Below, piece after piece: positions 1-64,000 of a stretch of 64,000 nucleotides of DNA (within the stretch, counting starts at the first letter, position 1; every line of letters begins with the position of its first letter). The notes under the pieces are model-generated. The model did not search any database. It was given only the letters and a program-made list of their open reading frames with translations, and had not been told where the DNA came from. This DNA is from Streptomyces cadmiisoli (GTDB lineage Bacteria > Actinomycetota > Actinomycetes > Streptomycetales > Streptomycetaceae). A program made the translations under genes and the position numbers. The DNA is taken from NCBI RefSeq assembly GCF_003261055.1, contig NZ_CP030073.1, forward strand, positions 7,936,001 through 8,000,000, written 5' to 3'.

Positions 1-2
1 CC

Positions 3-902
3 ATGGCCGTGGAGGACCTGGCGTCCGCGGTGAAGACCGAACCCAAGCCGCTGCGCAGGCTGCTGCGTGCCATGGCCTGCTACGGCGTGTTCGCCGAACG
101 GCACGACGGGACGTTCGAGCACACCGACATGTCCCGGCTGCTGCGCGAGGACGACCCCAACAGCCTGCGCTACATCACGCTCTGGTGCACCGAGCCGTGG
201 ACCTGGGACGCCTGGCCGAAGCTGGACGAGGCGGTGCGCACCGGCCACAACGTGGTGGAGGGCCTGTACGGGAAGGAGTTCTTCGAGTACCTCAACGAGG
301 ACGCTCCGGAATCCGCCGTCGTCTTCAACCGCGCCATGACGACCTCGAGCATGCAGTCCGCCCGGGACGTCGCACAGTGCCTGGACCTGTCGGGCGCCTC
401 GTCGATCGCCGACATCGGAGGCGGTCAGGGGCATGTGGTGGCGAGCCTGCTGGAGAAGTACCCCTCGCTGCACGGCACCCTGCTCGACCTGCCGCGCGTG
501 GTCGAGAACGCCGATCCACGCCTGCGCCCGGGCGGCGAACTCGCCAACCGGGTGCACATCGTCCCCGGCGACTGCCGCGTGGACATCCCGGTCCGGGCCG
601 ATGTGTACATCATCAAGAACATCCTGGAATGGGACGACGAGAGCACCGCCCGCACCCTGCGCAACGTCATCCACGCGGGCGGCCCCGGCGCACGGGTCGT
701 GGTCATCGAGAACCTGGTCGACGACTCGCCGTCGATGAGGTTCAGCAGCGCCATGGACCTGCTGCTGCTCCTCAACGTCGGCGGAGCGAAGCACACCCGG
801 GACAGCATGGTCGGCCGGCTGACCGAAGCGGGTCTGGTCATCGACGAGTTCCGCGAGGTCAACCCCTACCTGCACGCGTTCGACTGCACCGTGCCCGCCT
901 GA
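3..902 (+). CDS. O-methyltransferase, N-terminus cut by window edge
   Basis: SAM-dependent O-methyltransferase of the acetylserotonin/plant type. The visible 299 residues begin inside the N-terminal winged-helix dimerisation region; the family is usually about 340 residues, so some 40 residues probably lie left of the window and the ATG at base 3 is likely internal. The SAM loop DIGGGQG is at residues 137-143. The segment that normally reads LHDW with the catalytic His reads ILEW here (207-210), so the usual general base is absent. It runs toward the minus-strand polyketide operon and may methylate the spore pigment, but this is inferred from position only. Confidence 0.8.
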   Translation: MAVEDLASAVKTEPKPLRRLLRAMACYGVFAERHDGTFEHTDMSRLLREDDPNSLRYITLWCTEPWTWDAWPKLDEAVRTGHNVVEGLYGKEFFEYLNEDAPESAVVFNRAMTTSSMQSARDVAQCLDLSGASSIADIGGGQGHVVASLLEKYPSLHGTLLDLPRVVENADPRLRPGGELANRVHIVPGDCRVDIPVRADVYIIKNILEWDDESTARTLRNVIHAGGPGARVVVIENLVDDSPSMRFSSAMDLLLLLNVGGAKHTRDSMVGRLTEAGLVIDEFREVNPYLHAFDCTVPA

Positions 903-986
903 TCCTGCCCGCGGCCGCGCACGGGAACACCGGACGCCGGGCCCGAGACATTCGCGGGCCCGGCGGCCGGTGGCCGAGTGGGTGGT

Positions 987-1319
987 TCAGGCGGTGGCGT
1001 TCCGCTCCCAGCGGTAGAAGCAGTTCGCCATCGCGTCCTTCGGGGAACGCCAGGTCGCGGGGTCGTACGCGCTGACGTACGCCGACAGCCGCTCGCTGAT
1101 GTCGCGGAACTCGGAGTGCCCGGCGAGCTTGGCGATGGCCGGGGAGGGGTCCCGCTCGGCTTCGATGAGGTGCAGGTACACATCATCGAACTGAAACAGA
1201 CTGCGCCGGGAGACGCCCACCAGGTGCGGCAGCTCCCCCCGGTCCGAGTCCTCGAACACCTGGGCGATGTCCGGGGCCGAGCCGGGCTTCATCCGGGCGA
1301 CGATCAGGGTGTGGTGCAT
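987..1319 (-). CDS. whiE-VII: TcmI-type polyketide cyclase (WhiE ORF VII homologue)
   Basis: Small 110-residue protein of the TcmI family of aromatic polyketide cyclases (ferredoxin-like fold, acting late on the folded polyketide chain). The N-terminal strand HTLIVARMKPG and the conserved central LHLIEAE segment are recognisable, and the length fits the family. It is the last gene of the minus-strand pigment operon, 21 bases after the aromatase/cyclase, the position whiE ORF VII holds in Streptomyces coelicolor. It starts at an ATG at base 1319. No separate promoter is evident, so it is probably cotranscribed with the genes upstream. Confidence 0.85.
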   Translation of the reverse strand: MHHTLIVARMKPGSAPDIAQVFEDSDRGELPHLVGVSRRSLFQFDDVYLHLIEAERDPSPAIAKLAGHSEFRDISERLSAYVSAYDPATWRSPKDAMANCFYRWERNATA

Positions 1320-1340
1320 CGTCGTGTCCTCCGTCGGGGC

Positions 1341-2079
<739 letters not shown>

Positions 2080-2108
2080 GCGGTTACTCTCCTTTGCTTG
2101 CCGCCTCG

Positions 2109-3356
2109 TCAGGAGGCGTCGGCGACGCCGTGCCGCAGCACCAGCGCCGAGTTCGACCCCATCAGTCCGCGGCTGAGGACCAGCGCCGTGCGCAGCTCGG
2201 CGGAGCGGGCCCGACCGGTCACGAGGTCGATGTCATGGCAGATGTCGAAGACGTTCGGCGTGGGCGGAACCACGCCGTTCTCCAGGGCGAGCACCGCCGC
2301 CGCCACGTCCAGCACGGGCGCCGCGCAGTAACCCCGGCCGATACCGGTCTTCGGCGCGGTGACCGGAACGCTCCGGCCGTGCGCCCCGAGAGCGTCGGCG
2401 ATCGCCAGCGCCTCGGCCCGGTCCGCCTCCGGTGTCCCGAGGGCGTCGGCGAAGACCACGTCGACCTCCTCGGGAGCGCACCGGGCCTCGTGCAGGGCGC
2501 CGCGGATGGCCTGGGCGAGGCCCTCGCGGGACTTCTCCCAGCAGGAGGCCCCGGTGAACGTCGCCGCGTGCCCGGCGATGACGGCGCGCAGGGGCACGCC
2601 TCGCACCCGGGCCGAGGTCTCGCTCTCCACCACGAGCATCGCGCCGCCCTCGGCGGGCACGAAGCCGCAGGCGCCCTGCGTGAACGGGCGGTACGCCCGC
2701 GCCGGGTCCTCGACGGTGCTCAGTTCCTTGTAACCGAGCTGGCACACCACCGAGTAGGGGGCGAGCGGCGCCTCGGTCGAACCGGCCACGATCACATCGG
2801 TGCCGCGCCGCACGGCCCGTGCCGCGTGGGCGAGGGCGTCCAGGCCGCCGGCCTCGTCGGAGGCGACGACCGAGCAGGGGCCCTTGAACCCGCGGCGGAT
2901 CGAGATCTGCCCGGTGCTCGCGGCGTAGAACCAGGCGATCGACTGGTACGGCCCGACGAAGCGGCTGCCCTTGCCCCACAGCTGTTGCAGCTCCCGCTGA
3001 CCGAACTCGCCGCCACCGGAGCCGGCGGCGGTGACCACGCCCACGGAGAACGGCGAGTCGCCGTCGGCCTGCCCGAAACGGGCGTCGTCCAGCGCGAGGT
3101 CGGCGGCGGCCATCGCGAAGTGCGTGAACCGGTCCGTCTGGACGACGAAGCGCTCCTCGACCGCCGACGTCGCCTCGAAGTCCCGGACCTCGCCGGCCAC
3201 CCGGAGCGGCATGTGCTCACAGCCCTCGCGGGTGACCGGGGCGAGAACGCTGATGCCCTCCTTGGTGGACTTCCAGAAGTTCTCGGTACTGGCTCCGTTG
3301 GGCGCGACCACACCGATTCCGGTGACGGCCGCGCGCCGCGGATGTGGTTCGCTCAT
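2109..3356 (-). CDS. whiE-IV: Ketosynthase beta / chain length factor (WhiE ORF IV homologue)
   Basis: A 415-residue KS-beta (chain length factor), partner of KS-alpha in the minimal type II PKS; it sets chain length and supports initiation. The thiolase fold is complete ([10 protein letters not shown] at the N-terminus), but the position of the active-site Cys is Glu168 (motif [10 protein letters not shown]) where most antibiotic KS-beta proteins have Gln. The ATG overlaps the KS-alpha stop as ATGA, the classic translational coupling that gives equimolar subunits. A much longer open frame continues upstream of this ATG, but that part lies over KS-alpha in another frame. Confidence 0.95.
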
Positions 3357-4621
3357 CGTGTCCTCTCCCTTGGCCGGGTCAGGATCACCGCGGACTGGAA
3401 GCCGCCGAAGCCGCTGCCCACGGAGAGCACGCTGTTCAGCCTCCGCTCGCGTGCGACGCGCGGGACGTAGTCCAGGTCGCACTCGGGGTCCGGGGTCTCG
3501 TAGTTCGCGGTGGGCGGTACCACCTGATGGGCCAGCGCCAGCACGCAGGCGACGACCTCGATCGCACCGATCGCGCCGAGGGAGTGACCCACCATGGACT
3601 TGATGGAGCTCATGGGTGTGTCGTACGCGTGCTCTCCCAGGGCCCGTTTGACGGCGGCCGTCTCGTGGCGGTCGTTCTGCTGGGTGCCCGACCCGTGGGC
3701 GTTGACGTAGTCGATCGCCGTGCGGTCGAGCCGGGAGTGGTCGAGGGCCGTCTCTATCGCCCGCGCCATCTCCAGTCCCTCCCGGGTCAGGCCGGTCATG
3801 TGGTAGGCGTTGCCGAAGGTGGCGTAGCCGCTGAGCTCGCAGTACACGTGTGCGCCGCGGGCCCTGGCGTGTTCCAGTTCCTCCAGGACGAGCACCGCAC
3901 CTCCCTCGCCCATCACGAATCCGTCGCGGTCGGCGTCGAACGGCCGCGACGCGTGGGCCGGGTCGTCGTTGTTGGACGACGTCGCCTTGATCGCGTCGAA
4001 GCAGGCCATCGTGATCGGGGAGATCGGCGAGTCCGAGGCCCCGGTTATGCAGACGTCGGCCCGGCCCTCCTCGATCGTGTGGAAGGCGTACCCGACGGCG
4101 TCGAGCCCGGAGGTGCAGCCCGTCGACACGGTCTGCACCGGGCCGCGCGCTCCGAACCCCTCCGCCACCGTGGAGGCCAGCGTGCTGGGGGAGAACGCGC
4201 GGTGCAGATGCCCTTCGGCCTCGCGGTGGTCCACGTCCCAGCGCTGCCCGTGGTGGCTGACCAGGACGTAGTCGTGCTCCAGACGGGTGGTGCCGCCGAC
4301 CGCGGTGCCCAGCGACACCCCGACCCGCCAGGGGTCCTCCCGGGCGAGGTCGAGGCCGGCGTCCCGGACCGCTTCTCCTCCGGCCGCCAGGGCGAACTGG
4401 ATGTACCGGTCGCAGCGTGCGACCTGTTCCTCGTCCAGCCCGTGGGCCGCCGGGTCGAAGTCGCACTCGGCCGCGATCCGGGAGCGCAGCCCCGCAGGGT
4501 CGAAGAAGGTGATGCCGCGGGTCGCGGTCCGCCCCTGGGTCAGCAGATCCCAGAACGCGGGTATGCCGATACCGCCCGGAGCGACGATGCCTATGCCGGT
4601 GACTGCCACACGCCTGGTCAT
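3353..4621 (-). CDS. whiE-III: Ketosynthase alpha of type II PKS (WhiE ORF III homologue)
   Basis: A 422-residue KS-alpha that condenses malonyl units on ACP. The catalytic triad is visible: Cys169 in VSTGCTSG, His309 in [15 protein letters not shown] and His346 in [10 protein letters not shown]. The N-terminus [15 protein letters not shown] is typical. The start codon overlaps the cupin stop (ATGA, 4618-4621) and its own stop overlaps the KS-beta start, so cupin, KS-alpha and KS-beta form a coupled block. With the ACP these make the minimal PKS of the presumed spore pigment. Confidence 0.96.
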
Positions 4622-5079
4622 GATCGCACCTTTCGTCGTTCGGTTGTCAGGGCCGCGTCCGCAGGGGCCTGGACCGCCGTGGCCGGTGCGGAGTCGGTTT
4701 CCTCGGTGTCGACGTGGCCGAGCGGCGGGCTCGGGGCCAGGGGGCCGAGGTGGAAGACGATGCGCGCCTCCTCGGTGCCCACGTTGCGGAAGCGGTGCCG
4801 CATGTGGGCCGGGATCATGAGTCCCTGCTCGGGACGCAGCGGGTGGGGGTCGCCGTCCAGGTCGACCTCCAGCTGCCCACAGATCACGTACACGAACTCC
4901 TCGGAGTACGGGTGGTAGTGCTCGGCGATGCGGTCGCCGGGCTGCACGATGGCGACGCCCATGAAACCGCTGGTGGAGCCGACCGTGGTGGGGGTGAGCA
5001 TGGCGCGCAGATCGCCGCCGCGCCGGGTGTTGGGCTCGACCTCGCTGAGTTCCACGATGTTGAGACGGGGTTTGATCAC
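4618..5079 (-). CDS. whiE-II: Cupin-domain polyketide tailoring protein (WhiE ORF II homologue)
   Basis: A 153-residue protein with one cupin beta-barrel. The first cupin motif is [22 protein letters not shown] (H-x-H and E ligands, about residues 47-68) and the second is around [14 protein letters not shown], so metal ligands are present. Spore-pigment clusters carry such a cupin immediately before KS-alpha; its precise reaction is not established. It uses a GTG start at 5079 and overlaps KS-alpha by 4 bases. Confidence 0.85.
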
Positions 5080-5146
5080 GACGTTGCTCCGATCGTGTGC
5101 TGTGTCGACTGGGGGCCGCTGCCGCCGCGCCCGCGAGCGGGACGAG

Positions 5147-6304
5147 TCAGGCTCGGGGCGAGCGGCGGTCGGTGACGAGTTCCATGCGGGCCAGGGTCAG
5201 GAGGCCCGCGGGCGCGCTGTCCAGGAGTGCGGCGGCGTCCGCCCCGAGGACGTCGCCGTCGAGGAGCGCGGTCACCTCGGCAGCCCGGGCACGGTCGGTG
5301 AGCCCCAGCACCTGGACGGGGTCCGTGTCGATCGCGTCCCGCACGTCGACCAGCCGCACCACGACGTCGTCCCGCTGGAAGATCGTGCTGTGCAGCACGG
5401 GGCTGTGCGGATCGCGCGCAGCCACCTCGTCCTGCTGGGCGAGCAACTCGGCCAGCCGCATGCCGCCGCCCTCGACAGCCGGGTAGTACAGAGCGTGCCG
5501 CACCGCGTCAGGGCTCGCCTCGTCCGACGTCACATGGTGGACGGCGGGCAGCGCCGCACGGGTGAAGAAGACCCGCGCCGACTCGGGGTCGTCCAGGTCC
5601 CGGTGCTGCTCCAGATAGGGGTTGATGGCCTCCTCCACGGCCCGCACCTCGGGCTGCCGGGCGACGTGGCGCAACGCGGCGAGCAGGTCGCCCCGCACCT
5701 CGATGGCCCGAACGACCCGGTTGCCGTGCATGAACAGAGAGGTACGGATCAGCCGGGTGGCGTCGTCCACCTGCGGGTCGGGTGACGCGTAGTCGGCGAG
5801 GATCTTGGCGACGGCCTTCTCGCTGCCCGGCTTGACGGTGAAGGTGAGCGCGTGGCGGATGACGCCGTCACCGATGCGGGGCGACGTCTGGAGCCGGCGG
5901 TCGCCGGACTCGGCGCTCGCCGCCGGGCCGCCGGTCTCGCGGACGATGTGGAAACGCAGCGACCGGGTGTCCCGGACGCAGCTGTGCAGCGGCTCCACCA
6001 TCCGCACGTGCTCCTCGCTGTTCACCCAGGTGAGGAACGGCGGGGCCGACTCCCACTCACTTGTGATGAGCCACTGGGAGGGGTTCTCGATCGACTGGCA
6101 CAGCTGGTCGCTCACATGCCCGGGAACCGAGGCGACCTGGTTGCAGAGTTGCTCGTACGCCTCCAGGAACTGCTGCTGCGCTCCGTCGTTGACGTCCACC
6201 AGAAGGACGACCCGGAGCCTGGAGCCGTCGAAGACGGACTGGGAGACATGGTGCGACACCTGTCGCGTGAGCGGTTCGGAAGCAGGTGCAGACGTAGTGG
6301 TCAT
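5147..6304 (-). CDS. whiE-I: WhiE ORF I-like protein with monooxygenase-type domains
   Basis: About 385 residues, first gene of the pigment operon. The N-terminal part (about residues 20-115, [23 protein letters not shown] ... WLITSEW) looks like an antibiotic-biosynthesis-monooxygenase/dimeric alpha-beta barrel domain. The central and C-terminal parts carry further strands of cyclase/monooxygenase type ([22 protein letters not shown]). The function of this family in pigment synthesis is unclear. An AAGGAG box lies 11 bases before the ATG at 6304, so I chose that start; a GTG at 6313 sits only 2 bases from the box. Confidence 0.8.
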
Positions 6305-6538
6305 CCTGCGCACATCTCCTTCGTGAAAGGGGAGCCGGACATCGATTGCGGTGATGCGAGCCGAGCGTGCCTCGATCTTGTGTCGCTCCCCCCAAGCGCG
6401 CGACTCGGATGGACTACGTGGGTGACTGGAGCCGCCGATCCGTACCCGAAGGGCAGCAGAACCACGACGTGTTCCCCCCGCCGGCCGGGGTATCTGACGG
6501 TCAGCCAGGTTCGTCCCGGCGCGGAATCCGGCACGGGA
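6305..6538. promoter_or_regulatory. Leader/promoter region of the whiE-like operon
   Basis: This 234-base interval lies between the sortase stop and the first pigment gene, both on the minus strand. It holds no credible gene and is the only sizeable gap upstream of the seven-gene operon, so the operon promoter should be here. I could not assign a convincing -10/-35 pair. A GC-rich inverted element near 6476-6492 could end sortase transcription. Confidence 0.4.
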
Positions 6539-7258
6539 TCAGCCGAGATGGGCGAAGACGACGAGGTTGTCCGTGTAGTCCCGCACCGTGCGGTCGTAGT
6601 CACCCGCACAGGTGATGAGCCGGACCTGTGGCTGGGCCGTGTCGCCGTACACGCGCTCGTCGGGGAAGCGGTCCTTGGCGAACGTCTCCACGCTGTCGAC
6701 CACGAAGGACGCCGTGCTTCCGTCCGCCCGGTCGACGTGGAAGACGTCACCCTTCTGGAGTTCACCGAGATCGGCGAACACGGCCGCGGACGTCGCCGTG
6801 TCGACATGCCCGGCGATGATCGAGGTGCCGGCCTCACCGGGGGAGGCACCCTCGGCGTGCCAGCCGACGAGGTTGATGTCGTGGGCGGGCGGTGGTTGGA
6901 GCTGCCCGTTGGCGCCGACGCGGAGGTCGGTGAAGGGGGCGTCCACCGAGATCTTCGGGATCAGCAGCCGCACCGGCTTCGACCGCGGCAGCGAGTCGGC
7001 GATCGGCCGACCGGCCGGCGGTTCCGGCGCCGGGGCCTGCGGCGCGTGAGCCGGCAGCGGCGCCTGACGCGGGTTGGCGCTGTCGGACGAGGTGCCGTCG
7101 CCACCGATCAGATGGGCCGCCAGCAGCAGGAGAGCCACGGCGCACAGGATGATCACGCCTCCGCGGGGCCCGTGGGCGGGCTGCGCCTGCTCGTCTTCGG
7201 CGGGTGTCTCGGTGGGGTTCGGGGAGGAGGGTTCGGCCGGCAAAGGAGACCACCTCAC
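6539..7258 (-). CDS. Class F-like sortase, membrane-anchored
   Basis: A 239-residue sortase transpeptidase: a short cytoplasmic N-terminus, one membrane segment (about 34-50), a Pro/Ala-rich linker (60-90) and the catalytic beta-barrel. His151 (AGHVD), Cys217 (LITCAG) and Arg223 (YDRTVRDY) form the expected catalytic set; the TC-A-G context resembles actinobacterial class F enzymes. It would link a secreted protein to the cell wall outside the membrane. The gene directly upstream encodes a secreted repeat protein with a C-terminal membrane anchor, the likely substrate. The GTG start at 7258 has no strong ribosome binding site, so the N-terminus is uncertain. Confidence 0.85.
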   Translation of the reverse strand: MRWSPLPAEPSSPNPTETPAEDEQAQPAHGPRGGVIILCAVALLLLAAHLIGGDGTSSDSANPRQAPLPAHAPQAPAPEPPAGRPIADSLPRSKPVRLLIPKISVDAPFTDLRVGANGQLQPPPAHDINLVGWHAEGASPGEAGTSIIAGHVDTATSAAVFADLGELQKGDVFHVDRADGSTASFVVDSVETFAKDRFPDERVYGDTAQPQVRLITCAGDYDRTVRDYTDNLVVFAHLG

Positions 7259-7359
7259 TAGTGCGCGGCAGCAGGGAGGGCGGGGCGGATGGACGCCAGC
7301 CGGGCCGCCACACGGCGCTCGGGTGTGGCGGCCCCGGCTGCTATCGCGTCAGGCATCGG

Positions 7360-7878
7360 TCAGGCCATGCCGGGGGCCGACTTCTTGCGGCGCACCGCGT
7401 ACATACCGGTCGCCGCGACGGCCAGAACGGCGAGACCGCCCGCGGTCACCGCCGGCGCGTCGAGCGCACCGCCGCCGGTGTGCATGCCACCGCGGGGCTT
7501 GTCGCCGCCGCCGCCGCCCCAGGAGCCCTTCTCCTCGCCGCCGCCGCCCCAGGAGCCCTTCTCCTCGCCGCCCCCGCCCCAGGAGCCCTTCTCCTCACTG
7601 CCGCCGCCCCAGGAGCCCTTCTCCTCGCCGCCGTTCTTGTAGGAGGAGTCGTGCTTGTCCTCGGAGCCGCCCCAGGTGTCCTCGGCCGCCAGCGCCAGCG
7701 CACCGCCACCCGTGTGCATGCCACCGCGTGGCTCGCCGCCCTTGCTTCCGTTGTCGTGGTCCTTGCTGTAAGACGAATCATCGTGGTCCCAGTCACCGGC
7801 TGCCCACGCACCGGGTGCGCCGATGGTGAGGACGGCCGAGGCCGCCGCGGTGGCCAGGAGCATGCGTGCAGAGCGCAT
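7360..7878 (-). CDS. Secreted repeat-rich protein with C-terminal wall/membrane anchor, putative sortase substrate
   Basis: A 172-residue exported protein. The ATG at 7878 follows AAAGGA by 7 bases and opens a signal peptide (MRSARMLLATAAASAVL...AWA). The body contains four near-identical 10-residue repeats EEKGSWGGGG, then a hydrophobic helix (PAVTAGGLAVLAVAATGMYA) and a basic RRKK tail, the layout of a sorting signal without a clear LPxTG. The motif RGGMHTGGGAL occurs twice, once just before the anchor and once mid-protein. It lies 101 bases upstream of the sortase in the same direction. Possible roles are spore or hyphal surface structure; none is demonstrated. Confidence 0.75.
   Translation of the reverse strand: MRSARMLLATAAASAVLTIGAPGAWAAGDWDHDDSSYSKDHDNGSKGGEPRGGMHTGGGALALAAEDTWGGSEDKHDSSYKNGGEEKGSWGGGSEEKGSWGGGGEEKGSWGGGGEEKGSWGGGGGDKPRGGMHTGGGALDAPAVTAGGLAVLAVAATGMYAVRRKKSAPGMA
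7511..7630 (-). repeat. Four tandem 30-bp in-frame repeats
   Basis: Four consecutive 30-bp units (7511-7540, 7541-7570, 7571-7600, 7601-7630) differ at only a few bases and encode the 10-residue repeat EEKGSWGGGG/S of the surface protein. The period is a multiple of three, so copy-number change would keep the frame open. Confidence 0.9.
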
Positions 7879-8120
7879 ACGAGTGTCCTTTCGCCACGGC
7901 CTGGGCAGCTGGCGTGTCGTCAGCTGTGAAGACCCGGCCCTGACGTGATCAACCGTCAATCAGGCATCCGCCTCCCACCACTCAAGGCGGTCACCCGGGT
8001 GAACCCACCCGGGTGTACCGGCACCCCTCGACGCCCGGATTCCGCCCGTGCCTGCGCCCCCCGGTCGGCAAGAGGCCGAAGGGCACGCGCTGGTGACGTC
8101 ACGCCAGAGGCGCGCACGCG

Positions 8121-8163
8121 CGCGACGTCGCGCCGGCGGCAGGGCCGCCGGCGCGACGTCGCG
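8121..8163 (-). terminator. 20-bp perfect hairpin downstream of the hydroxylase
   Basis: Bases 8121-8140 and 8144-8163 are exact reverse complements separated by a 3-base loop. The stem is nearly all G/C. It begins 33 bases beyond the hydroxylase stop codon, the right place for an intrinsic terminator or 3'-end stabiliser; there is no U-tract, as is usual in Streptomyces. Confidence 0.7.
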
Positions 8164-8195
8164 TGTGCTCATGCGTCGGTCGACGCGTCCACGGG

Positions 8196-9848
8196 TCAGC
8201 CCAGCGCGAGCACCGTGGTCAGGACCTGACGCAGTGTCGACTCGGCGTCCTCGACCGGACCCGGTGAGCGCCAGGCGACGAACCCGTCGGGGCGGACCAG
8301 CACGGCGCCGCCGTGGGCCGTGCCGTGGATGTCCCGCCAGTCCGAGCCGTCTTCGGGCGTCAGTTCGCAGCCGGGTCCCGTCCCCACCCGGTACGAGACG
8401 AGCGGGACGGTCATCTCCTCGGCGAGCCGGATGGCGGCGGTGTGCCAGCCGTCGTGGCCGTCGGCGTCGCTCAGCAGGACCAGGGACCGCTCGTAGAGGT
8501 CGAGGGTGGAGACCCGCTCGCCCTCGTGCCGGACCCACTGGTGGGGTGCCCTGGTGCCGGGCTCGCCCGCCAGCGTGAGGTCCTCCGGAACGACCGGGGT
8601 GGCCGGGTCGGTGCCGACCACGGCGCCCTGCGGGTAGCGGTAGCCGAGGGAGACATTGAGCAGCCCCCGCTTGGGGGCGGCGCCGGCACCGGGCGGCGGG
8701 GCGAAGCCGGGGTGGCTGTGCTCGGCGGACCGGTCGGCCGCGCGTGCGCTGGTCTCCTCCGCCACCGGACGGCGCTCGGCCTCGTAGCTGTCCAGCAGTC
8801 CGTCCCCGCCCCAGCCGCCGAGTACCGCGGCGAGCTTCCAGGCCAGGTTGTGCGCGTCCTGGATGCCCGTGTTGGAGCCGAAGGCTCCGGTGGGGGACAT
8901 CTCGTGCACCGAGTCGCCCGCGAGCAGGATGCGGCCGGACCGGTAGCTGCGGGCGACACGCTGCGCGGCGTGCCAGGGCGCCTTGCCGGTGATCTCGACG
9001 TCGATGTCCATGTCCCCGACCGCGCGGCGGATGTGCTCGGCGCACCGCTCGTCCGTGAACTCCTCGGTGGTCTCGCCGTGTTCGGGGTGCCAGGGGGCGT
9101 GGAAGACCCAGTTCTCCCGGTTGTCCACAGGGAGCAGCGCGCCGTCGGCGTCCGGGTTGGTCAGGTAGCAGACGATGAAGCGGCGGTCGCCGACCACATC
9201 GGCGAGGCGGCGGGAGCGGAAGGTGATGCTGATGTTGTGGAAGAGCTCGCCGGGACCGCTCTGGCCGATCCCCAGCTGCTCGCGGACGGGGCTGCGGGGG
9301 CCGTCGGCGGCGACCAGGTAGTCGGCGCGGATGGTGGAGTGCTCGCCGGTGTCCCGGCTCTTGACCACGGCGGTGACACCGTCCCCGTCGGCCTCGAACG
9401 ACATGAGTTCGGTGTGGTAGCGCAGATCACCACCGAGCTTCGCGGCATGCTGGAGCAGCACCGGCTCCAGGTCGTTCTGGCTGCACAGGCACCATGTCGT
9501 GGGACTGAACCGGGCCAGCCGGTTCCCCGGGTCGATCTCCTTGAACAGCCATTCGCCCGCGTCACCGACAAGGGTGGGTGTCTGAAGGATGCCGTGATTG
9601 TCGGCCAGCGTGGCCGCCGCCTCGTGGATCCCCGGTTCGACGCCGGCCACCCGGAACAGCTCCATCGTGCGGACGTTGTTGCCACGGCCGCGGGGGTGGA
9701 TGGAGGTGCCGGAGTGGCGCTCCACCAGGGTGTGCCGCACTCCGAGCCGGCCCAGGAACAGCGAGGTGGACAGGCCGACCAGGGAACCGCCGACGATGAG
9801 GACCGGGACCTCTTCGGTCCGATCGTCTTGATCGGCTCTTACGTTCAT
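8196..9848 (-). CDS. whiE-VIII: FAD-dependent aromatic polyketide hydroxylase (WhiE ORF VIII-like)
   Basis: A 550-residue class A flavoprotein monooxygenase that would hydroxylate the aromatic polyketide using NAD(P)H and O2. The FAD-binding GGSLVGLS loop is at residues 20-27, a DG motif occurs in VAADGPRSPVREQLG, and the second FAD motif GRILLAGDSVHEMSPTGAFG is intact; a thioredoxin-like C-terminal extension follows. The ATG at 9848 is preceded by GGAGG at proper spacing. In S. coelicolor the equivalent gene is divergent from whiE ORF I; here it reads the same way and is separated from it by the sortase pair. Confidence 0.88.
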   Translation of the reverse strand: MNVRADQDDRTEEVPVLIVGGSLVGLSTSLFLGRLGVRHTLVERHSGTSIHPRGRGNNVRTMELFRVAGVEPGIHEAAATLADNHGILQTPTLVGDAGEWLFKEIDPGNRLARFSPTTWCLCSQNDLEPVLLQHAAKLGGDLRYHTELMSFEADGDGVTAVVKSRDTGEHSTIRADYLVAADGPRSPVREQLGIGQSGPGELFHNISITFRSRRLADVVGDRRFIVCYLTNPDADGALLPVDNRENWVFHAPWHPEHGETTEEFTDERCAEHIRRAVGDMDIDVEITGKAPWHAAQRVARSYRSGRILLAGDSVHEMSPTGAFGSNTGIQDAHNLAWKLAAVLGGWGGDGLLDSYEAERRPVAEETSARAADRSAEHSHPGFAPPPGAGAAPKRGLLNVSLGYRYPQGAVVGTDPATPVVPEDLTLAGEPGTRAPHQWVRHEGERVSTLDLYERSLVLLSDADGHDGWHTAAIRLAEEMTVPLVSYRVGTGPGCELTPEDGSDWRDIHGTAHGGAVLVRPDGFVAWRSPGPVEDAESTLRQVLTTVLALG

Positions 9849-9948
9849 CACTCGCCTCCAGCTCGTCTCCGCGGATCCGGCCGGAATGCGGCCGGGGTTC
9901 CTCATGCATGCCCCGCAAGGCCGAAGGCGTCTCACGCGTCACCCACTT

Positions 9949-10169
9949 AGGGCCTGTCCGGCGGACGGTGCCGCCGACCCGGGCGCGGCGCGTGGAGCTG
10001 CAGCGATGTCGTCGCAGGCCGGGCCGCTGACTCCGGCGTCGCCGGCGCGCGGGACGTCCCGTCGCGTCACCGCCCTCCGTCCGCCTCGCCGCTCGCCGCA
10101 CCGGACCCGGCTCACGCCCGCTCAGGAGCCACTCCCCGCAGCCGTGATGCGATCCGTCGGACAGGCTCT
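9949..10169. mobile_element. Candidate MITE or IS relic bounded by imperfect inverted repeats
   Basis: Bases 9949-9965 (AGGGCCTGTCCGGCGGA) match the reverse complement of 10153-10169 at 15 of 17 positions, bounding a 221-bp segment with no coding capacity. Terminal inverted repeats around a short non-coding core fit a miniature transposable element or decayed insertion sequence. I see no clear target-site duplication, so the call is tentative. The sequence TAGGGCCTGTC also occurs at 37948-37958. Confidence 0.35.
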
Positions 10170-10626
10170 GACCTGCCGCTTCGGGGTGCGAGTGATGAGG
10201 CGTCAGGGCGCGGCGGGAGCGCCGGCCGACCGGGTCCGCACGGGTCCGGCCGCCGGGGGCGCGACCGCCCCGGCGGAATCCGCCGTGCGGCGGACGGCCG
10301 ACCGGGCCCGGGGTGCCCTGCCGGCCGCGGGTTGCTCCGCCCGGGTGGATTCGAGCGCCCGTCGGGTGAAGCGTGCTCCGGCGCGGTGCTGACCGGTACT
10401 CATGTCCCGGCGGCCGCCGCCCGGGCGCGCTCCACGGCTGGACGCGCACGGGTGCGCACGTGCGCCGGGTCTCGGTGGCCGAGATGCGCCGAGACATCGA
10501 GGCGCCGATGGAGGACGCGTCGCGTCCGGCCGGGCGCGCCGGGAGCCGGATGCGTGCGGGGGCCGTGATGTGCCGTCAGGTCCGCCCGCCTCCGGGGGCG
10601 GACCGAGGCCGGCTCGATCGGGTGCC

Positions 10627-10772
10627 GGGATCCCCCATTCGAGGCCGAGGGGACTCGGATCTCCTCGAGGGTGAAGGGGCGGGGATCCCCGCCGGGGCCG
10701 TCTGGGCGGGATCCCCTTCCGCGAAGGGCGAACGGGCTGGGACCCCGTCAGGGATGAAGGGCTGGGATCCCA
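10627..10772. repeat. Cluster of GGGATCCC-like short palindromes
   Basis: GGGATCCC or a one-base variant occurs at about 10627, 10682, 10708, 10739 and 10764, with 25-55 bases between copies, immediately before the 7-bp tandem array. The intervening bases are also similar (GAAGGGC/GAAGGGG-type), suggesting a degenerate tandem repeat. Confidence 0.5.
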
Positions 10773-10773
10773 T

Positions 10774-10889
10774 CGAGAGCCGAGAGCCGAGAGCCGAGAG
10801 CCGAGAGCCGAGAGCCGAGAGCCGAGAGCCGAGAGCCGAGAGCCGAGAGCCGAGAGCCGAGAGCCGAGAGCCGAGAGCCGAGAGCCGAG
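10774..10889. repeat. 16.6-copy tandem array of the heptamer CGAGAGC
   Basis: Sixteen perfect back-to-back copies of CGAGAGC run from 10774 to 10885, followed by a partial CGAG (10886-10889). The period is not a multiple of three and no gene spans it. It lies 36 bases beyond the lipase stop codon. Perfect identity indicates recent expansion by slippage. Confidence 0.95.
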
Positions 10890-10925
10890 GATCAAGGGCC
10901 AGGACCAAGGGCGTCGAAATCCCCC

Positions 10926-12251
10926 TCAAGGCTGAAGCGGCATGCTCCAGCAGTTGGAGGTGGCCGGTTTGCCCGACAGTCGGTCGGTGAGCCAGTCGAT
11001 GGCTGCCCCCTGGTCGGTGAGCAGCGGAGTGACGTGGTTCAGCAGTGCCCGGCCCACGTCGGGCAGCAGCACGGGTACGTAGCTGACCGCGGCCCCCTTC
11101 CGGCACCACGCGACGGCGAGGTCACGTGCCTGCCCGTGCGGGACGAGGTCGTCGTGGACGCCGGTGGCCACGCGGATCGGACCGGTCGGCTCCAGGGTGC
11201 CGATCCGCTGCCGGTCGAGGAAGTCCCGCAGGACGGGTTCGGCGTCGATGACGTCGTTGACCGACTGCCCGGTGGTCGTCCACCGTGTGCTCCGGGCGGA
11301 GCTGTAGGCGAAGATCGCGTCACCGACGCACATCGTCGACAGATCCTGCAGAGCGGCCCTGCCCGCCGCGTTCAGGTACTCGTCCGCGATGGGTTCGAGC
11401 GCCGGGTCGGACTGGAGGAAGCCGTTCAGCGACCAGCCGAGAGCCCCGGCGAGATCGCTGCCGTCGATCGCCCGTGTCACCTCCGTCAGGTCGGCCGGCG
11501 GAGCGCCGGAGTAGGTGCCCGCGAGCGGGACGTCCGGGGCGTAGCCCGGCTGGAGTTCGGCGGCGGCCGCCGTCGCTCCGCCGCCCTGGCTGTAGCCGAA
11601 CAGGCCCACGGGGGAGTCGGTGGTGACGGTCGCCGTGCCGAGCGCGCGGGCCGCCCGTACCGCGTCCAGTACGGCGTGGCCCTCGTCGACGCGGTTGACG
11701 TAGGTGTGCAGCCGGTCGGTGGTGCCGAGCCCGGCGTAGTCGGTGACGACGACCGCTACGCCCCTGGCCAGCAGCCGATAGATCGCCAGATCCTCGTAAC
11801 CGACCGAGACCGTCTCGCCGTTGAGCCGAATCGGATGCTCCAGTCCCATCGAGGCGGCGCACTGGTCGCCCTGGCCCATGGTGCCGGGAGCGAGCGCGAC
11901 CAGGGGGCGCGGTCCGTTGCCCCGCCAGGCCGCGGTGGGCTCGAGGTACGCCCCGGTCACGGCCATCGGCTGCCCGGTGGAGTCGGTCGACCGGTACATC
12001 AGGCGGGTGGCCCTGCCCGGCAGGGGGCCGTCGAGGCCGGGCAGGCTCAGGGCGAGGGGCAGCGGTTCGCTGCGGATCAGAGCGCCGTTGGTGTCCGGGA
12101 GGGTGGCGGGCGGGGTGTAGAAGGCGGGGATCTCCACCCCGCGGGACACCTCTGCGGCCGAGGCGGTGGCTGCCGTGGCGGGCAGCGCCTGCGCACCGAG
12201 GCAGGTCGCGACGGTGACGGCGGCGACGAGCAGGTGCGTGCTTGCGGGCAT
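10926..12251 (-). CDS. Secreted lipase/esterase (secretory lipase family)
   Basis: A 441-residue exported alpha/beta hydrolase. The ATG at 12251 follows GGAGG by 6 bases and begins a signal peptide ending near ALPATAATA. The nucleophile elbow is GYSQGGG (about residue 200), and the Asp/His partners are probably in GVHDDLVPHGQ and LLNHVTP, typical of the fungal-type LIP family also found in Streptomyces. It would hydrolyse triglycerides or esters outside the cell. It is monocistronic, with a repeat array just downstream. Confidence 0.85.
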   Translation of the reverse strand: MPASTHLLVAAVTVATCLGAQALPATAATASAAEVSRGVEIPAFYTPPATLPDTNGALIRSEPLPLALSLPGLDGPLPGRATRLMYRSTDSTGQPMAVTGAYLEPTAAWRGNGPRPLVALAPGTMGQGDQCAASMGLEHPIRLNGETVSVGYEDLAIYRLLARGVAVVVTDYAGLGTTDRLHTYVNRVDEGHAVLDAVRAARALGTATVTTDSPVGLFGYSQGGGATAAAAELQPGYAPDVPLAGTYSGAPPADLTEVTRAIDGSDLAGALGWSLNGFLQSDPALEPIADEYLNAAGRAALQDLSTMCVGDAIFAYSSARSTRWTTTGQSVNDVIDAEPVLRDFLDRQRIGTLEPTGPIRVATGVHDDLVPHGQARDLAVAWCRKGAAVSYVPVLLPDVGRALLNHVTPLLTDQGAAIDWLTDRLSGKPATSNCWSMPLQP

Positions 12252-12554
12252 GGCGGACCTCCGGTGGAGGGTGACGGAATCGGCCGTCCCGGCCCGGCGG
12301 CAATCGGCGGCGGAGCGCGGGTCATGGGCGTGGGACGGCACGTTCCGACCGTCGTCCCACGCCGCTCCATGGCGGGTAGACGGAACGTACCGGGCAGTAG
12401 GTTACCCGGGGTAGCATCGTGCGGGTCACGGTTGAGTAACTGGACCCCGTGCCCCATGACCTGTGGGCGGCGCACCGGCGTACGCGTGAGAGGGTTCCGC
12501 CGGGCATCCGGCGGAACCCCCGGCTCGCGAGGTGGATCAGGCGGTGTGGCGGGG
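12252..12554. other. Intergenic region with lipase promoter and protease terminator
   Basis: About 300 bases without a gene. The right part carries the protease terminator hairpin (12492-12519); the left part must contain the lipase promoter. A relatively AT-rich stretch around 12385-12440 is the best candidate, but I cannot define boxes. Confidence 0.4.
12492..12519 (-). terminator. 12-bp hairpin after the protease gene
   Basis: Bases 12492-12503 and 12508-12519 form a perfect 12-bp stem with loop GCAT, 36 bases beyond the protease stop codon on its strand. Confidence 0.75.
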
Positions 12555-13706
12555 TCAGGCGGTGTGCAGGGTCAGCCCGTAGCGGTTGAGTATCTCGTTG
12601 ACCGGCTGGAACCACGTCTCGCCGCCGCCGGAGCAGTTGCCCCAGCCGCCCGACGTGACCCCTTGCGCCTGGTCGCCGCTGATGTAGGAGCCGCCCGAGT
12701 CGCCCGGTTCGGCGCACACACTGGTCTTCGTCATCTGGTGCACCGCGCCCTGGCTGTAGTTGACGGTCTCGTTCTTGGCCAGCACGGTGCCGCAGTGCCA
12801 GCGTGTCGTCGAGCCGGAGCGGCAGATCGACGCGCCGACCGGCGCCTCGGCCGAGCCGCGCACCAACCGGTCCGGGACCGTGCCCCAGCCCAGCACCACC
12901 GGTACGGTCCACCAGCCGCTGCCGACGCTGACCCAGGCGTAGTCGTCACCGGGGAACGAGGAGCCCTGGAAGGTGCCGATGTGTGTGCCGTCCCAGCCCC
13001 GGACGGCGGCGCCGGCCCGACCGCAGTGCCCGGCCGTGACGAACCCGCCGTGCACCGAGAAGCCGATCGAGCAGCGGACGTTGCCGGTGTAGTAGGGGTC
13101 GCCGCCGACCGTCCCCGCAGCGAAGGTCTCCGGTGCGCCCGGGACCGTCGCCACGGTGACCGGGCCGGTCGCCCGTGCCTCGGTGAGGAAGCGCCGGACA
13201 TCGTTGTCGGCGCGCCGGTCCTCGACCACGTTCACCACGACGGAGTTGGCGGCGGGGTCGACGTGCCAACTGCTCACGCCCGAGGGCGCGGACAGGCGGT
13301 CGATGCGCGCCTTGGCGGCGCCGAGCTCCCGCGCGCTGTGCTCGACGGTGCGCACGGTCGCGCCCGCGGACGTCACGGCCCGCCGGGTGGCGGCGGAGGC
13401 GTCGGAGGTGACGGCCACGGTCAGACGCCGGGTTGCCGCGTCGAACCACGAGCCGCCGTAGGCCGCTCCCGCCGCCCGGCGTGCGGTGGGTGCGATGTCG
13501 CCGGCCGTTCGCTCGGCCGCCAGCCGTTCCTTGGCCTCGGCGCTCGACAGGCCGAAGTCCCGCTGCATGGCCCGCAGCAGCCCGTCGGAGGCCGGCGCGG
13601 GGGCCGAGTCGTCGTCCGCCGAGGCCGGGAGGGTGCCCGCCGCGGTCCAACTGCCCAGGATGAGGAGGGCGGCCAGGCCGGCGCGCAGGAGTCTGATGCG
13701 TCTCAC
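12555..13706 (-). CDS. Secreted serine protease, alpha-lytic/streptogrisin type with prodomain
   Basis: A 383-residue S1 (chymotrypsin-fold) preproprotease. The GTG start at 13706 follows AAGGA by 8 bases. Order: signal peptide (1-30), an N-terminal prodomain of the alpha-lytic protease type (about 40-195) that chaperones folding and inhibits the enzyme, then the mature catalytic domain. The triad is His227 (TAGHC), Asp255 (PGDDYAW) and Ser337 (EPGDSGGS), with paired Cys as in streptogrisin C/D. Transcription probably responds to a LacI-family repressor, because a perfect palindrome lies 51 bases upstream of the start. Confidence 0.93.
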   Translation of the reverse strand: MRRIRLLRAGLAALLILGSWTAAGTLPASADDDSAPAPASDGLLRAMQRDFGLSSAEAKERLAAERTAGDIAPTARRAAGAAYGGSWFDAATRRLTVAVTSDASAATRRAVTSAGATVRTVEHSARELGAAKARIDRLSAPSGVSSWHVDPAANSVVVNVVEDRRADNDVRRFLTEARATGPVTVATVPGAPETFAAGTVGGDPYYTGNVRCSIGFSVHGGFVTAGHCGRAGAAVRGWDGTHIGTFQGSSFPGDDYAWVSVGSGWWTVPVVLGWGTVPDRLVRGSAEAPVGASICRSGSTTRWHCGTVLAKNETVNYSQGAVHQMTKTSVCAEPGDSGGSYISGDQAQGVTSGGWGNCSGGGETWFQPVNEILNRYGLTLHTA

Positions 13707-13756
13707 GGATGTTGTCCTTCGTCGTTCCAGCAAGGTGGGGGTGGAACAACCGCAAT

Positions 13757-13770
13757 TGAGAGCGCTCTCA
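13757..13770. promoter_or_regulatory. Perfect 14-bp palindrome, candidate LacI-family operator
   Basis: TGAGAGCGCTCTCA is a perfect palindrome centred on CG, located 51-64 bases upstream of the protease start. It differs only by symmetric changes from the CebR operator TGGGAGCGCTCCCA known in Streptomyces, and has the general form of LacI/GalR-family sites. No LacI-family gene is in the window, so the regulator would act in trans. Confidence 0.6.
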
Positions 13771-13890
13771 CAGGGGTTGGGGCGAGCGTAGCTCCGACAG
13801 CCCGTCAGGTCCATGCCAATGCGGGGTTTGTTCGCCGGCGTCGGGCCCGCGCGGCGTCGAACGGTCCTGGCACCGGGCGGGCGTGCGGGC

Positions 13891-13921
13891 GTGACGGACT
13901 GTCAGTGCCCCCGCCTAGGGT
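13891..13921 (+). promoter_or_regulatory. Promoter for a leaderless transcript
   Basis: A -10 box TAGGGT lies at 13916-13921, exactly 7 bases before the ATG at 13929, with a weak GTGACG -35 element at 13891-13896. The gene has no Shine-Dalgarno sequence, so transcription would start at or next to the A of the ATG and give a leaderless mRNA. Confidence 0.5.
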
Positions 13922-13928
13922 GCTCGGC

Positions 13929-14474
13929 ATGACTCACTGGATACACGGTTCCGTCCCCGGTCATGAGGTGAATGTCGTCTTCGCCCGTGGCCTGTCCGTC
14001 GACGAGTTGTGCCGCCGTCTGCGCGGGCTGCGGCGAGAGCCCCTCGCGCGGGGCGGACAGGACGGCTGGGCCTGGGCGGTGCACGACATGCTGAACGGGG
14101 ACGCCGAGGACTTCGACCCGGTCGACTACCGCGCCCTGTGCGCGGACGGCGCGGAGATCGTCGTGTTCGTGACCGAGCCGTGCAGCCCGAAGGGATTCCC
14201 CCCGGACTTCGAGTACTACCGCGACGGCCGGACCGTCCTCCGCTTCAGCTTCGAGGACCTGGGCCGGCGGATCGGTGACGACCCCGACCACCTCTCCGCC
14301 GAACTGCTGGCCGCCAACCTCATCGGCCCCGATGCCGCCTGCGCGCATACGAAGGACGGCGGCCGCGACTGCCTCGACCACTACTACGACGACCACGAGC
14401 GCCTGGTGCGGACGATCGCCGACCACTTCGCGCTGCCGTCGCTGCCGACCCTCGTGGAGGCGACGGCGATATGA
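13929..14474 (+). CDS. Unknown cytoplasmic protein, DUF6461-like, first of a tandem pair
   Basis: A 181-residue soluble protein with no signal peptide or membrane segment. It shows an N-terminal FARGLSVDELCRRL segment, an acidic centre and a C-terminal DHFALPSLPTL motif. I tentatively relate it to the DUF6461 family, whose function is unknown. The following gene ends in the similar IIAAHFGLPSPPLHL and starts with a comparable FCRGMDLSTLTGIL segment, so the two are diverged paralogues. Their ATGA overlap (14471-14474) implies cotranslation. The absent Shine-Dalgarno and well-spaced -10 box suggest leaderless expression. Confidence 0.7.
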   Translation: MTHWIHGSVPGHEVNVVFARGLSVDELCRRLRGLRREPLARGGQDGWAWAVHDMLNGDAEDFDPVDYRALCADGAEIVVFVTEPCSPKGFPPDFEYYRDGRTVLRFSFEDLGRRIGDDPDHLSAELLAANLIGPDAACAHTKDGGRDCLDHYYDDHERLVRTIADHFALPSLPTLVEATAI

Positions 14475-15043
14475 CCTGGCTCGCCCCGGACACGTTCCTG
14501 ACCTTCTGCAGAGGCATGGACCTGAGCACGCTTACCGGCATCCTCTCCGAAGTGCAGCGCCCGGCCCGCAGCTCCGGCAGTTCGGCGGGCTGGAGTTGGG
14601 TGACCCACGACGCCTACGCCGCGCCCCGCGGGCAGGGGGCCCGGGACCTGGCACGCGACATCACCGGACACCGCTACGCGGGCCGTGCCGCGCAACCGGA
14701 CCGTGTGGAGACGGTGTTCCTGGCCTCCACGCCCGCCTGCGCCTGCCCGTACGGCCGGGACCATCAGGTCCCGCACTGCGACGAACATCCCTTCCAGTTC
14801 GCCTACCACCGCGGCGGGCTCGAGCAGACCTTCTTCAACTTCGGCCGGCGCCGGGAGTCACAACGGGGCGGAGCCGCGGCGGACCTGCTGGTCCGCGAGT
14901 TGCTCGACGCCGCGATCGTCGGCCGGGACGCCCCGGACCCCGGCGCCGGTCCCGACCGCAACGACGACGGCGCCCACACGGTCCGGATCATCGCCGCTCA
15001 CTTCGGGCTGCCGTCGCCACCGCTCCATCTGCCCTCGCTGTGA
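14471..15043 (+). CDS. Unknown cytoplasmic protein, DUF6461-like, second of a tandem pair
   Basis: A 190-residue soluble protein translationally coupled to the preceding gene. It contains a cysteine-rich patch (TPACACPYGRDHQVPHCDEHPFQF, split roughly at residues 86-110) that might bind metal, absent from its neighbour. The ends resemble the upstream paralogue (FCRGMD near the start, AAHFGLPSPP at the end). No function is known. Tandem, coupled, diverged small proteins of this type can be immunity-like proteins, but no toxin gene is adjacent. Confidence 0.7.
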   Translation: MTWLAPDTFLTFCRGMDLSTLTGILSEVQRPARSSGSSAGWSWVTHDAYAAPRGQGARDLARDITGHRYAGRAAQPDRVETVFLASTPACACPYGRDHQVPHCDEHPFQFAYHRGGLEQTFFNFGRRRESQRGGAAADLLVRELLDAAIVGRDAPDPGAGPDRNDDGAHTVRIIAAHFGLPSPPLHLPSL

Positions 15044-15079
15044 AGGCGGCCCCGGACCGATGCGCGGTGCCGGCCGGGT

Positions 15080-15110
15080 CGCCCTGCCGGCCTGTTCGCC
15101 CGGCAGGGCG
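15080..15110. terminator. 11-bp hairpin between convergent genes
   Basis: Bases 15080-15090 and 15100-15110 form a perfect 11-bp GC-rich stem with a 9-base loop. It lies in the 94-base gap between the convergent unknown pair and the ABC transporter and could terminate both. Confidence 0.65.
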
Positions 15111-15137
15111 GGTCCGTCGCCGGGGCGGCCGGCCGGG

Positions 15138-17027
15138 CTACCGGTCCTGGGAGAGTTCCAGCAGCTCCGCGAAAGTGCCGCCGGCGTGCACGAGGTCGTC
15201 GTACCGGCCCTGCTCCGTGATCCGGCCCTGTTCCATGACCACGATGTGGTCGGCGAGTCTGGTGTTCTCCAGGCGGTGGGTGACGACGATCGTGATCCGG
15301 TCGCCGGCGATGGACTTGATTCGTTCGAAGATCTGGTGCTCGCCGCGCGGATCCATCTGGGAGGTGGGTTCGTCGAGGATCAGCAGGGCCGGTCGCCGGT
15401 ACAGGGCCCGCGAGCAGGCGATGCGCTGCCACTGGCCGCCCGACAGTTCCGCACCGCCGAAGACCTCGCGGGCGAGGAGGGTGTCGAGGCCGGCCGTCAG
15501 GTCCTCGACGGGACGGCGCATGCCGACGGCGTCGATCGCGTCCCACACCGGCCCGTCGTCCCGCGAGCGCGGCTGGCCGAGGGTGACGTTCTCACGGACG
15601 CGCAGCGGCCACTGCGCGAAGATCTGCGGCACGAGTCCGGTGTGCCCCCAGACGGTTGCCGGGTCGGTCTCGGCGAGATCCATCCCGTTCCAGGTCACCC
15701 GGCCCTTGTCGGCCAGATAGATGCCGGTGATCAGCCGGGTGAGCGTGGACTTGCCGGAGCCGTTCGCCCCCACGACGGCCAGGATCTCTCCTCTGCGCAG
15801 GGTGAGCGAGACGCCGTCGACGGCGGGGCGGTCCTTGCCCGGGTACTGGTAGACGGTCTCCTCCAGGCGGATCTCCTCCACCGGCAGCGCCACCGACAAC
15901 GTGCCCCGCACGGTCGCCCGTGCCGACGCGTCGTCGAGGAACGCCTGCATGTCGCTCAGGTAGAGGCTGGTGTGGAAGAGGGCGGCACCGTTGATGATCA
16001 CCTGGGAGAGTCCGGCCAGGGTCGTCTGCACGGCGACCACGGCGGTCGCGGCGAGCGCCAGAACGATCCGGTCCGTCGCGGCCAGCCAGACCAGGGCGCC
16101 CCAGGTCGCGACGAGGAACACACCGGCGACCAGCGAGGAGGCCAGCGCGATGCGCAGCGTACGCGGCGCCGCGGCCAGCGTGCGCCGGTCGCAGCGCTCG
16201 GACAGCGACCGGTACCAGAAGATGAGGTACGCGGTCATGGAGTTGGCGCGGACCTCGTCGCCGTACTTGGGCGTGGTGGACCACCAGCGCATCATGCCCC
16301 GGACGTTGCGGTCGGCGATGTTGGCGTAGTGGATCTCGTAGTCCACACGGGCCGTGAGGATCGCGCCGACGCCGGCCGGCAGCACGGCGAGGAGCAGCAG
16401 GGGCAGCAGCAGCGGGTTGAGGACCGACAGCGCGCCGGCCGCGGTGACCATCCGGACCAGGGCGGACAGGAACCGCTGGGCGTCCGTGACCATCACGTGA
16501 GTGCGCATCACGCCCATTTCCGCGGCTTCCTGACGGTCGGAGAAGCCGTCCACGGCGTAGGCCGAGGCCTCGACCCGGCACACCGCCTCCACCAGAGCAG
16601 TGTCCGCCTCGGTGGTGAGCAGAGGGGTGATTCTCCGTTCGGCGTACATCGCCACCACGCCCGCGACCCGGGCGACCCCGGCGGCGATGCCGATGACGAC
16701 CAGTGCCGGAAGCGCCTCCCGGAGGCGGTCGCCCACCGTGCCGGCGCCGAGCAGCGGGCCCATGGCGCGTGCGGTCGCGGCCAGCAGCAGGGCGGCGGCG
16801 GCCCCGGTGACCACGGGGCAGGCCAGCAGCAGGACGACGGCCCGCCGGTCGATGCGCCAGGCCATGACGATGATGCGGCCGAGGACCCTGGGGAGTTGCG
16901 CGCCGAGCCTGCGGAAGGAGGCTTGGCCGAGCGGGTTCACCGAGTACTCGCCCGCGTATTTGATCTCGGCGGGGGGTGGCGGGGGAAGAGGCTCCGACGC
17001 CCTCTCCCGGGATTCTGCTGAGGCCAA
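15138..17027 (-). CDS. ABC exporter with fused membrane and ATPase domains
   Basis: A 629-residue half-transporter of the exporter type: a proline-rich cytoplasmic head (1-30), a six-helix transmembrane domain (about 50-330) and an ATPase domain. Walker A is GANGSGKST (about 417-425), the signature is ELSGGQWQRIACSRAL (about 520-535) followed by LLILDEPTSQMD, and the switch His is in THRLENT. The TTG start at 17027 follows an excellent GGAGGAAGCCCG site. It probably homodimerises and exports a lipid, peptide or drug. The sequence resembles lantibiotic/multidrug exporters, but no biosynthetic genes are adjacent. Confidence 0.9.
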   Translation of the reverse strand: MASAESRERASEPLPPPPPAEIKYAGEYSVNPLGQASFRRLGAQLPRVLGRIIVMAWRIDRRAVVLLLACPVVTGAAAALLLAATARAMGPLLGAGTVGDRLREALPALVVIGIAAGVARVAGVVAMYAERRITPLLTTEADTALVEAVCRVEASAYAVDGFSDRQEAAEMGVMRTHVMVTDAQRFLSALVRMVTAAGALSVLNPLLLPLLLLAVLPAGVGAILTARVDYEIHYANIADRNVRGMMRWWSTTPKYGDEVRANSMTAYLIFWYRSLSERCDRRTLAAAPRTLRIALASSLVAGVFLVATWGALVWLAATDRIVLALAATAVVAVQTTLAGLSQVIINGAALFHTSLYLSDMQAFLDDASARATVRGTLSVALPVEEIRLEETVYQYPGKDRPAVDGVSLTLRRGEILAVVGANGSGKSTLTRLITGIYLADKGRVTWNGMDLAETDPATVWGHTGLVPQIFAQWPLRVRENVTLGQPRSRDDGPVWDAIDAVGMRRPVEDLTAGLDTLLAREVFGGAELSGGQWQRIACSRALYRRPALLILDEPTSQMDPRGEHQIFERIKSIAGDRITIVVTHRLENTRLADHIVVMEQGRITEQGRYDDLVHAGGTFAELLELSQDR

Positions 17028-17434
17028 CGGGCTTCCTCCGCTTCTGGCGTGGGGACGACACCGGGCTCAACGACGTGACCCGTGTCATCGAACACACGTG
17101 TTTCGGCCGGACCGGAATCCGCACGGGCGGCGGAGGGCGGGCCGCGCGGAGGCCGTGGACTGCCGGGCCGCCGGGCTGTTCCGCTGCGGGGGAGTGGCCG
17201 AAACGCCGACGCGGAGACGCATGTGACAGATGGGTTTGCGGCCCGGCGCGGAGGGTGCCGCCCGACCACGGCCGGCGGGGGCGTGGTCGGGCGGCGGTGT
17301 TCCTCGACCCGGGGAATGCCGCGGCTCCCGGGCAGCCGAGGGGGACGGGCCGGCGGCAGTAGCACCGGCGCCTGCTCGGTGAGGGCCGTCACGGACGAGG
17401 CGGCGACCCGGACCGCCGCGGACGTACGACGGGT
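17028..17434. other. Intergenic region with terminator and ABC exporter promoter
   Basis: About 400 bases with no supportable gene. A strong hairpin at 17257-17295 terminates the secreted-protein gene to the right; the segment 17028-17250 should contain the exporter promoter. Short open frames here lack ribosome binding sites. Confidence 0.5.
17257..17295 (-). terminator. 14-bp perfect hairpin
   Basis: Bases 17257-17270 and 17282-17295 pair perfectly over 14 bp with an 11-base loop, 140 bases downstream of the secreted-protein gene on the minus strand. Confidence 0.7.
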
Positions 17435-18076
17435 TCAGTGAAGCTTGTCGACCGCCCGGACGGTCGTCTTCCTGAAGTCGGCCACCTGGGCGTGCTGGAA
17501 GGTACCCATCTGCGCCCACTTCACCACCGTCACGGTCCTGCCGTCCCGGCCGACCGAGAACAGCGCGATGTCGGAGGAACCCCAGGCATGGGCGGTGTGG
17601 ATGCCGTAGACGTGGGCGCCGTCCTCGACGGCGAGCGAGCCGTAGTACTTCTTGCTCGCGGTCATGTCCGGGTCCTGCTGCATCAGCCGCCGCGCGCAGT
17701 CCGCGAGGTCCTTGCGGAGCAGCGCGGCGAACGCCGCGGCCCGGCGCTCGTTGCGCTCGACGACGGTCACCTGCAGGGCGCTGGTGTCGAACTCGGTCCC
17801 GTAGGCGCGATGGGTGGCGATCGACGGCAGCGCGTCGCCCACGCAGATCGGCAGCGGATCGGGCTGTCCGGCGGTGACGGGCCCGGCGTACCACGGCGAC
17901 GTGGGGTGCGGGGGCAGCTCGCCCGGCTTCAGGAACCGGGGCGTGCCGGCGGAGGCCGTCCCGGCGGCGGCCGGGACGGAGGTCAGGGCGACGGCGGCGC
18001 CGGCCGTCACCGCGGCGGCGGCCACGGCGATCCGGACGCGTCGTGTGTGTCGGGCGGGTCGGGTGCGAACCTTCAT
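17435..18076 (-). CDS. Secreted protein of unknown function
   Basis: A 213-residue protein with a clear signal peptide (basic start MKVRTRPARHTRRVR, hydrophobic core, cleavage near VPAAAG). The mature part has two cysteines (CVGDALP and DCARRLM) that could form one disulfide, and no catalytic motif I recognise. The ATG at 18076 follows GGGGGAA. It is monocistronic, divergent from the diacylglycerol-kinase-like gene. Confidence 0.75.
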   Translation of the reverse strand: MKVRTRPARHTRRVRIAVAAAAVTAGAAVALTSVPAAAGTASAGTPRFLKPGELPPHPTSPWYAGPVTAGQPDPLPICVGDALPSIATHRAYGTEFDTSALQVTVVERNERRAAAFAALLRKDLADCARRLMQQDPDMTASKKYYGSLAVEDGAHVYGIHTAHAWGSSDIALFSVGRDGRTVTVVKWAQMGTFQHAQVADFRKTTVRAVDKLH

Positions 18077-18295
18077 GATTCCCCCAGGGCGGTCGGTCAC
18101 TGTGTCCGGTACGACCTGCGGGGATGCGTATTCGTTGCCCTCGGCCGCCGGTACAGATCTGTTCCATGTGTCCGTGCGGAGTAACGGCCGGATGGGGGCA
18201 TGAGACTGAGAGCGCCTTCCGCCTCGGGCACGGGCGCCGGGCTTGATCTGATGGCGGTGTCGGCCGGAGCCGACCGGCGGCGTGTGGAGGGACCC

Positions 18296-19678
18296 ATGGG
18301 ATCGACGGCGAGTGAGCGGTTGCACCGCAAGCAGGTCTGGGCCGCCAGGGGTGCCCTGGCGTCGGCCGCCGCGGCGGCCCTGTTGCCGCTGGCCGGTGGT
18401 GGCGTGCGGGGGGTGCTGCTGCTCGTCGTCGGGCTGGCGGGTCTCATCGTGACGGTCGCCGCGTTGTGGTGGGTGCTCTCGCGCCGCGGGGTCGTCCGCG
18501 CCGGGGCCGCCCTGCTGGCCGCCGTCGCGCCGATCAGCGTCGTCGTGCTGTTCGTCTGGGAGAGCATGGTGTGGGTGATCGCGGTCTCCGGGCTGCTGTG
18601 GTGCGCGGCGGTCTGGAGCGGCCGGTACGCCCTGCGCAGTACGGGCCTGCGGCAGGGGAGGACCAAGGAGTACCGCACACCGTCCCCGAAGCGGCCCTTT
18701 CTGCTGCTGAACCCGCGCTCCGGGGGCGGCAAGGTGGAGAAGTTCGCCCTGCGGGAGAAGGCCGAGGAGCTCGGGGCGCGGGTCGTCCTGCTGGATCCGG
18801 AGCGGCACCAGGACGTGGCCGCCCTCGCGCGGGAAGCCGTCGCGGACGGGGCCGACCTGCTGGGCGTCGCGGGCGGGGACGGCACCCAGGCCCTGGTCGC
18901 CGCCGTGGCCGCCGAGCACGACCTGCCGTTCCTGGTGATCTCCGCGGGCACCCGCAATCACTTCGCCCTCGACCTCGGCCTGGACCGCGACGACCCCGCC
19001 ACCTGCCTGGACGCCCTCACCGACGGCGTCGAACTCCGCGTGGACCTGTGCTTCGCCGGCGACCACCCGTTCGTCAACAACGCTTCCTTCGGTGTGTACG
19101 GCACGGTCGTGCAGAGCCCCGGCTACCGGGACGACAAGGTGGGGACCGCGCTGGACCTGCTGCCCGACCTGCTGACCCGTCGGCGCGGGGCGCGTCTGAC
19201 CGCGCACGCCGACGGCACCACGTTCGCCGATCCGCAGGCCGTCCTGGTGAGCAACAATCCCTACCGCGTCGACGACCCCCTCGGGTTCGGCCGGCGCCAG
19301 CGCCTGAACTCCGGGCGGATGGGCGTGCTCGCGGTGAAGGTGGACAGCGCCGTCGAGGCGGCCGAACTGCTGCTGGACCCCCACGGGTTCGGCGCGGTCA
19401 CGGCCCGCGAAGTGATCATCGACGCCGACGAGGCGGAACTGGAGGTCGGCCTGGACGGCGAGGCGGCCACGCTGGCCACCCCCGTCCGCTGCCGCATCGC
19501 ACGCCGGGCGCTGCGGGTACGGGTCCCGCGCGAGCGGCCGGGCGTCCCCGACCTGCCGCCCCGCCTGGACTGGCGCCGTCTGCGCAAGCTCGCGGCCACG
19601 GTGAGCCGGACGGCCGTGCCCCACCGCTCCGGACACACCTACCGCCCGCCGCGGGACGAGAACCGGCCGGCCGCCTGA
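18296..19678 (+). CDS. Membrane-linked diacylglycerol/sphingosine kinase-like lipid kinase
   Basis: A 460-residue protein. About four hydrophobic segments occupy residues 18-105, then a DAGK catalytic domain starts at RPFLLLNPRSGGGK (133-146). The nucleotide-binding GGDGTQ loop is near residue 195 and a conserved SAGTRNHFALDLGL follows, with the C-terminal beta-sandwich (VNNASFGVYG onward). It probably phosphorylates a membrane lipid. The open frame extends further left, but GTGGAGGGACCC directly before the ATG at 18296 fixes that start. Confidence 0.85.
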   Translation: MGSTASERLHRKQVWAARGALASAAAAALLPLAGGGVRGVLLLVVGLAGLIVTVAALWWVLSRRGVVRAGAALLAAVAPISVVVLFVWESMVWVIAVSGLLWCAAVWSGRYALRSTGLRQGRTKEYRTPSPKRPFLLLNPRSGGGKVEKFALREKAEELGARVVLLDPERHQDVAALAREAVADGADLLGVAGGDGTQALVAAVAAEHDLPFLVISAGTRNHFALDLGLDRDDPATCLDALTDGVELRVDLCFAGDHPFVNNASFGVYGTVVQSPGYRDDKVGTALDLLPDLLTRRRGARLTAHADGTTFADPQAVLVSNNPYRVDDPLGFGRRQRLNSGRMGVLAVKVDSAVEAAELLLDPHGFGAVTAREVIIDADEAELEVGLDGEAATLATPVRCRIARRALRVRVPRERPGVPDLPPRLDWRRLRKLAATVSRTAVPHRSGHTYRPPRDENRPAA

Positions 19679-19799
19679 TCGGCCGCGCCGGAGCGCCGCT
19701 CGGCCGCGGCACGGAAGCGCGCGGGGTGTTCATCGCCGGTTCGGGGGCAGCCGGACGACAGGGCACCGAACGGTTCGGTGCAATGTAGGAGGGGACATC

Positions 19800-19976
19800 G
19801 TGCTTGCCATCGTGGCGGCGGTTCTGTTCTTCATCGCCTTTTTGATCAACGCGGCGGAGATCTCGACGAACGACGCCTTCAGCTCGACCAACATCATGCT
19901 TCTCGGCCTGACGGCGCTGGCCCTGCACGTGGCCGGAATCGGCAGCGGATGGGCGGCCCGGGGGCGCAGGCGCTGA
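19800..19976 (+). CDS. Small two-helix membrane protein
   Basis: A 58-residue protein starting at GTG 19800 behind a perfect GGAGGGG site (spacing 5). Residues 2-19 (LAIVAAVLFFIAFLINAA) and 32-50 are membrane helices joined by a polar EISTNDAFSSTN loop, ending in a basic RGRRR tail. The amino-acid pattern and strong start signal argue that it is real despite its length. Function unknown. Confidence 0.75.
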   Translation: MLAIVAAVLFFIAFLINAAEISTNDAFSSTNIMLLGLTALALHVAGIGSGWAARGRRR

Positions 19977-20093
19977 GCGGACTGTACGAGTCCGCATTCC
20001 TGTGGTTAGTGTGCGCGCTGATGTTCACTACCAATACACCCCTAATTCAAGTAGGACGGCGAACGGCGGCCCCGGGTTGCCTCGGGAGGTCCG

Positions 20094-21200
20094 GTGAGTG
20101 ACGCCGTAGAGGCAGTGGAACGCGCGGTCCCACGTACGCGGGCGGCGGCCACCGGGGCCGCCGCGGGGTCGGCCAAGCAGCGGGACGCGTTCTTCGACAA
20201 CGCCAAGTATCTGGCGATCGTGCTGGTGGCGATAGGTCACGCGTGGGAGCCGCTGCGCAGCGAGAGCCGCACCGTCACCGCGCTGTACATGATCGTCTAC
20301 TCGTTCCACATGCCGGCGTTCATCGTGATCTCCGGGTACTTCTCGCGCAGCTTCGAGGCGACCCCGGGACGGATCAAGCGCCTGCTGACAGGTGTCGCCC
20401 TGCCGTACGTCGTCTTCGAGGTGGCGTACACCCTCTTCACGCGCTGGGCGGACAACGAGCCGGACCGGTCGTTCAGCCTGCTGGACCCGCTGTATCTGAC
20501 GTGGTTCCTCGCGGCGCTGTTCGTCTGGCGCCTGACCACCCCGATCTGGCGGGTCGTGCGGTGGCCGCTGCCGATCGCGCTGGGCGTCGCCATGCTCGCC
20601 ACCCTCACGCCGTCCATCGGCAAGGACCTGGACCTTCAGCGCCTGCTCCAGTTCCTGCCGTACTTCGTGCTGGGCCTGTGCCTGAAGCCGGAGCACTTCC
20701 AGCTGGTGCGCCGCCGCGCGGTGCGCCTGGCGGCCGTGCCGGTCTTCGCGTGCGCCCTCGTCGTGGCGTACTGGGCGGTCCCGCGGATGAACTACGCGTG
20801 GTTCTTCCACCGCACCAGCGCGGAGCAGCTCGCGGCGCCCTCCTGGTACGGCCCGGTGATGACGCTGGCCCTGTTCGGCTGCTCGGCCGTCCTGACGGCG
20901 TGCTTCCTGGCCTGGGTGCCCGGACGGAACATGTGGTTCACCGCACTCGGCGCCGGCACGCTGTACGGCTACCTGCTGCACGGCTTCGGCATGCAGACCG
21001 TGAACCACTACCACGTGTACGACAACGCCTGGCTGCACCGCCCGCTCGGCGAGATCACCGTGACGATCGTCGCCGCGATCGTGGTGACCCTGCTGTGCAC
21101 GGCACCGGTGCGGCGGGCCTTCCGGTTCGTCATGGAGCCGAAGATGGACTGGGCGTTCCGGCGGACCCCGTCCGTGCCGGAGCAGCGGCGTTCCGGATAA
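20094..21200 (+). CDS. Acyltransferase-3 family integral membrane protein
   Basis: A 368-residue, roughly ten-helix membrane protein of the acyltransferase-3 (OatA/nodulation) family. The N-terminal signature RDAFFDNAKYLAIVLVAIGHAWEPL includes the catalytic-type His (near residue 50), and FHMPAFIVISGYF follows in the second helix. Such enzymes O-acylate extracytoplasmic sugars or polymers. GTG start at 20094 with a GGGAGG site. It is followed by an unrelated phosphatase and appears to be a single-gene unit. Confidence 0.85.
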   Translation: MSDAVEAVERAVPRTRAAATGAAAGSAKQRDAFFDNAKYLAIVLVAIGHAWEPLRSESRTVTALYMIVYSFHMPAFIVISGYFSRSFEATPGRIKRLLTGVALPYVVFEVAYTLFTRWADNEPDRSFSLLDPLYLTWFLAALFVWRLTTPIWRVVRWPLPIALGVAMLATLTPSIGKDLDLQRLLQFLPYFVLGLCLKPEHFQLVRRRAVRLAAVPVFACALVVAYWAVPRMNYAWFFHRTSAEQLAAPSWYGPVMTLALFGCSAVLTACFLAWVPGRNMWFTALGAGTLYGYLLHGFGMQTVNHYHVYDNAWLHRPLGEITVTIVAAIVVTLLCTAPVRRAFRFVMEPKMDWAFRRTPSVPEQRRSG

Positions 21201-21341
21201 CCGATGTGACGGGGCGGGCCTGAGGGTCCTTGCGGCAGGCGTTCGCACAGGCCCGCCCGAACGGATCGCAGGCCTCCTCCGGCCGTGGCGGCGCGTGGTG
21301 GTGCCAGGATGCGCTGTCTCTATCATCCCTTGAAGGGGAAT

Positions 21342-21367
21342 ATGCCCTTATGTCTTGATGAGGGCAT
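21342..21367 (+). promoter_or_regulatory. Short inverted repeat ahead of the SpoIIE-type phosphatase
   Basis: ATGCCCT (21342-21348) and AGGGCAT (21361-21367) are inverted repeats around a 12-base AT-rich loop, just before the likely ATG at 21388. It could be an operator or an mRNA hairpin. The nearby CTATCAT sequence recurs upstream of the GAPDH gene. Confidence 0.3.
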
Positions 21368-21387
21368 CCGCCCTCGCCGGAGTGATC

Positions 21388-22218
21388 ATGTCCCGCGCGC
21401 GCCCGACGGACCACGGCGACGAGCTGCTGGCCAGGCTCGACTCGCTCACCGCCCAGGCGCGCGTGCAGGCGGAACTCCAGCGGACCAGGGTGGAACTGGC
21501 CATCGCGCTCCAGCGCGGCATGCTGCCCAGGGATCTGCCCGACGCCCCCGGGTTCCACCTGGCGGTCGCCTACGCGCCCGCCTGCTACGGCCTGAACGTG
21601 GGGGGCGACTGGTACGACGCGTTCGTGCTGTCCGACGGGCGCATAGGGCTCTCCGTGGGTGACGTGCAGGGCCACAACATCGAGGCGGCCGCCTTCATGG
21701 GGCAGATCCGGGTCGGCCTGCGGGCGCTCGCCTCGGTCACCGGCGAGCCGGGCGACCTCCTCGCACGGACGAACGACCTCATCCTCTCCCTCGGCGGCGA
21801 CCTGTTCGCCACCTGCACCTTCATACGGCTCGATCCCACCACGGGTGTGCTGGAGAGCGCGCGAGCCGGGCACCTGCCCCTCATCTGGGCCACGGCGGAC
21901 GGCAGGTCCGGCATCGCCCGGGACGAGGGCGGACCGCCCCTCGGCGTGCAGGCCGGCACGCGGTACCCGGTGACCCGGTACCGGCTCACCACCGGCGGGG
22001 TGTTCATCCTGCTCACGGACGGTGTCGTGGAGGGGCCGACGCTGAGCCTGGAGGACGGGCTCGACCAGGTGGTTCGGCTGGCCGGCGTTGCCGCCGTGGC
22101 GGGCATGGACGCGGGCGAGCTCGCCGCCGCCGTGATCAAGGGTGCCGAGCGCGTGGGGCACGAGGACGACGCCGCCGTCCTGGTCGTCGGCCACGACGGG
22201 CTCCCGGTTCAGCCGTAG
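21388..22218 (+). CDS. SpoIIE/RsbU-type PP2C serine phosphatase
   Basis: A 276-residue protein that is essentially one PP2C_SpoIIE domain after a short coiled N-terminus (LTAQARVQAELQRTRVELAIALQR). Metal-binding motifs are visible: GGDWYDAF (near residue 70), VGDVQGHN and the C-terminal EDDAAVLVV. Such enzymes dephosphorylate anti-anti-sigma factors in partner-switching pathways. The ATG at 21388 has GGAG 5 bases upstream and is preferred over a TTG/ATG pair 30 bases earlier. The MASE1 membrane gene begins 50 bases downstream and may supply the sensory input. Confidence 0.9.
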   Translation: MSRARPTDHGDELLARLDSLTAQARVQAELQRTRVELAIALQRGMLPRDLPDAPGFHLAVAYAPACYGLNVGGDWYDAFVLSDGRIGLSVGDVQGHNIEAAAFMGQIRVGLRALASVTGEPGDLLARTNDLILSLGGDLFATCTFIRLDPTTGVLESARAGHLPLIWATADGRSGIARDEGGPPLGVQAGTRYPVTRYRLTTGGVFILLTDGVVEGPTLSLEDGLDQVVRLAGVAAVAGMDAGELAAAVIKGAERVGHEDDAAVLVVGHDGLPVQP

Positions 22219-22268
22219 GGCCCGAGGGCGCGTCCCTCACCTCGCCGACCCGGCCGCACCGGTGTCTG

Positions 22269-23282
22269 ATGGCTGCTGTGGTGGGTACCGAGGATCTCTG
22301 CCGGCCAGTCGTCTTCGCCCTCCTGACGTCGGCGGTCGCCGTCGGCTACTACGCGTCGGGACGACTGGGCCTGCTGCGGCAGCTCGCCGTCGAGGGCGCG
22401 GTGGTCACGCCCATCTGGCCGCCCACCGGCGTCGCGGTGGCCTGTCTGCTGATCCTCGGACTGCGTGCCTCGCTCGGCATCGCCCTCGGTGCCCTGCTCG
22501 TCCTGATGTCCCTCACCGTCCTGCGGCCCTCGTCGATCGCCATCCTGCTGGGCAACACGGCCGCTCCCGTCTGCGGATATCTCCTGCTGCGCAAGGTGGG
22601 CTTCCGTACCGACCTCGCCCGACTGCGGGACGGGCTGGCGCTGGTCTTCCTGGCGGCGCTGAGTGCCATGGCGGTGAGCGCGACCGTGGGAGCCGGTCTC
22701 CTCATCCTCGACGGGAAGCTCGGCGCGGGTGACTTCTGGCTGGTGTGGATGGCGTGGTGGGTGGGCGACGCGATGGGGGTCCTGATCGTCACCCCGGTCC
22801 TGCTACTGCTGCACGGGCTGCGCCGGCCGCCGCCCCTGGCGCGCTGGAAGGAGGCCCTGCTCCTGGCCGTCATCGCCTGCGTCGTCGTACCGCTCGCCAC
22901 CCGCGCCTCCATCAGCATGCTGTTCCTCGTCTACCCGCTGCTGATCTGGGTGGTGCTGCGCTTCCGGCTCGCGGGCAGCATGCTGTGCGCGCTCTTCGCC
23001 TCGGTCATGGCCACGGTCTCGGCGACGGACGGCGTCGGACCCTTCGCGGGGCTCACCCCCGTGGAAGTGATGATCAAGCTCCAGGCCTTCAACGGGTCGA
23101 TGGCCCTCACCGCCCTGCTGCTGTCGGCCGTGATCACCGAGCAGCGCAACACCAGACGGTCGGTGGAGCGGGCCTGCCAGGAACTGGCGGAGGTGCTGGA
23201 GCACCTCACCGCGGGTGACACCCTGCCCGGCGGTCGCCGCCCCCTGGACGAGGGGCGGCGCGGCGAGCCGGGGGTGAAGTGA
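22269..23282 (+). CDS. MASE1-domain membrane protein without output domain
   Basis: A 337-residue protein whose first about 290 residues form a MASE1 sensory module: eight or so hydrophobic helices including the characteristic TPIWPPTGVAVACL motif near residues 47-60. MASE1 is normally fused to kinase, GGDEF or phosphatase output domains, but here only a short charged tail (QRNTRRSVERACQELAEVLEHL) follows, possibly a coiled coil. It directly follows a SpoIIE-type phosphatase, so the two may be split halves of one sensor. The ribosome binding site is weak. Confidence 0.8.
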   Translation: MAAVVGTEDLCRPVVFALLTSAVAVGYYASGRLGLLRQLAVEGAVVTPIWPPTGVAVACLLILGLRASLGIALGALLVLMSLTVLRPSSIAILLGNTAAPVCGYLLLRKVGFRTDLARLRDGLALVFLAALSAMAVSATVGAGLLILDGKLGAGDFWLVWMAWWVGDAMGVLIVTPVLLLLHGLRRPPPLARWKEALLLAVIACVVVPLATRASISMLFLVYPLLIWVVLRFRLAGSMLCALFASVMATVSATDGVGPFAGLTPVEVMIKLQAFNGSMALTALLLSAVITEQRNTRRSVERACQELAEVLEHLTAGDTLPGGRRPLDEGRRGEPGVK

Positions 23283-23453
23283 ACGGGTGTGCCCTGAGCC
23301 GGGCGTGAACGCCGAGCCTCCCGTGTTCGTGGGTTCTTTGGCCGCGGACCACCCGCGGGCGAAGCCCCCGAACCGGGCCCGCCGGTACCGGCCGAGGAGC
23401 CCGTCCGACGTGTGTCTATCATATGAGCGCCGCCTAGCTCGAAAGATGTTCCT

Positions 23454-24899
23454 GTGACTGTCAATGAAGACTCGTTCACCAACTGGAAGCACCGCGAGGA
23501 GATCGCGGAGTCGATGATCCCGATCATCGGGAAGCTGCACCGCGAGCGGGACGTCACCGTCCTGCTGCACAGCCGCTCCCTGGTGAACAAATCGGTCGTC
23601 AGCATCCTGAAGACCCATCGGTTCGCCCGGCAGTTCGCCGGTGAGGAACTCTCGGTCACCCGGACGCTGCCCTTCCTCCAGGCCCTGACCACGCTCGATC
23701 TCGGTCCCTCCCAGATCGACCTCGGCATGCTCGCCACGGCGTACCAGGCCGACGACCGGGGCCTGTCCGTCGAGGAGTTCACCGCTCAGGCGGTCGCCGG
23801 GGCGATGGGCGCCGACAGGATCGACCGGCGGGAGGGCCGGGACGTCGTCCTCTACGGCTTCGGCCGTATCGGCCGGCTCGTGGCCCGGCTGCTGATCGAG
23901 AAGGCGGGCTCCGGCAACGGGCTGCGCCTGCGGGCCATCGTCGTGCGCGGCGGCGGTGACCAGGACATCGTCAAGCGGGCCTCGCTGCTGCGCCGGGACT
24001 CCATCCACGGCCAGTTCCAGGGCACGATCACCGTCGACGAGGAGAACAGCACCATCCTCGCCAACGGCAACGAGATCAAGGTGATCTACGCCGACGACCC
24101 CTCGGAGGTCGACTACACGGCGTACGGCATCAAGGACGCCATCCTGATCGACAACACCGGCAAGTGGCGTGACCGCGAGGGGCTCTCGAAGCACCTGCGC
24201 CCGGGTGTCGACAAGGTCGTGCTGACCGCGCCCGGCAAGGGCGACGTCCCGAACATCGTGCACGGCGTCAACCACGACACCATCAAGCCGGACGAGCAGA
24301 TCCTGTCCTGCGCCTCCTGCACCACCAACGCGATCGTCCCGCCGCTGAAGGCGATGGACGACGAGTTCGGCGTGCTGCGCGGACACGTGGAGACCGTCCA
24401 CTCGTTCACCAACGACCAGAACCTGCTGGACAACTACCACAAGTCCGAGCGCCGGGGCCGCTCCGCGCCGCTCAACATGGTCATCACCGAGACCGGCGCC
24501 GCCTCCGCCGTGGCCAAGGCGCTGCCCGACCTCGAGGCGAGGATCACCGGCAGCTCGATCCGGGTCCCGGTGCCGGACGTCTCGATCGCGATCCTCAACC
24601 TCCAACTCGCCCGCGAGACCGACCGCCAGGAGGTCCTCGACCATCTGCGCGACGTGTCGCTGACCTCGCCGCTGCGGCGCCAGATCGACTTCATCACCGC
24701 GCCCGACGCGGTCTCCAGCGACTTCATCGGGTCCCGCCACGCCTCGATCGTCGACGCCGGCGCCACCAAGGTCGAGGGCGACAACGCCATCCTCTACCTC
24801 TGGTACGACAACGAGTTCGGCTACTCCTGCCAGGTCATCCGGGTCGTCCAGTACGTGTCCGGAGTGGAGTACCCCACCTACCCGGCTCCTGTGCACTGA
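23454..24899 (+). CDS. gap: Glyceraldehyde-3-phosphate dehydrogenase, N-terminally extended type
   Basis: A 481-residue GAPDH. The first about 128 residues are an extra helical domain ([23 protein letters not shown]...), absent from classical 330-residue enzymes. The NAD domain begins at [12 protein letters not shown] (131-142) and the catalytic Cys289 is in SCASCTTN. The enzyme oxidises glyceraldehyde-3-phosphate to 1,3-bisphosphoglycerate (or the reverse). This extended type occurs as a second GAPDH in Streptomyces. GTG start at 23454; a strong terminator follows the gene. Confidence 0.92.
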
Positions 24900-24904
24900 T
24901 CTCC

Positions 24905-24944
24905 CGGCCTGCCGCGGGCGGTTCGCCCCGTCCGCGGCAGGCCG
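24905..24944 (+). terminator. Long GC-rich hairpin after GAPDH gene
   Basis: Bases 24905-24917 and 24932-24944 pair perfectly over 13 bp; the stem extends to 17 bp with one G-T pair and a 6-base loop. It starts 6 bases after the GAPDH stop codon. Confidence 0.8.
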
Positions 24945-25074
24945 TGCCGCAGCGCGCCCGCCGCGTGCCCCGGATCGCGGGATTCGAAACGCGGTTGAAC
25001 ATCCCGGCTCCCGGCTGCGTATGTCCCAGGAAGCAGCTTCCGGAACACGTCGGCCATCAGCCGTAGGAGTACCC

Positions 25075-27114
25075 GTGGGACGCAACACGCGCAGACGCCC
25101 CAAAGGCGCACAACGTGCGACTTTCGCAGCCGTCGCTCTGATGCTGGGCGGTGGCGGACTGGTGGTGGGGAATGTGTACGCCTCCGCCACCGACGGCGGT
25201 TCGGGAGGCGCGAACAACACCCTCGCCGCCGGGAGCGCCGGCACCATCGACTGCCCGGACGTCGGCAACAGGCTGACCGTGGTCCCGGACGACGCGCGGG
25301 CCGACGTGGACAACGAACTCGCCGCGCTCGACCAGCAGGTGACGGACGCTTACCAGCGGCTCCAGGAGTCGGTCGCCGCCGCGCAGGACGGCGGCTTCGA
25401 CCCGGCGACGATCATGAACCCGCTGAAGGAGCAGCGCACGGAGACCATCGAGCGCATCGCCGCCGCCATCGACCGTACGGGCGACCGGCCGCAGGGGCTG
25501 GAGGACCTCGCGGAGTGCACGCTGCGGCCCGCGGAAGACCAGGCGGGCGACGGCGCCGACACCGGTGAGGGCGGCGACGACGGTGCCGGGGACGGCGGCG
25601 GCCAGCAGGAGGAAGGCCAGGCCGGCAATGGCGGGCAGGCCGGAAACGGCCCCGTGGCCGCGGACTTCGCCGACATCACCTCGGTGCAGCCGAACGCGCA
25701 GGACCCGTCCCGGCAGTCGGACGCGTCCGGTGGCTCCTTCACCACCAGCTGCGGTGTGAACGAGAACGGTCTGTTCAACTCGGACAACGTGATCGTCGCC
25801 CCCGGCGTCACCAACGGCGCCCACCACTTCCACGACTACATCGGCAACCAGGCCAACAACGCCTTCGCCAGCGACGACGACCTGGCGAACGCGGAGACCA
25901 GCTGCGAGAACCAGGACGACAAGTCCACGTACTACTGGCCGGTCCTGCGCCTGCAGAACGGGACGGTGGAGCAGGACGCCCAGTCGCCGGGCGGCGGTAT
26001 CGAGGGCAACGCCGGTGAGATCGTGACGCCCGCGGAGGTCACCCTGACGTTCGTGGGCAGTCCGACCGGCGAGGTCACGGCCATGCCGCGTCTGCTGCGC
26101 ATCATCACCGGTGACGCCAAGGCCTTCGTCAACGGCACCGCCAACGCCAACGCCTCCTGGAGCTGCACGGGCTTCGAGGACCGGCAGCTCAAGGACAAGT
26201 ACCCGCTGTGCCCGTCCGGCAGTGACGTGGTCCGCACCTTCAAGTTCCAGAGCTGCTGGGACGGCCAGAACATCGACAGCGCCAACCACCGTACCCACGT
26301 GGCCTTCGCCGACGCCGCCGGCCAGTGCCCGAACGGCTTCCAGGCGATTCCGCAGCTGGTGCAGCGGATCGTCTACGACGTCGACGCGCCCAGCCTGAAC
26401 GACGGGGGCCGGACGACGCCGCTGTTCGCGGTGGACTCGTTCCCGGAGCAGCTGCACAAGCCGGTCACGGACCACGGCGACTTCATCAACGTCTTCGAGG
26501 AAGACCTGATGGGCGAGATGGTCGACTGCATCAACGAGGGCCGGGAGTGCGACGCGGCTGATCTCCCGGCCCCCGGCGACCCGGACGGCGGAGCGGGCGA
26601 GCAGCCCACGGACAATCCCGAGGACCCCCAGGACGGCGACAACCCCGGGGAACAGCCCGGCGACGACAACGGGAACGAGCAGCCGGACGACAACGGGAAC
26701 GAGCAGCCCGGTGACAACGGCAATGAGCAGCCCGGTGGCAACGGTAATGAGCAGCCGGACGACAACGGCAACGAGCAGCCCGGCGACAACGGCAGCGAGC
26801 AGCCCGGCGGCAACGGTGACGAGCCGACCGCCGACCCGTCGGCCGAGGCACCCGGCACCGACGGACCGAAGGTCTACTCGTCGCCCTCGGCCACGTCGCG
26901 GCCGTCCGGCGACACCGCCGGGCAGAACGACCAGGACGCCGAAGGCGGCGCGGCGCAGGGCGGATCGGGCGACGAAGTCGTCGCCGGCGGGCAGACCGAG
27001 CCGCAGGGCGGCCTCGCCGACACGGGCACGAGCCTGTGGCCGGCCGCGGCCGGCGCCGTGCTGCTGATCTCCGGGTTCCTCCTGCTGCGCCGTACCTCGC
27101 GGCGCTCGTTCTGA
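25075..27114 (+). CDS. Cell-wall anchored DUF1996 protein with LAxTG sorting signal
   Basis: A 679-residue surface protein. The GTG at 25075 follows TAGGAG by 5 bases. Order: signal peptide (1-about 40), a helical region (70-150), a Gly/Asp-rich linker, a DUF1996 domain (about 215-490, with [11 protein letters not shown] and HRTHVAFAD), an Asn/Glu/Gln/Pro repeat region (about 505-580, repeats of DNGNEQPG), then LADTG, a hydrophobic helix and RRTSRRSF. LAxTG is the motif recognised by class E sortases. DUF1996 is common in fungal and actinobacterial secreted proteins of unknown function; its conserved His pairs suggest metal binding or catalysis. Confidence 0.85.
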
Positions 27115-27131
27115 CGGTCCGGCCACCGACG

Positions 27132-27180
27132 CCCCGGCCCCGGACGGCCCGCGATGCCACGCGGTGCCGTCCGGCCGGGG
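27132..27180. terminator. Bulged hairpin between convergent genes
   Basis: Bases 27132-27148 pair with 27166-27180 (9-bp plus 6-bp stems, a 2-base bulge, 17-base loop) in the 71-base gap between the convergent DUF1996 and MOSC genes. Confidence 0.55.
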
Positions 27181-27185
27181 CACGG

Positions 27186-27701
27186 TCATCTCGGGCCCGG
27201 CTGCGCGGCGGGGGTCACGACGCTGAAGGTCGCTTCTCCGACGGCGAGGACACCGTCGGTCAGCGGTGTGGCCCGCACTCCGCCCTTGCCGCGCAGAGCA
27301 CGATGCGCGCCCGGGCCGATGGTGACGTCCATCCACGCGCAGGGCCGGGCCGGACGGTTCAGCGAGAAGGTGACCGGCCCGAAGCGGCAGTCGAGCGTGA
27401 CGGTCGAGCCCACCAGGGAGTCGATGTCGACGCCGCGCAGCAGAACGTTCCGGCGGGTCTGCCGAAGATCGACGTTCGTGTCGATGTCGAGGGGCAGATG
27501 CTCGGCCGACATGAACGTCACCGCAGCGTCGCGATGGACCCGCTGCCCGAAGTAGCGGTCGCCGACGAGCCCGAGGCCGCCGCGTACCTCCGCCCGCAGC
27601 ACCAGTTCCTCGACGGAGACCGGGGACGGCCCGTCCGCGGGGCGTCCCGCGAGACGGTGCGTGGGCGACACCAGCAGCTGGACCACTTCGACCTCGGTCA
27701 T
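27186..27701 (-). CDS. MOSC-domain protein
   Basis: A 171-residue single-domain MOSC protein (molybdenum cofactor sulfurase C-terminal domain family). Typical features are GLVGDRYFG near residue 45, RRNVLLRG near 85 and the Cys in RPCAWMD near 120, the residue proposed to bind sulfur or the cofactor. Standalone MOSC proteins act in molybdoenzyme sulfur transfer or N-hydroxylated-compound reduction; no molybdenum genes are nearby, so the substrate is unknown. Confidence 0.85.
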   Translation of the reverse strand: MTEVEVVQLLVSPTHRLAGRPADGPSPVSVEELVLRAEVRGGLGLVGDRYFGQRVHRDAAVTFMSAEHLPLDIDTNVDLRQTRRNVLLRGVDIDSLVGSTVTLDCRFGPVTFSLNRPARPCAWMDVTIGPGAHRALRGKGGVRATPLTDGVLAVGEATFSVVTPAAQPGPR

Positions 27702-27740
27702 GCAGCAAGCGTAACCAGTCGTTCCGGATAGACCCGGCGG

Positions 27741-28457
27741 TCACGCCGGGGCGGGCCCGCGACCGCCCCGGCGGGCCGCCGCGCTGTCGATCAGCAGGTC
27801 GAGCGCCGCGGGATAGGCGCTGACGTTCATCTCCGCGACGAGATGGCCGGCCGCGGCCGCGATGCGCGGGTGCGTGGACGCGGGCAGCCGCGCGTAGGTG
27901 GCCTGCCACACCGCCTCGTCGGCCTCCCGCGCCGAGGCGGGCAGCGCGAGCGTGGCCGCGTCGAGCGCGGCGAAGGCCAGTGTCTGGTCGATGAAGCAGT
28001 GGTAGATCCGCACCGCCTCGGCGACCGGGAAGCCGGCACGGTGCAGCACGTCGAGGACGATCTCGTCGGCGGCGATCTCATGGGCGCGCCCCGAGACGCG
28101 GCTGGCCGTGAGCACCGCCGCCTGCGGATGGGCGAGGTAGCCGCGGTGGATGCGCAGCCCGAGCGCCCGCAGGTCGGCCTGCCAGTCCCCGGTGGCCCGC
28201 CAGCCGTCGAGGGCACGCCCGATGAGTTCGTCGCCGACGGCCAGCACGAGATCGTCCATACCGCGGAAGTACCGGTACAGCGTGCTGGGGTCGGCGCCCA
28301 GGGCCAGCCCGAGGCGGCGCGCCGTGAGGCCCTGCCCGCCGTGCTCGCGCAGCATGCGCAGGGCGGTCAGCACGATGTGCCGCTCGGAGAGCACGGAGCC
28401 CTGCTTCGTGGGGCGTCGGCGTCGGCGTTCGCCCTCGGGCACGACGCGCTTGGCCAT
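27741..28457 (-). CDS. TetR-family transcriptional regulator
   Basis: A 238-residue one-component repressor. The N-terminal helix-turn-helix (about 22-70) contains LTARRLGLALGADPSTLYRYF, followed by an all-helical ligand-binding domain. It is divergent from a saccharopine-dehydrogenase-like gene across 154 bases. A perfect inverted repeat (28549-28569) adjacent to that gene's -10 box is the probable operator, so it likely represses its neighbour and perhaps itself. Confidence 0.9.
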   Translation of the reverse strand: MAKRVVPEGERRRRRPTKQGSVLSERHIVLTALRMLREHGGQGLTARRLGLALGADPSTLYRYFRGMDDLVLAVGDELIGRALDGWRATGDWQADLRALGLRIHRGYLAHPQAAVLTASRVSGRAHEIAADEIVLDVLHRAGFPVAEAVRIYHCFIDQTLAFAALDAATLALPASAREADEAVWQATYARLPASTHPRIAAAAGHLVAEMNVSAYPAALDLLIDSAAARRGGRGPAPA

Positions 28458-28548
28458 GGTGTCTCCCCTCGGTCGTCCGGCATCGCGGCGACCTTATGCC
28501 AACACCATTGACCAAGACGGTGCGGGTGGCGTTCGATCGGCGGTGACG

Positions 28549-28569
28549 GGGCGAACGCGCTGTTCGCCC
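28549..28569. promoter_or_regulatory. 21-bp palindrome, candidate TetR operator
   Basis: GGGCGAAC (28549-28556) and GTTCGCCC (28562-28569) are perfect 8-bp inverted arms around a 5-base centre. A TATGCT -10-like box follows at 28574-28579, 33 bases before the reductase start, so bound repressor would cover the -35/spacer region. Confidence 0.6.
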
Positions 28570-28611
28570 TTTCTATGCTGTTCACCCCTTTTCTTGGCGA
28601 AAGGATCCACC

Positions 28612-29847
28612 ATGCGCATCCTGTTGGTCGGCGCGGGCGGAGTGGGCACGGCCATCACGCGGATCGCGGCCCGCCGGGACTTCTTCGAGCGGATGGTCGT
28701 CGCCGACTACGACCTCACGCGCGCCGAAGCGGCCGTGGCCGCGGTGGCCGACGCCGGCGGAGCGCGCTTCGCCGCCGCCCGGGTCGACGCCTCCGACGAG
28801 GAGGCCGTGACGCGCCTGATGACGGACGAGCGGTGCGACGTGCTGCTGAACGCGACCGACCCCCGGTTCGTGATGCCGCTGTTCCGCGCCGCGCTGGCGG
28901 CCGGCGCGCACTACCTGGACATGGCGATGTCGCTGTCCCGCCCGCATCCGGAACGGCCGTACGAGCTGACCGGTGTCATGCTGGGCGACGAGCAGTTCGC
29001 CCTGGACGACCGCTGGCGGGAGGCCGGGCGGCTGGCACTGGTGGGCATGGGGGTCGAGCCGGGCCTCTCGGACGTCTTCGCCCGGTACGCGGCCGACGAG
29101 CTGTTCGACACGATCGAGGAGATCGGCGTGCGCGACGGCGCGAACCTCACCGTCGACGGGTACGACTTCGCCCCCTCGTTCAGCATCTGGACCACGATCG
29201 AGGAGTGCCTGAACCCGCCGGTCGTCCACGAGGCGGACCGCGGCTGGTTCACGACCGCACCGTTCAGCGAACCCGAGGTCTTCGACTTCCCGGCGGGCAT
29301 CGGGCCGGTGGAGTGCGTGAACGTGGAGCACGAGGAGGTGCTGCTGATCCCGCGCCGGGTGAAGGCCGGCCGGGTCACCTTCAAGTACGGCCTCGGCGAG
29401 GAGTTCATCAACGCGCTGCGCGTCCTCCACCAGATCGGCCTCGACCGCACCGACCCCGTGACCGTCACGGCGAAGGACGGCACGCGGGTCGAGGTGTCGC
29501 CGCGGGACGTGGTGGCGGCCTGTCTGCCCGACCCGGCCGCCCTTGGCGACCGCATGCACGGCAAGACGTGCGCCGGCACCTGGGTGCGGGGCACCCGGGA
29601 CGGACAGCCGCGCGAGGTGTACCTCTACCACGTGGTCGACAACGCCTGGTCGATGCGGGAGTACGGCTGCCAGGCGGTCGTGTGGCAGACGGCGGTCAAC
29701 CCCGTGGTCGCCCTCGAACTGGTCGCGAACGGCACCTGGTCGGGAGCCGGTGTGCTCGGCCCGGAGGCCTTCACGCCCCGGCCCTTCCTGGACCTCCTGA
29801 CGGCGTACGACTCTCCGTGGGGCATCCGCGAGCAGCGGAGCGCGTGA
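28612..29847 (+). CDS. Saccharopine dehydrogenase-like NAD(P) oxidoreductase
   Basis: A 411-residue protein of the saccharopine dehydrogenase/carboxynorspermidine reductase type. The N-terminal Rossmann loop is RILLVGAGGVGTAI (2-15), followed by VDASDEEAV and LNATDP as in lysine-2-oxoglutarate reductases. The ATG at 28612 follows AAAGGA by 6 bases; upstream open codons lack a start signal. It probably interconverts an amino acid/polyamine and an oxo acid. It is divergent from and probably controlled by the adjacent TetR regulator. Confidence 0.88.
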   Translation: MRILLVGAGGVGTAITRIAARRDFFERMVVADYDLTRAEAAVAAVADAGGARFAAARVDASDEEAVTRLMTDERCDVLLNATDPRFVMPLFRAALAAGAHYLDMAMSLSRPHPERPYELTGVMLGDEQFALDDRWREAGRLALVGMGVEPGLSDVFARYAADELFDTIEEIGVRDGANLTVDGYDFAPSFSIWTTIEECLNPPVVHEADRGWFTTAPFSEPEVFDFPAGIGPVECVNVEHEEVLLIPRRVKAGRVTFKYGLGEEFINALRVLHQIGLDRTDPVTVTAKDGTRVEVSPRDVVAACLPDPAALGDRMHGKTCAGTWVRGTRDGQPREVYLYHVVDNAWSMREYGCQAVVWQTAVNPVVALELVANGTWSGAGVLGPEAFTPRPFLDLLTAYDSPWGIREQRSA

Positions 29848-29922
29848 CCCGGCTCCGGATGCCGGCCGCACGACTTCCTACCCTCCAGTAATATCGCCGG
29901 TCACGTCATCGGAGGAGGAACC

Positions 29923-30309
29923 GTGTCACCGAACCAGCGCTCCCCGCTGCTCCTGGCCGGCCTGCTGGCCGCCGCGGGTACCGCCCACTTCGCCGGCCCC
30001 CGCCGGTTCGACGCCATCGTGCCGCGCTTCCTGCCGGGCACACCCAGGGCCTGGACGTACGCCAGTGGCGCGGTCGAACTGGCCCTGGCCGCGGGTCTGT
30101 CCGTGCCCCGCACCCGGCGCGCGGCCGCGCTCGCCTCGGCGGCCTTCTTCGTCGGTGTCCTTCCGGCCAATGTCCAGATGGCCGTGGACTGGCGTCGGCG
30201 CCCCGCGCCGCTGAGGGCGGCGGCCCTCGCCCGGCTGCCGCTTCAGCTGCCGCTCGTGCTGTGGGCGCGCAGCGTCGCCCGCAACACGCCCGACAGGCCC
30301 GCGACGTGA
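29923..30309 (+). CDS. DoxX-like small membrane protein
   Basis: A 128-residue protein with four hydrophobic segments. The pattern GTAHFAGPRRFDAIVPRFLPGTPRAWTYASGAVELALAAGL matches DoxX/DoxX-like membrane proteins. The GTG start at 29923 has a GGAGGAGG site. Role unknown; it follows the reductase by 75 bases and may be read through. Confidence 0.8.
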   Translation: MSPNQRSPLLLAGLLAAAGTAHFAGPRRFDAIVPRFLPGTPRAWTYASGAVELALAAGLSVPRTRRAAALASAAFFVGVLPANVQMAVDWRRRPAPLRAAALARLPLQLPLVLWARSVARNTPDRPAT

Positions 30310-30448
30310 GACGGCGACAGATCACCGGACCGCCGCCGCCGCGCACGCGGCGCGAACCGGCCCCGGCGGCGGCGCACTCGCGTACGAACCCCGCGGCAAG
30401 GAAAGATGAGGAGGCAAACCCAGGATCGAGCATGTGAGGAGCGGGCGT

Positions 30449-32089
<1,641 letters not shown>

Positions 32090-32154
32090 CCCGGCGGCAC
32101 GTCACGACCGGGGCCCGGCCGGGTCCGGGGTAGTGGAGGGGGCTCGCGCTTCGC

Positions 32155-32928
32155 TCAGCCGGTGCGCGCGCCCGCGTCGCGGTGCGCGCGCACCACGGCG
32201 GCGAAGTTGGCCGCCAGGAGCCGGGCGGCCCCGGCGGAGACCGCCTCCACGGATTCCGCCCGGGCGCGCAGCAGATCCAGGTCGAGCCCCGAGTCCGCGA
32301 GGGCCGCCTCGTCCCAGTCCGCGAGCCGGTCCGCACCGACCTCCGGATGGAACTGCACGCCCCAGGCCCGCTGCCCGACCCGGAACGCCTGGACCGGGCA
32401 CCGCTCGTTCTGGGCCAGGTGGACGGCGCCCGGCGGCAGGGCCGTCACCTGGTCGCGATGGTTCTGGATGGCCGGGAACCGGGTCGGCATCCCGGCCAGG
32501 AGCCGATCGTGCCCGGCCTCGGGGCGCAGCGCGATCGTGCACGACCCGCGTTCGGGCCGGCCGTGATCGCCGGTCACCTCACCGCCCGTCGCCACGGCCA
32601 GGATCTGTGCGCCGAGGCAGATGCCGAGCAGCGGTACACCGTCGTCGGCGCACCGGCGGGCGAGTGCCCGCTCGGCGGGCAGCCAGGGGGCGTGCGCGTC
32701 CGCGTCGGGCAGGAAGCCGCCGCCCAGCAGGACCACCGCGTCGTAGCCGCCGGGGGTGGCCGGCACCGCCGGTCCGGACACCTCGCGGGCCGTCACACCG
32801 TCCGCGCGCAGCCACTCCCGCAGCCGGCCCGGGCCGCTGCGCCTCGCGTTGCGCACCAGCAACACCTTCGGGGCGGTCGCCCGGTTCCGGTCGGGACCCT
32901 TCACTTCGGGACGCTTCGCTTCGGTCAC
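32155..32928 (-). CDS. Class I glutamine amidotransferase-like protein
   Basis: A single-domain type 1 GATase of about 257 residues. The triad is Cys104 (LGICLGAQ), His194 and Glu196 (GVQFHPEV). It resembles standalone GMP-synthase-like amidotransferases; with no partner synthetase nearby the substrate is unknown. The start is uncertain: GTG 32928 and GTG 32985 are both open and neither has a good ribosome binding site. Confidence 0.82.
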   Translation of the reverse strand: MTEAKRPEVKGPDRNRATAPKVLLVRNARRSGPGRLREWLRADGVTAREVSGPAVPATPGGYDAVVLLGGGFLPDADAHAPWLPAERALARRCADDGVPLLGICLGAQILAVATGGEVTGDHGRPERGSCTIALRPEAGHDRLLAGMPTRFPAIQNHRDQVTALPPGAVHLAQNERCPVQAFRVGQRAWGVQFHPEVGADRLADWDEAALADSGLDLDLLRARAESVEAVSAGAARLLAANFAAVVRAHRDAGARTG

Positions 32929-33040
32929 GAGGCCAAGACCATCAAGCGAGCCGGGCGGGACGCAAGGGCCCGGCACCGCACGCACCGTGCCGCCGGCGGG
33001 CGGGCCGCCGCACCGTTGCGACGGCCGCGACAGCCGGTTG

Positions 33041-35725
33041 TCATGCCCGCCCGTCCAGGACGTCCAGCTGCTGTTCGGTCCAGATGACCTTTCCCTCGGA
33101 GGTGTAGCGGGTGCCCCAGCGATCGGCGAACTGAGCCACCAGGAAGAGTCCGCGGCCGCCTTCGTCCAGGGTGGTGGCGCGACGCAGATGCGGGGAGACG
33201 CTGCTGCCGTCGGAGACCTCGCAGATGAGGCTGCGGTCGCGGATCACCCGCACTCCGATCGGGCCGGTCGCGTGCCGGATGGCGTTGGTCACCAGCTCGC
33301 TGAGGATCAGCTCCAGGGTGAACGCCTCCTCTTCCAGACCCCAGTCCTGCAGGAGCTGGGCGGCGTTCGCGCGAACGCCCGCCACGGCCGCGGGATCGGT
33401 GGGGACCTCCCAGGACACGGTGTGCTTGTTGTCGAGCAGCCGGGTCCCGGCGACGATCAGCGCCACGTCGTCGCGGGCCGCCTCGGGCAGCATGGCGTCC
33501 ATGGCCGCCCGGCACGTCTGGTCCGGTGTCAGACCGGGTTGCCCGACGGCGCGGCACAGCAGCTCGATGCCTTCGTCGATGTCACGCCGGCGGTCCTCGA
33601 TCAGGCCGTCGGTGTAGAGCACGATGCGGCTGTCCTCGGGCAGCACCGTCTCGATCTTCTCGTACGGCATGCCGCCCAGCCCCAGTGGCGGACCGGCGGG
33701 TACTCCGGGCAGCTCCGCGTGGCCGTCCGGGTGCACGATGATGGGCTCCAGGTGGCCGGCCCGGGCCATGGTGCACCGGCCGGTGACCGGGTCGTAGACG
33801 GCGTACAGGCAGGTGGCGCCGGTGAGGGTCGGTGATTCGCTGCCGCTGTCGCGGTCCTGGTCGATACGGGTGACGAGCTCGTCCAGATGCCACAGGAGTT
33901 CGTCGGGCGGGAGGTCGAGCGTGGAGAAGTTGTGCACCGCCGTGCGCAGTTGCCCCATGGTGGCGGCGGCGTGCAGTCCGTGCCCGACCACGTCGCCCAC
34001 CACGATGGCGACACGGGCACCGGGCAGCGGTATGACGTCGAACCAGTCACCGCCGACCCCGCCGAGCCCGGCCGTGGCCGGCAGATAGCGGTGGGCGACG
34101 TCGACCGCGCTGTGCTCGGGCAGCGCGTGCGGCAGCAGGCTGCGCTGCAGGGTGACGGCCAGGGTGTGCTCCCGGGCGAAGCGGCGGGCGTTGTCGATGC
34201 TCACCGCCGCGCGGGCGACCAGTTCCTCCGCCAGCGAGAGGTCCTCCTGGCTGAACGGTGTCGGTTCCTTCGAACGCCAGAACGTCGCCACGCCGAGGAC
34301 GCCCCCACGGGCCCGCAGCGGGGCGACGATCATGGAATGGATCCCGTACGCCACCAGTTTGCGGGCCCGGTCGGGATCCTGGATCTGCCAGCCGGTGAAG
34401 GCCGGCATGTCGGCCTCCAGCACCATCCGGCCGGAACCGAAACCGGAGCCCTGCGGGGTGCCGGGATCGAAATGGATCAGCTCGCCGGGCGGGCTCAGCG
34501 GCACGCCCTCGCGGATGCCGTGCAGCGCGACGCGGCGCAGGTCGGCCGCGTTGACCCGGTTCGGTTCCTCGCCGTACAGCACGGTGTCGGCGAGGTCGAC
34601 GGAGACGTAGTCGGCGAACCGGGGCACGGAGAACTCGGCCAGTTCCTGGGCCGTCTGCGTCACGTCGAGAGTGGTGCCGATCCGCAGCCCGGCCTCGTAC
34701 AGCAGCTTGAGCCGGTCCTGTACCAGTTCCACGCGGCCCATCAGCGTGCTGAGTTCGGTGGTGTCGCGCAGCGTCGCCACCCAGCCTCCCGGGCCGCCGG
34801 GCCGGTGATCCATCGGGCGCTGGCTGACGGCCAGCAGCCGGTCGCCGACCTCCAGCACCTCGTCCGTGGTCGTCCTGCCGGACAGCAGCAGCCGCTCGGC
34901 CTCGGGCGCCAGCCCCAGTCGGCCGATGGGCAGGCACTCCCCGTCCGCCCCGAGCCCGAGCAGACGACGGGCCTCGTCGTTGGCCAGCAGCAGACGGCCT
35001 CGCGGGTCGACGATGAGCACGCCTTCGCGCACCGAGTGCAGAACGGCGTCGTGGTGCTCGTACATGCGCGTCATCTGCACCGGCCCGAGACCGTGCGTCT
35101 GGCGGCGCAGACGCCTGCTGATCAACGCCGTGCCGACGGTGGCCGCCGAGAGCACCACCCCGGTCACCGCAAGGACGAAGGGCAGATGACGCCCGGCCGC
35201 CAGACTGACATGATCGACACTGATCCCCGCGGACACCAGACCGACGATCTTCCCGTCACGGATGACGGGAACCACGGTCCGGACCGAGGGACCCAGTGTC
35301 CCCGTGGTCGTCTCGGTGACGGTTCCGCCCCGCTGCGCCCCGGCGATATCGCCGATGTAGTGGCGGCCGATCTGTCCCGGCGTCGGGTGGGTGTAGCGGA
35401 TGCCCTGGGGGCTCATCACCACGATGAAGTCCACGGCGGAGCGTTTGCGGGTCTCCTCCGCCTGCTGCTGGAGGGCCGCGGTGGAATGCCCACCGGACAG
35501 TGCCTGACGGACGGAGGGAGAGGCGGCGACGGCTGTGGCGACGGCCAGTGAGCGGTTGCGGGCCTCGCGCTCGGCGTCGTTCCTGGACTGGAACAGCAGC
35601 GCGACGACCGCCGCCGCCACCAGAATCACGATGACGACGGCCTGCAGGAGGAAGACCTGGCCGGCGACGCTGCGGAGCCCGCTCCATGACCGCACACGTC
35701 CGATCAATCCGTGCATATCCCCCAT
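33041..35725 (-). CDS. Multidomain sensor phosphatase: Cache-PAS-GAF-SpoIIE-HATPase
   Basis: An 894-residue membrane regulator. Two transmembrane helices (about 20-45 and 188-208) bracket an extracytoplasmic single Cache domain. In the cytoplasm follow PAS (about 225-330), GAF (about 350-515), a PP2C_SpoIIE phosphatase (about 545-735, with GGDWFDVI and VGDVVGHG) and an RsbW-like HATPase domain (about 755-890, ELVTNAIRHA and GRGLFLV). It therefore combines anti-sigma-kinase and anti-anti-sigma-phosphatase type activities, sensing an external ligand. Start ATG 35725 or 35716. Confidence 0.93.
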   Translation of the reverse strand: MGDMHGLIGRVRSWSGLRSVAGQVFLLQAVVIVILVAAAVVALLFQSRNDAEREARNRSLAVATAVAASPSVRQALSGGHSTAALQQQAEETRKRSAVDFIVVMSPQGIRYTHPTPGQIGRHYIGDIAGAQRGGTVTETTTGTLGPSVRTVVPVIRDGKIVGLVSAGISVDHVSLAAGRHLPFVLAVTGVVLSAATVGTALISRRLRRQTHGLGPVQMTRMYEHHDAVLHSVREGVLIVDPRGRLLLANDEARRLLGLGADGECLPIGRLGLAPEAERLLLSGRTTTDEVLEVGDRLLAVSQRPMDHRPGGPGGWVATLRDTTELSTLMGRVELVQDRLKLLYEAGLRIGTTLDVTQTAQELAEFSVPRFADYVSVDLADTVLYGEEPNRVNAADLRRVALHGIREGVPLSPPGELIHFDPGTPQGSGFGSGRMVLEADMPAFTGWQIQDPDRARKLVAYGIHSMIVAPLRARGGVLGVATFWRSKEPTPFSQEDLSLAEELVARAAVSIDNARRFAREHTLAVTLQRSLLPHALPEHSAVDVAHRYLPATAGLGGVGGDWFDVIPLPGARVAIVVGDVVGHGLHAAATMGQLRTAVHNFSTLDLPPDELLWHLDELVTRIDQDRDSGSESPTLTGATCLYAVYDPVTGRCTMARAGHLEPIIVHPDGHAELPGVPAGPPLGLGGMPYEKIETVLPEDSRIVLYTDGLIEDRRRDIDEGIELLCRAVGQPGLTPDQTCRAAMDAMLPEAARDDVALIVAGTRLLDNKHTVSWEVPTDPAAVAGVRANAAQLLQDWGLEEEAFTLELILSELVTNAIRHATGPIGVRVIRDRSLICEVSDGSSVSPHLRRATTLDEGGRGLFLVAQFADRWGTRYTSEGKVIWTEQQLDVLDGRA

Positions 35726-35883
35726 ATAACATGCGTCCTAGATGTATCCGACACCCTTTGCGAAAACCTTCCTCTCCGGTGACGCACTGTGTGACCGGAT
35801 GTGCGCGTGAGGTGTGTGAGGGTGAGGGCGGGTGACTGCGGCGGAAGCGGGTCCGCGGCGATCGCCGGTCCGCCACCGGTCGG

Positions 35884-36312
35884 TCACAGCGCGCGAAGGC
35901 CGCTGAGCACACGTTCGAGCAGGGTCACGTCCGGTGCGCCGTCGCCGGACTGCCCGGAAGCGGCCTGGTGGACGGCGACCAGCCCGGCCTCGGCCAGGTC
36001 CGAGACGAGGATGCGGGCGACACCGAGCGGGACGGGCACCAGCGCCGATATCTCGGCGACGGAACGGACCTCCCGGCACAACTGGCAGATCTTGCGATGC
36101 TCGGGGAGCAGGTCGCGCAGCTGCCACGGGTCCGCCGTGCTGTGCACCAGGGTCTCGATGGCCAGTTCGTAGCGTGTCCGGGTCCGGCCGTGGGTCATGG
36201 CGTAGGGCCGGACCAGCGGAGTGCGGCCGTGGCCCGAGGGCCTGCCCTCGCCGGACGGTGTGCGGTGGGACGACTGGCCGGCTGCCCCGTCGTCGTGGGG
36301 TGGCCACGGCAT
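35884..36312 (-). CDS. Orphan DUF742 (CvnC-like) regulatory protein
   Basis: A 142-residue protein. After a basic, low-complexity head (1-35) comes RPYAMTHGRT, the signature start of DUF742, and a winged-helix-like region (VRSVAEISALVPVPLGVARILVSDLAEAG). DUF742 proteins are usually the third gene of streptomycete conservons (kinase, roadblock, DUF742, GTPase); here the other three are absent. It lies 158 bases upstream of the Cache-SpoIIE regulator on the same strand and may cooperate with it. Confidence 0.85.
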   Translation of the reverse strand: MPWPPHDDGAAGQSSHRTPSGEGRPSGHGRTPLVRPYAMTHGRTRTRYELAIETLVHSTADPWQLRDLLPEHRKICQLCREVRSVAEISALVPVPLGVARILVSDLAEAGLVAVHQAASGQSGDGAPDVTLLERVLSGLRAL

Positions 36313-36390
36313 CAGCTCGGCCTCACCGCGGTCGTGCGGAAGGACGTCACAGGGGGCTCACTTTCTGTTGCTGAGCGGAAAGAAGGCGGG

Positions 36391-36421
36391 CGAGGGAGCG
36401 GCGCGACCCGCCGCTCCCTCG
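36391..36421 (-). terminator. 13-bp hairpin after the membrane protein gene
   Basis: Bases 36391-36403 and 36409-36421 pair perfectly over 13 bp with loop CGACC, about 32 bases beyond the stop codon of the minus-strand membrane protein. Confidence 0.75.
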
Positions 36422-36452
36422 GCTTCGGTCCCGAAAAGGGGCCGCAGCGATT

Positions 36453-36809
36453 TCACGCACGGTTCAGCCGTGCGGCGATCCCGTGGCCGATCAACAAATA
36501 AATCACGGCCGGTAGACCGTAATTGAGGATGATACGCAGGCCTTCTGTGTCCATTGTGAAAATATCCTGTGACCACCATGCCGGCCAGCCCGCGGTTTCC
36601 CGCACGAACTCCACGAAGACATTGGCCTGGTTGGCTTCGAGCAGATGGAGCAGGACCCACAGCAGCAGGAAGCCGGCCGCGACGTCGGCGACGGTGCAGA
36701 CGGCCAGGGCGACCCGTCGCGAGGTGCCCCGCCCCTGGTCAGGCGGGGGTGGGGTGCTCTGTTGCTGGTCGTAGGTGTGGTATCCGGACACCGGGTCGGT
36801 GCTGTGCAC
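36453..36809 (-). CDS. Small membrane protein of unknown function
   Basis: About 118 residues with two membrane helices (VALAVCTVADVAAGFLLLWVLLHLL and GLPAVIYLLIGHGIAARL) separated by a Trp-rich extracytoplasmic loop (AGWPAWWSQDIF). The GTG at 36809 has GGA 8 bases upstream and is better than the ATG at 36836. Several codons are AT-rich for this genome (ATT, TAT, AAT clusters at 36490-36570), which could indicate later acquisition or simply membrane codon bias. No function recognised. Confidence 0.65.
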   Translation of the reverse strand: MHSTDPVSGYHTYDQQQSTPPPPDQGRGTSRRVALAVCTVADVAAGFLLLWVLLHLLEANQANVFVEFVRETAGWPAWWSQDIFTMDTEGLRIILNYGLPAVIYLLIGHGIAARLNRA

Positions 36810-37212
36810 GAGAAGTCCAATCCGCCATGTCGCCACAGGAAAACGCCCCGGCCCTCACGTCCCCCGCATTCTCGGCGGCGTGGTTCCTCGGGCGTACGGG
36901 CGTTTGCCCGCTCCTTGTATCTCTGCGCCATGCCGGTGTCACCGCGTTACTCGCAGGCCGCGATGCACCAATTATCGCCACCTATTCCGGCACTTCCCTA
37001 AATGCTTGCGCCCGTTGCCAATTTTGCGGACGACCCGGAAGCGCCCGGACGACCGCAGCCAGGGCACCGGCGACCCGTCCGGGCACCCACCGGCGCCGCT
37101 TGCCGCCTGGTCCATTCGGCTGCGCAGCGGTGGCGACCGCCCTGGTTGATCCGCAGGCTGGACTGCGAGCCACCGCCACGCACGAGGCAGCGGCGGGCTC
37201 CGGGAGGAACGT
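36810..37212. other. Divergent promoter region without a gene
   Basis: About 400 bases between two divergently read genes. The part 36940-37030 is noticeably AT-rich for this window and probably holds promoters. Open frames here lack start signals. I could not find a convincing palindrome. Confidence 0.4.
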
Positions 37213-37950
37213 GTGACCGCTACTTCGCCCGCCGAGGACGCTGCGCCGGCCCGGTACGACGACCTGCGCGCGATGGTGATCAACTGCACCCTCAAGCGGT
37301 CGCCCGAGCGCAGCCACACCCAGGGGCTCATCGACCGCAGCAGCGCGATCATGAAGGCGCAGGGAGTCCGCGTCGACGTCCTGCGGGCCGTCGACCACGA
37401 CATCGCCACCGGCGTATGGCCCGACATGACGGAGCACGGCTGGCAGTCCGACGCCTGGCCGGAGATCCACCGGCAGGTGATGGCGGCCGACATGCTCGTA
37501 CTGGCCGGCCCCATCTGGCTGGGTGACAACAGCTCTGTGATGAAACGTGTCGTCGAACGCCTCTACGCCTGCTCCAGCCTGCTCAACGAGGCCGGTCAGT
37601 ACGCGTACTACGGGCGGGTCGGCGGCTGCCTGATCACCGGCAACGAGGACGGCGTCAAGCACTGCGCCATGAACGTCCTCTACAGCCTCCAGCACCTGGG
37701 CTACACGATCCCTCCCCAGGCGGACGCGGGGTGGATCGGCGAAGCGGGCCCGGGCCCCTCCTACCTCGACCCCGGGTCGGGGGGCCCCGCCAACGAGTTC
37801 ACCAACCGCAACACCACCTTCATGACCTGGAACATGCTGCACCTCGCCCGGGCGCTGAAGGACCTCGGCGGCATCCCCGCCTACGGCAACCAGCGCACCG
37901 CCTGGGACGCCGGCTGCCGCCGCGACTACGAGAACCCCGAGCACCGCTAG
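37213..37950 (+). CDS. Flavodoxin-like NAD(P)H-dependent FMN oxidoreductase
   Basis: A 245-residue flavodoxin-fold protein. The FMN phosphate loop region is VINCTLKRSPERSHTQ (near residue 22), with AGPIWLGDNSSVMKRVVERL near 98-118 as in NADPH-dependent FMN reductases. The GTG start at 37213 follows GGGAGG. It probably reduces quinones, nitro compounds or flavins in the cytoplasm. Single-gene unit. Confidence 0.88.
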   Translation: MTATSPAEDAAPARYDDLRAMVINCTLKRSPERSHTQGLIDRSSAIMKAQGVRVDVLRAVDHDIATGVWPDMTEHGWQSDAWPEIHRQVMAADMLVLAGPIWLGDNSSVMKRVVERLYACSSLLNEAGQYAYYGRVGGCLITGNEDGVKHCAMNVLYSLQHLGYTIPPQADAGWIGEAGPGPSYLDPGSGGPANEFTNRNTTFMTWNMLHLARALKDLGGIPAYGNQRTAWDAGCRRDYENPEHR

Positions 37951-38028
37951 GGCCTGTCGTCACCGGGCCTCGTCGCCCCGGGCGCGCAACCTTCCCGCCC
38001 CCGAGGAGTCTTTCTGGCGGGGGGACTC

Positions 38029-39522
38029 ATGACAGCGGGACATCAGATCGCCTTCTTCCTGCGGGAACTGACCGCTCCCGACCCGGGGCGGCGCGCCGCG
38101 GCCGCCAAGGGACTGGGCAGGATCGGCGGGGCCGAGCACACGACGGCGCTCGCGGCCGTCGCCGGTGACGCCGAGCCCGAGGTGAGGGCCGCCGCGGCGA
38201 TCGGGCTGGGCCGGCTCGGCGTGCGGGAAGCGGCCGAGCAGGTGCTGCCGGCGCTGATGGCGGACGTGGACGCGCGGCCCCGCCGCAGAGCAGCGCTCGC
38301 CGCCATCAAGCTCGGGCTGGACGGCACAGCTGTCGTGACCGCCTTCGCGCGTCTGCTGCGCGACCCGGATCATCACGTGCGGATCAACGCCCTGGACGGG
38401 CTGGCGGCGCTGGGTGCGACCGGCGACGTGCCGGCGCTGGTGGCACTGTTCGGCGATCCGGACTGGGCCGTGTGGGGCCGGGCCCGGACACTGGCGTGGC
38501 GGCACCGGGACGACCCCGCGGTGAGGGCCGAGGTGGTCCGGACGGCTCGGCAGGGCATCGGCGCCGCCCGCGCACGGGCCCTGGACACGCTCCCGGACCG
38601 CTGCACCGAATCCCTCGCCGAGTCGCTGGTGGAGGGGCTGCGGGATCCCTCCGGCGAGGTGCGGATCCAGGTGACCCGGCGGTTGTCCGGCGTGACCCGG
38701 CCCGGGACGGGGGAGGCGCTGACGGCCGCCCTGGAGGCCGAGCGGGACCCGCGGGCCGCGGCGGCGCTGCTGCACGCTCTCGAACGGCAGGACGACGCGC
38801 GGGTGGCCGCCGCGGCCGTCCGCTGGCTGCGTGATCCCGTGGCGGGCGCGTCGGCCGCGGGCGTCGTGGGGGCCGTGGGCAGCCGGAGCGCCGTCGAGCG
38901 TCTGCGCGCGGTCCTCGGCGACGGCACGATGCCCGGCCGTACCCGGGCCGCCGCTGCCGTCGCCGTGGGGGAGTGGGGGCGATGGGACGCGGTGTGGCTG
39001 CTGCTGCCCCTGCTGGACGATCCCGACGCCGACGTGCGCACGGGTGCCACGGACGGGCTCGGCGCGCTGGTGGACGGCGGGCTGCGACCGTGGGAACGGG
39101 GTGCCGTGGCGCGGGCTCTGACGGGCCGTCTGGCCTCCGGCGCGGACCGGGTCTGGCGGACGCGCAACGCGTTGATCGGCCTCCGCGATGCGCTGCCCGC
39201 CGTACGCCGCCTGGCGGACGGCTCACCCCTGACCGAGGTGAGGGCCGCCGCGCTGTCGCTGCTCGAACCGGCACGGAGGCCGGACGGGAACGCCCGTCAC
39301 GACGTGGGGCGCTTCGTGCGGGCCCTCGACGATCCGGAGGAGCCGGTTCGCTATCACGCGGCCCTGGGGCTCGGGGAGTGGATCGAGGCCGGCGGGGAGC
39401 CGCCGCGGGACCGTGAACGGGTGCGCGGCAGGCTGTGGGCCCTCGCCTCGGAGACCTCCCCCCGGCTGAGGCACGCCGCCGAGACCGCTCTGCGGGCCCT
39501 GGACGCTGTGCCGGGCGAGTGA
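38029..39522 (+). CDS. HEAT-repeat protein
   Basis: A 497-residue all-helical protein made of a dozen or more HEAT/PBS-lyase-type repeats, for example AAAKGLGRIGG, VRAAAAIGLGRLG, VRINALDGLAALG and VRTGATDGLGALV, each about 31 residues apart. No enzymatic or membrane motif is visible, so it is probably a protein-interaction scaffold. ATG start at 38029 after GGGGG. Neighbours give no clue to the partner. Confidence 0.88.
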   Translation: MTAGHQIAFFLRELTAPDPGRRAAAAKGLGRIGGAEHTTALAAVAGDAEPEVRAAAAIGLGRLGVREAAEQVLPALMADVDARPRRRAALAAIKLGLDGTAVVTAFARLLRDPDHHVRINALDGLAALGATGDVPALVALFGDPDWAVWGRARTLAWRHRDDPAVRAEVVRTARQGIGAARARALDTLPDRCTESLAESLVEGLRDPSGEVRIQVTRRLSGVTRPGTGEALTAALEAERDPRAAAALLHALERQDDARVAAAAVRWLRDPVAGASAAGVVGAVGSRSAVERLRAVLGDGTMPGRTRAAAAVAVGEWGRWDAVWLLLPLLDDPDADVRTGATDGLGALVDGGLRPWERGAVARALTGRLASGADRVWRTRNALIGLRDALPAVRRLADGSPLTEVRAAALSLLEPARRPDGNARHDVGRFVRALDDPEEPVRYHAALGLGEWIEAGGEPPRDRERVRGRLWALASETSPRLRHAAETALRALDAVPGE

Positions 39523-39694
39523 CCCCGGCCGGCGCTCCGAGCCTTCGCCACGGGCCGGAACGCCCCGGCCGCACCGCGCACCGCTCGGGACGTACGGGAC
39601 GGCCACGACGGTGCACCGCCGCGGATTCCGCCGTGGAGCGCACCGCCGTACCGCATGGTGACATGGACTGTGTTCCCCACGAACGGAGGCACGG

Positions 39695-40561
39695 ATGGAC
39701 GTCGGGATCGGCCTTCCCAACACGGTCCCCGGAACCGAACCGCAGGCGCTCCTCGACTGGGCCCGGCGGGCCGAGGAAACGAACTTCAGCACCCTCGGGA
39801 CCATCGGCCGGATCGTCTACCCGGGCTATGAGGAACTGATCGCCCTGACGGCCGCCGCGACGGTGACCCACCGGATCCGGCTGACGACCGGCGTCCTTCT
39901 CGCCCCGCTTTACACGAACACCGCGCTGCTGGCGAAGCAGGCGGCCTCACTCGACCGGCTCTCCGGCGGCCGCCTCGTTCTCGGCGTGGGCCTGGGCGGA
40001 CGCGACGACGACTACGCCGCCAGCAAACTGTCCACCGAGGGCAGAGGGCGCCGGCTCGAGGAGCAGCTCGCCGAGATGAAGCGCATCTGGGCCGGCGAGG
40101 AACGCGGCTTCGCCGGCGCCATCGGACCGCGACCGGTGCGCGCCGACGGCCCCGAACTCATCCTGGGCGGTTCCACCGCGCTCACCTTCCGGCGGGTGGC
40201 CGAACTCGGCGACGGCTGGATCATGGGCGGCGGCACGCCGGACATGTTCGCCCGGGCCGCGAGCGGTGTCGACGCCGCGTGGGAGCAGGCCGGCCGCCGG
40301 GGCAGGCCGCGCAAACTGTCCCTGGCCTACTTCGCCCTCGGCTCCGATCCGCGGGCGCAGGCGGACGCCTATCTGCTGCACTACTACGCGAGTCTGGGCC
40401 GCGACGTCGCCGGCCAGATCGCGGCGGGCGCCGCGGTGAGCGCCGACATGGTCAAGTCCTACGTCGCCGCGTTCGAAGCGGGTGGCTGCGACGAGCTGAT
40501 CTTCGTTCCCACCGCCTCGACGCCCGACCAGGTCGAGCTGCTGGCCGAGGCGCTCGCCTGA
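39695..40561 (+). CDS. LLM-class flavin-dependent oxidoreductase
   Basis: A 288-residue luciferase-like (TIM-barrel) protein. The N-terminal DVGIGLPN strand, TGVLLAPLYTNTALLAKQAASLDRLSGGRLVLGVGLGGR segment (about 63-105) and LGGSTALTFRRVAELGDGW are typical of F420- or FMN-dependent members. It probably oxidises or reduces a small organic substrate. It converges on the methyltransferase gene, with 33 bases between stops. Confidence 0.9.
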   Translation: MDVGIGLPNTVPGTEPQALLDWARRAEETNFSTLGTIGRIVYPGYEELIALTAAATVTHRIRLTTGVLLAPLYTNTALLAKQAASLDRLSGGRLVLGVGLGGRDDDYAASKLSTEGRGRRLEEQLAEMKRIWAGEERGFAGAIGPRPVRADGPELILGGSTALTFRRVAELGDGWIMGGGTPDMFARAASGVDAAWEQAGRRGRPRKLSLAYFALGSDPRAQADAYLLHYYASLGRDVAGQIAAGAAVSADMVKSYVAAFEAGGCDELIFVPTASTPDQVELLAEALA

Positions 40562-40594
40562 CCGGTGCGCGTGCCGCCGGCGGTCATGGCGCGG

Positions 40595-41338
40595 CTACGG
40601 GGCGGACGGGAGGCGGTAGACGGAGACGTGAGAGCGTGACTCGGCCGTGAACTCGGCGCCGGACCAGTCCGCATGCCGGCTCTCCAGCTCGAATCCGCCG
40701 AGCCGGCCCATGAGGTCGAGTTCGCCCGGCCAGATGTAGCGGTGCGGGCTGCGGCCCAGCCGGGCCCGACGGGTGTCGTCGAAGTGGAAGTGGTGCGACA
40801 CGACGTGCTGGCGCAGCACGTCGTACGTGTCCAGCCCGATGTAACCGGGCTCGGCCTGCCAGACGGTGGCGGTCCGGCCCGGTGGAAGCCGGCGCAGCTC
40901 CGGTACCCAGAGTTCGATCACGAACCGGCCGCCGGGAACGAGGTGGCGGGCCGCGTTGCGGAAGCAGTCCACCTGCTCCTCCTGGGTGAGCAGGTTGGAG
41001 ATCGTGTTGTAGACGAGGTAGACGAGCTGGAACGTCCCGGGCACCACGGTGGTCGCCATGTCCCCCATGACCACGGGGATCGTCGCCTCGTCCGCCTTGG
41101 TCCGCAGCCGGCTCACCATCGGACGCGACAGCTCGATGCCGCTGACGGGCACCCCGCGCTCCGCCAGCGGAACGGCCACCCGGCCCGTCCCGACGGCGAA
41201 CTCCAGCGCCGCTCCGCCCTCCGCCAGCTCGGCGAGGCGGTCCACGGTCGGTCCCAGGGTCTCGGGCGCGAACATGCCCTCACCGGGTGTGTCGTAACGC
41301 CGGGCCGCGTCGGCGTCCCAGATCTCGTCCTGCCGCAT
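40595..41338 (-). CDS. Class I SAM-dependent methyltransferase
   Basis: About 247 residues with a Rossmann methyltransferase fold. The SAM motif I is unusual in sequence (ALEFAVGTGRVAVPLA), followed by acidic SGIELSRPM and VVMGDM motifs. The substrate cannot be inferred. ATG 41338 (MRQDEIW) or ATG 41353 (MDVDGM) are both possible starts; neither has a strong ribosome binding site. Confidence 0.87.
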   Translation of the reverse strand: MRQDEIWDADAARRYDTPGEGMFAPETLGPTVDRLAELAEGGAALEFAVGTGRVAVPLAERGVPVSGIELSRPMVSRLRTKADEATIPVVMGDMATTVVPGTFQLVYLVYNTISNLLTQEEQVDCFRNAARHLVPGGRFVIELWVPELRRLPPGRTATVWQAEPGYIGLDTYDVLRQHVVSHHFHFDDTRRARLGRSPHRYIWPGELDLMGRLGGFELESRHADWSGAEFTAESRSHVSVYRLPSAP

Positions 41339-41594
41339 CCCGTCAACGTCCATCACCGGCCGCGACGATGTCCACCGATTTTCCGGGCGCGAGCCTCCCG
41401 TCCGGCGCCGGGGCGAGGCCCTCGCACTGCCCGCCGTCCCCCGCACGCGCGCATGTCTCGTCGTCCGTCCCGGGCCCGGCATATGCTCGATTTCGGCAGT
41501 TGTCCGCCCAAGGCGGTCCTGCCCGCTCGGCCGCGGCCGGCTCGTGTCCACGACCTGCCGATCCATCGATCCACCCTGAGCCCCCGGGAGTGCC

Positions 41595-42368
41595 ATGGCC
41601 TCCATACGTGCCGTCGGCACAATTCTCGCCTTCGGGCTTCTGACCCTCGTGACCGGGTGTGCCGGCGCGGGCACGCCCAGTGCCTCCACGGCCGTACCCC
41701 ACCCGGCCCCGCCCCGAGCCTCCTCACCGGCCGCCGCACCCCCCGCGCCCGCGGCGCCGGGGACGCCCGGGCCGCCGGGCTCGGCGGCCGGCTCCGCGTC
41801 GTCCGCGTCCAGCGCGGTGCCCGGTGTCGATCCCCGCTCCGTGTCGGCCTCGCTCAGCATCCCCGCCATCGGCGTCAAGGACCTCGAGGTCGTTCCGTAC
41901 GAGGGCACCACCGACGACTGGCCCGGGACGCGGATACAGGACCGCGGTGTGGCCGCCAGCCCCTACGGCGACGAGGGCGGTATCGGACCCGGCGAAACGG
42001 GCAACTACCTGGTCACCGCCCACCGTCTGAGTGCCGGTGGCCCCCTGCGGGACCTGCCGGAACTCGACAAGGGCGACACCGTGCGCGTCGAACTGGGCGA
42101 CGCCGTCTACACGTACGAGATCACGGCGAGCAGATGGACGTCGTTCCGCTCGGCACGCTCGCTGGAGGAGCAGCGGGCCGCCGTGCCCGGCAAGCCGGGT
42201 GTGACACCCACCCAGGCCATGATCACCATATCGACGTGCGCCACCCCCGAGGACAACGCGGCGGGCAACTTCTGGCGCGACGACCGGAAGAACCCCGAGC
42301 ACCGCATAGACAGGGTCGGCGTTCTCGTGTCGACCGGGTCCGCGGGCGCCGGCGGCGCGCCGGGCTGA
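41595..42368 (+). CDS. Class E-like sortase with lipoprotein signal
   Basis: A 257-residue sortase. The N-terminus is a lipoprotein signal peptide with lipobox LVTGC (Cys22) rather than the usual membrane helix, followed by a long Pro/Ala/Ser linker (25-80). The catalytic domain contains His143 (TAHR), Cys215 (ISTCATPED) and Arg237 (EHRIDRVG). It would act on the outer face of the membrane as a lipid-anchored transpeptidase. No substrate gene is adjacent; the LADTG protein at 25075-27114 is the only LAxTG candidate in the window. Confidence 0.82.
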   Translation: MASIRAVGTILAFGLLTLVTGCAGAGTPSASTAVPHPAPPRASSPAAAPPAPAAPGTPGPPGSAAGSASSASSAVPGVDPRSVSASLSIPAIGVKDLEVVPYEGTTDDWPGTRIQDRGVAASPYGDEGGIGPGETGNYLVTAHRLSAGGPLRDLPELDKGDTVRVELGDAVYTYEITASRWTSFRSARSLEEQRAAVPGKPGVTPTQAMITISTCATPEDNAAGNFWRDDRKNPEHRIDRVGVLVSTGSAGAGGAPG

Positions 42369-42390
42369 TCCGGCCGGCCCCCGCTCCGGG

Positions 42391-42424
42391 TCACGCACGG
42401 GCGCCCGTCACGCGCGGGCGCCCG
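42391..42424. repeat. Two tandem 17-bp repeats between convergent genes
   Basis: 42391-42407 and 42408-42424 match at 16 of 17 positions, and each contains the palindrome CGGGCGCCCG. They fill most of the 60-base gap between the sortase stop and the ParA-associated gene stop and may act as a terminator for both. Confidence 0.7.
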
Positions 42425-42428
42425 CTCC

Positions 42429-42665
42429 TCAGCCGGGCCCGTCCTGTGTGATTCCCAGCGGACGCAGCAGGACGTTGGCGGCTCGGACGAGCGCCGCCAC
42501 CGGTGGCTCGGTCCAGCGGGTCAGCTCGTCCGTCAGGGCGGGGTCGACCTCGATGGTCACCCGCACATAGCGGGTGTGCAGCGTGGTGCTCTTGGCGGAA
42601 CGGGGAGCGGCGACGTCGTGGGAGCGCTGAAGTGCCGCCCGGTAGGTGTCTTTTCGCTGGTTCAC
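42429..42665 (-). CDS. Small partner of ParA-like ATPase
   Basis: A 78-residue protein whose GTG start overlaps the ParA-like stop codon (GTGA, 42662-42665), so it is cotranslated. It is polar, with a basic N-terminus (MNQRKDTYRAALQRSH) and a strand TRYVRVTIEVDPALTDELTRW that could form a ribbon-helix-helix-like fold. By position it is a candidate ParB-substitute or centromere-binding partner; this is inference. Confidence 0.65.
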   Translation of the reverse strand: MNQRKDTYRAALQRSHDVAAPRSAKSTTLHTRYVRVTIEVDPALTDELTRWTEPPVAALVRAANVLLRPLGITQDGPG

Positions 42666-43297
42666 GCCTTGTCCTGACGTTTGATGAGCTCGTCCGCGAG
42701 TTCGATGTACGCGGACCCTTTCACCGCGACCGGGTTGCCGAACGACTGGGAGTACAGATCGAGCCGGGGAATGTGCGTCGACAGCACGTCGAAGCCCTGC
42801 TCGGTCAGAGCGTCCCGGGCGTCGGCATCCGGACCGGTGCGCGTGGCGGCGGGACGGTTCGTGCGGTTCAGCAGCACCGTGGCGCGGGCCGGCTCGGCGC
42901 GCAGGGACTGCACGTCGCCCATCTCGCCGCCGATGGGGGCCATACGGTCGAGTTCGATGGGCGACGGGGTCACCGGCACGATCCATTCGGCGGCGTACCG
43001 CATGATGCTCCGGGCGATATGGGCGTGGTCCTCGAGTTGGGGCGCGTCGAACACGACCGCCTGCCGGTTGCCGAGGAAGTCGTTCACGCGCCGGTGCACA
43101 TCGCCCACCGGCAGGGCGACCACCGGGAAGGGGAAACCGCCCGCCATCTCGCTCCACCGCAGCGCGGAGGAGGCCGGGTCGCTGTCCACCAGCAGCGGTG
43201 AGATGCCGGACTCGTGGAGGGCGTGGGCCAGCCAGACCGCGCTGGTCGTCTTTCCCACTCCGGGTTTGAGGTTCACGAAGGCATAGCTCAGCAGCAC
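42662..43297 (-). CDS. ParA-like Walker ATPase
   Basis: About 211 residues of the ParA/MinD superfamily. The deviant Walker A KPGVGKTTSA is near residue 11, followed by LLVDSDP (A') and VFDAPQ (B). It is short, with no N-terminal DNA-binding extension. GTG 43297 is the best start; TAGCGT 8 bases upstream on the same strand could make a leaderless transcript. Coupled to a small downstream gene, it looks like a partition-type pair outside any obvious plasmid. Confidence 0.82.
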   Translation of the reverse strand: MLLSYAFVNLKPGVGKTTSAVWLAHALHESGISPLLVDSDPASSALRWSEMAGGFPFPVVALPVGDVHRRVNDFLGNRQAVVFDAPQLEDHAHIARSIMRYAAEWIVPVTPSPIELDRMAPIGGEMGDVQSLRAEPARATVLLNRTNRPAATRTGPDADARDALTEQGFDVLSTHIPRLDLYSQSFGNPVAVKGSAYIELADELIKRQDKA

Positions 43298-43602
43298 GAG
43301 CGGCAACGCTAGGGGCCGCGGCGGAGCGGAGCGCCCGACGCGGTCGCGACGGTCGTGTGGTTCACCCTGCGGTGGCGGCCGGATCGTGCGAATGGCCCTC
43401 ACCCGGCCCCGGCCCGCCGGTCGAGGCGTGCCGCGGGCGCGGTACCCGAGTGACAAGCTCCCGCCCCACGTGTCCCGAAGGGCCATCACCCCACCGACCT
43501 GTGGCCGGTCGGGTGACTTGTGCGGAGCGGAACGTCCCGTCGCCCCGATGCCCGTGCCACCGGCCTGTTCCATGGAGCCCCCCACGACGGGAGCGAGGGA
43601 GC
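43298..43602. other. Divergent promoter region
   Basis: About 305 bases between the ParA-like gene and the permease, read divergently. I see no credible gene; GAGGGAGC just before 43603 is the permease ribosome binding site. Confidence 0.4.
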
Positions 43603-45099
43603 ATGGCAGCACGCACCGCCGACCCAGGGCCGCCCACCGAGCTGAAGGCCGGCGCGATCGGATTCGTCGACGCGCTCGTCATCGGACTGAACGCCACCTC
43701 CCCGGCGTACTCGCTCGCCGCGGTCATCGGCCCGATCGTGGCCCTCGTGGGCATCTACGCTCCCGGCGTCATGGTCGCCTCGTTCGTACCGATGCTGCTG
43801 ATCGCCTCCGCTTTCTACTACCTCAACAAGGTCGACCAGGACTGCGGTACGACCTTTTCCTGGGTGACCCGGGCGATGGGCCCCTGGGCCGGCTGGCTCG
43901 GTGGATGGGCCATCGCCATGACCGGAGTCCTGGTGGTCGGTTCGCTCGCGGACGTCGCCGTGACCTTCGCCCTGCTCGCCTTCGGCCTGGACGGCTGGGC
44001 CGGGAACGAGGCCGTACGGCAGACGCTCACCGTGCTGCTCATCCTTGTGATGACGGCGGTGTGCGTCATCGGCACCGAGCTGTCGGCCAGGGTGCAGAAC
44101 GTCCTGATCGTCGCGCAGGTCGCCTGTCTGCTCGCCTTCGCCGTCGTGGCCCTGTACCGCGTTTACACCGGCACCGGCACCCCCGAATCCGTCGAACCGT
44201 CGATCACCTGGCTGAACCCCTTCGGCTTCGGCGGCGCGCCGCTGACCGCCGCCCTGCTGCTGGGCGTGTTCATCTACTGGGGGTGGGAGTCCGCCGTCAA
44301 TCTCACCGAGGAGGTCGAGGACTCCGCGACGGCTCCCGGCCTGGCCGCGGTCTGGTCGACGGTCGTCCTGCTGGTGACCTATGTGTCGGTCGGGTTCGCG
44401 GTCGTGGCCTACACCGGGACCGACTTCCTCGCCCGGAACGCCGGGGAGGAGGAGTTCGTCTTCGCGCTGCTCGCCGGGGAGGCCATGGGCGGCTGGGACT
44501 GGGTGGTGCTGCTGGCGGTCTCGTCGTCGGCGCTGGCGTCGACCCAGACGACGATCATCCCCGCGTCGCGCACGGCGCTGTCCATGGCGCGCCGGCACGC
44601 GCTGCCCGCGCCGCTGGCCCACGTCCATCCCCGGTTCCGCACGCCCGACGTGAGCACCTGGTGGGTCGCCGGCATCGCCATCGCCTGGTACGTCGCCGTG
44701 AACCGGATCAGCAGCAACGCCCTGTTCGACTCGCTCACCGCGCTGTCGCTGCTGATCGCCTTCTACTACGCGCTCACGGGTGTCGCCTGCGCGGTGTACT
44801 ACCGCCGCCATCTGACGGACAGCGTCCGCCGGTTCGTGCTGATCGGCCTCGGCCCGCTCGTCGGTGCCGGACTGCTGACGTGGCTGCTGGTGGAATCCGT
44901 CGCCCACATGTCCGACCCGGCCAATTCCTACAGCGGCGTCTCCTGGTTCGGGCTGGGGCCCCCGCTGGTCATCGGCCTCGGCATCCTCGCCGTGGGCGTG
45001 GTCATCATGGTCGTGTGGCGGCTGAAGGCGCCCGCCTTCTGGTCGGAGCGTCCGAGTGTCGCCGACCCCACCCTCGTCCGGGACGAGGGGCCGCGCTGA
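43603..45099 (+). CDS. APC-family amino acid permease
   Basis: A 498-residue transporter with about twelve membrane helices of the amino acid-polyamine-organocation superfamily. The first helix motif GFVDALVIGLNATSPAYSLAAVIG is typical, including the unwound glycine-rich segment. A soluble universal stress protein gene follows 154 bases downstream, a recurrent pairing in actinobacteria. Substrate unknown, likely an amino acid or amine. Confidence 0.93.
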   Translation: MAARTADPGPPTELKAGAIGFVDALVIGLNATSPAYSLAAVIGPIVALVGIYAPGVMVASFVPMLLIASAFYYLNKVDQDCGTTFSWVTRAMGPWAGWLGGWAIAMTGVLVVGSLADVAVTFALLAFGLDGWAGNEAVRQTLTVLLILVMTAVCVIGTELSARVQNVLIVAQVACLLAFAVVALYRVYTGTGTPESVEPSITWLNPFGFGGAPLTAALLLGVFIYWGWESAVNLTEEVEDSATAPGLAAVWSTVVLLVTYVSVGFAVVAYTGTDFLARNAGEEEFVFALLAGEAMGGWDWVVLLAVSSSALASTQTTIIPASRTALSMARRHALPAPLAHVHPRFRTPDVSTWWVAGIAIAWYVAVNRISSNALFDSLTALSLLIAFYYALTGVACAVYYRRHLTDSVRRFVLIGLGPLVGAGLLTWLLVESVAHMSDPANSYSGVSWFGLGPPLVIGLGILAVGVVIMVVWRLKAPAFWSERPSVADPTLVRDEGPR

Positions 45100-45253
45100 C
45101 GCCCGGTGATCAGCCGCCCCGGGCCTGCTTTCCCCGTCCCGCACTCGAAGAACCGGCCGCGGCACAGCTCACGGCGCGGCCCCCGCACAACTGACCGCGC
45201 CCCCGACCGCACACCTGGCGGCACAACTGACGCTCAACGGATGGAGTCCCCCG

Positions 45254-45670
45254 ATGCCGGTCGTCCTCGGATACGACGAGTCCTCCGGTTCGAAGTGCGC
45301 GCTGCGGGTCGCGATCGAGATGTCGGCGGCGTTCGGTGAGCCGCTCGTCCTGGTCTTCGGCGCCGCGGTTCCCGGGTCCCTGGGCGAGGAGTACCACGCC
45401 CATCGCGAGGCCGTCCTGGAAGCCGGACGGCGGGCGCTGGACGAAGCCGTGGCGGTCGCCGAGACCGCCGGCGTGCCCACGACCGTCGAGATCATCGACG
45501 ACAAGCCCGCCCCTGCCCTCCTCGCCGCGGCCGAACGGCACCGGGCGAGATTCGTCGTGGTGGGCAGCTGGGGCGAGAGCCCGATGCGCGGGGCGCTGCT
45601 CGGGTCCACTCCGCACAAACTGCTCCGCCTGTCGAGCATCCCGGTGGTGTGCGTGCCGACCCGGGAATGA
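45254..45670 (+). CDS. Universal stress protein UspA family
   Basis: A 138-residue single UspA domain. The ATP-binding signature GSWGESPMRGALLGST (G-2x-G-9x-GS, about 112-127) is intact, along with the N-terminal VVLGYDESSGSKCAL. It follows the APC permease on the same strand and may modulate it through ATP binding, as suggested for other permease-Usp pairs. Confidence 0.92.
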   Translation: MPVVLGYDESSGSKCALRVAIEMSAAFGEPLVLVFGAAVPGSLGEEYHAHREAVLEAGRRALDEAVAVAETAGVPTTVEIIDDKPAPALLAAAERHRARFVVVGSWGESPMRGALLGSTPHKLLRLSSIPVVCVPTRE

Positions 45671-45856
45671 AGGCGCGAAGGCGCACGGATTGCAGGTCCT
45701 CCGGGCAGGCGGGACGCTGGACATGTCAGCACCGCGGTGTCCGGCGGGCGAATGCTGGGCGGTGAACCTCCCCGGCACCGGCAGCCCAGCCCTTGCGGGA
45801 TCGACACGGCCCTTTCGGCTGTGCGGCGGCTGAGTGCATCTCCCCGGGAGAATTCC

Positions 45857-47251
45857 ATGGACACCTCAACGTTGGAAGCCATGAGGGCCGTGCTGCGCGG
45901 ACCGGTCACGGGGCCGCAGGACTCCGACTACGACGAGAGCCGTACGGTCTACAACGCGATGATCGACCGGCGGCCCGCCGCCATAGCCCGCTGTGCGGAC
46001 GCCGCGGACGTCATGGCCGCCATCCCCTTCGTCCGCGACCAGGGACTGGAACTGGCCGTGCGCGGACAGGGGCACAGCGGTCCCGGCCTCTGCCTGGTGG
46101 ACGGCGGTGTCACCATCGACCTGTCCCTGATGCGATGGGTGCGGGTCGACCCGGTCGCCAGGACCGCCCAGGTCGGCGGGGGAAGTCAGCTGGGCGACCT
46201 CGATCACGCCACCCATGCCTTCGGGCTGGCGACACCCTCGGGCATCGTCTCCATGACGGGCGTCGGCGGCCTGACGCTCGGCGGCGGCCACGGCTACCTC
46301 ACGCGCAAGTACGGTCTCACGGTGGACAACCTGCTCTCGGCGGACGTCGTGCTGGCCGACGGCAGCTTCGTCACCGCGAACGAGACCGAACACCCGGACC
46401 TGTTCTGGGCCCTGCGCGGTGGCGGCGGCAACTTCGGTGTCGTGACCTCTCTGACCTATCGCCTGCACCCCGTGGACACCATCGGATTCGGCATCACCGC
46501 GTGGCCGGTCGACCGTACCCGTGAGGTGCTGACGTGGTACCGCGAGTTCCTGCCGCAGGCACCGGACGACGTCTACGGCTTCTTCACCGTCTTCAGCCTG
46601 CCGCCGGCGCCGCCGTTCCCGGAGGAACTCCACGGCATGAAGGCGTGCGGCGTCGTGTGGTGCCACACAGGCGACCTCAACCGCTTCCAGGAGGCCATCG
46701 CCCCCGCGCAGGAGCCCGGACCGCCCGCCTTCCACTTCACGACCCCGATGCCCTACCCGGCGCTCCAGACCATCTTCGACGAGCTGATCCCCGCCGGGTA
46801 CCAGTGGTACTGGCGCGGCGACTTCTTCGACAGCATCCCGGACGCCGCCGTCGACGTGCACCTGAAGTACGCCGAGAATCTGCCGACTCCGCTGTCGCTC
46901 ATGCACCTGTACCCGGTCGACGCCGCCGCCCACCGGGTGGGCGCCGACGACACCGCGTGGGGCTACCGCGACGCCGTCTGGTCCGGCGTCTTCGCCGGTG
47001 TCGATCCGGATCCGGCGAACGCCGGGACCATCAGGCGGTGGTGTGTCGACTACTGGGAGGAGGAGCACCCGTACTCGATGGGCGGCGGGTACGTGAACTT
47101 CCTCGGCGAGGGGGAGGAGCCGGGACGGGTCCGGGCCACGTACCGCGGCCACTACGACCGGCTCGCGCAGGTCAAGCGGACGTACGACCCGGACAACGTC
47201 TTCCGCGCCACCCAGAACATCTCCCCGGCCGCGCAGCCGGGCGCTTCCTAG
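45857..47251 (+). CDS. BBE-type FAD-linked oxidoreductase
   Basis: A 464-residue berberine-bridge-enzyme-like flavoprotein: FAD_binding_4 domain then a C-terminal BBE domain (YDPDNVFRATQNI). His73 in RGQGHSG is the expected covalent FAD attachment. The second attachment Cys found in bicovalent members is not present in IVSMTGVGG, so FAD is probably monocovalent. The ATG at 45857 follows GGGAG. It would oxidise an alcohol, sugar or secondary metabolite. Its stop codon overlaps that of the convergent monooxygenase gene. Confidence 0.92.
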   Translation: MDTSTLEAMRAVLRGPVTGPQDSDYDESRTVYNAMIDRRPAAIARCADAADVMAAIPFVRDQGLELAVRGQGHSGPGLCLVDGGVTIDLSLMRWVRVDPVARTAQVGGGSQLGDLDHATHAFGLATPSGIVSMTGVGGLTLGGGHGYLTRKYGLTVDNLLSADVVLADGSFVTANETEHPDLFWALRGGGGNFGVVTSLTYRLHPVDTIGFGITAWPVDRTREVLTWYREFLPQAPDDVYGFFTVFSLPPAPPFPEELHGMKACGVVWCHTGDLNRFQEAIAPAQEPGPPAFHFTTPMPYPALQTIFDELIPAGYQWYWRGDFFDSIPDAAVDVHLKYAENLPTPLSLMHLYPVDAAAHRVGADDTAWGYRDAVWSGVFAGVDPDPANAGTIRRWCVDYWEEEHPYSMGGGYVNFLGEGEEPGRVRATYRGHYDRLAQVKRTYDPDNVFRATQNISPAAQPGAS

Positions 47252-47574
47252 GCGTTCTTCGGCGCCGCCTGCTGCACGACGTCGAAGGACCACAGCGTGG
47301 AGCCGCTCGCGGCGGGCTTCGGGCGCTCGCCGCCTTCGCCGGTACCTTCGTGGGCGGCCTTCATGGAGCCCTCCATCCACGCCTGGAAGGACTCCTCGTC
47401 GCGCCAGCGGGTGTAGACGAGGTAGCTGTCGGTGCCCTCGACGGGCCGCAGGAGTTCGAACCACTCGAATCCGTCGGAGCTCTCGACGGCGTGGGCCCGG
47501 GAGGCGAAGCGCTTCTCCAGCGTCTCGCGCTGCTCGGCGGGAACGGTCAGTACGTTGATCTTGACTACGCTCAT
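47248..47574 (-). CDS. Antibiotic-biosynthesis-monooxygenase-like small protein
   Basis: A 108-residue dimeric alpha-beta barrel (ABM) protein; FEWFELLRPVEGTDSYLVYTRW carries the conserved Trp-rich strand. Family members include heme-degrading and quinone-forming monooxygenases. Three closely spaced ATGs (47574, 47580, 47583) are possible starts. Its TAG stop shares the CTAG palindrome with the stop of the convergent flavoprotein gene. The proximity to a BBE oxidase hints at a shared aromatic substrate but is not proof. Confidence 0.85.
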   Translation of the reverse strand: MSVVKINVLTVPAEQRETLEKRFASRAHAVESSDGFEWFELLRPVEGTDSYLVYTRWRDEESFQAWMEGSMKAAHEGTGEGGERPKPAASGSTLWSFDVVQQAAPKNA

Positions 47575-47718
47575 GGTCATCATCTTGCCGCACGCCGGCC
47601 GCGGGACGGACGACGGCCGGCCTTGTTCGCGCTGCGCCGCCGTCCCGGCGGCGCGGCGCTCTCCGGCTGCTTCGCGGCGCTGTCCGTGCCGGGGTGAGTG
47701 CCTCCGCTCCATGCGGCG

Positions 47719-48612
47719 TCAGTAGACGGACACGCCATAGGTGTTCAGCACTTCCTGGATCGGCTGGTAGTAGGAGGTCCCGCCGGTCGTGCAGTTCCCG
47801 GAGCCGCCGGAGAGGATGCCGATGACCTTGTCGCCCGCGTAGAGCGGGCCACCGCTGTCGCCGGGCTCGGCGCAGATGTTCGTCTGGATCAGCCCGTGAA
47901 CGGTCGCGCCGCTCCCGTAGTTGACGGTCACGTTCAAGGCGGTGACCACTCCGCAGCGGACACCCGTGGTGGCGCCGCGACGGCAGACGCTCTGACCGAC
48001 GAAGGCGGTCCCGGCCCCGGTCACATCGACCGTGCCGACGGTGCCGGGGTGCGGCACGGCGGGGTTGGCGTACCGGACGACGCCGAAGTCGTTGCCGGGG
48101 AAGCTGCTGCCGCCGGTGGGCCCGATCACCGTGGTCATGGCGGAGCTGGTGTACCAGGTGGGCGCGCCGTCCGCGCAGTGGCCGGCCGTGACGAAGTAGT
48201 ACGTCGAGCCGGCGCGTACGTTGACCCCCGCCGAGCAGCGCCGCCCGGAGGCGTGGATGCCGTCGCCGCCCGACACGAGGGTGCGCAGCCGTCCGTCGAG
48301 CCGTTCGAGGACGACGGTGCCGGGGAGACGTCCGGTGGCGTGGCGGAGCGCGGCCAGATCGGCGTCGCCGACGGTGGCGTCGACGAAGACCCGTACCGCG
48401 CCGGTGCGTCGGTCCGCGGTCCAGGCCGTCCCGGCGATCCCCAGCGACGCGACGGCGGAGGCGGCGCGGTCCGCGGCGGCGACCGAGGCCGTTCCGGACC
48501 CGGGCGTCGCGGCGGCGCCGGTGCCGGACACGGCCAGGGCGGCCATGGTGAACATGCTCAGCACAGCGGCGATCAGCCGGGAGTGCCGGACGGTCGTACG
48601 GCGTGCTCTCAT
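47719..48612 (-). CDS. Secreted serine protease, streptogrisin A/B type
   Basis: A 297-residue preproprotease. Signal peptide (1-36), a short prodomain (about 40-113) and a mature S1 domain beginning near VSGGDGIH. The triad is His145 (TAGHC), Asp175 (PGNDFGVV) and Ser253 (EPGDSGGP), with disulfide cysteines as in SGPA/SGPB. The length matches the streptogrisin A/B precursors rather than the longer C/D type at 12555-13706. Secreted endopeptidase for protein degradation. Start ATG 48612 behind GGGGGAA. Confidence 0.94.
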
Positions 48613-48921
48613 CACCGATTTCCCCCGAGACGGTTGGTCCAGTGCCGCGGCACTGGGTTCGCGACGGGCACACCCGGACGGTCACCGGGCGTACCGGGCT
48701 TGCTGTTCGGTGGCGCAGGTGCCGTGCGCGGTCCCGGTGAACGGGAGCCGATCCGGCGCCCATTGTGCCGGGCCGATCCGAGCGCGAACAGGCCAAGTCC
48801 GGTCGGGCTCCGGCCTTCCGCTCCGACGCGCATACGCGCGTAGACACGGGGGCACGATCTCCTGGCACCGTCCGCACAGTCACCCCACAGGAAACAGGAC
48901 TTGTCGCAGGAAGGGTTCCGA
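48613..48921. other. Divergent promoter region
   Basis: About 310 bases between the protease and the next secreted-protein gene, read divergently. No credible gene; promoters for both must lie here. I found no clear operator. Confidence 0.4.
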
Positions 48922-49446
48922 ATGAAGGTCGTCAACGTTGTGAAGGGCATGAGAATCAGGTCGATCCTGACCGCTCTCGCGCTGGTGATCGCGCCCGGCT
49001 TCGTCGTGGTCGGCGGCGCGGGTGAGGCGTTCGCCGCCACCAAGATCAGTCACGCCACCGCCACCTCGATGTTCCGGGACGCCGGCATCACCTGGTCGTC
49101 CTCCGGCGGTTGCTCCAACCGCAACAACCCCACGTGTACGTCCTTCGAGCAGCTCAACCTGGCCAGCGCCCAGGGTGCGCAGACCCTGAAGCGGGCCAGC
49201 GGATGCGCGCTCAACATCACCGGCGGCACCGAGACCGGACACGCCTCGGGCACGTACTCCCACTGGAACGGCTACAAGCTCGACTACAGCAAGATCGCGT
49301 GCGTCGGGAACTACATCAAGAACAACTTCACGTACATCGGTGTGCGCGGTGACGGCGCCCCGCAGTGGCGGTCCGGTTCCGGCAACATCTACGCGGACGA
49401 GGGCAACCACTGGGACGTCACGTACTACAACTGCGGCGGCTGCTGA
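48922..49446 (+). CDS. Small secreted protein with hedgehog/M15-peptidase-like metal pattern
   Basis: A 174-residue exported protein (signal peptide 1-39, cleavage near AFAAT). The mature domain has Cys pairs and the pattern SHWNGYKLD (His114, Asp121) and, 42 residues later, EGNHWDV (His163). H-x6-D ... H is the zinc-binding arrangement of the M15 D-Ala-D-Ala peptidase/hedgehog fold. A glycine and lysine sit where M15 proteins have the G-x-A/K between the ligands. Function unknown; a cell-wall hydrolase or a non-catalytic relative is possible. ATG 48922 follows AAGGG. Confidence 0.7.
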   Translation: MKVVNVVKGMRIRSILTALALVIAPGFVVVGGAGEAFAATKISHATATSMFRDAGITWSSSGGCSNRNNPTCTSFEQLNLASAQGAQTLKRASGCALNITGGTETGHASGTYSHWNGYKLDYSKIACVGNYIKNNFTYIGVRGDGAPQWRSGSGNIYADEGNHWDVTYYNCGGC

Positions 49447-49710
49447 GCCGCGGGACGCGTACGCGGCCCGGCCGTCCGGGATCGTGCTGCTTCCGTGCCC
49501 GCCGCGTCATGAGGACCGGGCGTGGCACCGCCTCGACGCGCCGTGATGCTCCGTTCGAGTGGTGCCCGCCTGGAGTCGGTCGTAGCGTCGAGACAGGTAC
49601 GACCGCTCATGAGCGGACGGCGAAGCCGTCCGGTGTCCGTGTGTCGCCGTGGCCCCCGTCTCGGCCGGCGCACGGACAGCGGATGCGGACACGAACGGCC
49701 GGGAGCGGAT

Positions 49711-50178
49711 ATGCGGCAATTCACGATCAGCAAGGTGGTCACGTTCTGCGCCGCCGCCACTCTCGTGGCGGCCATGGGGACGGCTTCCGCCGCCCCTTCG
49801 GGCACGCCCTCCGCGGCGTCGGCCCCGGCGAAGTGGACCCACGCCCCTGTGCTCGTCGACTGCTTCTGGAAGTCCCAGGTGCGCCCCGAGGACTTCATTC
49901 TGGCCTGCGGTGACGGCAACAGCCGTCTCACGAAGCTCGATTGGTCGCACTGGAACCGCCGCTCGGCGGTGGCCAGGGGCCTCAACGCGGTGAACGACTG
50001 TCTGCCGTACTGTGCGGCGGGCCGGTTCCACTCCTATGCCGTCAAGGTCCGGCTCGACCGTCCCGAAGCGTGGGAGCGGCACCCTGACTTGAAGCACTAC
50101 ACGCGGATCACGCTCACCTATCCCCATGACAGGCCCGAGCGGGTGCCCCGTACGGTGACGTACTCGCTCTGGAACTGA
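49711..50178 (+). CDS. Small secreted protein of unknown function
   Basis: A 155-residue exported protein: signal peptide 1-27 (cleavage near ASAA), then a compact domain with four cysteines (DCFWKS, ILACGDGN, DCLPYC) that could form two disulfides, and a conserved-looking LACGDGNSRLTKLDWSHWN block. This type recurs as a short secreted protein in streptomycetes; no function known. The ATG at 49711 follows GGGAG by 5 bases. Separate from the preceding gene by 264 bases with no gene. Confidence 0.75.
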   Translation: MRQFTISKVVTFCAAATLVAAMGTASAAPSGTPSAASAPAKWTHAPVLVDCFWKSQVRPEDFILACGDGNSRLTKLDWSHWNRRSAVARGLNAVNDCLPYCAAGRFHSYAVKVRLDRPEAWERHPDLKHYTRITLTYPHDRPERVPRTVTYSLWN

Positions 50179-50202
50179 CAGGCCGTCAGAACCCTTCAGG
50201 GG

Positions 50203-51324
50203 TCACCGGGCGGCCCGCGCCTCGGGGCGCACGGTGAGTGTGCGGTCGGGGCGCAGCTCCACGCGAACGCCCGCGCTGATCCGGTCGAGCGTCGTCCGCA
50301 GCCACACCCGGTCCCGGTCGGCCGCGGGTTCCAGCCGCATCCGCCGGACCCCCAGCGGCACCATGCGCAGGCCGGTCAGGCGTCCGGTGCCCGCCTCGAC
50401 CGTCACGAGGTAGGCGAGGCGGAGGTCGTCGCGGTACTTCTCGTACCCGGAGATGCCCTCGTAGTCGTCGATGAAGTCGCCGCAGCCGTGCAGGATCAAC
50501 CGGTCCCGGTACACCTCCAGGGGGCGCGGGTGGTGCGAGGAATGGCCGTGGACGATGTCCGCACCGCCGTCCACCAGGGCGTGCGCGAACCGGATCTGGT
50601 CCCGGGGCACGCCATAGCCCCAGTTGGAGCCCCAGTGCACCGAGACGACCGTGACGTCCCCGGGTCGACCGGCCGACCTCATGCGGCGGGCCACGGCACC
50701 GGCCGCTTCCGGCGAGAGGTCGGGCAGACGGGCGACGCCGGGCCGGTCCGCCGTGGCCGCCCAGTCGGACGGGATCCCGCTGGACGCCGCTCCGAGGGCG
50801 AACACCAGCACGCGGCCGGCCGGGTCCAGGGGGACCACCGCGGGTGCGAAGGCCTCGGTGGCGTCGCGCCCCGCGCCCGCCGTGCGCAGGCCGGCGCGGG
50901 CCAGCGTCGACAGGGTCTCGGCCAGACCGGGGCGGCCGAAATCCAGTACGTGGTTGTTGGCCAGGACGCAGACGTCGGGCCGGGCCGCCGTCAGGGCGGT
51001 GACGTTGTCCGGGTGCATCCGGTAGTGGACCGCCTTGCCCGGGGCGAACCCGGCGCAGCGGGTGACCGAGGTCTCCAGGTTGATGATCCGGACGTCCGGT
51101 GCGGCGTCGGCGAGCACCCGAAGCGCCTCGCCCCAGGGCCAGGACGCGTCGACCGGCGCGGGGACAGGGCCGTTGACGGCCTCGGCCAGCGCCACGTAGG
51201 AGCGGGCGTCGGCGACGTGGTCCTCCCGCAGCGCCGGGTCACCGGGGTGGGGGAGGATCTGGTCGACGCCGCGCCCGAGCATCACGTCACCGCACAGGAA
51301 CAGCGTCACCGCGCGGTCGGCCAT
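50203..51324 (-). CDS. CapA/PgsA-like metallophosphatase-fold protein
   Basis: A 373-residue protein of the CapA family (calcineurin-like fold). Metal-site motifs are visible: FLCGDVMLGRG (near 10-20), INLETSVT, LANNHVLDFG (near 145) and HWGSNWGYG ... HGHSSHHP (near 237-275). CapA proteins function in poly-gamma-glutamate synthesis or anchoring, but no capBC genes are adjacent and no signal peptide is present, so the role is unclear. Converges on the secreted-protein gene. Confidence 0.88.
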   Translation of the reverse strand: MADRAVTLFLCGDVMLGRGVDQILPHPGDPALREDHVADARSYVALAEAVNGPVPAPVDASWPWGEALRVLADAAPDVRIINLETSVTRCAGFAPGKAVHYRMHPDNVTALTAARPDVCVLANNHVLDFGRPGLAETLSTLARAGLRTAGAGRDATEAFAPAVVPLDPAGRVLVFALGAASSGIPSDWAATADRPGVARLPDLSPEAAGAVARRMRSAGRPGDVTVVSVHWGSNWGYGVPRDQIRFAHALVDGGADIVHGHSSHHPRPLEVYRDRLILHGCGDFIDDYEGISGYEKYRDDLRLAYLVTVEAGTGRLTGLRMVPLGVRRMRLEPAADRDRVWLRTTLDRISAGVRVELRPDRTLTVRPEARAAR

Positions 51325-51464
51325 GTCTCCACCGTAAGGCGGCCGCGTCACGGTTCCTGGCGCGATCCCGGTCCGTCGGCGTGACAGCCGGCCGCCGCGG
51401 CGGGTACCCGGTGCTGAGTGGCGAGGGCGCATCGGCCACGGGGCCGGCAGCCCTGAGGAAGAAG

Positions 51465-52145
51465 ATGATGTCGATGATCTCCCGGGTGGTCTCGGTGCCC
51501 GCCGACGGCGCGTCGCTCGTGGGTGACCTCGTCGTCCCGGAGCCGGCGCGCGGAGTGGTGCTGTTCGCGCACGGCAGCGGCAGCTCGCGGCACAGCCCGC
51601 GCAACCGCATGGTCGCCGCCGAGCTGCACACCGCCGCACTGGCGACCTTGCTGATGGACCTGCTCACCGAGCGGGAGGACCGGTACGACGCGCGGACGGC
51701 CGAGTACCGGTTCGACATTCCGCTGCTGGGCCAGCGGCTGGTGGCCGCGATCGACTGGCTGGAGCGGCAACCGCAGGTCGGCGAGCTTCCGCTCGCCCTC
51801 TTCGGTGCCAGCACCGGCGCGGCGGCGGCGCTGGTGGCCGCCGCCGCACGACCGCACCGGGTACTGACCGTGGTCTCGCGCGGCGGGCGGCCCGATCTGG
51901 CCGGCGACGCCCTGGACGCGGTGCGGGCGCCGGTGCTGCTGATCGTCGGCGGCGACGACCGGCAGGTGCTGCGGCTCAACGAGGAGGCGGCCCGGCGCCT
52001 GCCGGCCCCGCACACGCTCCATGTGGTGCCCGGGGCCACCCACCTCTTCGAGGAACCGGGCGCGCTGGAGGAGGCCGCCGCCGTCGCACGGCAATGGTGC
52101 GCGCAGCGCGTGCGGGCCGCCCGCGAGGCCGCCCAGCGGCGTTGA
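51465..52145 (+). CDS. Alpha/beta hydrolase (dienelactone-hydrolase-like)
   Basis: A 226-residue cytoplasmic alpha/beta hydrolase. The nucleophile elbow is FGASTGAAAAL (Ser near residue 115), the acid is in LIVGGDDRQV and the His in GATHLFEE. LFAHGSGSSRHSPRN forms the oxyanion region. The first ATG with an AGGA site is 51465. Substrate unknown. Divergent from the CapA-like gene. Confidence 0.88.
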   Translation: MMSMISRVVSVPADGASLVGDLVVPEPARGVVLFAHGSGSSRHSPRNRMVAAELHTAALATLLMDLLTEREDRYDARTAEYRFDIPLLGQRLVAAIDWLERQPQVGELPLALFGASTGAAAALVAAAARPHRVLTVVSRGGRPDLAGDALDAVRAPVLLIVGGDDRQVLRLNEEAARRLPAPHTLHVVPGATHLFEEPGALEEAAAVARQWCAQRVRAAREAAQRR

Positions 52146-52272
52146 CCGACGCCGGACCGGCCCGCCGTGCGAGGTGCCCGGCGTGTCCGCGCCGCCCGAG
52201 ACACGTGCTGCCACCCGGTGCGCCGCTCCCGGGCGCCTTGCCCGTGGCCGACGCCGGGCGCACCCTGGTCCT

Positions 52273-53031
52273 ATGGGTGCTCCTGACGGCCCCACGCTCA
52301 TCACGTCCGTACAGCGCGCGTTCCGCTTGCTGGAGGCGGCGAGCGCACACGAGAACGGCGCGCCGGCGAAGCAACTGGCCAGGGAGACCGGGCTCCCCCT
52401 GGCGACCGCCTACCACCTGCTGCGGACGCTGGTGCACGACGGCTACGTACGGAAGCTGGACGACGGCGGGTTCGTGCTGGGCGACAAGTTGCAGGCACTG
52501 CGGTCCTCGGGCCGCGGACAGGCGCTGCTCAGCCGCATCCGTCCCGCGCTGGCCGCGCTGCGGGACGAGCTGGCGACCGCCACCTACCTCACGTTCTACG
52601 AGGAGGGCGAGATCCGGGTCGCCGAGATCGTCGACGGGCCGCGGGCGCCCCGGGTCGACCTCTGGGTCGGCTTCGAGGACGCGGGGCACGCCACCGCGCT
52701 GGGCAAGTGCGTGCTGCGGGAACTGGACGACGAGGCGCGTCGGGAGTACCTCTCCCGGCACGCCCTCGCCGACCTCACACCGCGCACCATCACCAACGGG
52801 CCGGAGCTGCTGCGCCGGCTCGACACCTCGCCGGTGGCCCCGGCGGTCACGGACCTGGAGGAGTACGCCCTGGGTACGGTGTGCGTCGCCGTGCCCGTGT
52901 ACAGCGGCGACACCCTCGGCTCGCTCGGTGTCTCCATGCCGGCCGACCGGCTGTCCCGCCTGGAGGAGGTCCGGGCCCGGCTGCTCCCGACGGCGAGTCG
53001 GGTGACCCGGAGCCTTTCGCTCACTATCTGA
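52273..53031 (+). CDS. IclR-family transcriptional regulator
   Basis: A 252-residue IclR protein: winged helix-turn-helix (about 8-70, AKQLARETGLPLATAYHLLRTL) and an effector-binding domain (90-245) with the typical GHATALGKCVLREL and SLGVSMPADRL segments. Its target is unclear because the neighbours are a hydrolase (same strand, upstream) and a SpoIIE phosphatase downstream. No good ribosome binding site precedes ATG 52273. Confidence 0.9.
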   Translation: MGAPDGPTLITSVQRAFRLLEAASAHENGAPAKQLARETGLPLATAYHLLRTLVHDGYVRKLDDGGFVLGDKLQALRSSGRGQALLSRIRPALAALRDELATATYLTFYEEGEIRVAEIVDGPRAPRVDLWVGFEDAGHATALGKCVLRELDDEARREYLSRHALADLTPRTITNGPELLRRLDTSPVAPAVTDLEEYALGTVCVAVPVYSGDTLGSLGVSMPADRLSRLEEVRARLLPTASRVTRSLSLTI

Positions 53032-53136
53032 AAATCACGTCCTTGTGGCATCCGCACCGAACCAGTTTCCTGGATGAAACGGACAAGTCGGGAGAATCGC
53101 TCCTCCCGCGAGCACAGGTGAGGACTGCGGACACAC

Positions 53137-54327
53137 ATGACTCAGGCCCGAGCCCATGGTGGCGGACCCCGGCCGACGAGGACCTTCAACCGCCGACCGG
53201 CCTGTCTCCGAGACGCTTTCCGTGGGCGCGTGGCCGGCCGGCTGGGAGTGGGCGCCCCCGCACTGCCCGTGCTGATCGTCTCGGTCATCGTGTCCGTCGC
53301 CTTCTTCGGCGGCGCCGGAATGATCTGGTTGCCGCTGCTCGTGGCCGGACCCGCGCTGGCCGCCAGCACCAACGGACCGCACGGGGTCCTGTGCGTGGGT
53401 CTGTTCGCCACGGCGCTGGGCACCGCGCTCGGGCTCCGCGACGACGTGCCGAGCAGCGAACTGGCCGCCGTCCTGTCCGCCCTGGTGGCCGTCACCCTGG
53501 CGAGCGCCCTGGCCAGCGCGCTGCGCGGCCGTCGTGAGCGGGTGCTCGCGGCCGTCCGCTCGGTGGCGGAGGCCGCTCAGCACGCACTGCTGAAGCCGGT
53601 GCCGGACACCGTCGGGCCGTTCCGGGTGGCCGTCCGCTACAGCGCCGCGGCGGCGGAGGCCCGCATCGGCGGCGACCTGTACGCGCTGATCCCGACCCCC
53701 TTCGGCGTCAGGATGATCGTCGGGGACGTACGGGGCAAGGGACTGCCCGCCGTGGGGACCGCCGCCCTCGTGCTCGGTGTGTTCCGCGAGGCCGCCTACG
53801 ACGAGCCCGACCTGCTCGCCGTCGTCGACCGGATCGAGCGGAGCCTGGCCCGCAACCTCGGTCACGACGACTTCGTGACCGCCGTGGTCGCCGGATACCG
53901 GGGGACGGGGCAGGTCGAAGTGGTCAACTGCGGACACGCGCCGCCGCTGCTGGTCCGCGGGTGCGGCAGCGTGCTGGCGGTGGAGCCCACCCTCCCGGCG
54001 CCGCCCCTCGGACTGCGCGCCCTCTCCGGCGAGGCCCCCGGCCTTCAGGTGCTGCCCTTCGCCGACGGGGACCAGCTGCTGCTCTACACCGACGGCGTCA
54101 CCGAGGCGCGCAACCAGAGCCGGGAGTTCTACCCGCTCGCCGAAGGGCTTGCCCGGCATGTGTGCGAGGAGCCGGCCCGCACACTCACCGCACTGCACGA
54201 CGAACTGCTGACGCACGTGGGCGGCCGGCTGCACGACGACGCGGCACTGCTCCTGCTGCGCAAACCGGGCCTGTCGGAGGGCGGTGAAGGGGCGCACGCG
54301 GGGTTGTCCGGCGCGGCCCTCAGCTAG
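53137..54327 (+). CDS. Membrane-bound SpoIIE-type PP2C phosphatase
   Basis: A 396-residue protein. Three or so membrane helices (about 40-125) precede a PP2C_SpoIIE domain (about 155-385) with GGDLYALI (second metal site), VGDVRGKGLPAVG and TDGVTEARN. It should dephosphorylate an anti-sigma-factor antagonist at the membrane. An RsbW-like kinase gene converges on it 55 bases downstream, so the pair may form one partner-switching circuit. Confidence 0.9.
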   Translation: MTQARAHGGGPRPTRTFNRRPACLRDAFRGRVAGRLGVGAPALPVLIVSVIVSVAFFGGAGMIWLPLLVAGPALAASTNGPHGVLCVGLFATALGTALGLRDDVPSSELAAVLSALVAVTLASALASALRGRRERVLAAVRSVAEAAQHALLKPVPDTVGPFRVAVRYSAAAAEARIGGDLYALIPTPFGVRMIVGDVRGKGLPAVGTAALVLGVFREAAYDEPDLLAVVDRIERSLARNLGHDDFVTAVVAGYRGTGQVEVVNCGHAPPLLVRGCGSVLAVEPTLPAPPLGLRALSGEAPGLQVLPFADGDQLLLYTDGVTEARNQSREFYPLAEGLARHVCEEPARTLTALHDELLTHVGGRLHDDAALLLLRKPGLSEGGEGAHAGLSGAALS

Positions 54328-54382
54328 TGCCGCGTCAGGCAACGTTCGCCCCGTCGCGACCGGTCCCACGCACCCGCGTCCG

Positions 54383-54829
54383 TCACATCGCGACGAGTTC
54401 CGCCCACCAGGTGACCCCGGCGGGGTGGACACGTATGCCGTGCCGGGTCGCCAGTGCCTTCACGATCTCCATCCCGCGGCCGTGCTCGTCCGGGTCGATC
54501 CCCTCCGGGCTCTGCCCCGGCGCGAGCCTGGGGCCGGCGTCGGTGACCTCGCAGCGAAGCGTGCCGCGGCCGTCGCTCCCGGCCCAGGACAGCCGCAGCT
54601 CCGCCGGGGGCAGGGCGTGCACGATCGCGTTGGTGAGCAGCTCCGACACCACCAGCAGGGCGTCCTCGAAGATCTTGGGGCAGACCCTCCACTCGTCCAG
54701 AACCGCCCTCACGCGTCGGCGCACCACGGAGACCGCCCCCGGAGCGTGCGGCAGCGGGCAGACGTCTTCCAGCGCCGCCAGGGGTTTCCTGTGGAGTGGT
54801 AGCGGCTGACTGTTGAGCTGTAGCGCCAT
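54383..54829 (-). CDS. RsbW-like anti-sigma ATP-binding protein
   Basis: A 148-residue HATPase_c protein of the RsbW/SpoIIAB type. The N box is VVSELLTNAIVHA (near 60-73), and the G1/G2-type boxes VTDAGPRLAPG and DEHGRGMEIVKALA follow. Such proteins bind sigma factors and phosphorylate antagonist proteins; many orphan copies exist in streptomycetes. No sigma or STAS gene is adjacent. It is tail-to-tail with the SpoIIE phosphatase. Confidence 0.9.
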   Translation of the reverse strand: MALQLNSQPLPLHRKPLAALEDVCPLPHAPGAVSVVRRRVRAVLDEWRVCPKIFEDALLVVSELLTNAIVHALPPAELRLSWAGSDGRGTLRCEVTDAGPRLAPGQSPEGIDPDEHGRGMEIVKALATRHGIRVHPAGVTWWAELVAM

Positions 54830-55014
54830 CTGCTCTCCTCCGCTGTGCGCTGTGGGCCGGACGCCGGACCGCAGCGTGCAGGGCTGGGCCTCATGGCACG
54901 CTAGAGAGTGTGGCGTGAAGGGTCAACGAACATCGGTCGGCATTACCGAACGAGGCGGTCCTCGCCCCACCGGCCCGGCGGCCCGCCCGTACGGCGGACG
55001 CGCTCTCACCCGGC

Positions 55015-55020
55015 TAGGCT
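55015..55020 (+). promoter_or_regulatory. Possible -10 box of a leaderless gylR transcript
   Basis: TAGGCT lies 6 bases before the ATG at 55027 and no Shine-Dalgarno sequence is present, which fits leaderless transcription. No -35 consensus at 17-18 bases. Confidence 0.35.
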
Positions 55021-55026
55021 CGATTC

Positions 55027-55794
55027 ATGGCCGGCCCAGTTCAGTCGATCGAACGGGCGGCGGCGATTCTGCGTCTGCTCGCCGGAGGGCCCCGCCGACT
55101 CGGACTCGGCGAGGTGGCCTCATCGCTCGGGCTGGCGAAGGGAACCGCCCACGGCATCCTGCGCACACTACAGCACGTGGATTTCGTGGAGCAGGACGAG
55201 GCGACCGGAAAGTACCAGCTCGGCGCCGCCCTGCTGCACCTCGGCACCAGCTACCTCGACGTCAACGAGCTGCGGTCGCGGTCGATCAACTGGGCCGACG
55301 CCCTGGCCGCGCGCAGCGGCGAAGCGGTCCGTCTCGGCACGTACCTGGAGGGCAGGGTCCTGATCGTGCACCACGTGTTCCGGCCGGACGACACACTCCA
55401 GACCCTGGACGTGGGCACGCTCCTGCCGCTGCACGCCTCCTCCCTCGGCAAGGTGCTGCTGGCCTACCGCGCCGCACCCCTGGACGCGGCCCTGGAGGCG
55501 GGTCTGGACGCCTACACCCGGCACACCCTGGTGACCCCGGAACAGCTCGCGCGGGCCCTCGCCGGGGTCCAGGAGCAGGGCTGGGCCGCCGAGGTCCAGG
55601 AAATGAGCATGGGCGGGGCCGGTATCGCCGCTCCCATCCGGGGTCATGGCGGCCTGGTGGTCGGGGCCGTCGGACTCTCCGGTCCGGTGGAGCGGATCTG
55701 CGACAGCCAGGACCGCCCCCGGTCGACTCTGGTGACCCTGCTCCGGGACGCCGCACGGGCGATCTCCAGAGACCTGGGTGCCACTCGCTGGTGA
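55027..55794 (+). CDS. gylR: GylR-type glycerol operon repressor (IclR family)
   Basis: A 255-residue IclR-family regulator very like GylR, the glycerol-responsive repressor of the gyl operon. The helix-turn-helix contains [24 protein letters not shown] (about 25-48) and the effector domain follows (80-250, [27 protein letters not shown]). It lies 40 bases upstream of glpK on the same strand, the canonical regulatory position. Glycerol-3-phosphate or glycerol should relieve repression. Confidence 0.9.
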
Positions 55795-55834
55795 TCCCAC
55801 CGTCTCCGCGCCACCTCGGAAGGGAGCTCTGATC

Positions 55835-57349
55835 ATGGTTGAGCGGTATGTGTTGTCCATAGATCAGGGCACCAACTCCACCCGCTGCATCCTGTTCGAC
55901 CACCACGGGCGGCTCGTCTCGGTCGCCCAGCGGGAGCACCAGCAGCACTTCCCGCGGCCCGGCTGGGTCGAGCACGACGCCGTCGAGATCTGGCGCAATC
56001 TTCAGCGCGTCGTGCCCGAGGCCCTGTCCACCGCGGGCGTCGCGGCCGAGGAGGTCGCCGCCATCGGCGTCGCCAACCAGCGCGAGACGACGGTCCTGTG
56101 GGACCGGCGCACCGGCGCACCCCTGCGGCGGGCGATCGTCTGGCAGGACACCCGCACGGCATCGCTCGTCGACGGCCTCCGGCAGCAGCCCGGGGACGAG
56201 TTCTTCCTGGAGCGCTGCGGCCTGGCGCCCTCGACCTACTTCTCGGCGCTGCGCATCCGCTGGATGTTCGACGAGGTCGACGGGCTCAAGGAGCGTGCGG
56301 ACGCCGGCGAGGTGCTGTTCGGCACGATGGAGAGCTGGCTGATCTGGAACCTCACCGGGGGCACGGAAGGCGGCCTGCACATCACCGACCCCACCAATGC
56401 CAGCCGCACCATGCTGATGAACATCCGCACGCTCGCCTGGGACGAGGAACTGCTGGCGTTCTTCGGCGTCCCCCGCGCCATGCTGCCCGGTATCCGGTCC
56501 TCCGCCGAGCACTACGGCGACGCCCGCTCCGTCCTGCCGGGCATCGGCATCACGGCCGCGCTCGGCGACCAGCAGGCCGCCCTGTTCGGGCAGACCTGCT
56601 TCTCCCCGGGCGAAGCCAAGTGCACCTACGGCACGGGCAGCTTCCTGCTGCTCAACACCGGCACCGACCTCGTGCGGTCCCGGCACGGGCTCCTGTCCAC
56701 CGTCGCCTACAAGATCGGGGACCAGCCCCAGGCCTACGCCCTGGAAGGGTCGATAGCCGTCACCGGATCACTGGTCCAGTGGTTTCGCGACCGGCTGGGG
56801 CTGATCAGCAGCGCGGCGGAGATCGAGACGCTCGCGCGGACGGTGGAGGACAACGGCGGCTGCTACATCGTCCCCGCGTTCTCGGGCCTGTTCGCCCCCC
56901 GCTGGCGCAGCGACGCGCGCGGCGTCATCGTCGGCCTGACCTCGTACATCACCAGGGGGCACCTGGCCCGGGCCGTCCTGGAGGCCACCGGCTGGCAGAC
57001 CCGCGAGGTCGTCGACGCGATGAACGCCGACTCCTCGGTGGCGCTGCGGGAGCTGAAGGTCGACGGCGGCATGACCGCGGACAACCTGCTCATGCAGTTC
57101 GTGGCCGACGTCCTCGACGTGCCCGTGGTGCGGCCCCTGGTCGCCGAGACCGTCTCCCTCGGCGCGGCCTACGCCGCCGGGCTCGCGGCGGGCTTCTGGC
57201 CCGACCTGGAAGTGCTGCGCCGCAACTGGCACCGCGCCGCCCAGTGGCTGCCGGACATGGATCCCGAGGACCGGGAGCTGGAGTACGAGAACTGGCAGCG
57301 AGCCGTGGAGCGGTCGCTCGGGTGGGTCAGACCCCCGAGGCCCACCTGA
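55835..57349 (+). CDS. glpK: Glycerol kinase
   Basis: A 504-residue FGGY kinase that phosphorylates glycerol to glycerol-3-phosphate. The N-terminal ATPase loop [15 protein letters not shown] (about 8-22), the substrate region [37 protein letters not shown] and [12 protein letters not shown] are intact, so full activity is expected. The ATG at 55835 follows AGGGAG. Unusually no glpF upstream or glpD downstream is present. A 14-bp tandem duplication spans the stop codon. Confidence 0.97.
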
Positions 57350-57364
57350 AGAGGCCCACCTGAA
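57337..57364 (+). repeat. 14-bp tandem duplication across the glpK stop codon
   Basis: GAGGCCCACCTGAA occurs twice in direct contact (57337-57350 and 57351-57364). The first copy contains the glpK TGA stop; the second duplicates the last residues and stop out of use. It looks like a recent replication-slippage event. Confidence 0.85.
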
Positions 57365-57403
57365 GGTCCGCGCCGCGGCCGTACGCGAGGGCGCGCACGC
57401 GAA

Positions 57404-57434
57404 GGGGTCCGGGCAACCGATGTGCCCGGACCCC
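57404..57434. terminator. 12-bp perfect hairpin between glpK and the dehydrogenase
   Basis: Bases 57404-57415 and 57423-57434 pair perfectly over 12 bp with a 7-base loop, 55 bases past the glpK stop and 48 bases past the convergent dehydrogenase stop; it can serve both. Confidence 0.8.
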
Positions 57435-57482
57435 GGTGTTCACGTCACCCGGCGCGCCGACCGTGCGGCGGCCGGGGACATC

Positions 57483-58634
57483 TCATGCGGCGAGCGCGTG
57501 GCCAGGGTGCAGTACGACCTTGGTGTAGCCCTCGATCCGCTTGTCGAACTTCTGGTACGCCCCGGGTGCCTGGTCCAGCGGCAGCTCGTGGGAGACCACG
57601 AAACTGGGCTTGGCCCGCCCGGCGATGATCAGGTCGCGGAGCTGGCGGTTGTACCGCTTGACGTTGCACTGGCCGGTGCCCATCTGCTGGCCCTTCTCGA
57701 ACATCCTCCCGATGGAGACCAGCAGTTGGCCGTGCTTGGCGTGCTCGTCGGGGCCGCCCGGGTCGGAGGGCACGTACAGGCCCGGTACACCGAGCTTTCC
57801 GGTCGGCCGGACCGTTTCGACGAGCGTGTTGAGGACGACCGCGGGTTCCTCGTGGCTCGCGTCGTGGGCCTGGGCCTGGTAGCCGACGGCGTCCACTCCC
57901 TTGTCGGTTCCCTCGCCTCCGGTCTGTTCCTTGATCTGCTCGGCCGGGTCGCCCTGGGTGAAGTCGATCGGGATGGCCCCGATCTCCGCCGCCTTGGCGA
58001 GTCGCTCGGGCACGCGGTCGACGGAGAACACCTTCGACGCGCCGCGCAGCAGGGCCGAGTAGGCCGCCATCAGTCCCACCGGACCGGCGCCGAAGACCGC
58101 CACGCTCTCGCCGGGGGAGACCTCGGCGAGTTCGCAGCCGTGATAGCCGGTCGGGAAGATGTCGGCGAGCAGGACGAAATCGGTCTCGAACTGCTCTCCC
58201 GGCGGCAGCTTCAGACAGTTGAAGTCGGCGAAGGGCACCCGCAGCCGTTCGGCCTGGCCGCCGGTGTACGGCCCCATCGCCACGTATCCGTAGGCCCCGC
58301 CGGCGAATCCCGGGTTGACCGTCAGACAGAACGCGGTCTTCATCGCGAGGCAGTTCTTGCAGAATCCGCAGGCCACGTTGAAGGGCATCACCACGCGGTC
58401 ACCCTCGGACAGGGAGGTCACGCCGGGGCCGACCTCCTCGATGATGCCGAGGTTCTCGTGCCCGAAGACGATGCCCGCCTGGGCGGCGGTGCGTCCCTCG
58501 TACATGTGCAGGTCGGATCCGCAGATCGCGCTGGACGTGATCCGTACGATCACGTCGTTCGGGTGCTGGATCTGGGGATCGTCGACGTCCCGAATGGTCA
58601 CGTTGAAAGGCTTCTCGTAGACGACGGCTTTCAC
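57483..58634 (-). CDS. Zinc-dependent alcohol dehydrogenase, glutathione-independent formaldehyde dehydrogenase type
   Basis: A 383-residue medium-chain dehydrogenase. Zinc ligands are visible in AICGSDLHMYEG and GHENLG (catalytic), and in ACGFCKNC...FC (structural, about 92-110). The NAD loop GAGPVGLMA is near residue 185. The long insert (FTQGDPAEQIKEQTG...) and overall pattern resemble Pseudomonas-type formaldehyde dehydrogenases that keep NAD bound. The GTG at 58634 follows GGAGG. Probable role: oxidation of formaldehyde or short aldehydes/alcohols. Confidence 0.9.
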   Translation of the reverse strand: MKAVVYEKPFNVTIRDVDDPQIQHPNDVIVRITSSAICGSDLHMYEGRTAAQAGIVFGHENLGIIEEVGPGVTSLSEGDRVVMPFNVACGFCKNCLAMKTAFCLTVNPGFAGGAYGYVAMGPYTGGQAERLRVPFADFNCLKLPPGEQFETDFVLLADIFPTGYHGCELAEVSPGESVAVFGAGPVGLMAAYSALLRGASKVFSVDRVPERLAKAAEIGAIPIDFTQGDPAEQIKEQTGGEGTDKGVDAVGYQAQAHDASHEEPAVVLNTLVETVRPTGKLGVPGLYVPSDPGGPDEHAKHGQLLVSIGRMFEKGQQMGTGQCNVKRYNRQLRDLIIAGRAKPSFVVSHELPLDQAPGAYQKFDKRIEGYTKVVLHPGHALAA

Positions 58635-58940
58635 CTTGTCACCTCCGCGTCGGACGCTGGATGACGGCGGCGACGGCGGGCCGCGACTCGGGGGAACGCA
58701 CACGAAGGGAACGCCCCGGCCCTGCGGGCGGGCGCATGACAAGGCGTGATCGCCGGCCCGAGCCGGTCGCGTTCCGTGGCCCCCGGGCCCTCTCGCTTCA
58801 CCACCGGACCCTTCCAGGTAACGCCCGTACGGGGCGGGCCGCAACCCACGTCGGGGGCGGGAGCGCCGCCGTGGCGCGCCCGTGACGGCGTGGCGTCCGC
58901 GGCCACGTCGACGTGTCCCGCCCTGTGCCGCCCGTGGAGG
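58635..58940. other. Intergenic region without a gene
   Basis: About 306 bases between the dehydrogenase start and the end of the MFS gene, both on the minus strand. It must hold the dehydrogenase promoter. No credible gene or strong hairpin seen. Confidence 0.4.
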
Positions 58941-60458
58941 TCAGGCGTGCGGTGTGGCCCGCGGGAGGCAGCGGAACGCCAGGGCGGCGGCCGTCAGGTA
59001 CGCGGCCGCTCCGACGGCCATGCTGGTCCGCAGTCCGGTGCCGAAATCGGCCGAGGCGGCCAGCAGGGAGCCGCCGAGCGCGACACCGCAGGCGCTGCCC
59101 ACCTGTCGGGTGGTGTTGAACAGGGCCGAGGCGGTGCCGGAGTACTTGTCCGGGGCCGCTGACATGACCGTGGTGGTCGTCCCGGTCAGGGCGAACGATG
59201 TGCCGAAGCCCGCGGCCATCATCGGCGCCACGAGCAGCGGGTAGGCCGGGTCCGGACCCGCGGCGGCCCAGCCCGCCAGCCCGGCCGCCCCCAGCAGCAT
59301 GCCCGTGATCACCAGCGGGCGGTGCCCGGTGCGCCGAGCCAGCCGCCCGGACAGGACCGAGGCGAACATCGTCATGGCGACCGCGGGGAAGAGCGCGATC
59401 CCGGTCAGCAGCGCGGACAGATGGCGCTGATGCTGGAAGTAGAGGCTCGCGGTGAAGACCATGCCGTAGAAGGCGAAGTTGAACAGCAGGCCGATGACCG
59501 CTCCGGCGCTCATCGGTCGGGAGCGCAGCAGTTGCAGGGGCAGCACGGGGGCCCGGGCCAGGCGCTCGCGCAGTACGAACGCCCCTGCGGAGAGCAGGCA
59601 CAGGCCCGCCCCGGTGAGGATCAGCGGATCGGTCCAGCCCAGCCGTCCGGCCTCGTTGAGGACGGCGGTCAGCAGCGCCACCGTGGCGACGAGCGCGCAC
59701 TGGGCGGGCCAGTCCACGGGCCGGTCCGGGCGCCGGGCGGAAGCGGGCACCAGACGCAGCGTCAGCAACAGGCAGACGCAGCCGACGGGCAGGTTGACGA
59801 AGAACACCCAGCGCCAGCCCACCGTGGTCACCAGCAGGCCGCCCACCAGCGGCCCGGCGGAGGCGGCGATGCCCGCCATGGAGCCCCACAGGCCGAACGC
59901 CTTGGCGCGCTCCGCGGCCGAGGGGTACGCCTGCTGGAGCAGGGCGAGGGAGCCGGGGACGATCAGTGCCGCCCCGAGGCCCTCCAGAAGCCGGGCGGCG
60001 ACCAGCATCTCCGTGCTCCGGGCCAGTCCGCAGCCGGCCGAGGCCACCGTGAAGACCACCACGCCGGTGCAGAAGATCCGGCGGTTGCCCAGCCGGTCGC
60101 CCAGCGCGCCGCCGGTCAGCAGGAAACCGGCGAAGACCAGGGTGTAGCCGTTGGTGATCCACTGGATACCGGTGAGCGATGCCGACAGCTCCCGGCCCAC
60201 CACCGGCACGGCGACATTGATCACGGTCACGTCCAGGATGACCATGAAGTAGCCGGCGCAGACCGCGAGGAGCGGTGCGAGCCGGCGACCCGGGGCCGCC
60301 GGCGCGTCGGCGCCGTGGGACCGGTCCGTGCCGTCCGTGCTGTCGGCTCCGTTCGAGCCGCCCGGCGCATCGGGCCCATGGTGCCGGTCGTGCCGGTCGG
60401 GCCGATCCGGGCCGTCGGACCCTGTGGCCCCCGGGCCGTCGGCGCACATCATGGCCAT
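58941..60458 (-). CDS. MFS drug-resistance transporter, DHA2/EmrB type
   Basis: About 505 residues with fourteen predicted membrane helices. The N-terminal VCAGYFMVILDVTVINVAVPVVGREL motif with the Asp in helix 1 and the LTGGALGDRLGNRR loop motif are characteristic of DHA2 exporters. It is preceded by a long Gly/Asp/His-rich cytoplasmic head (about 10-60) of low complexity. It is divergent from the XRE regulator gene across a 103-base region with inverted repeats, and so may be regulated from there. Start codon uncertain (60458 or 60449). Confidence 0.9.
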   Translation of the reverse strand: MAMMCADGPGATGSDGPDRPDRHDRHHGPDAPGGSNGADSTDGTDRSHGADAPAAPGRRLAPLLAVCAGYFMVILDVTVINVAVPVVGRELSASLTGIQWITNGYTLVFAGFLLTGGALGDRLGNRRIFCTGVVVFTVASAGCGLARSTEMLVAARLLEGLGAALIVPGSLALLQQAYPSAAERAKAFGLWGSMAGIAASAGPLVGGLLVTTVGWRWVFFVNLPVGCVCLLLTLRLVPASARRPDRPVDWPAQCALVATVALLTAVLNEAGRLGWTDPLILTGAGLCLLSAGAFVLRERLARAPVLPLQLLRSRPMSAGAVIGLLFNFAFYGMVFTASLYFQHQRHLSALLTGIALFPAVAMTMFASVLSGRLARRTGHRPLVITGMLLGAAGLAGWAAAGPDPAYPLLVAPMMAAGFGTSFALTGTTTTVMSAAPDKYSGTASALFNTTRQVGSACGVALGGSLLAASADFGTGLRTSMAVGAAAYLTAAALAFRCLPRATPHA

Positions 60459-60513
60459 ACGGTATGCCCGGCTTGTGCGCATTCCATGGCTTGGGCGGTC
60501 CAGTGGCGTGCCG

Positions 60514-60536
60514 ATGCGTTATTCGCATGGCCCATG
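60514..60536. promoter_or_regulatory. Overlapping short palindromes in a divergent promoter
   Basis: ATGCG-N5-CGCAT (60514-60528) and CATGG-C-CCATG (60526-60536) overlap in the gap between the MFS exporter and the XRE regulator. They are candidate operators. CAGAAT at 60549-60554, 7 bases before the XRE ATG, could be the -10 box of a leaderless transcript. Confidence 0.4.
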
Positions 60537-60561
60537 AGAATCACATGGCAGAATCGGCGCC

Positions 60562-60876
60562 ATGGGTATGAGCCTCGACGAGAGAGTGCGGTCCGCGGTG
60601 GCGGCTCTCCTGCATGCGGCGGGCGAGTCGCAGACCGGGCTGGCCGGCGCGTTGGGCGTGAGCCAGGCCCAGGTGAGCCGCCGTCAGTCGGGCACCGCCG
60701 CGTGGAGCCTGGCCGACTGCGACGCGGTCGCCGAGCACTACGGCATCGACGTGCTCGACCTCCTCGCGGGACCCACCCGGGCCACCGAAGCACTGCCCGC
60801 AGCACGACGCCGCGCTCCGCAGCGGCAGACAACCGCTGTGCGCCCCGCGGTTGTTGGGGACGGAGGAGCCCGGTGA
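60562..60876 (+). CDS. XRE-type helix-turn-helix protein
   Basis: A 104-residue DNA-binding protein. Residues about 6-62 form an XRE/Cro-like helix-turn-helix (ESQTGLAGALGVSQAQVSRRQSG); the basic, Arg/Ala-rich tail has no known domain. Its stop codon overlaps the start of the Tap-like gene (GTGA, 60873-60876), so the two are cotranslated. It is the first gene of a three-gene cassette and may regulate it. Confidence 0.8.
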   Translation: MGMSLDERVRSAVAALLHAAGESQTGLAGALGVSQAQVSRRQSGTAAWSLADCDAVAEHYGIDVLDLLAGPTRATEALPAARRRAPQRQTTAVRPAVVGDGGAR

Positions 60877-62606
60877 CGGATTTCGGTGCGATCGACGCCC
60901 TGCTGGCCGGGGCCCGCAAGGAGGTCCCGCTGCCGTCCGCCGAGGAGCGGCGTGCCCTGCGTGACGGGCTGAACCTCTCGCGTGCCCAGCTCGCGCAAGC
61001 CTTGGACGTCAGCCCCTCCACGGTCGGGGGATGGGAGTCCGGACGGGATCCGAGCGGCGAAGTGCGGGAGAAGTACGCGTACTTCCTCGAGGGAGCGCGG
61101 GCCAAGCTGGCCGCCGCGGCGCAGGAATCCGCGGACCGGGAAGCACCGGACGAGGAGCACTCGGCCGATGCGGACCCGGCCGAGCGGACCCTTGCCGATG
61201 GGCCCCCGGCCGAGGAGCCCCGGCCGAGGAGCCCCGAGCAGGGCGACTCCGTCGCGGCGCGGCCCGGCGCCGACGAGGACGACGTCGTGGCACTCGCCGC
61301 GCCCCAGCCCTGTGTGCTGTGCGGGCAACCCGCCCTGCATCAGGTCGCCGGTTTCCCGCAGCACCTGGACCCGGGTGAGTGCGGCTCGGCCGGGCCCGCG
61401 CGGCCGGAGGCGCCGGCACCGCAGCCGGAGACGTCGGCACCCCGGCACGCCCGCAACGAGCCCCCCGCTGCCGACGCGGAGGTCGCCGTGAAGCGCGGTG
61501 CGGGGAAGCGCGGTGGGCCGGCGGCCGGGGGTGCCACCCGTGGTGGGGCGGCACCCGGCGGTGCGGCGCGTGGAGGGGCCGCGCCCGGCGGCGCGAGTCG
61601 CGGGGTCAAGGTCGTGCCCGTCGGGCGGCGGCTGAAGACGGCCGACACGCCGGATCTCGTCGGGTCGGCCGTCGCAGCCGTGCTCGCCCGGCACGAGGGC
61701 GACGTGGAGGCGGCGACCCGGGCGCTGGTGAAGCGTGCGATCCCGGACGCCATGGCGCTGCTGGACGAGACACGCAAGGGCGGGCGGTACGACGTCATCG
61801 CCCACCCGTGGCTGCCCGAGATCCTGCGCAAGCAGAGCGCCCGCGGCAGCGACCAGATCTGGGAGGCGCGCCCCAAGTGGTCCCGGCACGAACTGCCGCC
61901 GGGCGAGCACGAGGTGACCGCTCTCGACATCAACGGCGCGTATCTGTCCGCCCTGAAGACGCATCTGCCGATCGGACAGCTGGAACACGCCACCGGCGAC
62001 CACCACGACCGCCGCCGTGCCGGTGTCCATCTGATCACCCCGCCCGCCTGGGAGCACGACGACTACCTGCCCAACCCGATCGGCAGCCGGGACGAGCCCG
62101 GTCCGCTGTGGGTGACGGAGCCCACCCTGCGTCTGCTGCTGCGCCTGGCGGATCCGAGACACGGTCTGTGCGACCCGCCGGAGATCCACGAGTCGTGGAC
62201 CTCGGGCGCCACCGAGAACCTGTTGGAGAAGTTCCGGGTGGCGCTCAAGGACGCCCGGGACCGGGCGATCGCCGACGCCGACGACGTGACGCTGGAGTAC
62301 GTGAAGGCGATGTACTCGAAGTTCGTCTCCACGCTGGGCGAGTCGAACTACAACCGGGAGCTGTACCGCACGGATTGGATGCACCTGATCCGCTCCCAGG
62401 CGTTCGTGAACCTGTGGTGGAAGGCGCACCGCGCCTACGACGAGGGGCTGATGGTCGTTCGCGCGATGGGTACCGACGAACTCCACGTGATCGGCGACTG
62501 GCGAGCCGTGTTCCCCGAAGGGCGCGGCGTCACCGAGGTGAAGGTCAAGGACGTGTACCGGGTCGGGACGGACACCGGCGCGGAGAGTGACGGTGCCGAC
62601 GACTGA
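60873..62606 (+). CDS. tap: Tap-like telomere-associated protein with polymerase-like motifs
   Basis: A 577-residue protein. The N-terminal helix-turn-helix (about 20-75, RAQLAQALDVSPSTVGGWESG) matches the start of streptomycete Tap proteins, which bind telomeric DNA and recruit the terminal protein. A CxxC patch (QPCVLCGQPA, near 148) and a Gly/Ala/Pro-repeat linker (about 212-248) follow. The C-terminal half contains TALDINGAYLSAL (Asp352), YVKAMYSKFVSTLG (Lys478) and MGTDELHV (Asp535), spaced and shaped like polymerase motifs A, B and C. Archetypal Tap is about 740 residues, so this is a divergent, shorter form. GTG start behind GGAGGAGCCCG. Confidence 0.65.
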   Translation: MTDFGAIDALLAGARKEVPLPSAEERRALRDGLNLSRAQLAQALDVSPSTVGGWESGRDPSGEVREKYAYFLEGARAKLAAAAQESADREAPDEEHSADADPAERTLADGPPAEEPRPRSPEQGDSVAARPGADEDDVVALAAPQPCVLCGQPALHQVAGFPQHLDPGECGSAGPARPEAPAPQPETSAPRHARNEPPAADAEVAVKRGAGKRGGPAAGGATRGGAAPGGAARGGAAPGGASRGVKVVPVGRRLKTADTPDLVGSAVAAVLARHEGDVEAATRALVKRAIPDAMALLDETRKGGRYDVIAHPWLPEILRKQSARGSDQIWEARPKWSRHELPPGEHEVTALDINGAYLSALKTHLPIGQLEHATGDHHDRRRAGVHLITPPAWEHDDYLPNPIGSRDEPGPLWVTEPTLRLLLRLADPRHGLCDPPEIHESWTSGATENLLEKFRVALKDARDRAIADADDVTLEYVKAMYSKFVSTLGESNYNRELYRTDWMHLIRSQAFVNLWWKAHRAYDEGLMVVRAMGTDELHVIGDWRAVFPEGRGVTEVKVKDVYRVGTDTGAESDGADD

Positions 62607-62645
62607 AGCCGGTAGATTGCCCGCGCGAGGAAAGGAGCACCGGGG

Positions 62646-63221
62646 GTGCCTGAGCGCAACATCGAGTTCGGCAAGTACGGCGCACGCGGCATCAAGGGGC
62701 ACGAAGCCGCGGCCCGGCAGCTCGACGCGCTCGCCGGGTTCGTCGTCACACCGATCACGGCCCGCCGAGGCCTGCTCGCGCGGCTGCATTACCTGACCCG
62801 CACCGACCACGCCCGCGCGGCGGCACGCGAGGCCGGTCTGACCGTCACCGACCGCACGCTGAGGGCGTGGCTTGAGGGCGGGCGCAGCCCGTCGGCGCGG
62901 AACCTCGCGCGTATCGAGACCGCCTACCGGACGGTCCGTCGGCACAACGTGGCCCGCTACCTCCTCGCCCGGCTCAACCGGGAGGGCCGCGGCACCCGCG
63001 TGGAGTTCCACCCGTTGAACCAGTCCCAGGTGGACCGGCCGCGCCAGCGCCCGATCGGCTACCGCACCGTCAACGTCCGCCACTGGGACCGGGTCGTCGA
63101 GGCCTGGGTGACGGACGACCTCGAAGCCCTGGACCAGGCCTGGGTCAGTGACGTGGTCGTCGACCTCGGCTCCGAATGGGGTCAGTACGAGTACGTCACG
63201 AACATCGGTTTCGCCGCGTAG
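62646..63221 (+). CDS. DNA-binding protein in terminal-protein (Tpg) position
   Basis: A 191-residue basic protein 39 bases after the Tap-like gene, the position of the telomere terminal protein gene tpg. It has a helix-turn-helix (about 54-92, RAAAREAGLTVTDRTLRAWLEGGRSPSARNLARIETAYRTV) arranged as in Tpg, and an acidic C-terminus ending GQYEYVTNIGFAA. Length fits Tpg (about 185). Overall sequence is not that of the archetypal Tpg, so it may be a variant terminal protein or just a regulator. The GTG at 62646 follows AAAGGAG by 8 bases. Confidence 0.55.
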   Translation: MPERNIEFGKYGARGIKGHEAAARQLDALAGFVVTPITARRGLLARLHYLTRTDHARAAAREAGLTVTDRTLRAWLEGGRSPSARNLARIETAYRTVRRHNVARYLLARLNREGRGTRVEFHPLNQSQVDRPRQRPIGYRTVNVRHWDRVVEAWVTDDLEALDQAWVSDVVVDLGSEWGQYEYVTNIGFAA

Positions 63222-63330
63222 CACCCGGCGGTCGCAGACCGTCACGGGTCGGTCGTCGCAGCGTCGTCATCGCCGTCGCGCGGGAGGCCCGGCCCGGCGG
63301 CGGGGTGTGCTCATGCCGTCGCGGTCCGTC

Positions 63331-63891
63331 TCAGAGGGCCGGTGCCTGCGCGGTCTTCTTGCGGGCGCGGTACGCGGCCGCCTTGATCTTGTTCCCGCAG
63401 GACTCCATGCCGCACCAGTGCCGTCGCATGCCCCGCGACCGGTCGATGTACGTGCGGGTGCACTCGGGGTTGGCGCACTCCTTGAGCAGGGGAGCGTCCT
63501 TGCCGCTGATGAGTTCCACCGCGTGGCGGGCCACCAGGGACAGAGCTTCGTCCGGGGTCGCCTGCGTCCACCGCCCGGAGGGGGTGAGCTGCGGCACCGC
63601 GGACGGCCGGCGTGCCGCGTTGTTCACCACGGTCAGTGCCGCTCCGGCGTACTCCTCACCGAGGCGGCGGGCCGTGATCAGTTCGTAGACCGCTTCCCGG
63701 ACGGCTTTCGCCTGCTCCAGGTCGGCCTCCTGGCTGGGGGAGACCGCGTCCACGATGCCGGACTCCAGGTACCATGCGTTCAGCCTGTCCGGCGTCGTGA
63801 ACATCTCAAAGCGCCTCGTACGGCGCGCGCGGAGTGTCGCGGCGAAGTCGAGGGCCGGATCCCCGCAGACAAAGGCGTGGTCGAGATTCAC
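63331..63891 (-). CDS. CGNR zinc-finger regulator with ABATE domain
   Basis: A 186-residue protein. An N-terminal ABATE-type stress-sensing domain (GDPALDFAATL at 10-20 onward) precedes a C-terminal CGNR zinc finger: CANPECTRTYIDRSRGMRRHWCGMESCGNKIKA, with four metal-binding cysteines and RGMRRHWC. It is expected to bind DNA. GTG start at 63891, with a TTGTCA-N17-CAGAAT promoter 6 bases upstream and no Shine-Dalgarno, so the transcript is probably leaderless; an 8-bp inverted repeat over the promoter suggests autoregulation. Confidence 0.88.
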   Translation of the reverse strand: MNLDHAFVCGDPALDFAATLRARRTRRFEMFTTPDRLNAWYLESGIVDAVSPSQEADLEQAKAVREAVYELITARRLGEEYAGAALTVVNNAARRPSAVPQLTPSGRWTQATPDEALSLVARHAVELISGKDAPLLKECANPECTRTYIDRSRGMRRHWCGMESCGNKIKAAAYRARKKTAQAPAL

Positions 63892-63897
63892 GTCACC

Positions 63898-63926
63898 ATT
63901 CTGTCAGGTGATGAACGATGTGACAA
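63898..63926 (-). promoter_or_regulatory. Promoter of the CGNR gene
   Basis: On the minus strand TTGTCA (63926-63921) and CAGAAT (63903-63898) are separated by 17 bases, and the GTG start begins 6 bases further on. Confidence 0.6.
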
Positions 63927-63937
63927 GGGTCATCACC
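63907..63937. promoter_or_regulatory. Inverted repeat, candidate operator over the CGNR promoter
   Basis: GGTGATGA (63907-63914) and TCATCACC (63930-63937) are perfect 8-bp arms 15 bases apart; together they cover the spacer and -35 element of the CGNR promoter. A TTGACA at 63940-63945 on the plus strand could belong to a divergent gene outside the window. Confidence 0.55.
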
Positions 63938-64000
63938 GCTTGACATGGTGACCGCCACCGAGGTGGGTTCCTCCGTGGCGGCCGCGTCGAGTTGTCCGCG

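Follow-up and report, generated by a model that had tools for sequence, protein, structure and literature searches.

Organisation of the cassette

The window, i.e. the whole stretch of 64,000 nucleotides of Streptomyces cadmiisoli DNA that was analysed (C1:7936001-8000000), carries three adjacent genes on the forward strand (Table 1). An earlier reading of the sequence only had described an XRE gene, a gene for a Tap-like protein of 577 residues and a gene for a helix-turn-helix (HTH) protein of 191 residues, and the open reading frames match this description in place and size. The Tap-like start overlaps the stop of the XRE gene by 4 nt, and 39 nt separate the Tap-like stop from the start of P0003, which has a GGAAAGGAG stretch ahead of it. 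A scan of the cassette for promoters and terminators gave nothing useful.

Table 1. Genes, domains and motifs of the cassette (positions in the window).
Feature	Position	Strand	Evidence
XRE/BetR-type HTH gene P0001 (104 aa)	60562..60876	+	ORF; first gene of the cassette
Tap-like gene P0002 (577 aa, GTG start)	60873..62606	+	ORF, NF047542 match, predicted fold
HTH_3 domain, aa 27-64 of P0002	60951..61064	+	Pfam PF01381, E 8.3e-9
Cys-X2-Cys...His...Cys stretch, aa 147-170 of P0002	61311..61382	+	alignment, 76 sequences
Polymerase-like domain, aa 256-577 of P0002	61638..62603	+	
Motif A DINGAYLSAL, aa 352-361	61926..61955	+	conservation, hhalign, model
Motif B YVKAMYSKFVSTLG, aa 476-489	62298..62339	+	conservation, hhalign, model
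Motif C MGTDELHV, aa 532-539	62466..62489	+	conservation, hhalign, model
Small HTH gene P0003 (191 aa, GTG start), candidate terminal protein/primer	62646..63221	+	ORF, tpg position

The cassette has many relatives. The Tap-like protein has at least 1709 homologues at E<=1e-3, a lower bound given that scoring was restricted to the 7991 candidates with most words in common, and the small protein has 878 at the same threshold; nearly all small-protein homologues among the 120 matches listed are 191 aa long. The names of homologues in the database, among the matches listed, are mostly 'transcriptional regulator' and 'helix-turn-helix'. Of the best 80 of 154 loci, 62 have a P0001-like gene immediately before the Tap-like gene, 58 have a P0003-like gene immediately after it, and 46 have both. 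In 22 of the 80 there is no terminal-protein-like (TP-like) gene directly downstream although the locus continues, and two of these 22 carry one elsewhere in the locus. We rejected a phage or viral origin of the cassette: no relatives were confirmed in the viral contigs scanned, and none were found in the phage records searched with the small protein.

The product of the first gene matches Pfam BetR (PF08667, E 3.3e-6, 27.7 bits for a cut-off of 21.6) and shares 51% identity, across 90 aa, with the N-terminal part of a Tap-like protein encoded on a linear plasmid of S. albidoflavus (L108). In fact, an XRE/BetR-type domain makes the N-terminus of the Tap-like protein itself in the distant plasmid relatives L101, L104, L105, L108, L111 and L113, and Pfam BetR matches 34 of 112 Tap-like members (at E up to 10). 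Gene fusion and neighbourhood thus link the XRE gene with the rest of the cassette and, since the same domain heads the Tap-like protein in distant relatives, its product may be a dedicated partner or regulator.

The Tap-like protein is a relative of archetypal Tap

Between its N-terminal HTH domain and its C-terminal domain, P0002 has a Cys/His stretch followed by a low-complexity linker. Residues C147, C150, H164 and C170 are invariant in 76 sequences, making a metal site possible; the region is absent from the distant relatives L108 and L111. The C-terminal domain had been said to carry motifs with the order and form of DNA polymerase motifs A, B and C. All three could be located, and D352, N354, Y357, K478, Y481, K483, T534, D535 and E536 are identical in all 112 rows of an alignment made of 51 domain stretches (from the window and the loci) and 61 database proteins. 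Given the many homologues and the conservation of these residues throughout the alignment, the motifs are not due to chance. One relative (L114) has the polymerase module, including motifs A and C, and a DnaB-like helicase joined in a single protein.

P0002 scores 71.3 bits against the NCBIfam Tap model NF047542, for a cut-off of 600 bits, with its best stretch at aa 4-132. Its C-terminal domain matches the C-terminal part of archetypal Tap with a profile score of 36.2, which none of 150 shuffles reached (maximum 24.6). Hence, as judged from these profiles, the suspected relation to Tap holds, whereas membership of the Tap family does not: P0002 is related to archetypal Tap and lies outside the NF047542 equivalog. 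Comparisons of the whole profiles of the P0002 family and Tap gave E 5.6e-16 and 4.4e-12 (single comparisons of shallow profiles), and the link was weaker in other set-ups, at 23% probability (E 8.8e-4) and at 62% (E 7.5e-5). The stretches aligned with Tap contain motif A, one comparison extends to the motif-B region and none covers motif C. A motif C shared with Tap was also sought by global alignment, where it remained unaligned; its likeness was read by eye only.

Archetypal Taps have motif A in the form GIDVN.AF or GLDLN.AF, and K.TVKGG.GKL and LSDC.VY in 11 out of 11 sequences. These 11 were picked from the 12 best loci by their motif-A pattern (L089 gave none), so that motif A is present by selection, while motifs B and C played no part in the selection. 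Comparing archetypal Tap directly with phage PolB profiles gave no signal (16.9, with 56 of 150 shuffles as high), and PolB is absent among the 12 Pfam families found for archetypal Tap.

A predicted polymerase fold of the phi29 type

The predicted structure of the C-terminal domain of P0002 resembles phi29 DNA polymerase over phi29 residues 123-495, and the model has the palm/fingers fold of the phi29-group polymerases. The resemblance to family B polymerases that the sequence-only reading expected of this region is thus borne out by structure prediction, as a phi29 polymerase-like fold. Phi29 polymerase was among the AF2 training data. In the model, D352 of motif A lies within strand 91-98, motif B is mostly inside helix 216-232, and motif C sits at the turn joining strands 272-277 and 281-285. 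A model of the full-length protein (pLDDT 66.7, pTM 0.39) gave mostly HTH matches and was set aside.

Alignment of the domain with seven phage protein-primed polymerases by hhalign places DINGAYLSAL on phi29 DVNSLYP, AMYSKFVS on NSLYGKFAS (motif B) and GTDELHV on DTDSIHL (motif C). The putative catalytic Asp residues of motifs A and C, D352 and D535, present in 112 of 112 rows, are both set on their phi29 counterparts; D535 falls on the second Asp of the phi29 DTD, of which the first is Gly in P0002. Y481 is set on the Tyr of NSLYGKF, and the motif-B Lys is aligned only across a gap of four residues. Yet the profile score for this comparison, 20.8, was reached by 12 of 150 column shuffles and is not significant. 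We therefore rejected PolB homology from sequence alone, even with the three motifs in register, and the PolB claim rests on structure and motif order. PolB was absent among the 25 of 42 Pfam families listed for the 112 Tap-like members, and sequence searches of the PDB had no DNA polymerase among the matches listed. No 3'-5' exonuclease domain was seen in P0002, whose N-terminus consists of the HTH, the Cys/His stretch and the linker. P0002 would thus be a relative possibly working like phi29 polymerase and no full member of its group.

One might object that the polymerase core is an inactive relic and that the protein serves as scaffold for terminal protein and telomere while host DinB or Pol I makes the first bonds. 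The Gly in place of the first Asp of DTD and the unseen exonuclease domain fit such a relic, and earlier proposals, as recounted in PMC4513846, assigned this step to DinB. But D352, N354, K478, Y481, K483, T534, D535 and E536 are the same in every row of the alignment, motifs A and C are present in the DnaB-fused relative as well, and Tap and Tac are stated in PMC4513846 to nucleotidylate their own terminal proteins without added polymerase. We thus find a dead core unlikely.

The small protein as candidate terminal protein

P0003 is only 18-19% identical to three archetypal Tpg sequences (Tpg sequences were taken by pattern from 6 of 12 loci), and the alignment shows that the TTDD block around T114 of archetypal Tpg is absent from it. 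The priming block of Tpg is given in PMC3572947 as including T114 and D115. The P0003 profile matches Tpg with a score of 35.0, which no shuffle out of 150 attained (maximum 20.7). This match is limited to the HTH half, and the score against the Tap HTH is nearly as high (28.8). The results show an HTH protein in the tpg position, not full-length homology to Tpg, since the match covers only that half. If P0003 is a primer, S176 and Y181 would be its best-conserved candidate acceptor residues: the former is Ser or Thr, and the latter Tyr, in 18 of 18 diverse members, against 14 of 18 with Ser or Thr at S127.

The host genome and the location of relatives

The genome of S. cadmiisoli has 10.24 Mb in two contigs, C1 (9,269,371 bases) and C2 (969,901 bases), and 1.27 Mb lie between the cassette and the right end of C1. 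The ends of each contig were compared over 12 kb and are inverted repeats throughout, with 100% and 99.9% identity. The gene that is cut off at the end of C1 shares 31% identity with a helicase gene located near the end of a linear plasmid. From the repeats and the helicase-like gene, both contigs look linear. A profile search of the host genome found no Tap over the cut-off, and archetypal Tpg has a single weak match, interrupted by a stop (C1:372911-373243). One Tap match in the genome, at C1:3853548, was discarded, being an HTH protein of 474 aa without polymerase motifs; a further one lies at C1:8996260. The host has a single P0002 gene, and C2 carries a further small-protein gene (289601-290173, 76%). 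The cassette is the best candidate that we found for the maintenance of the host's telomeres.

The search for small-protein homologues (E<=1e-10, fragments counted) covered 295 genomes of the genus, scoring up to 11 candidates per genome, and found them in 116; a run on 101 genomes with up to 32 candidates returned the same 46 genomes. Single-contig genomes make up 22 of those that match, and in 16 of them a copy lies at most 100 kb from an end, for 2.3% expected, where distances to the right end are upper bounds as genome lengths were rounded, and the positions for G040 and G080 come from the 101-genome run. Copies occur at both ends in 7 of the 22, and three of these seven (G065, G129 and G049) have them within 0.6-3.1 kb. 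Copies lie farther inside in G159, G193, G268 and G079, at 220-485 kb, in G040, where the match is a fragment, at up to 105 kb, and in G290, at 4.0 Mb.

In plasmids, an even sample of 60 of the 154 records shows 20 copies within 10 kb of an end, against 7.9 expected (0 of 20,000 simulations, with topology checked for part of the records). The enrichment comes from the 31 lower-ranked rows (17 of 31 against 5.1 expected), mostly below 60% identity save three partial matches above it; the 29 best-ranked full-length rows (>=65% identity) show none (3 of 29 within 10 kb, against 2.8). Of the 18 plasmid records that we opened, some picked for end proximity, 16 are linear and 2 circular. HTH, Tap-like and TP-like genes lie 2.3-4.7 kb from the end of NZ_CP107868, beside a 'Helicase associated domain' gene. 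A linear plasmid of S. albidoflavus has a TP-like gene 0.7 kb from its end, and the linear plasmid of S. yangpuensis that bears the name pshk1 has a distant pair at 0.8-3.2 kb from its end. A pSHK1 is listed in PMC8743542, though this link is perhaps one of name only. One might guess that the pshk1-type and S. albidoflavus pairs serve Sg2247 telomeres.

Archetypal Tap is present over the cut-off in 197 of the 295 genomes (first three candidates per genome scored). The TP-like gene occurs in 69 of 86 genomes without Tap and in 47 of the 209 others (Fisher 2.0e-20, kinship ignored). The 86 genomes, with an HTH-level match or none, were sorted by eye from E-values, the automatic tally below the cut-off being 98. 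Counting eight partial matches as no Tap gives 73 of 94 against 43 of 201 (2.3e-20, again ignoring kinship). Neither Tap nor the TP-like gene was found in 17 of the 86.

These distributions bear on the possibility that the cassette serves plasmid replication initiation, partition or regulation and is unrelated to telomeres, its plasmids being linear by chance. The database names of the homologues, the two circular plasmids, the adjacency or fusion of some members to DnaB-like helicases and the location of the best-ranked relatives away from plasmid ends would all suit such a role. It is nevertheless at odds with the location near chromosome ends, at both ends in 7 of 22 genomes, with the inverse occurrence with archetypal Tap and with the profile link to Tap, and a polymerase fold is ill-suited to a mere regulator. 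We hold it to be very improbable.

Discussion

We think it likely that the cassette is a non-archetypal system for patching telomere ends, and the prediction for its Tap-like protein is a protein-primed polymerase of the family-B fold that lacks an exonuclease. A variant telomere replication system had been proposed from the sequence, and the cassette itself, its conservation, the predicted fold, the end location of relatives and the inverse occurrence with Tap all support this proposal. Catalysis, priming and telomere binding by the cassette proteins we infer. The N-terminal HTH of the Tap-like protein would bind the 3' overhang of the linear replicon. The phi29-type core, with D352 and D535 as putative metal-binding pair, would then use a hydroxyl of the 191-aa protein as acceptor for the first deoxynucleotide and extend a short stretch, after which a host polymerase might fill the remaining gap, on the model of Tap/Tpg (PMC4513846). 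In this scheme the small protein would be the primer and remain on the 5' end, with the XRE protein acting as presumed partner or regulator.

We also favour, by a small margin, a wider reading. The Streptomyces telomere-associated proteins, including archetypal Tap, might form one superfamily of exonuclease-less, protein-primed family-B enzymes, cousins of phi29 polymerase, with interchangeable N-terminal modules (Tap-type HTH, XRE/BetR-type HTH, DnaB-like helicase) and a small primer protein kept alongside; the pshk1-type pair would then be the missing machinery of Sg2247-type telomeres. Six telomere classes are listed in PMC8743542, with end-patching proteins for only two. If true, the superfamily reading would contradict what is in print, namely that Tap lacks a polymerase motif and that no family-B polymerase is encoded by Streptomyces. 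Within the titles and listings of the open PMC literature, we found no paper linking Tap to phi29 or family B. A phi29-like fold would explain an end-copying activity hitherto without recognised enzyme family. A phi29-like core in a widespread Tap-like family offers a candidate enzyme for the protein-primed bond, testable at D352 and D535, and the cassette is a candidate machine for genomes without Tap. Such a core would also mean that telomere replication in bacteria and the protein-primed replication of phages are connected through shared ancestry and not through convergence.

Comparison with known systems

The predicted fold and the A-B-C order of motifs are shared with the phi29 DNA polymerase and terminal protein (PDB 2ex3, 2pyj), as is a gene beside the polymerase gene for a small primer protein, in the cassette a candidate one. 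Unlike phi29 polymerase, P0002 has an HTH and linker at its N-terminus instead of the exonuclease domain and Gly for the first Asp of DTD, and the profile similarity is not significant.

The S. griseus GtpB/GtpA pair, reportedly described by Suzuki in 2008, raises the question of novelty: the cassette is probably this known pair, already named differently, and its novelty would then be limited to the polymerase fold. P0002 is 49.0% identical over 529 aligned columns (45% by BLASTP) to the S. griseus homologue P0288, which has 49 member sequences, and PMC7205883 quotes about 50% identity to S. griseus for chromosomal GtpB-GtpA homologues. The same source quotes 18% identity between GtpA and Tpg, close to our figure for P0003 and Tpg. 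The cassette is thus probably of the GtpB/GtpA type, also a non-archetypal pair, even if P0288 may be a different S. griseus paralogue and the match, made through quoted figures, is unproven. The table legend of PMC7205883 gives GtpB-GtpA as two ORFs; in the cassette there is an XRE gene ahead of the pair. Being GtpB/GtpA is compatible with the end-patching role that we prefer.

Archetypal Tap/Tpg (PMC4513846, PMC3572947) shares with the cassette the tap-tpg gene order, the N-terminal Tap HTH, a C-terminal stretch with motif A and a terminal protein of about 185-191 aa with an HTH; it differs in its longer Tap (703-755 aa, against 577 for P0002) and in having no counterpart of the additional XRE gene. 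Finally, SCP1 Tac/Tpc, as described in PMC4513846, is alike in being a non-archetypal pair, one with reported nucleotidylation.

Candidate telomere genes and contig ends in the source genome

The genome of S. cadmiisoli encodes a single gene of the P0002 type, the Tap-like gene inside the window. We found a second small gene resembling P0003, the candidate terminal protein (TP-like), to which it is 76% identical, on the 0.97-Mb contig C2. On the other contig, C1, a stretch with two stops weakly resembles an archetypal Tpg (30% identical); it may be what is left of an earlier telomere system that has since been replaced. The termini of C1 and C2 are inverted repeats across the 12 kb compared (L123-L126). 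Since C1 breaks off within a helicase-like gene, which is interrupted by the contig end, its telomeres are probably absent from the assembly.

Features of the cassette and its relatives, with coordinates in the window, contig or locus (L)
Feature	Location	Strand
Invariant Cys-X2-Cys...His...Cys stretch of P0002, between HTH and linker	window 61311-61382	+
Second small TP-like gene	C2:289601-290173 (L127 5602-6174)	
Tpg-like stretch	C1:372911-373243	
762-aa protein annotated as DnaB-like helicase	L114 1709-3997	
1601-aa partner of a distant TP-like gene	L100 172-4977	
544-aa partner of a distant TP-like gene	L112 3333-4967	
Distant Tap-like/TP-like pair, linear plasmid pshk1	L101 3244-5561	
Tap-like and TP-like genes, linear plasmid pRLB1-9.2 (NZ_CP041652.2)	L099 5001-7216	

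Variation among relatives

The Cys/His stretch of P0002, whose residue pattern possibly makes up a small metal site, is absent from some distant relatives. Gene order also varies: in the best 80 of the 154 loci found with a Tap-like gene, 22 lack a TP-like gene directly downstream even though the locus continues. The TP-like gene lies upstream at L040 and 3.4 kb further on at L008.

The 762-aa protein, directly followed by a TP-like gene, bears motifs A and C of the predicted phi29-polymerase-like domain and is a helicase-polymerase fusion. By pattern, the 1601-aa protein has motif C and lacks motif A, and the 544-aa protein has neither. Among the matches listed, some family members carry misleading database names (for example acyltransferase and dihydrolipoamide S-succinyltransferase), and the family may be hidden by them.

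Relatives on linear plasmids

Genes of the P0002/P0003 family, with a dnaB gene ahead, occur on pRLB1-9.2, a linear plasmid of RLB1-9, the strain that was studied in PMC7205883. On a linear plasmid named pshk1, a distant Tap-like/TP-like pair lies 0.8-3.2 kb from the terminus. PMC8743542 places a plasmid called pSHK1, perhaps alike in name only, among those with Sg2247-type telomeres, a class whose proteins were not found.
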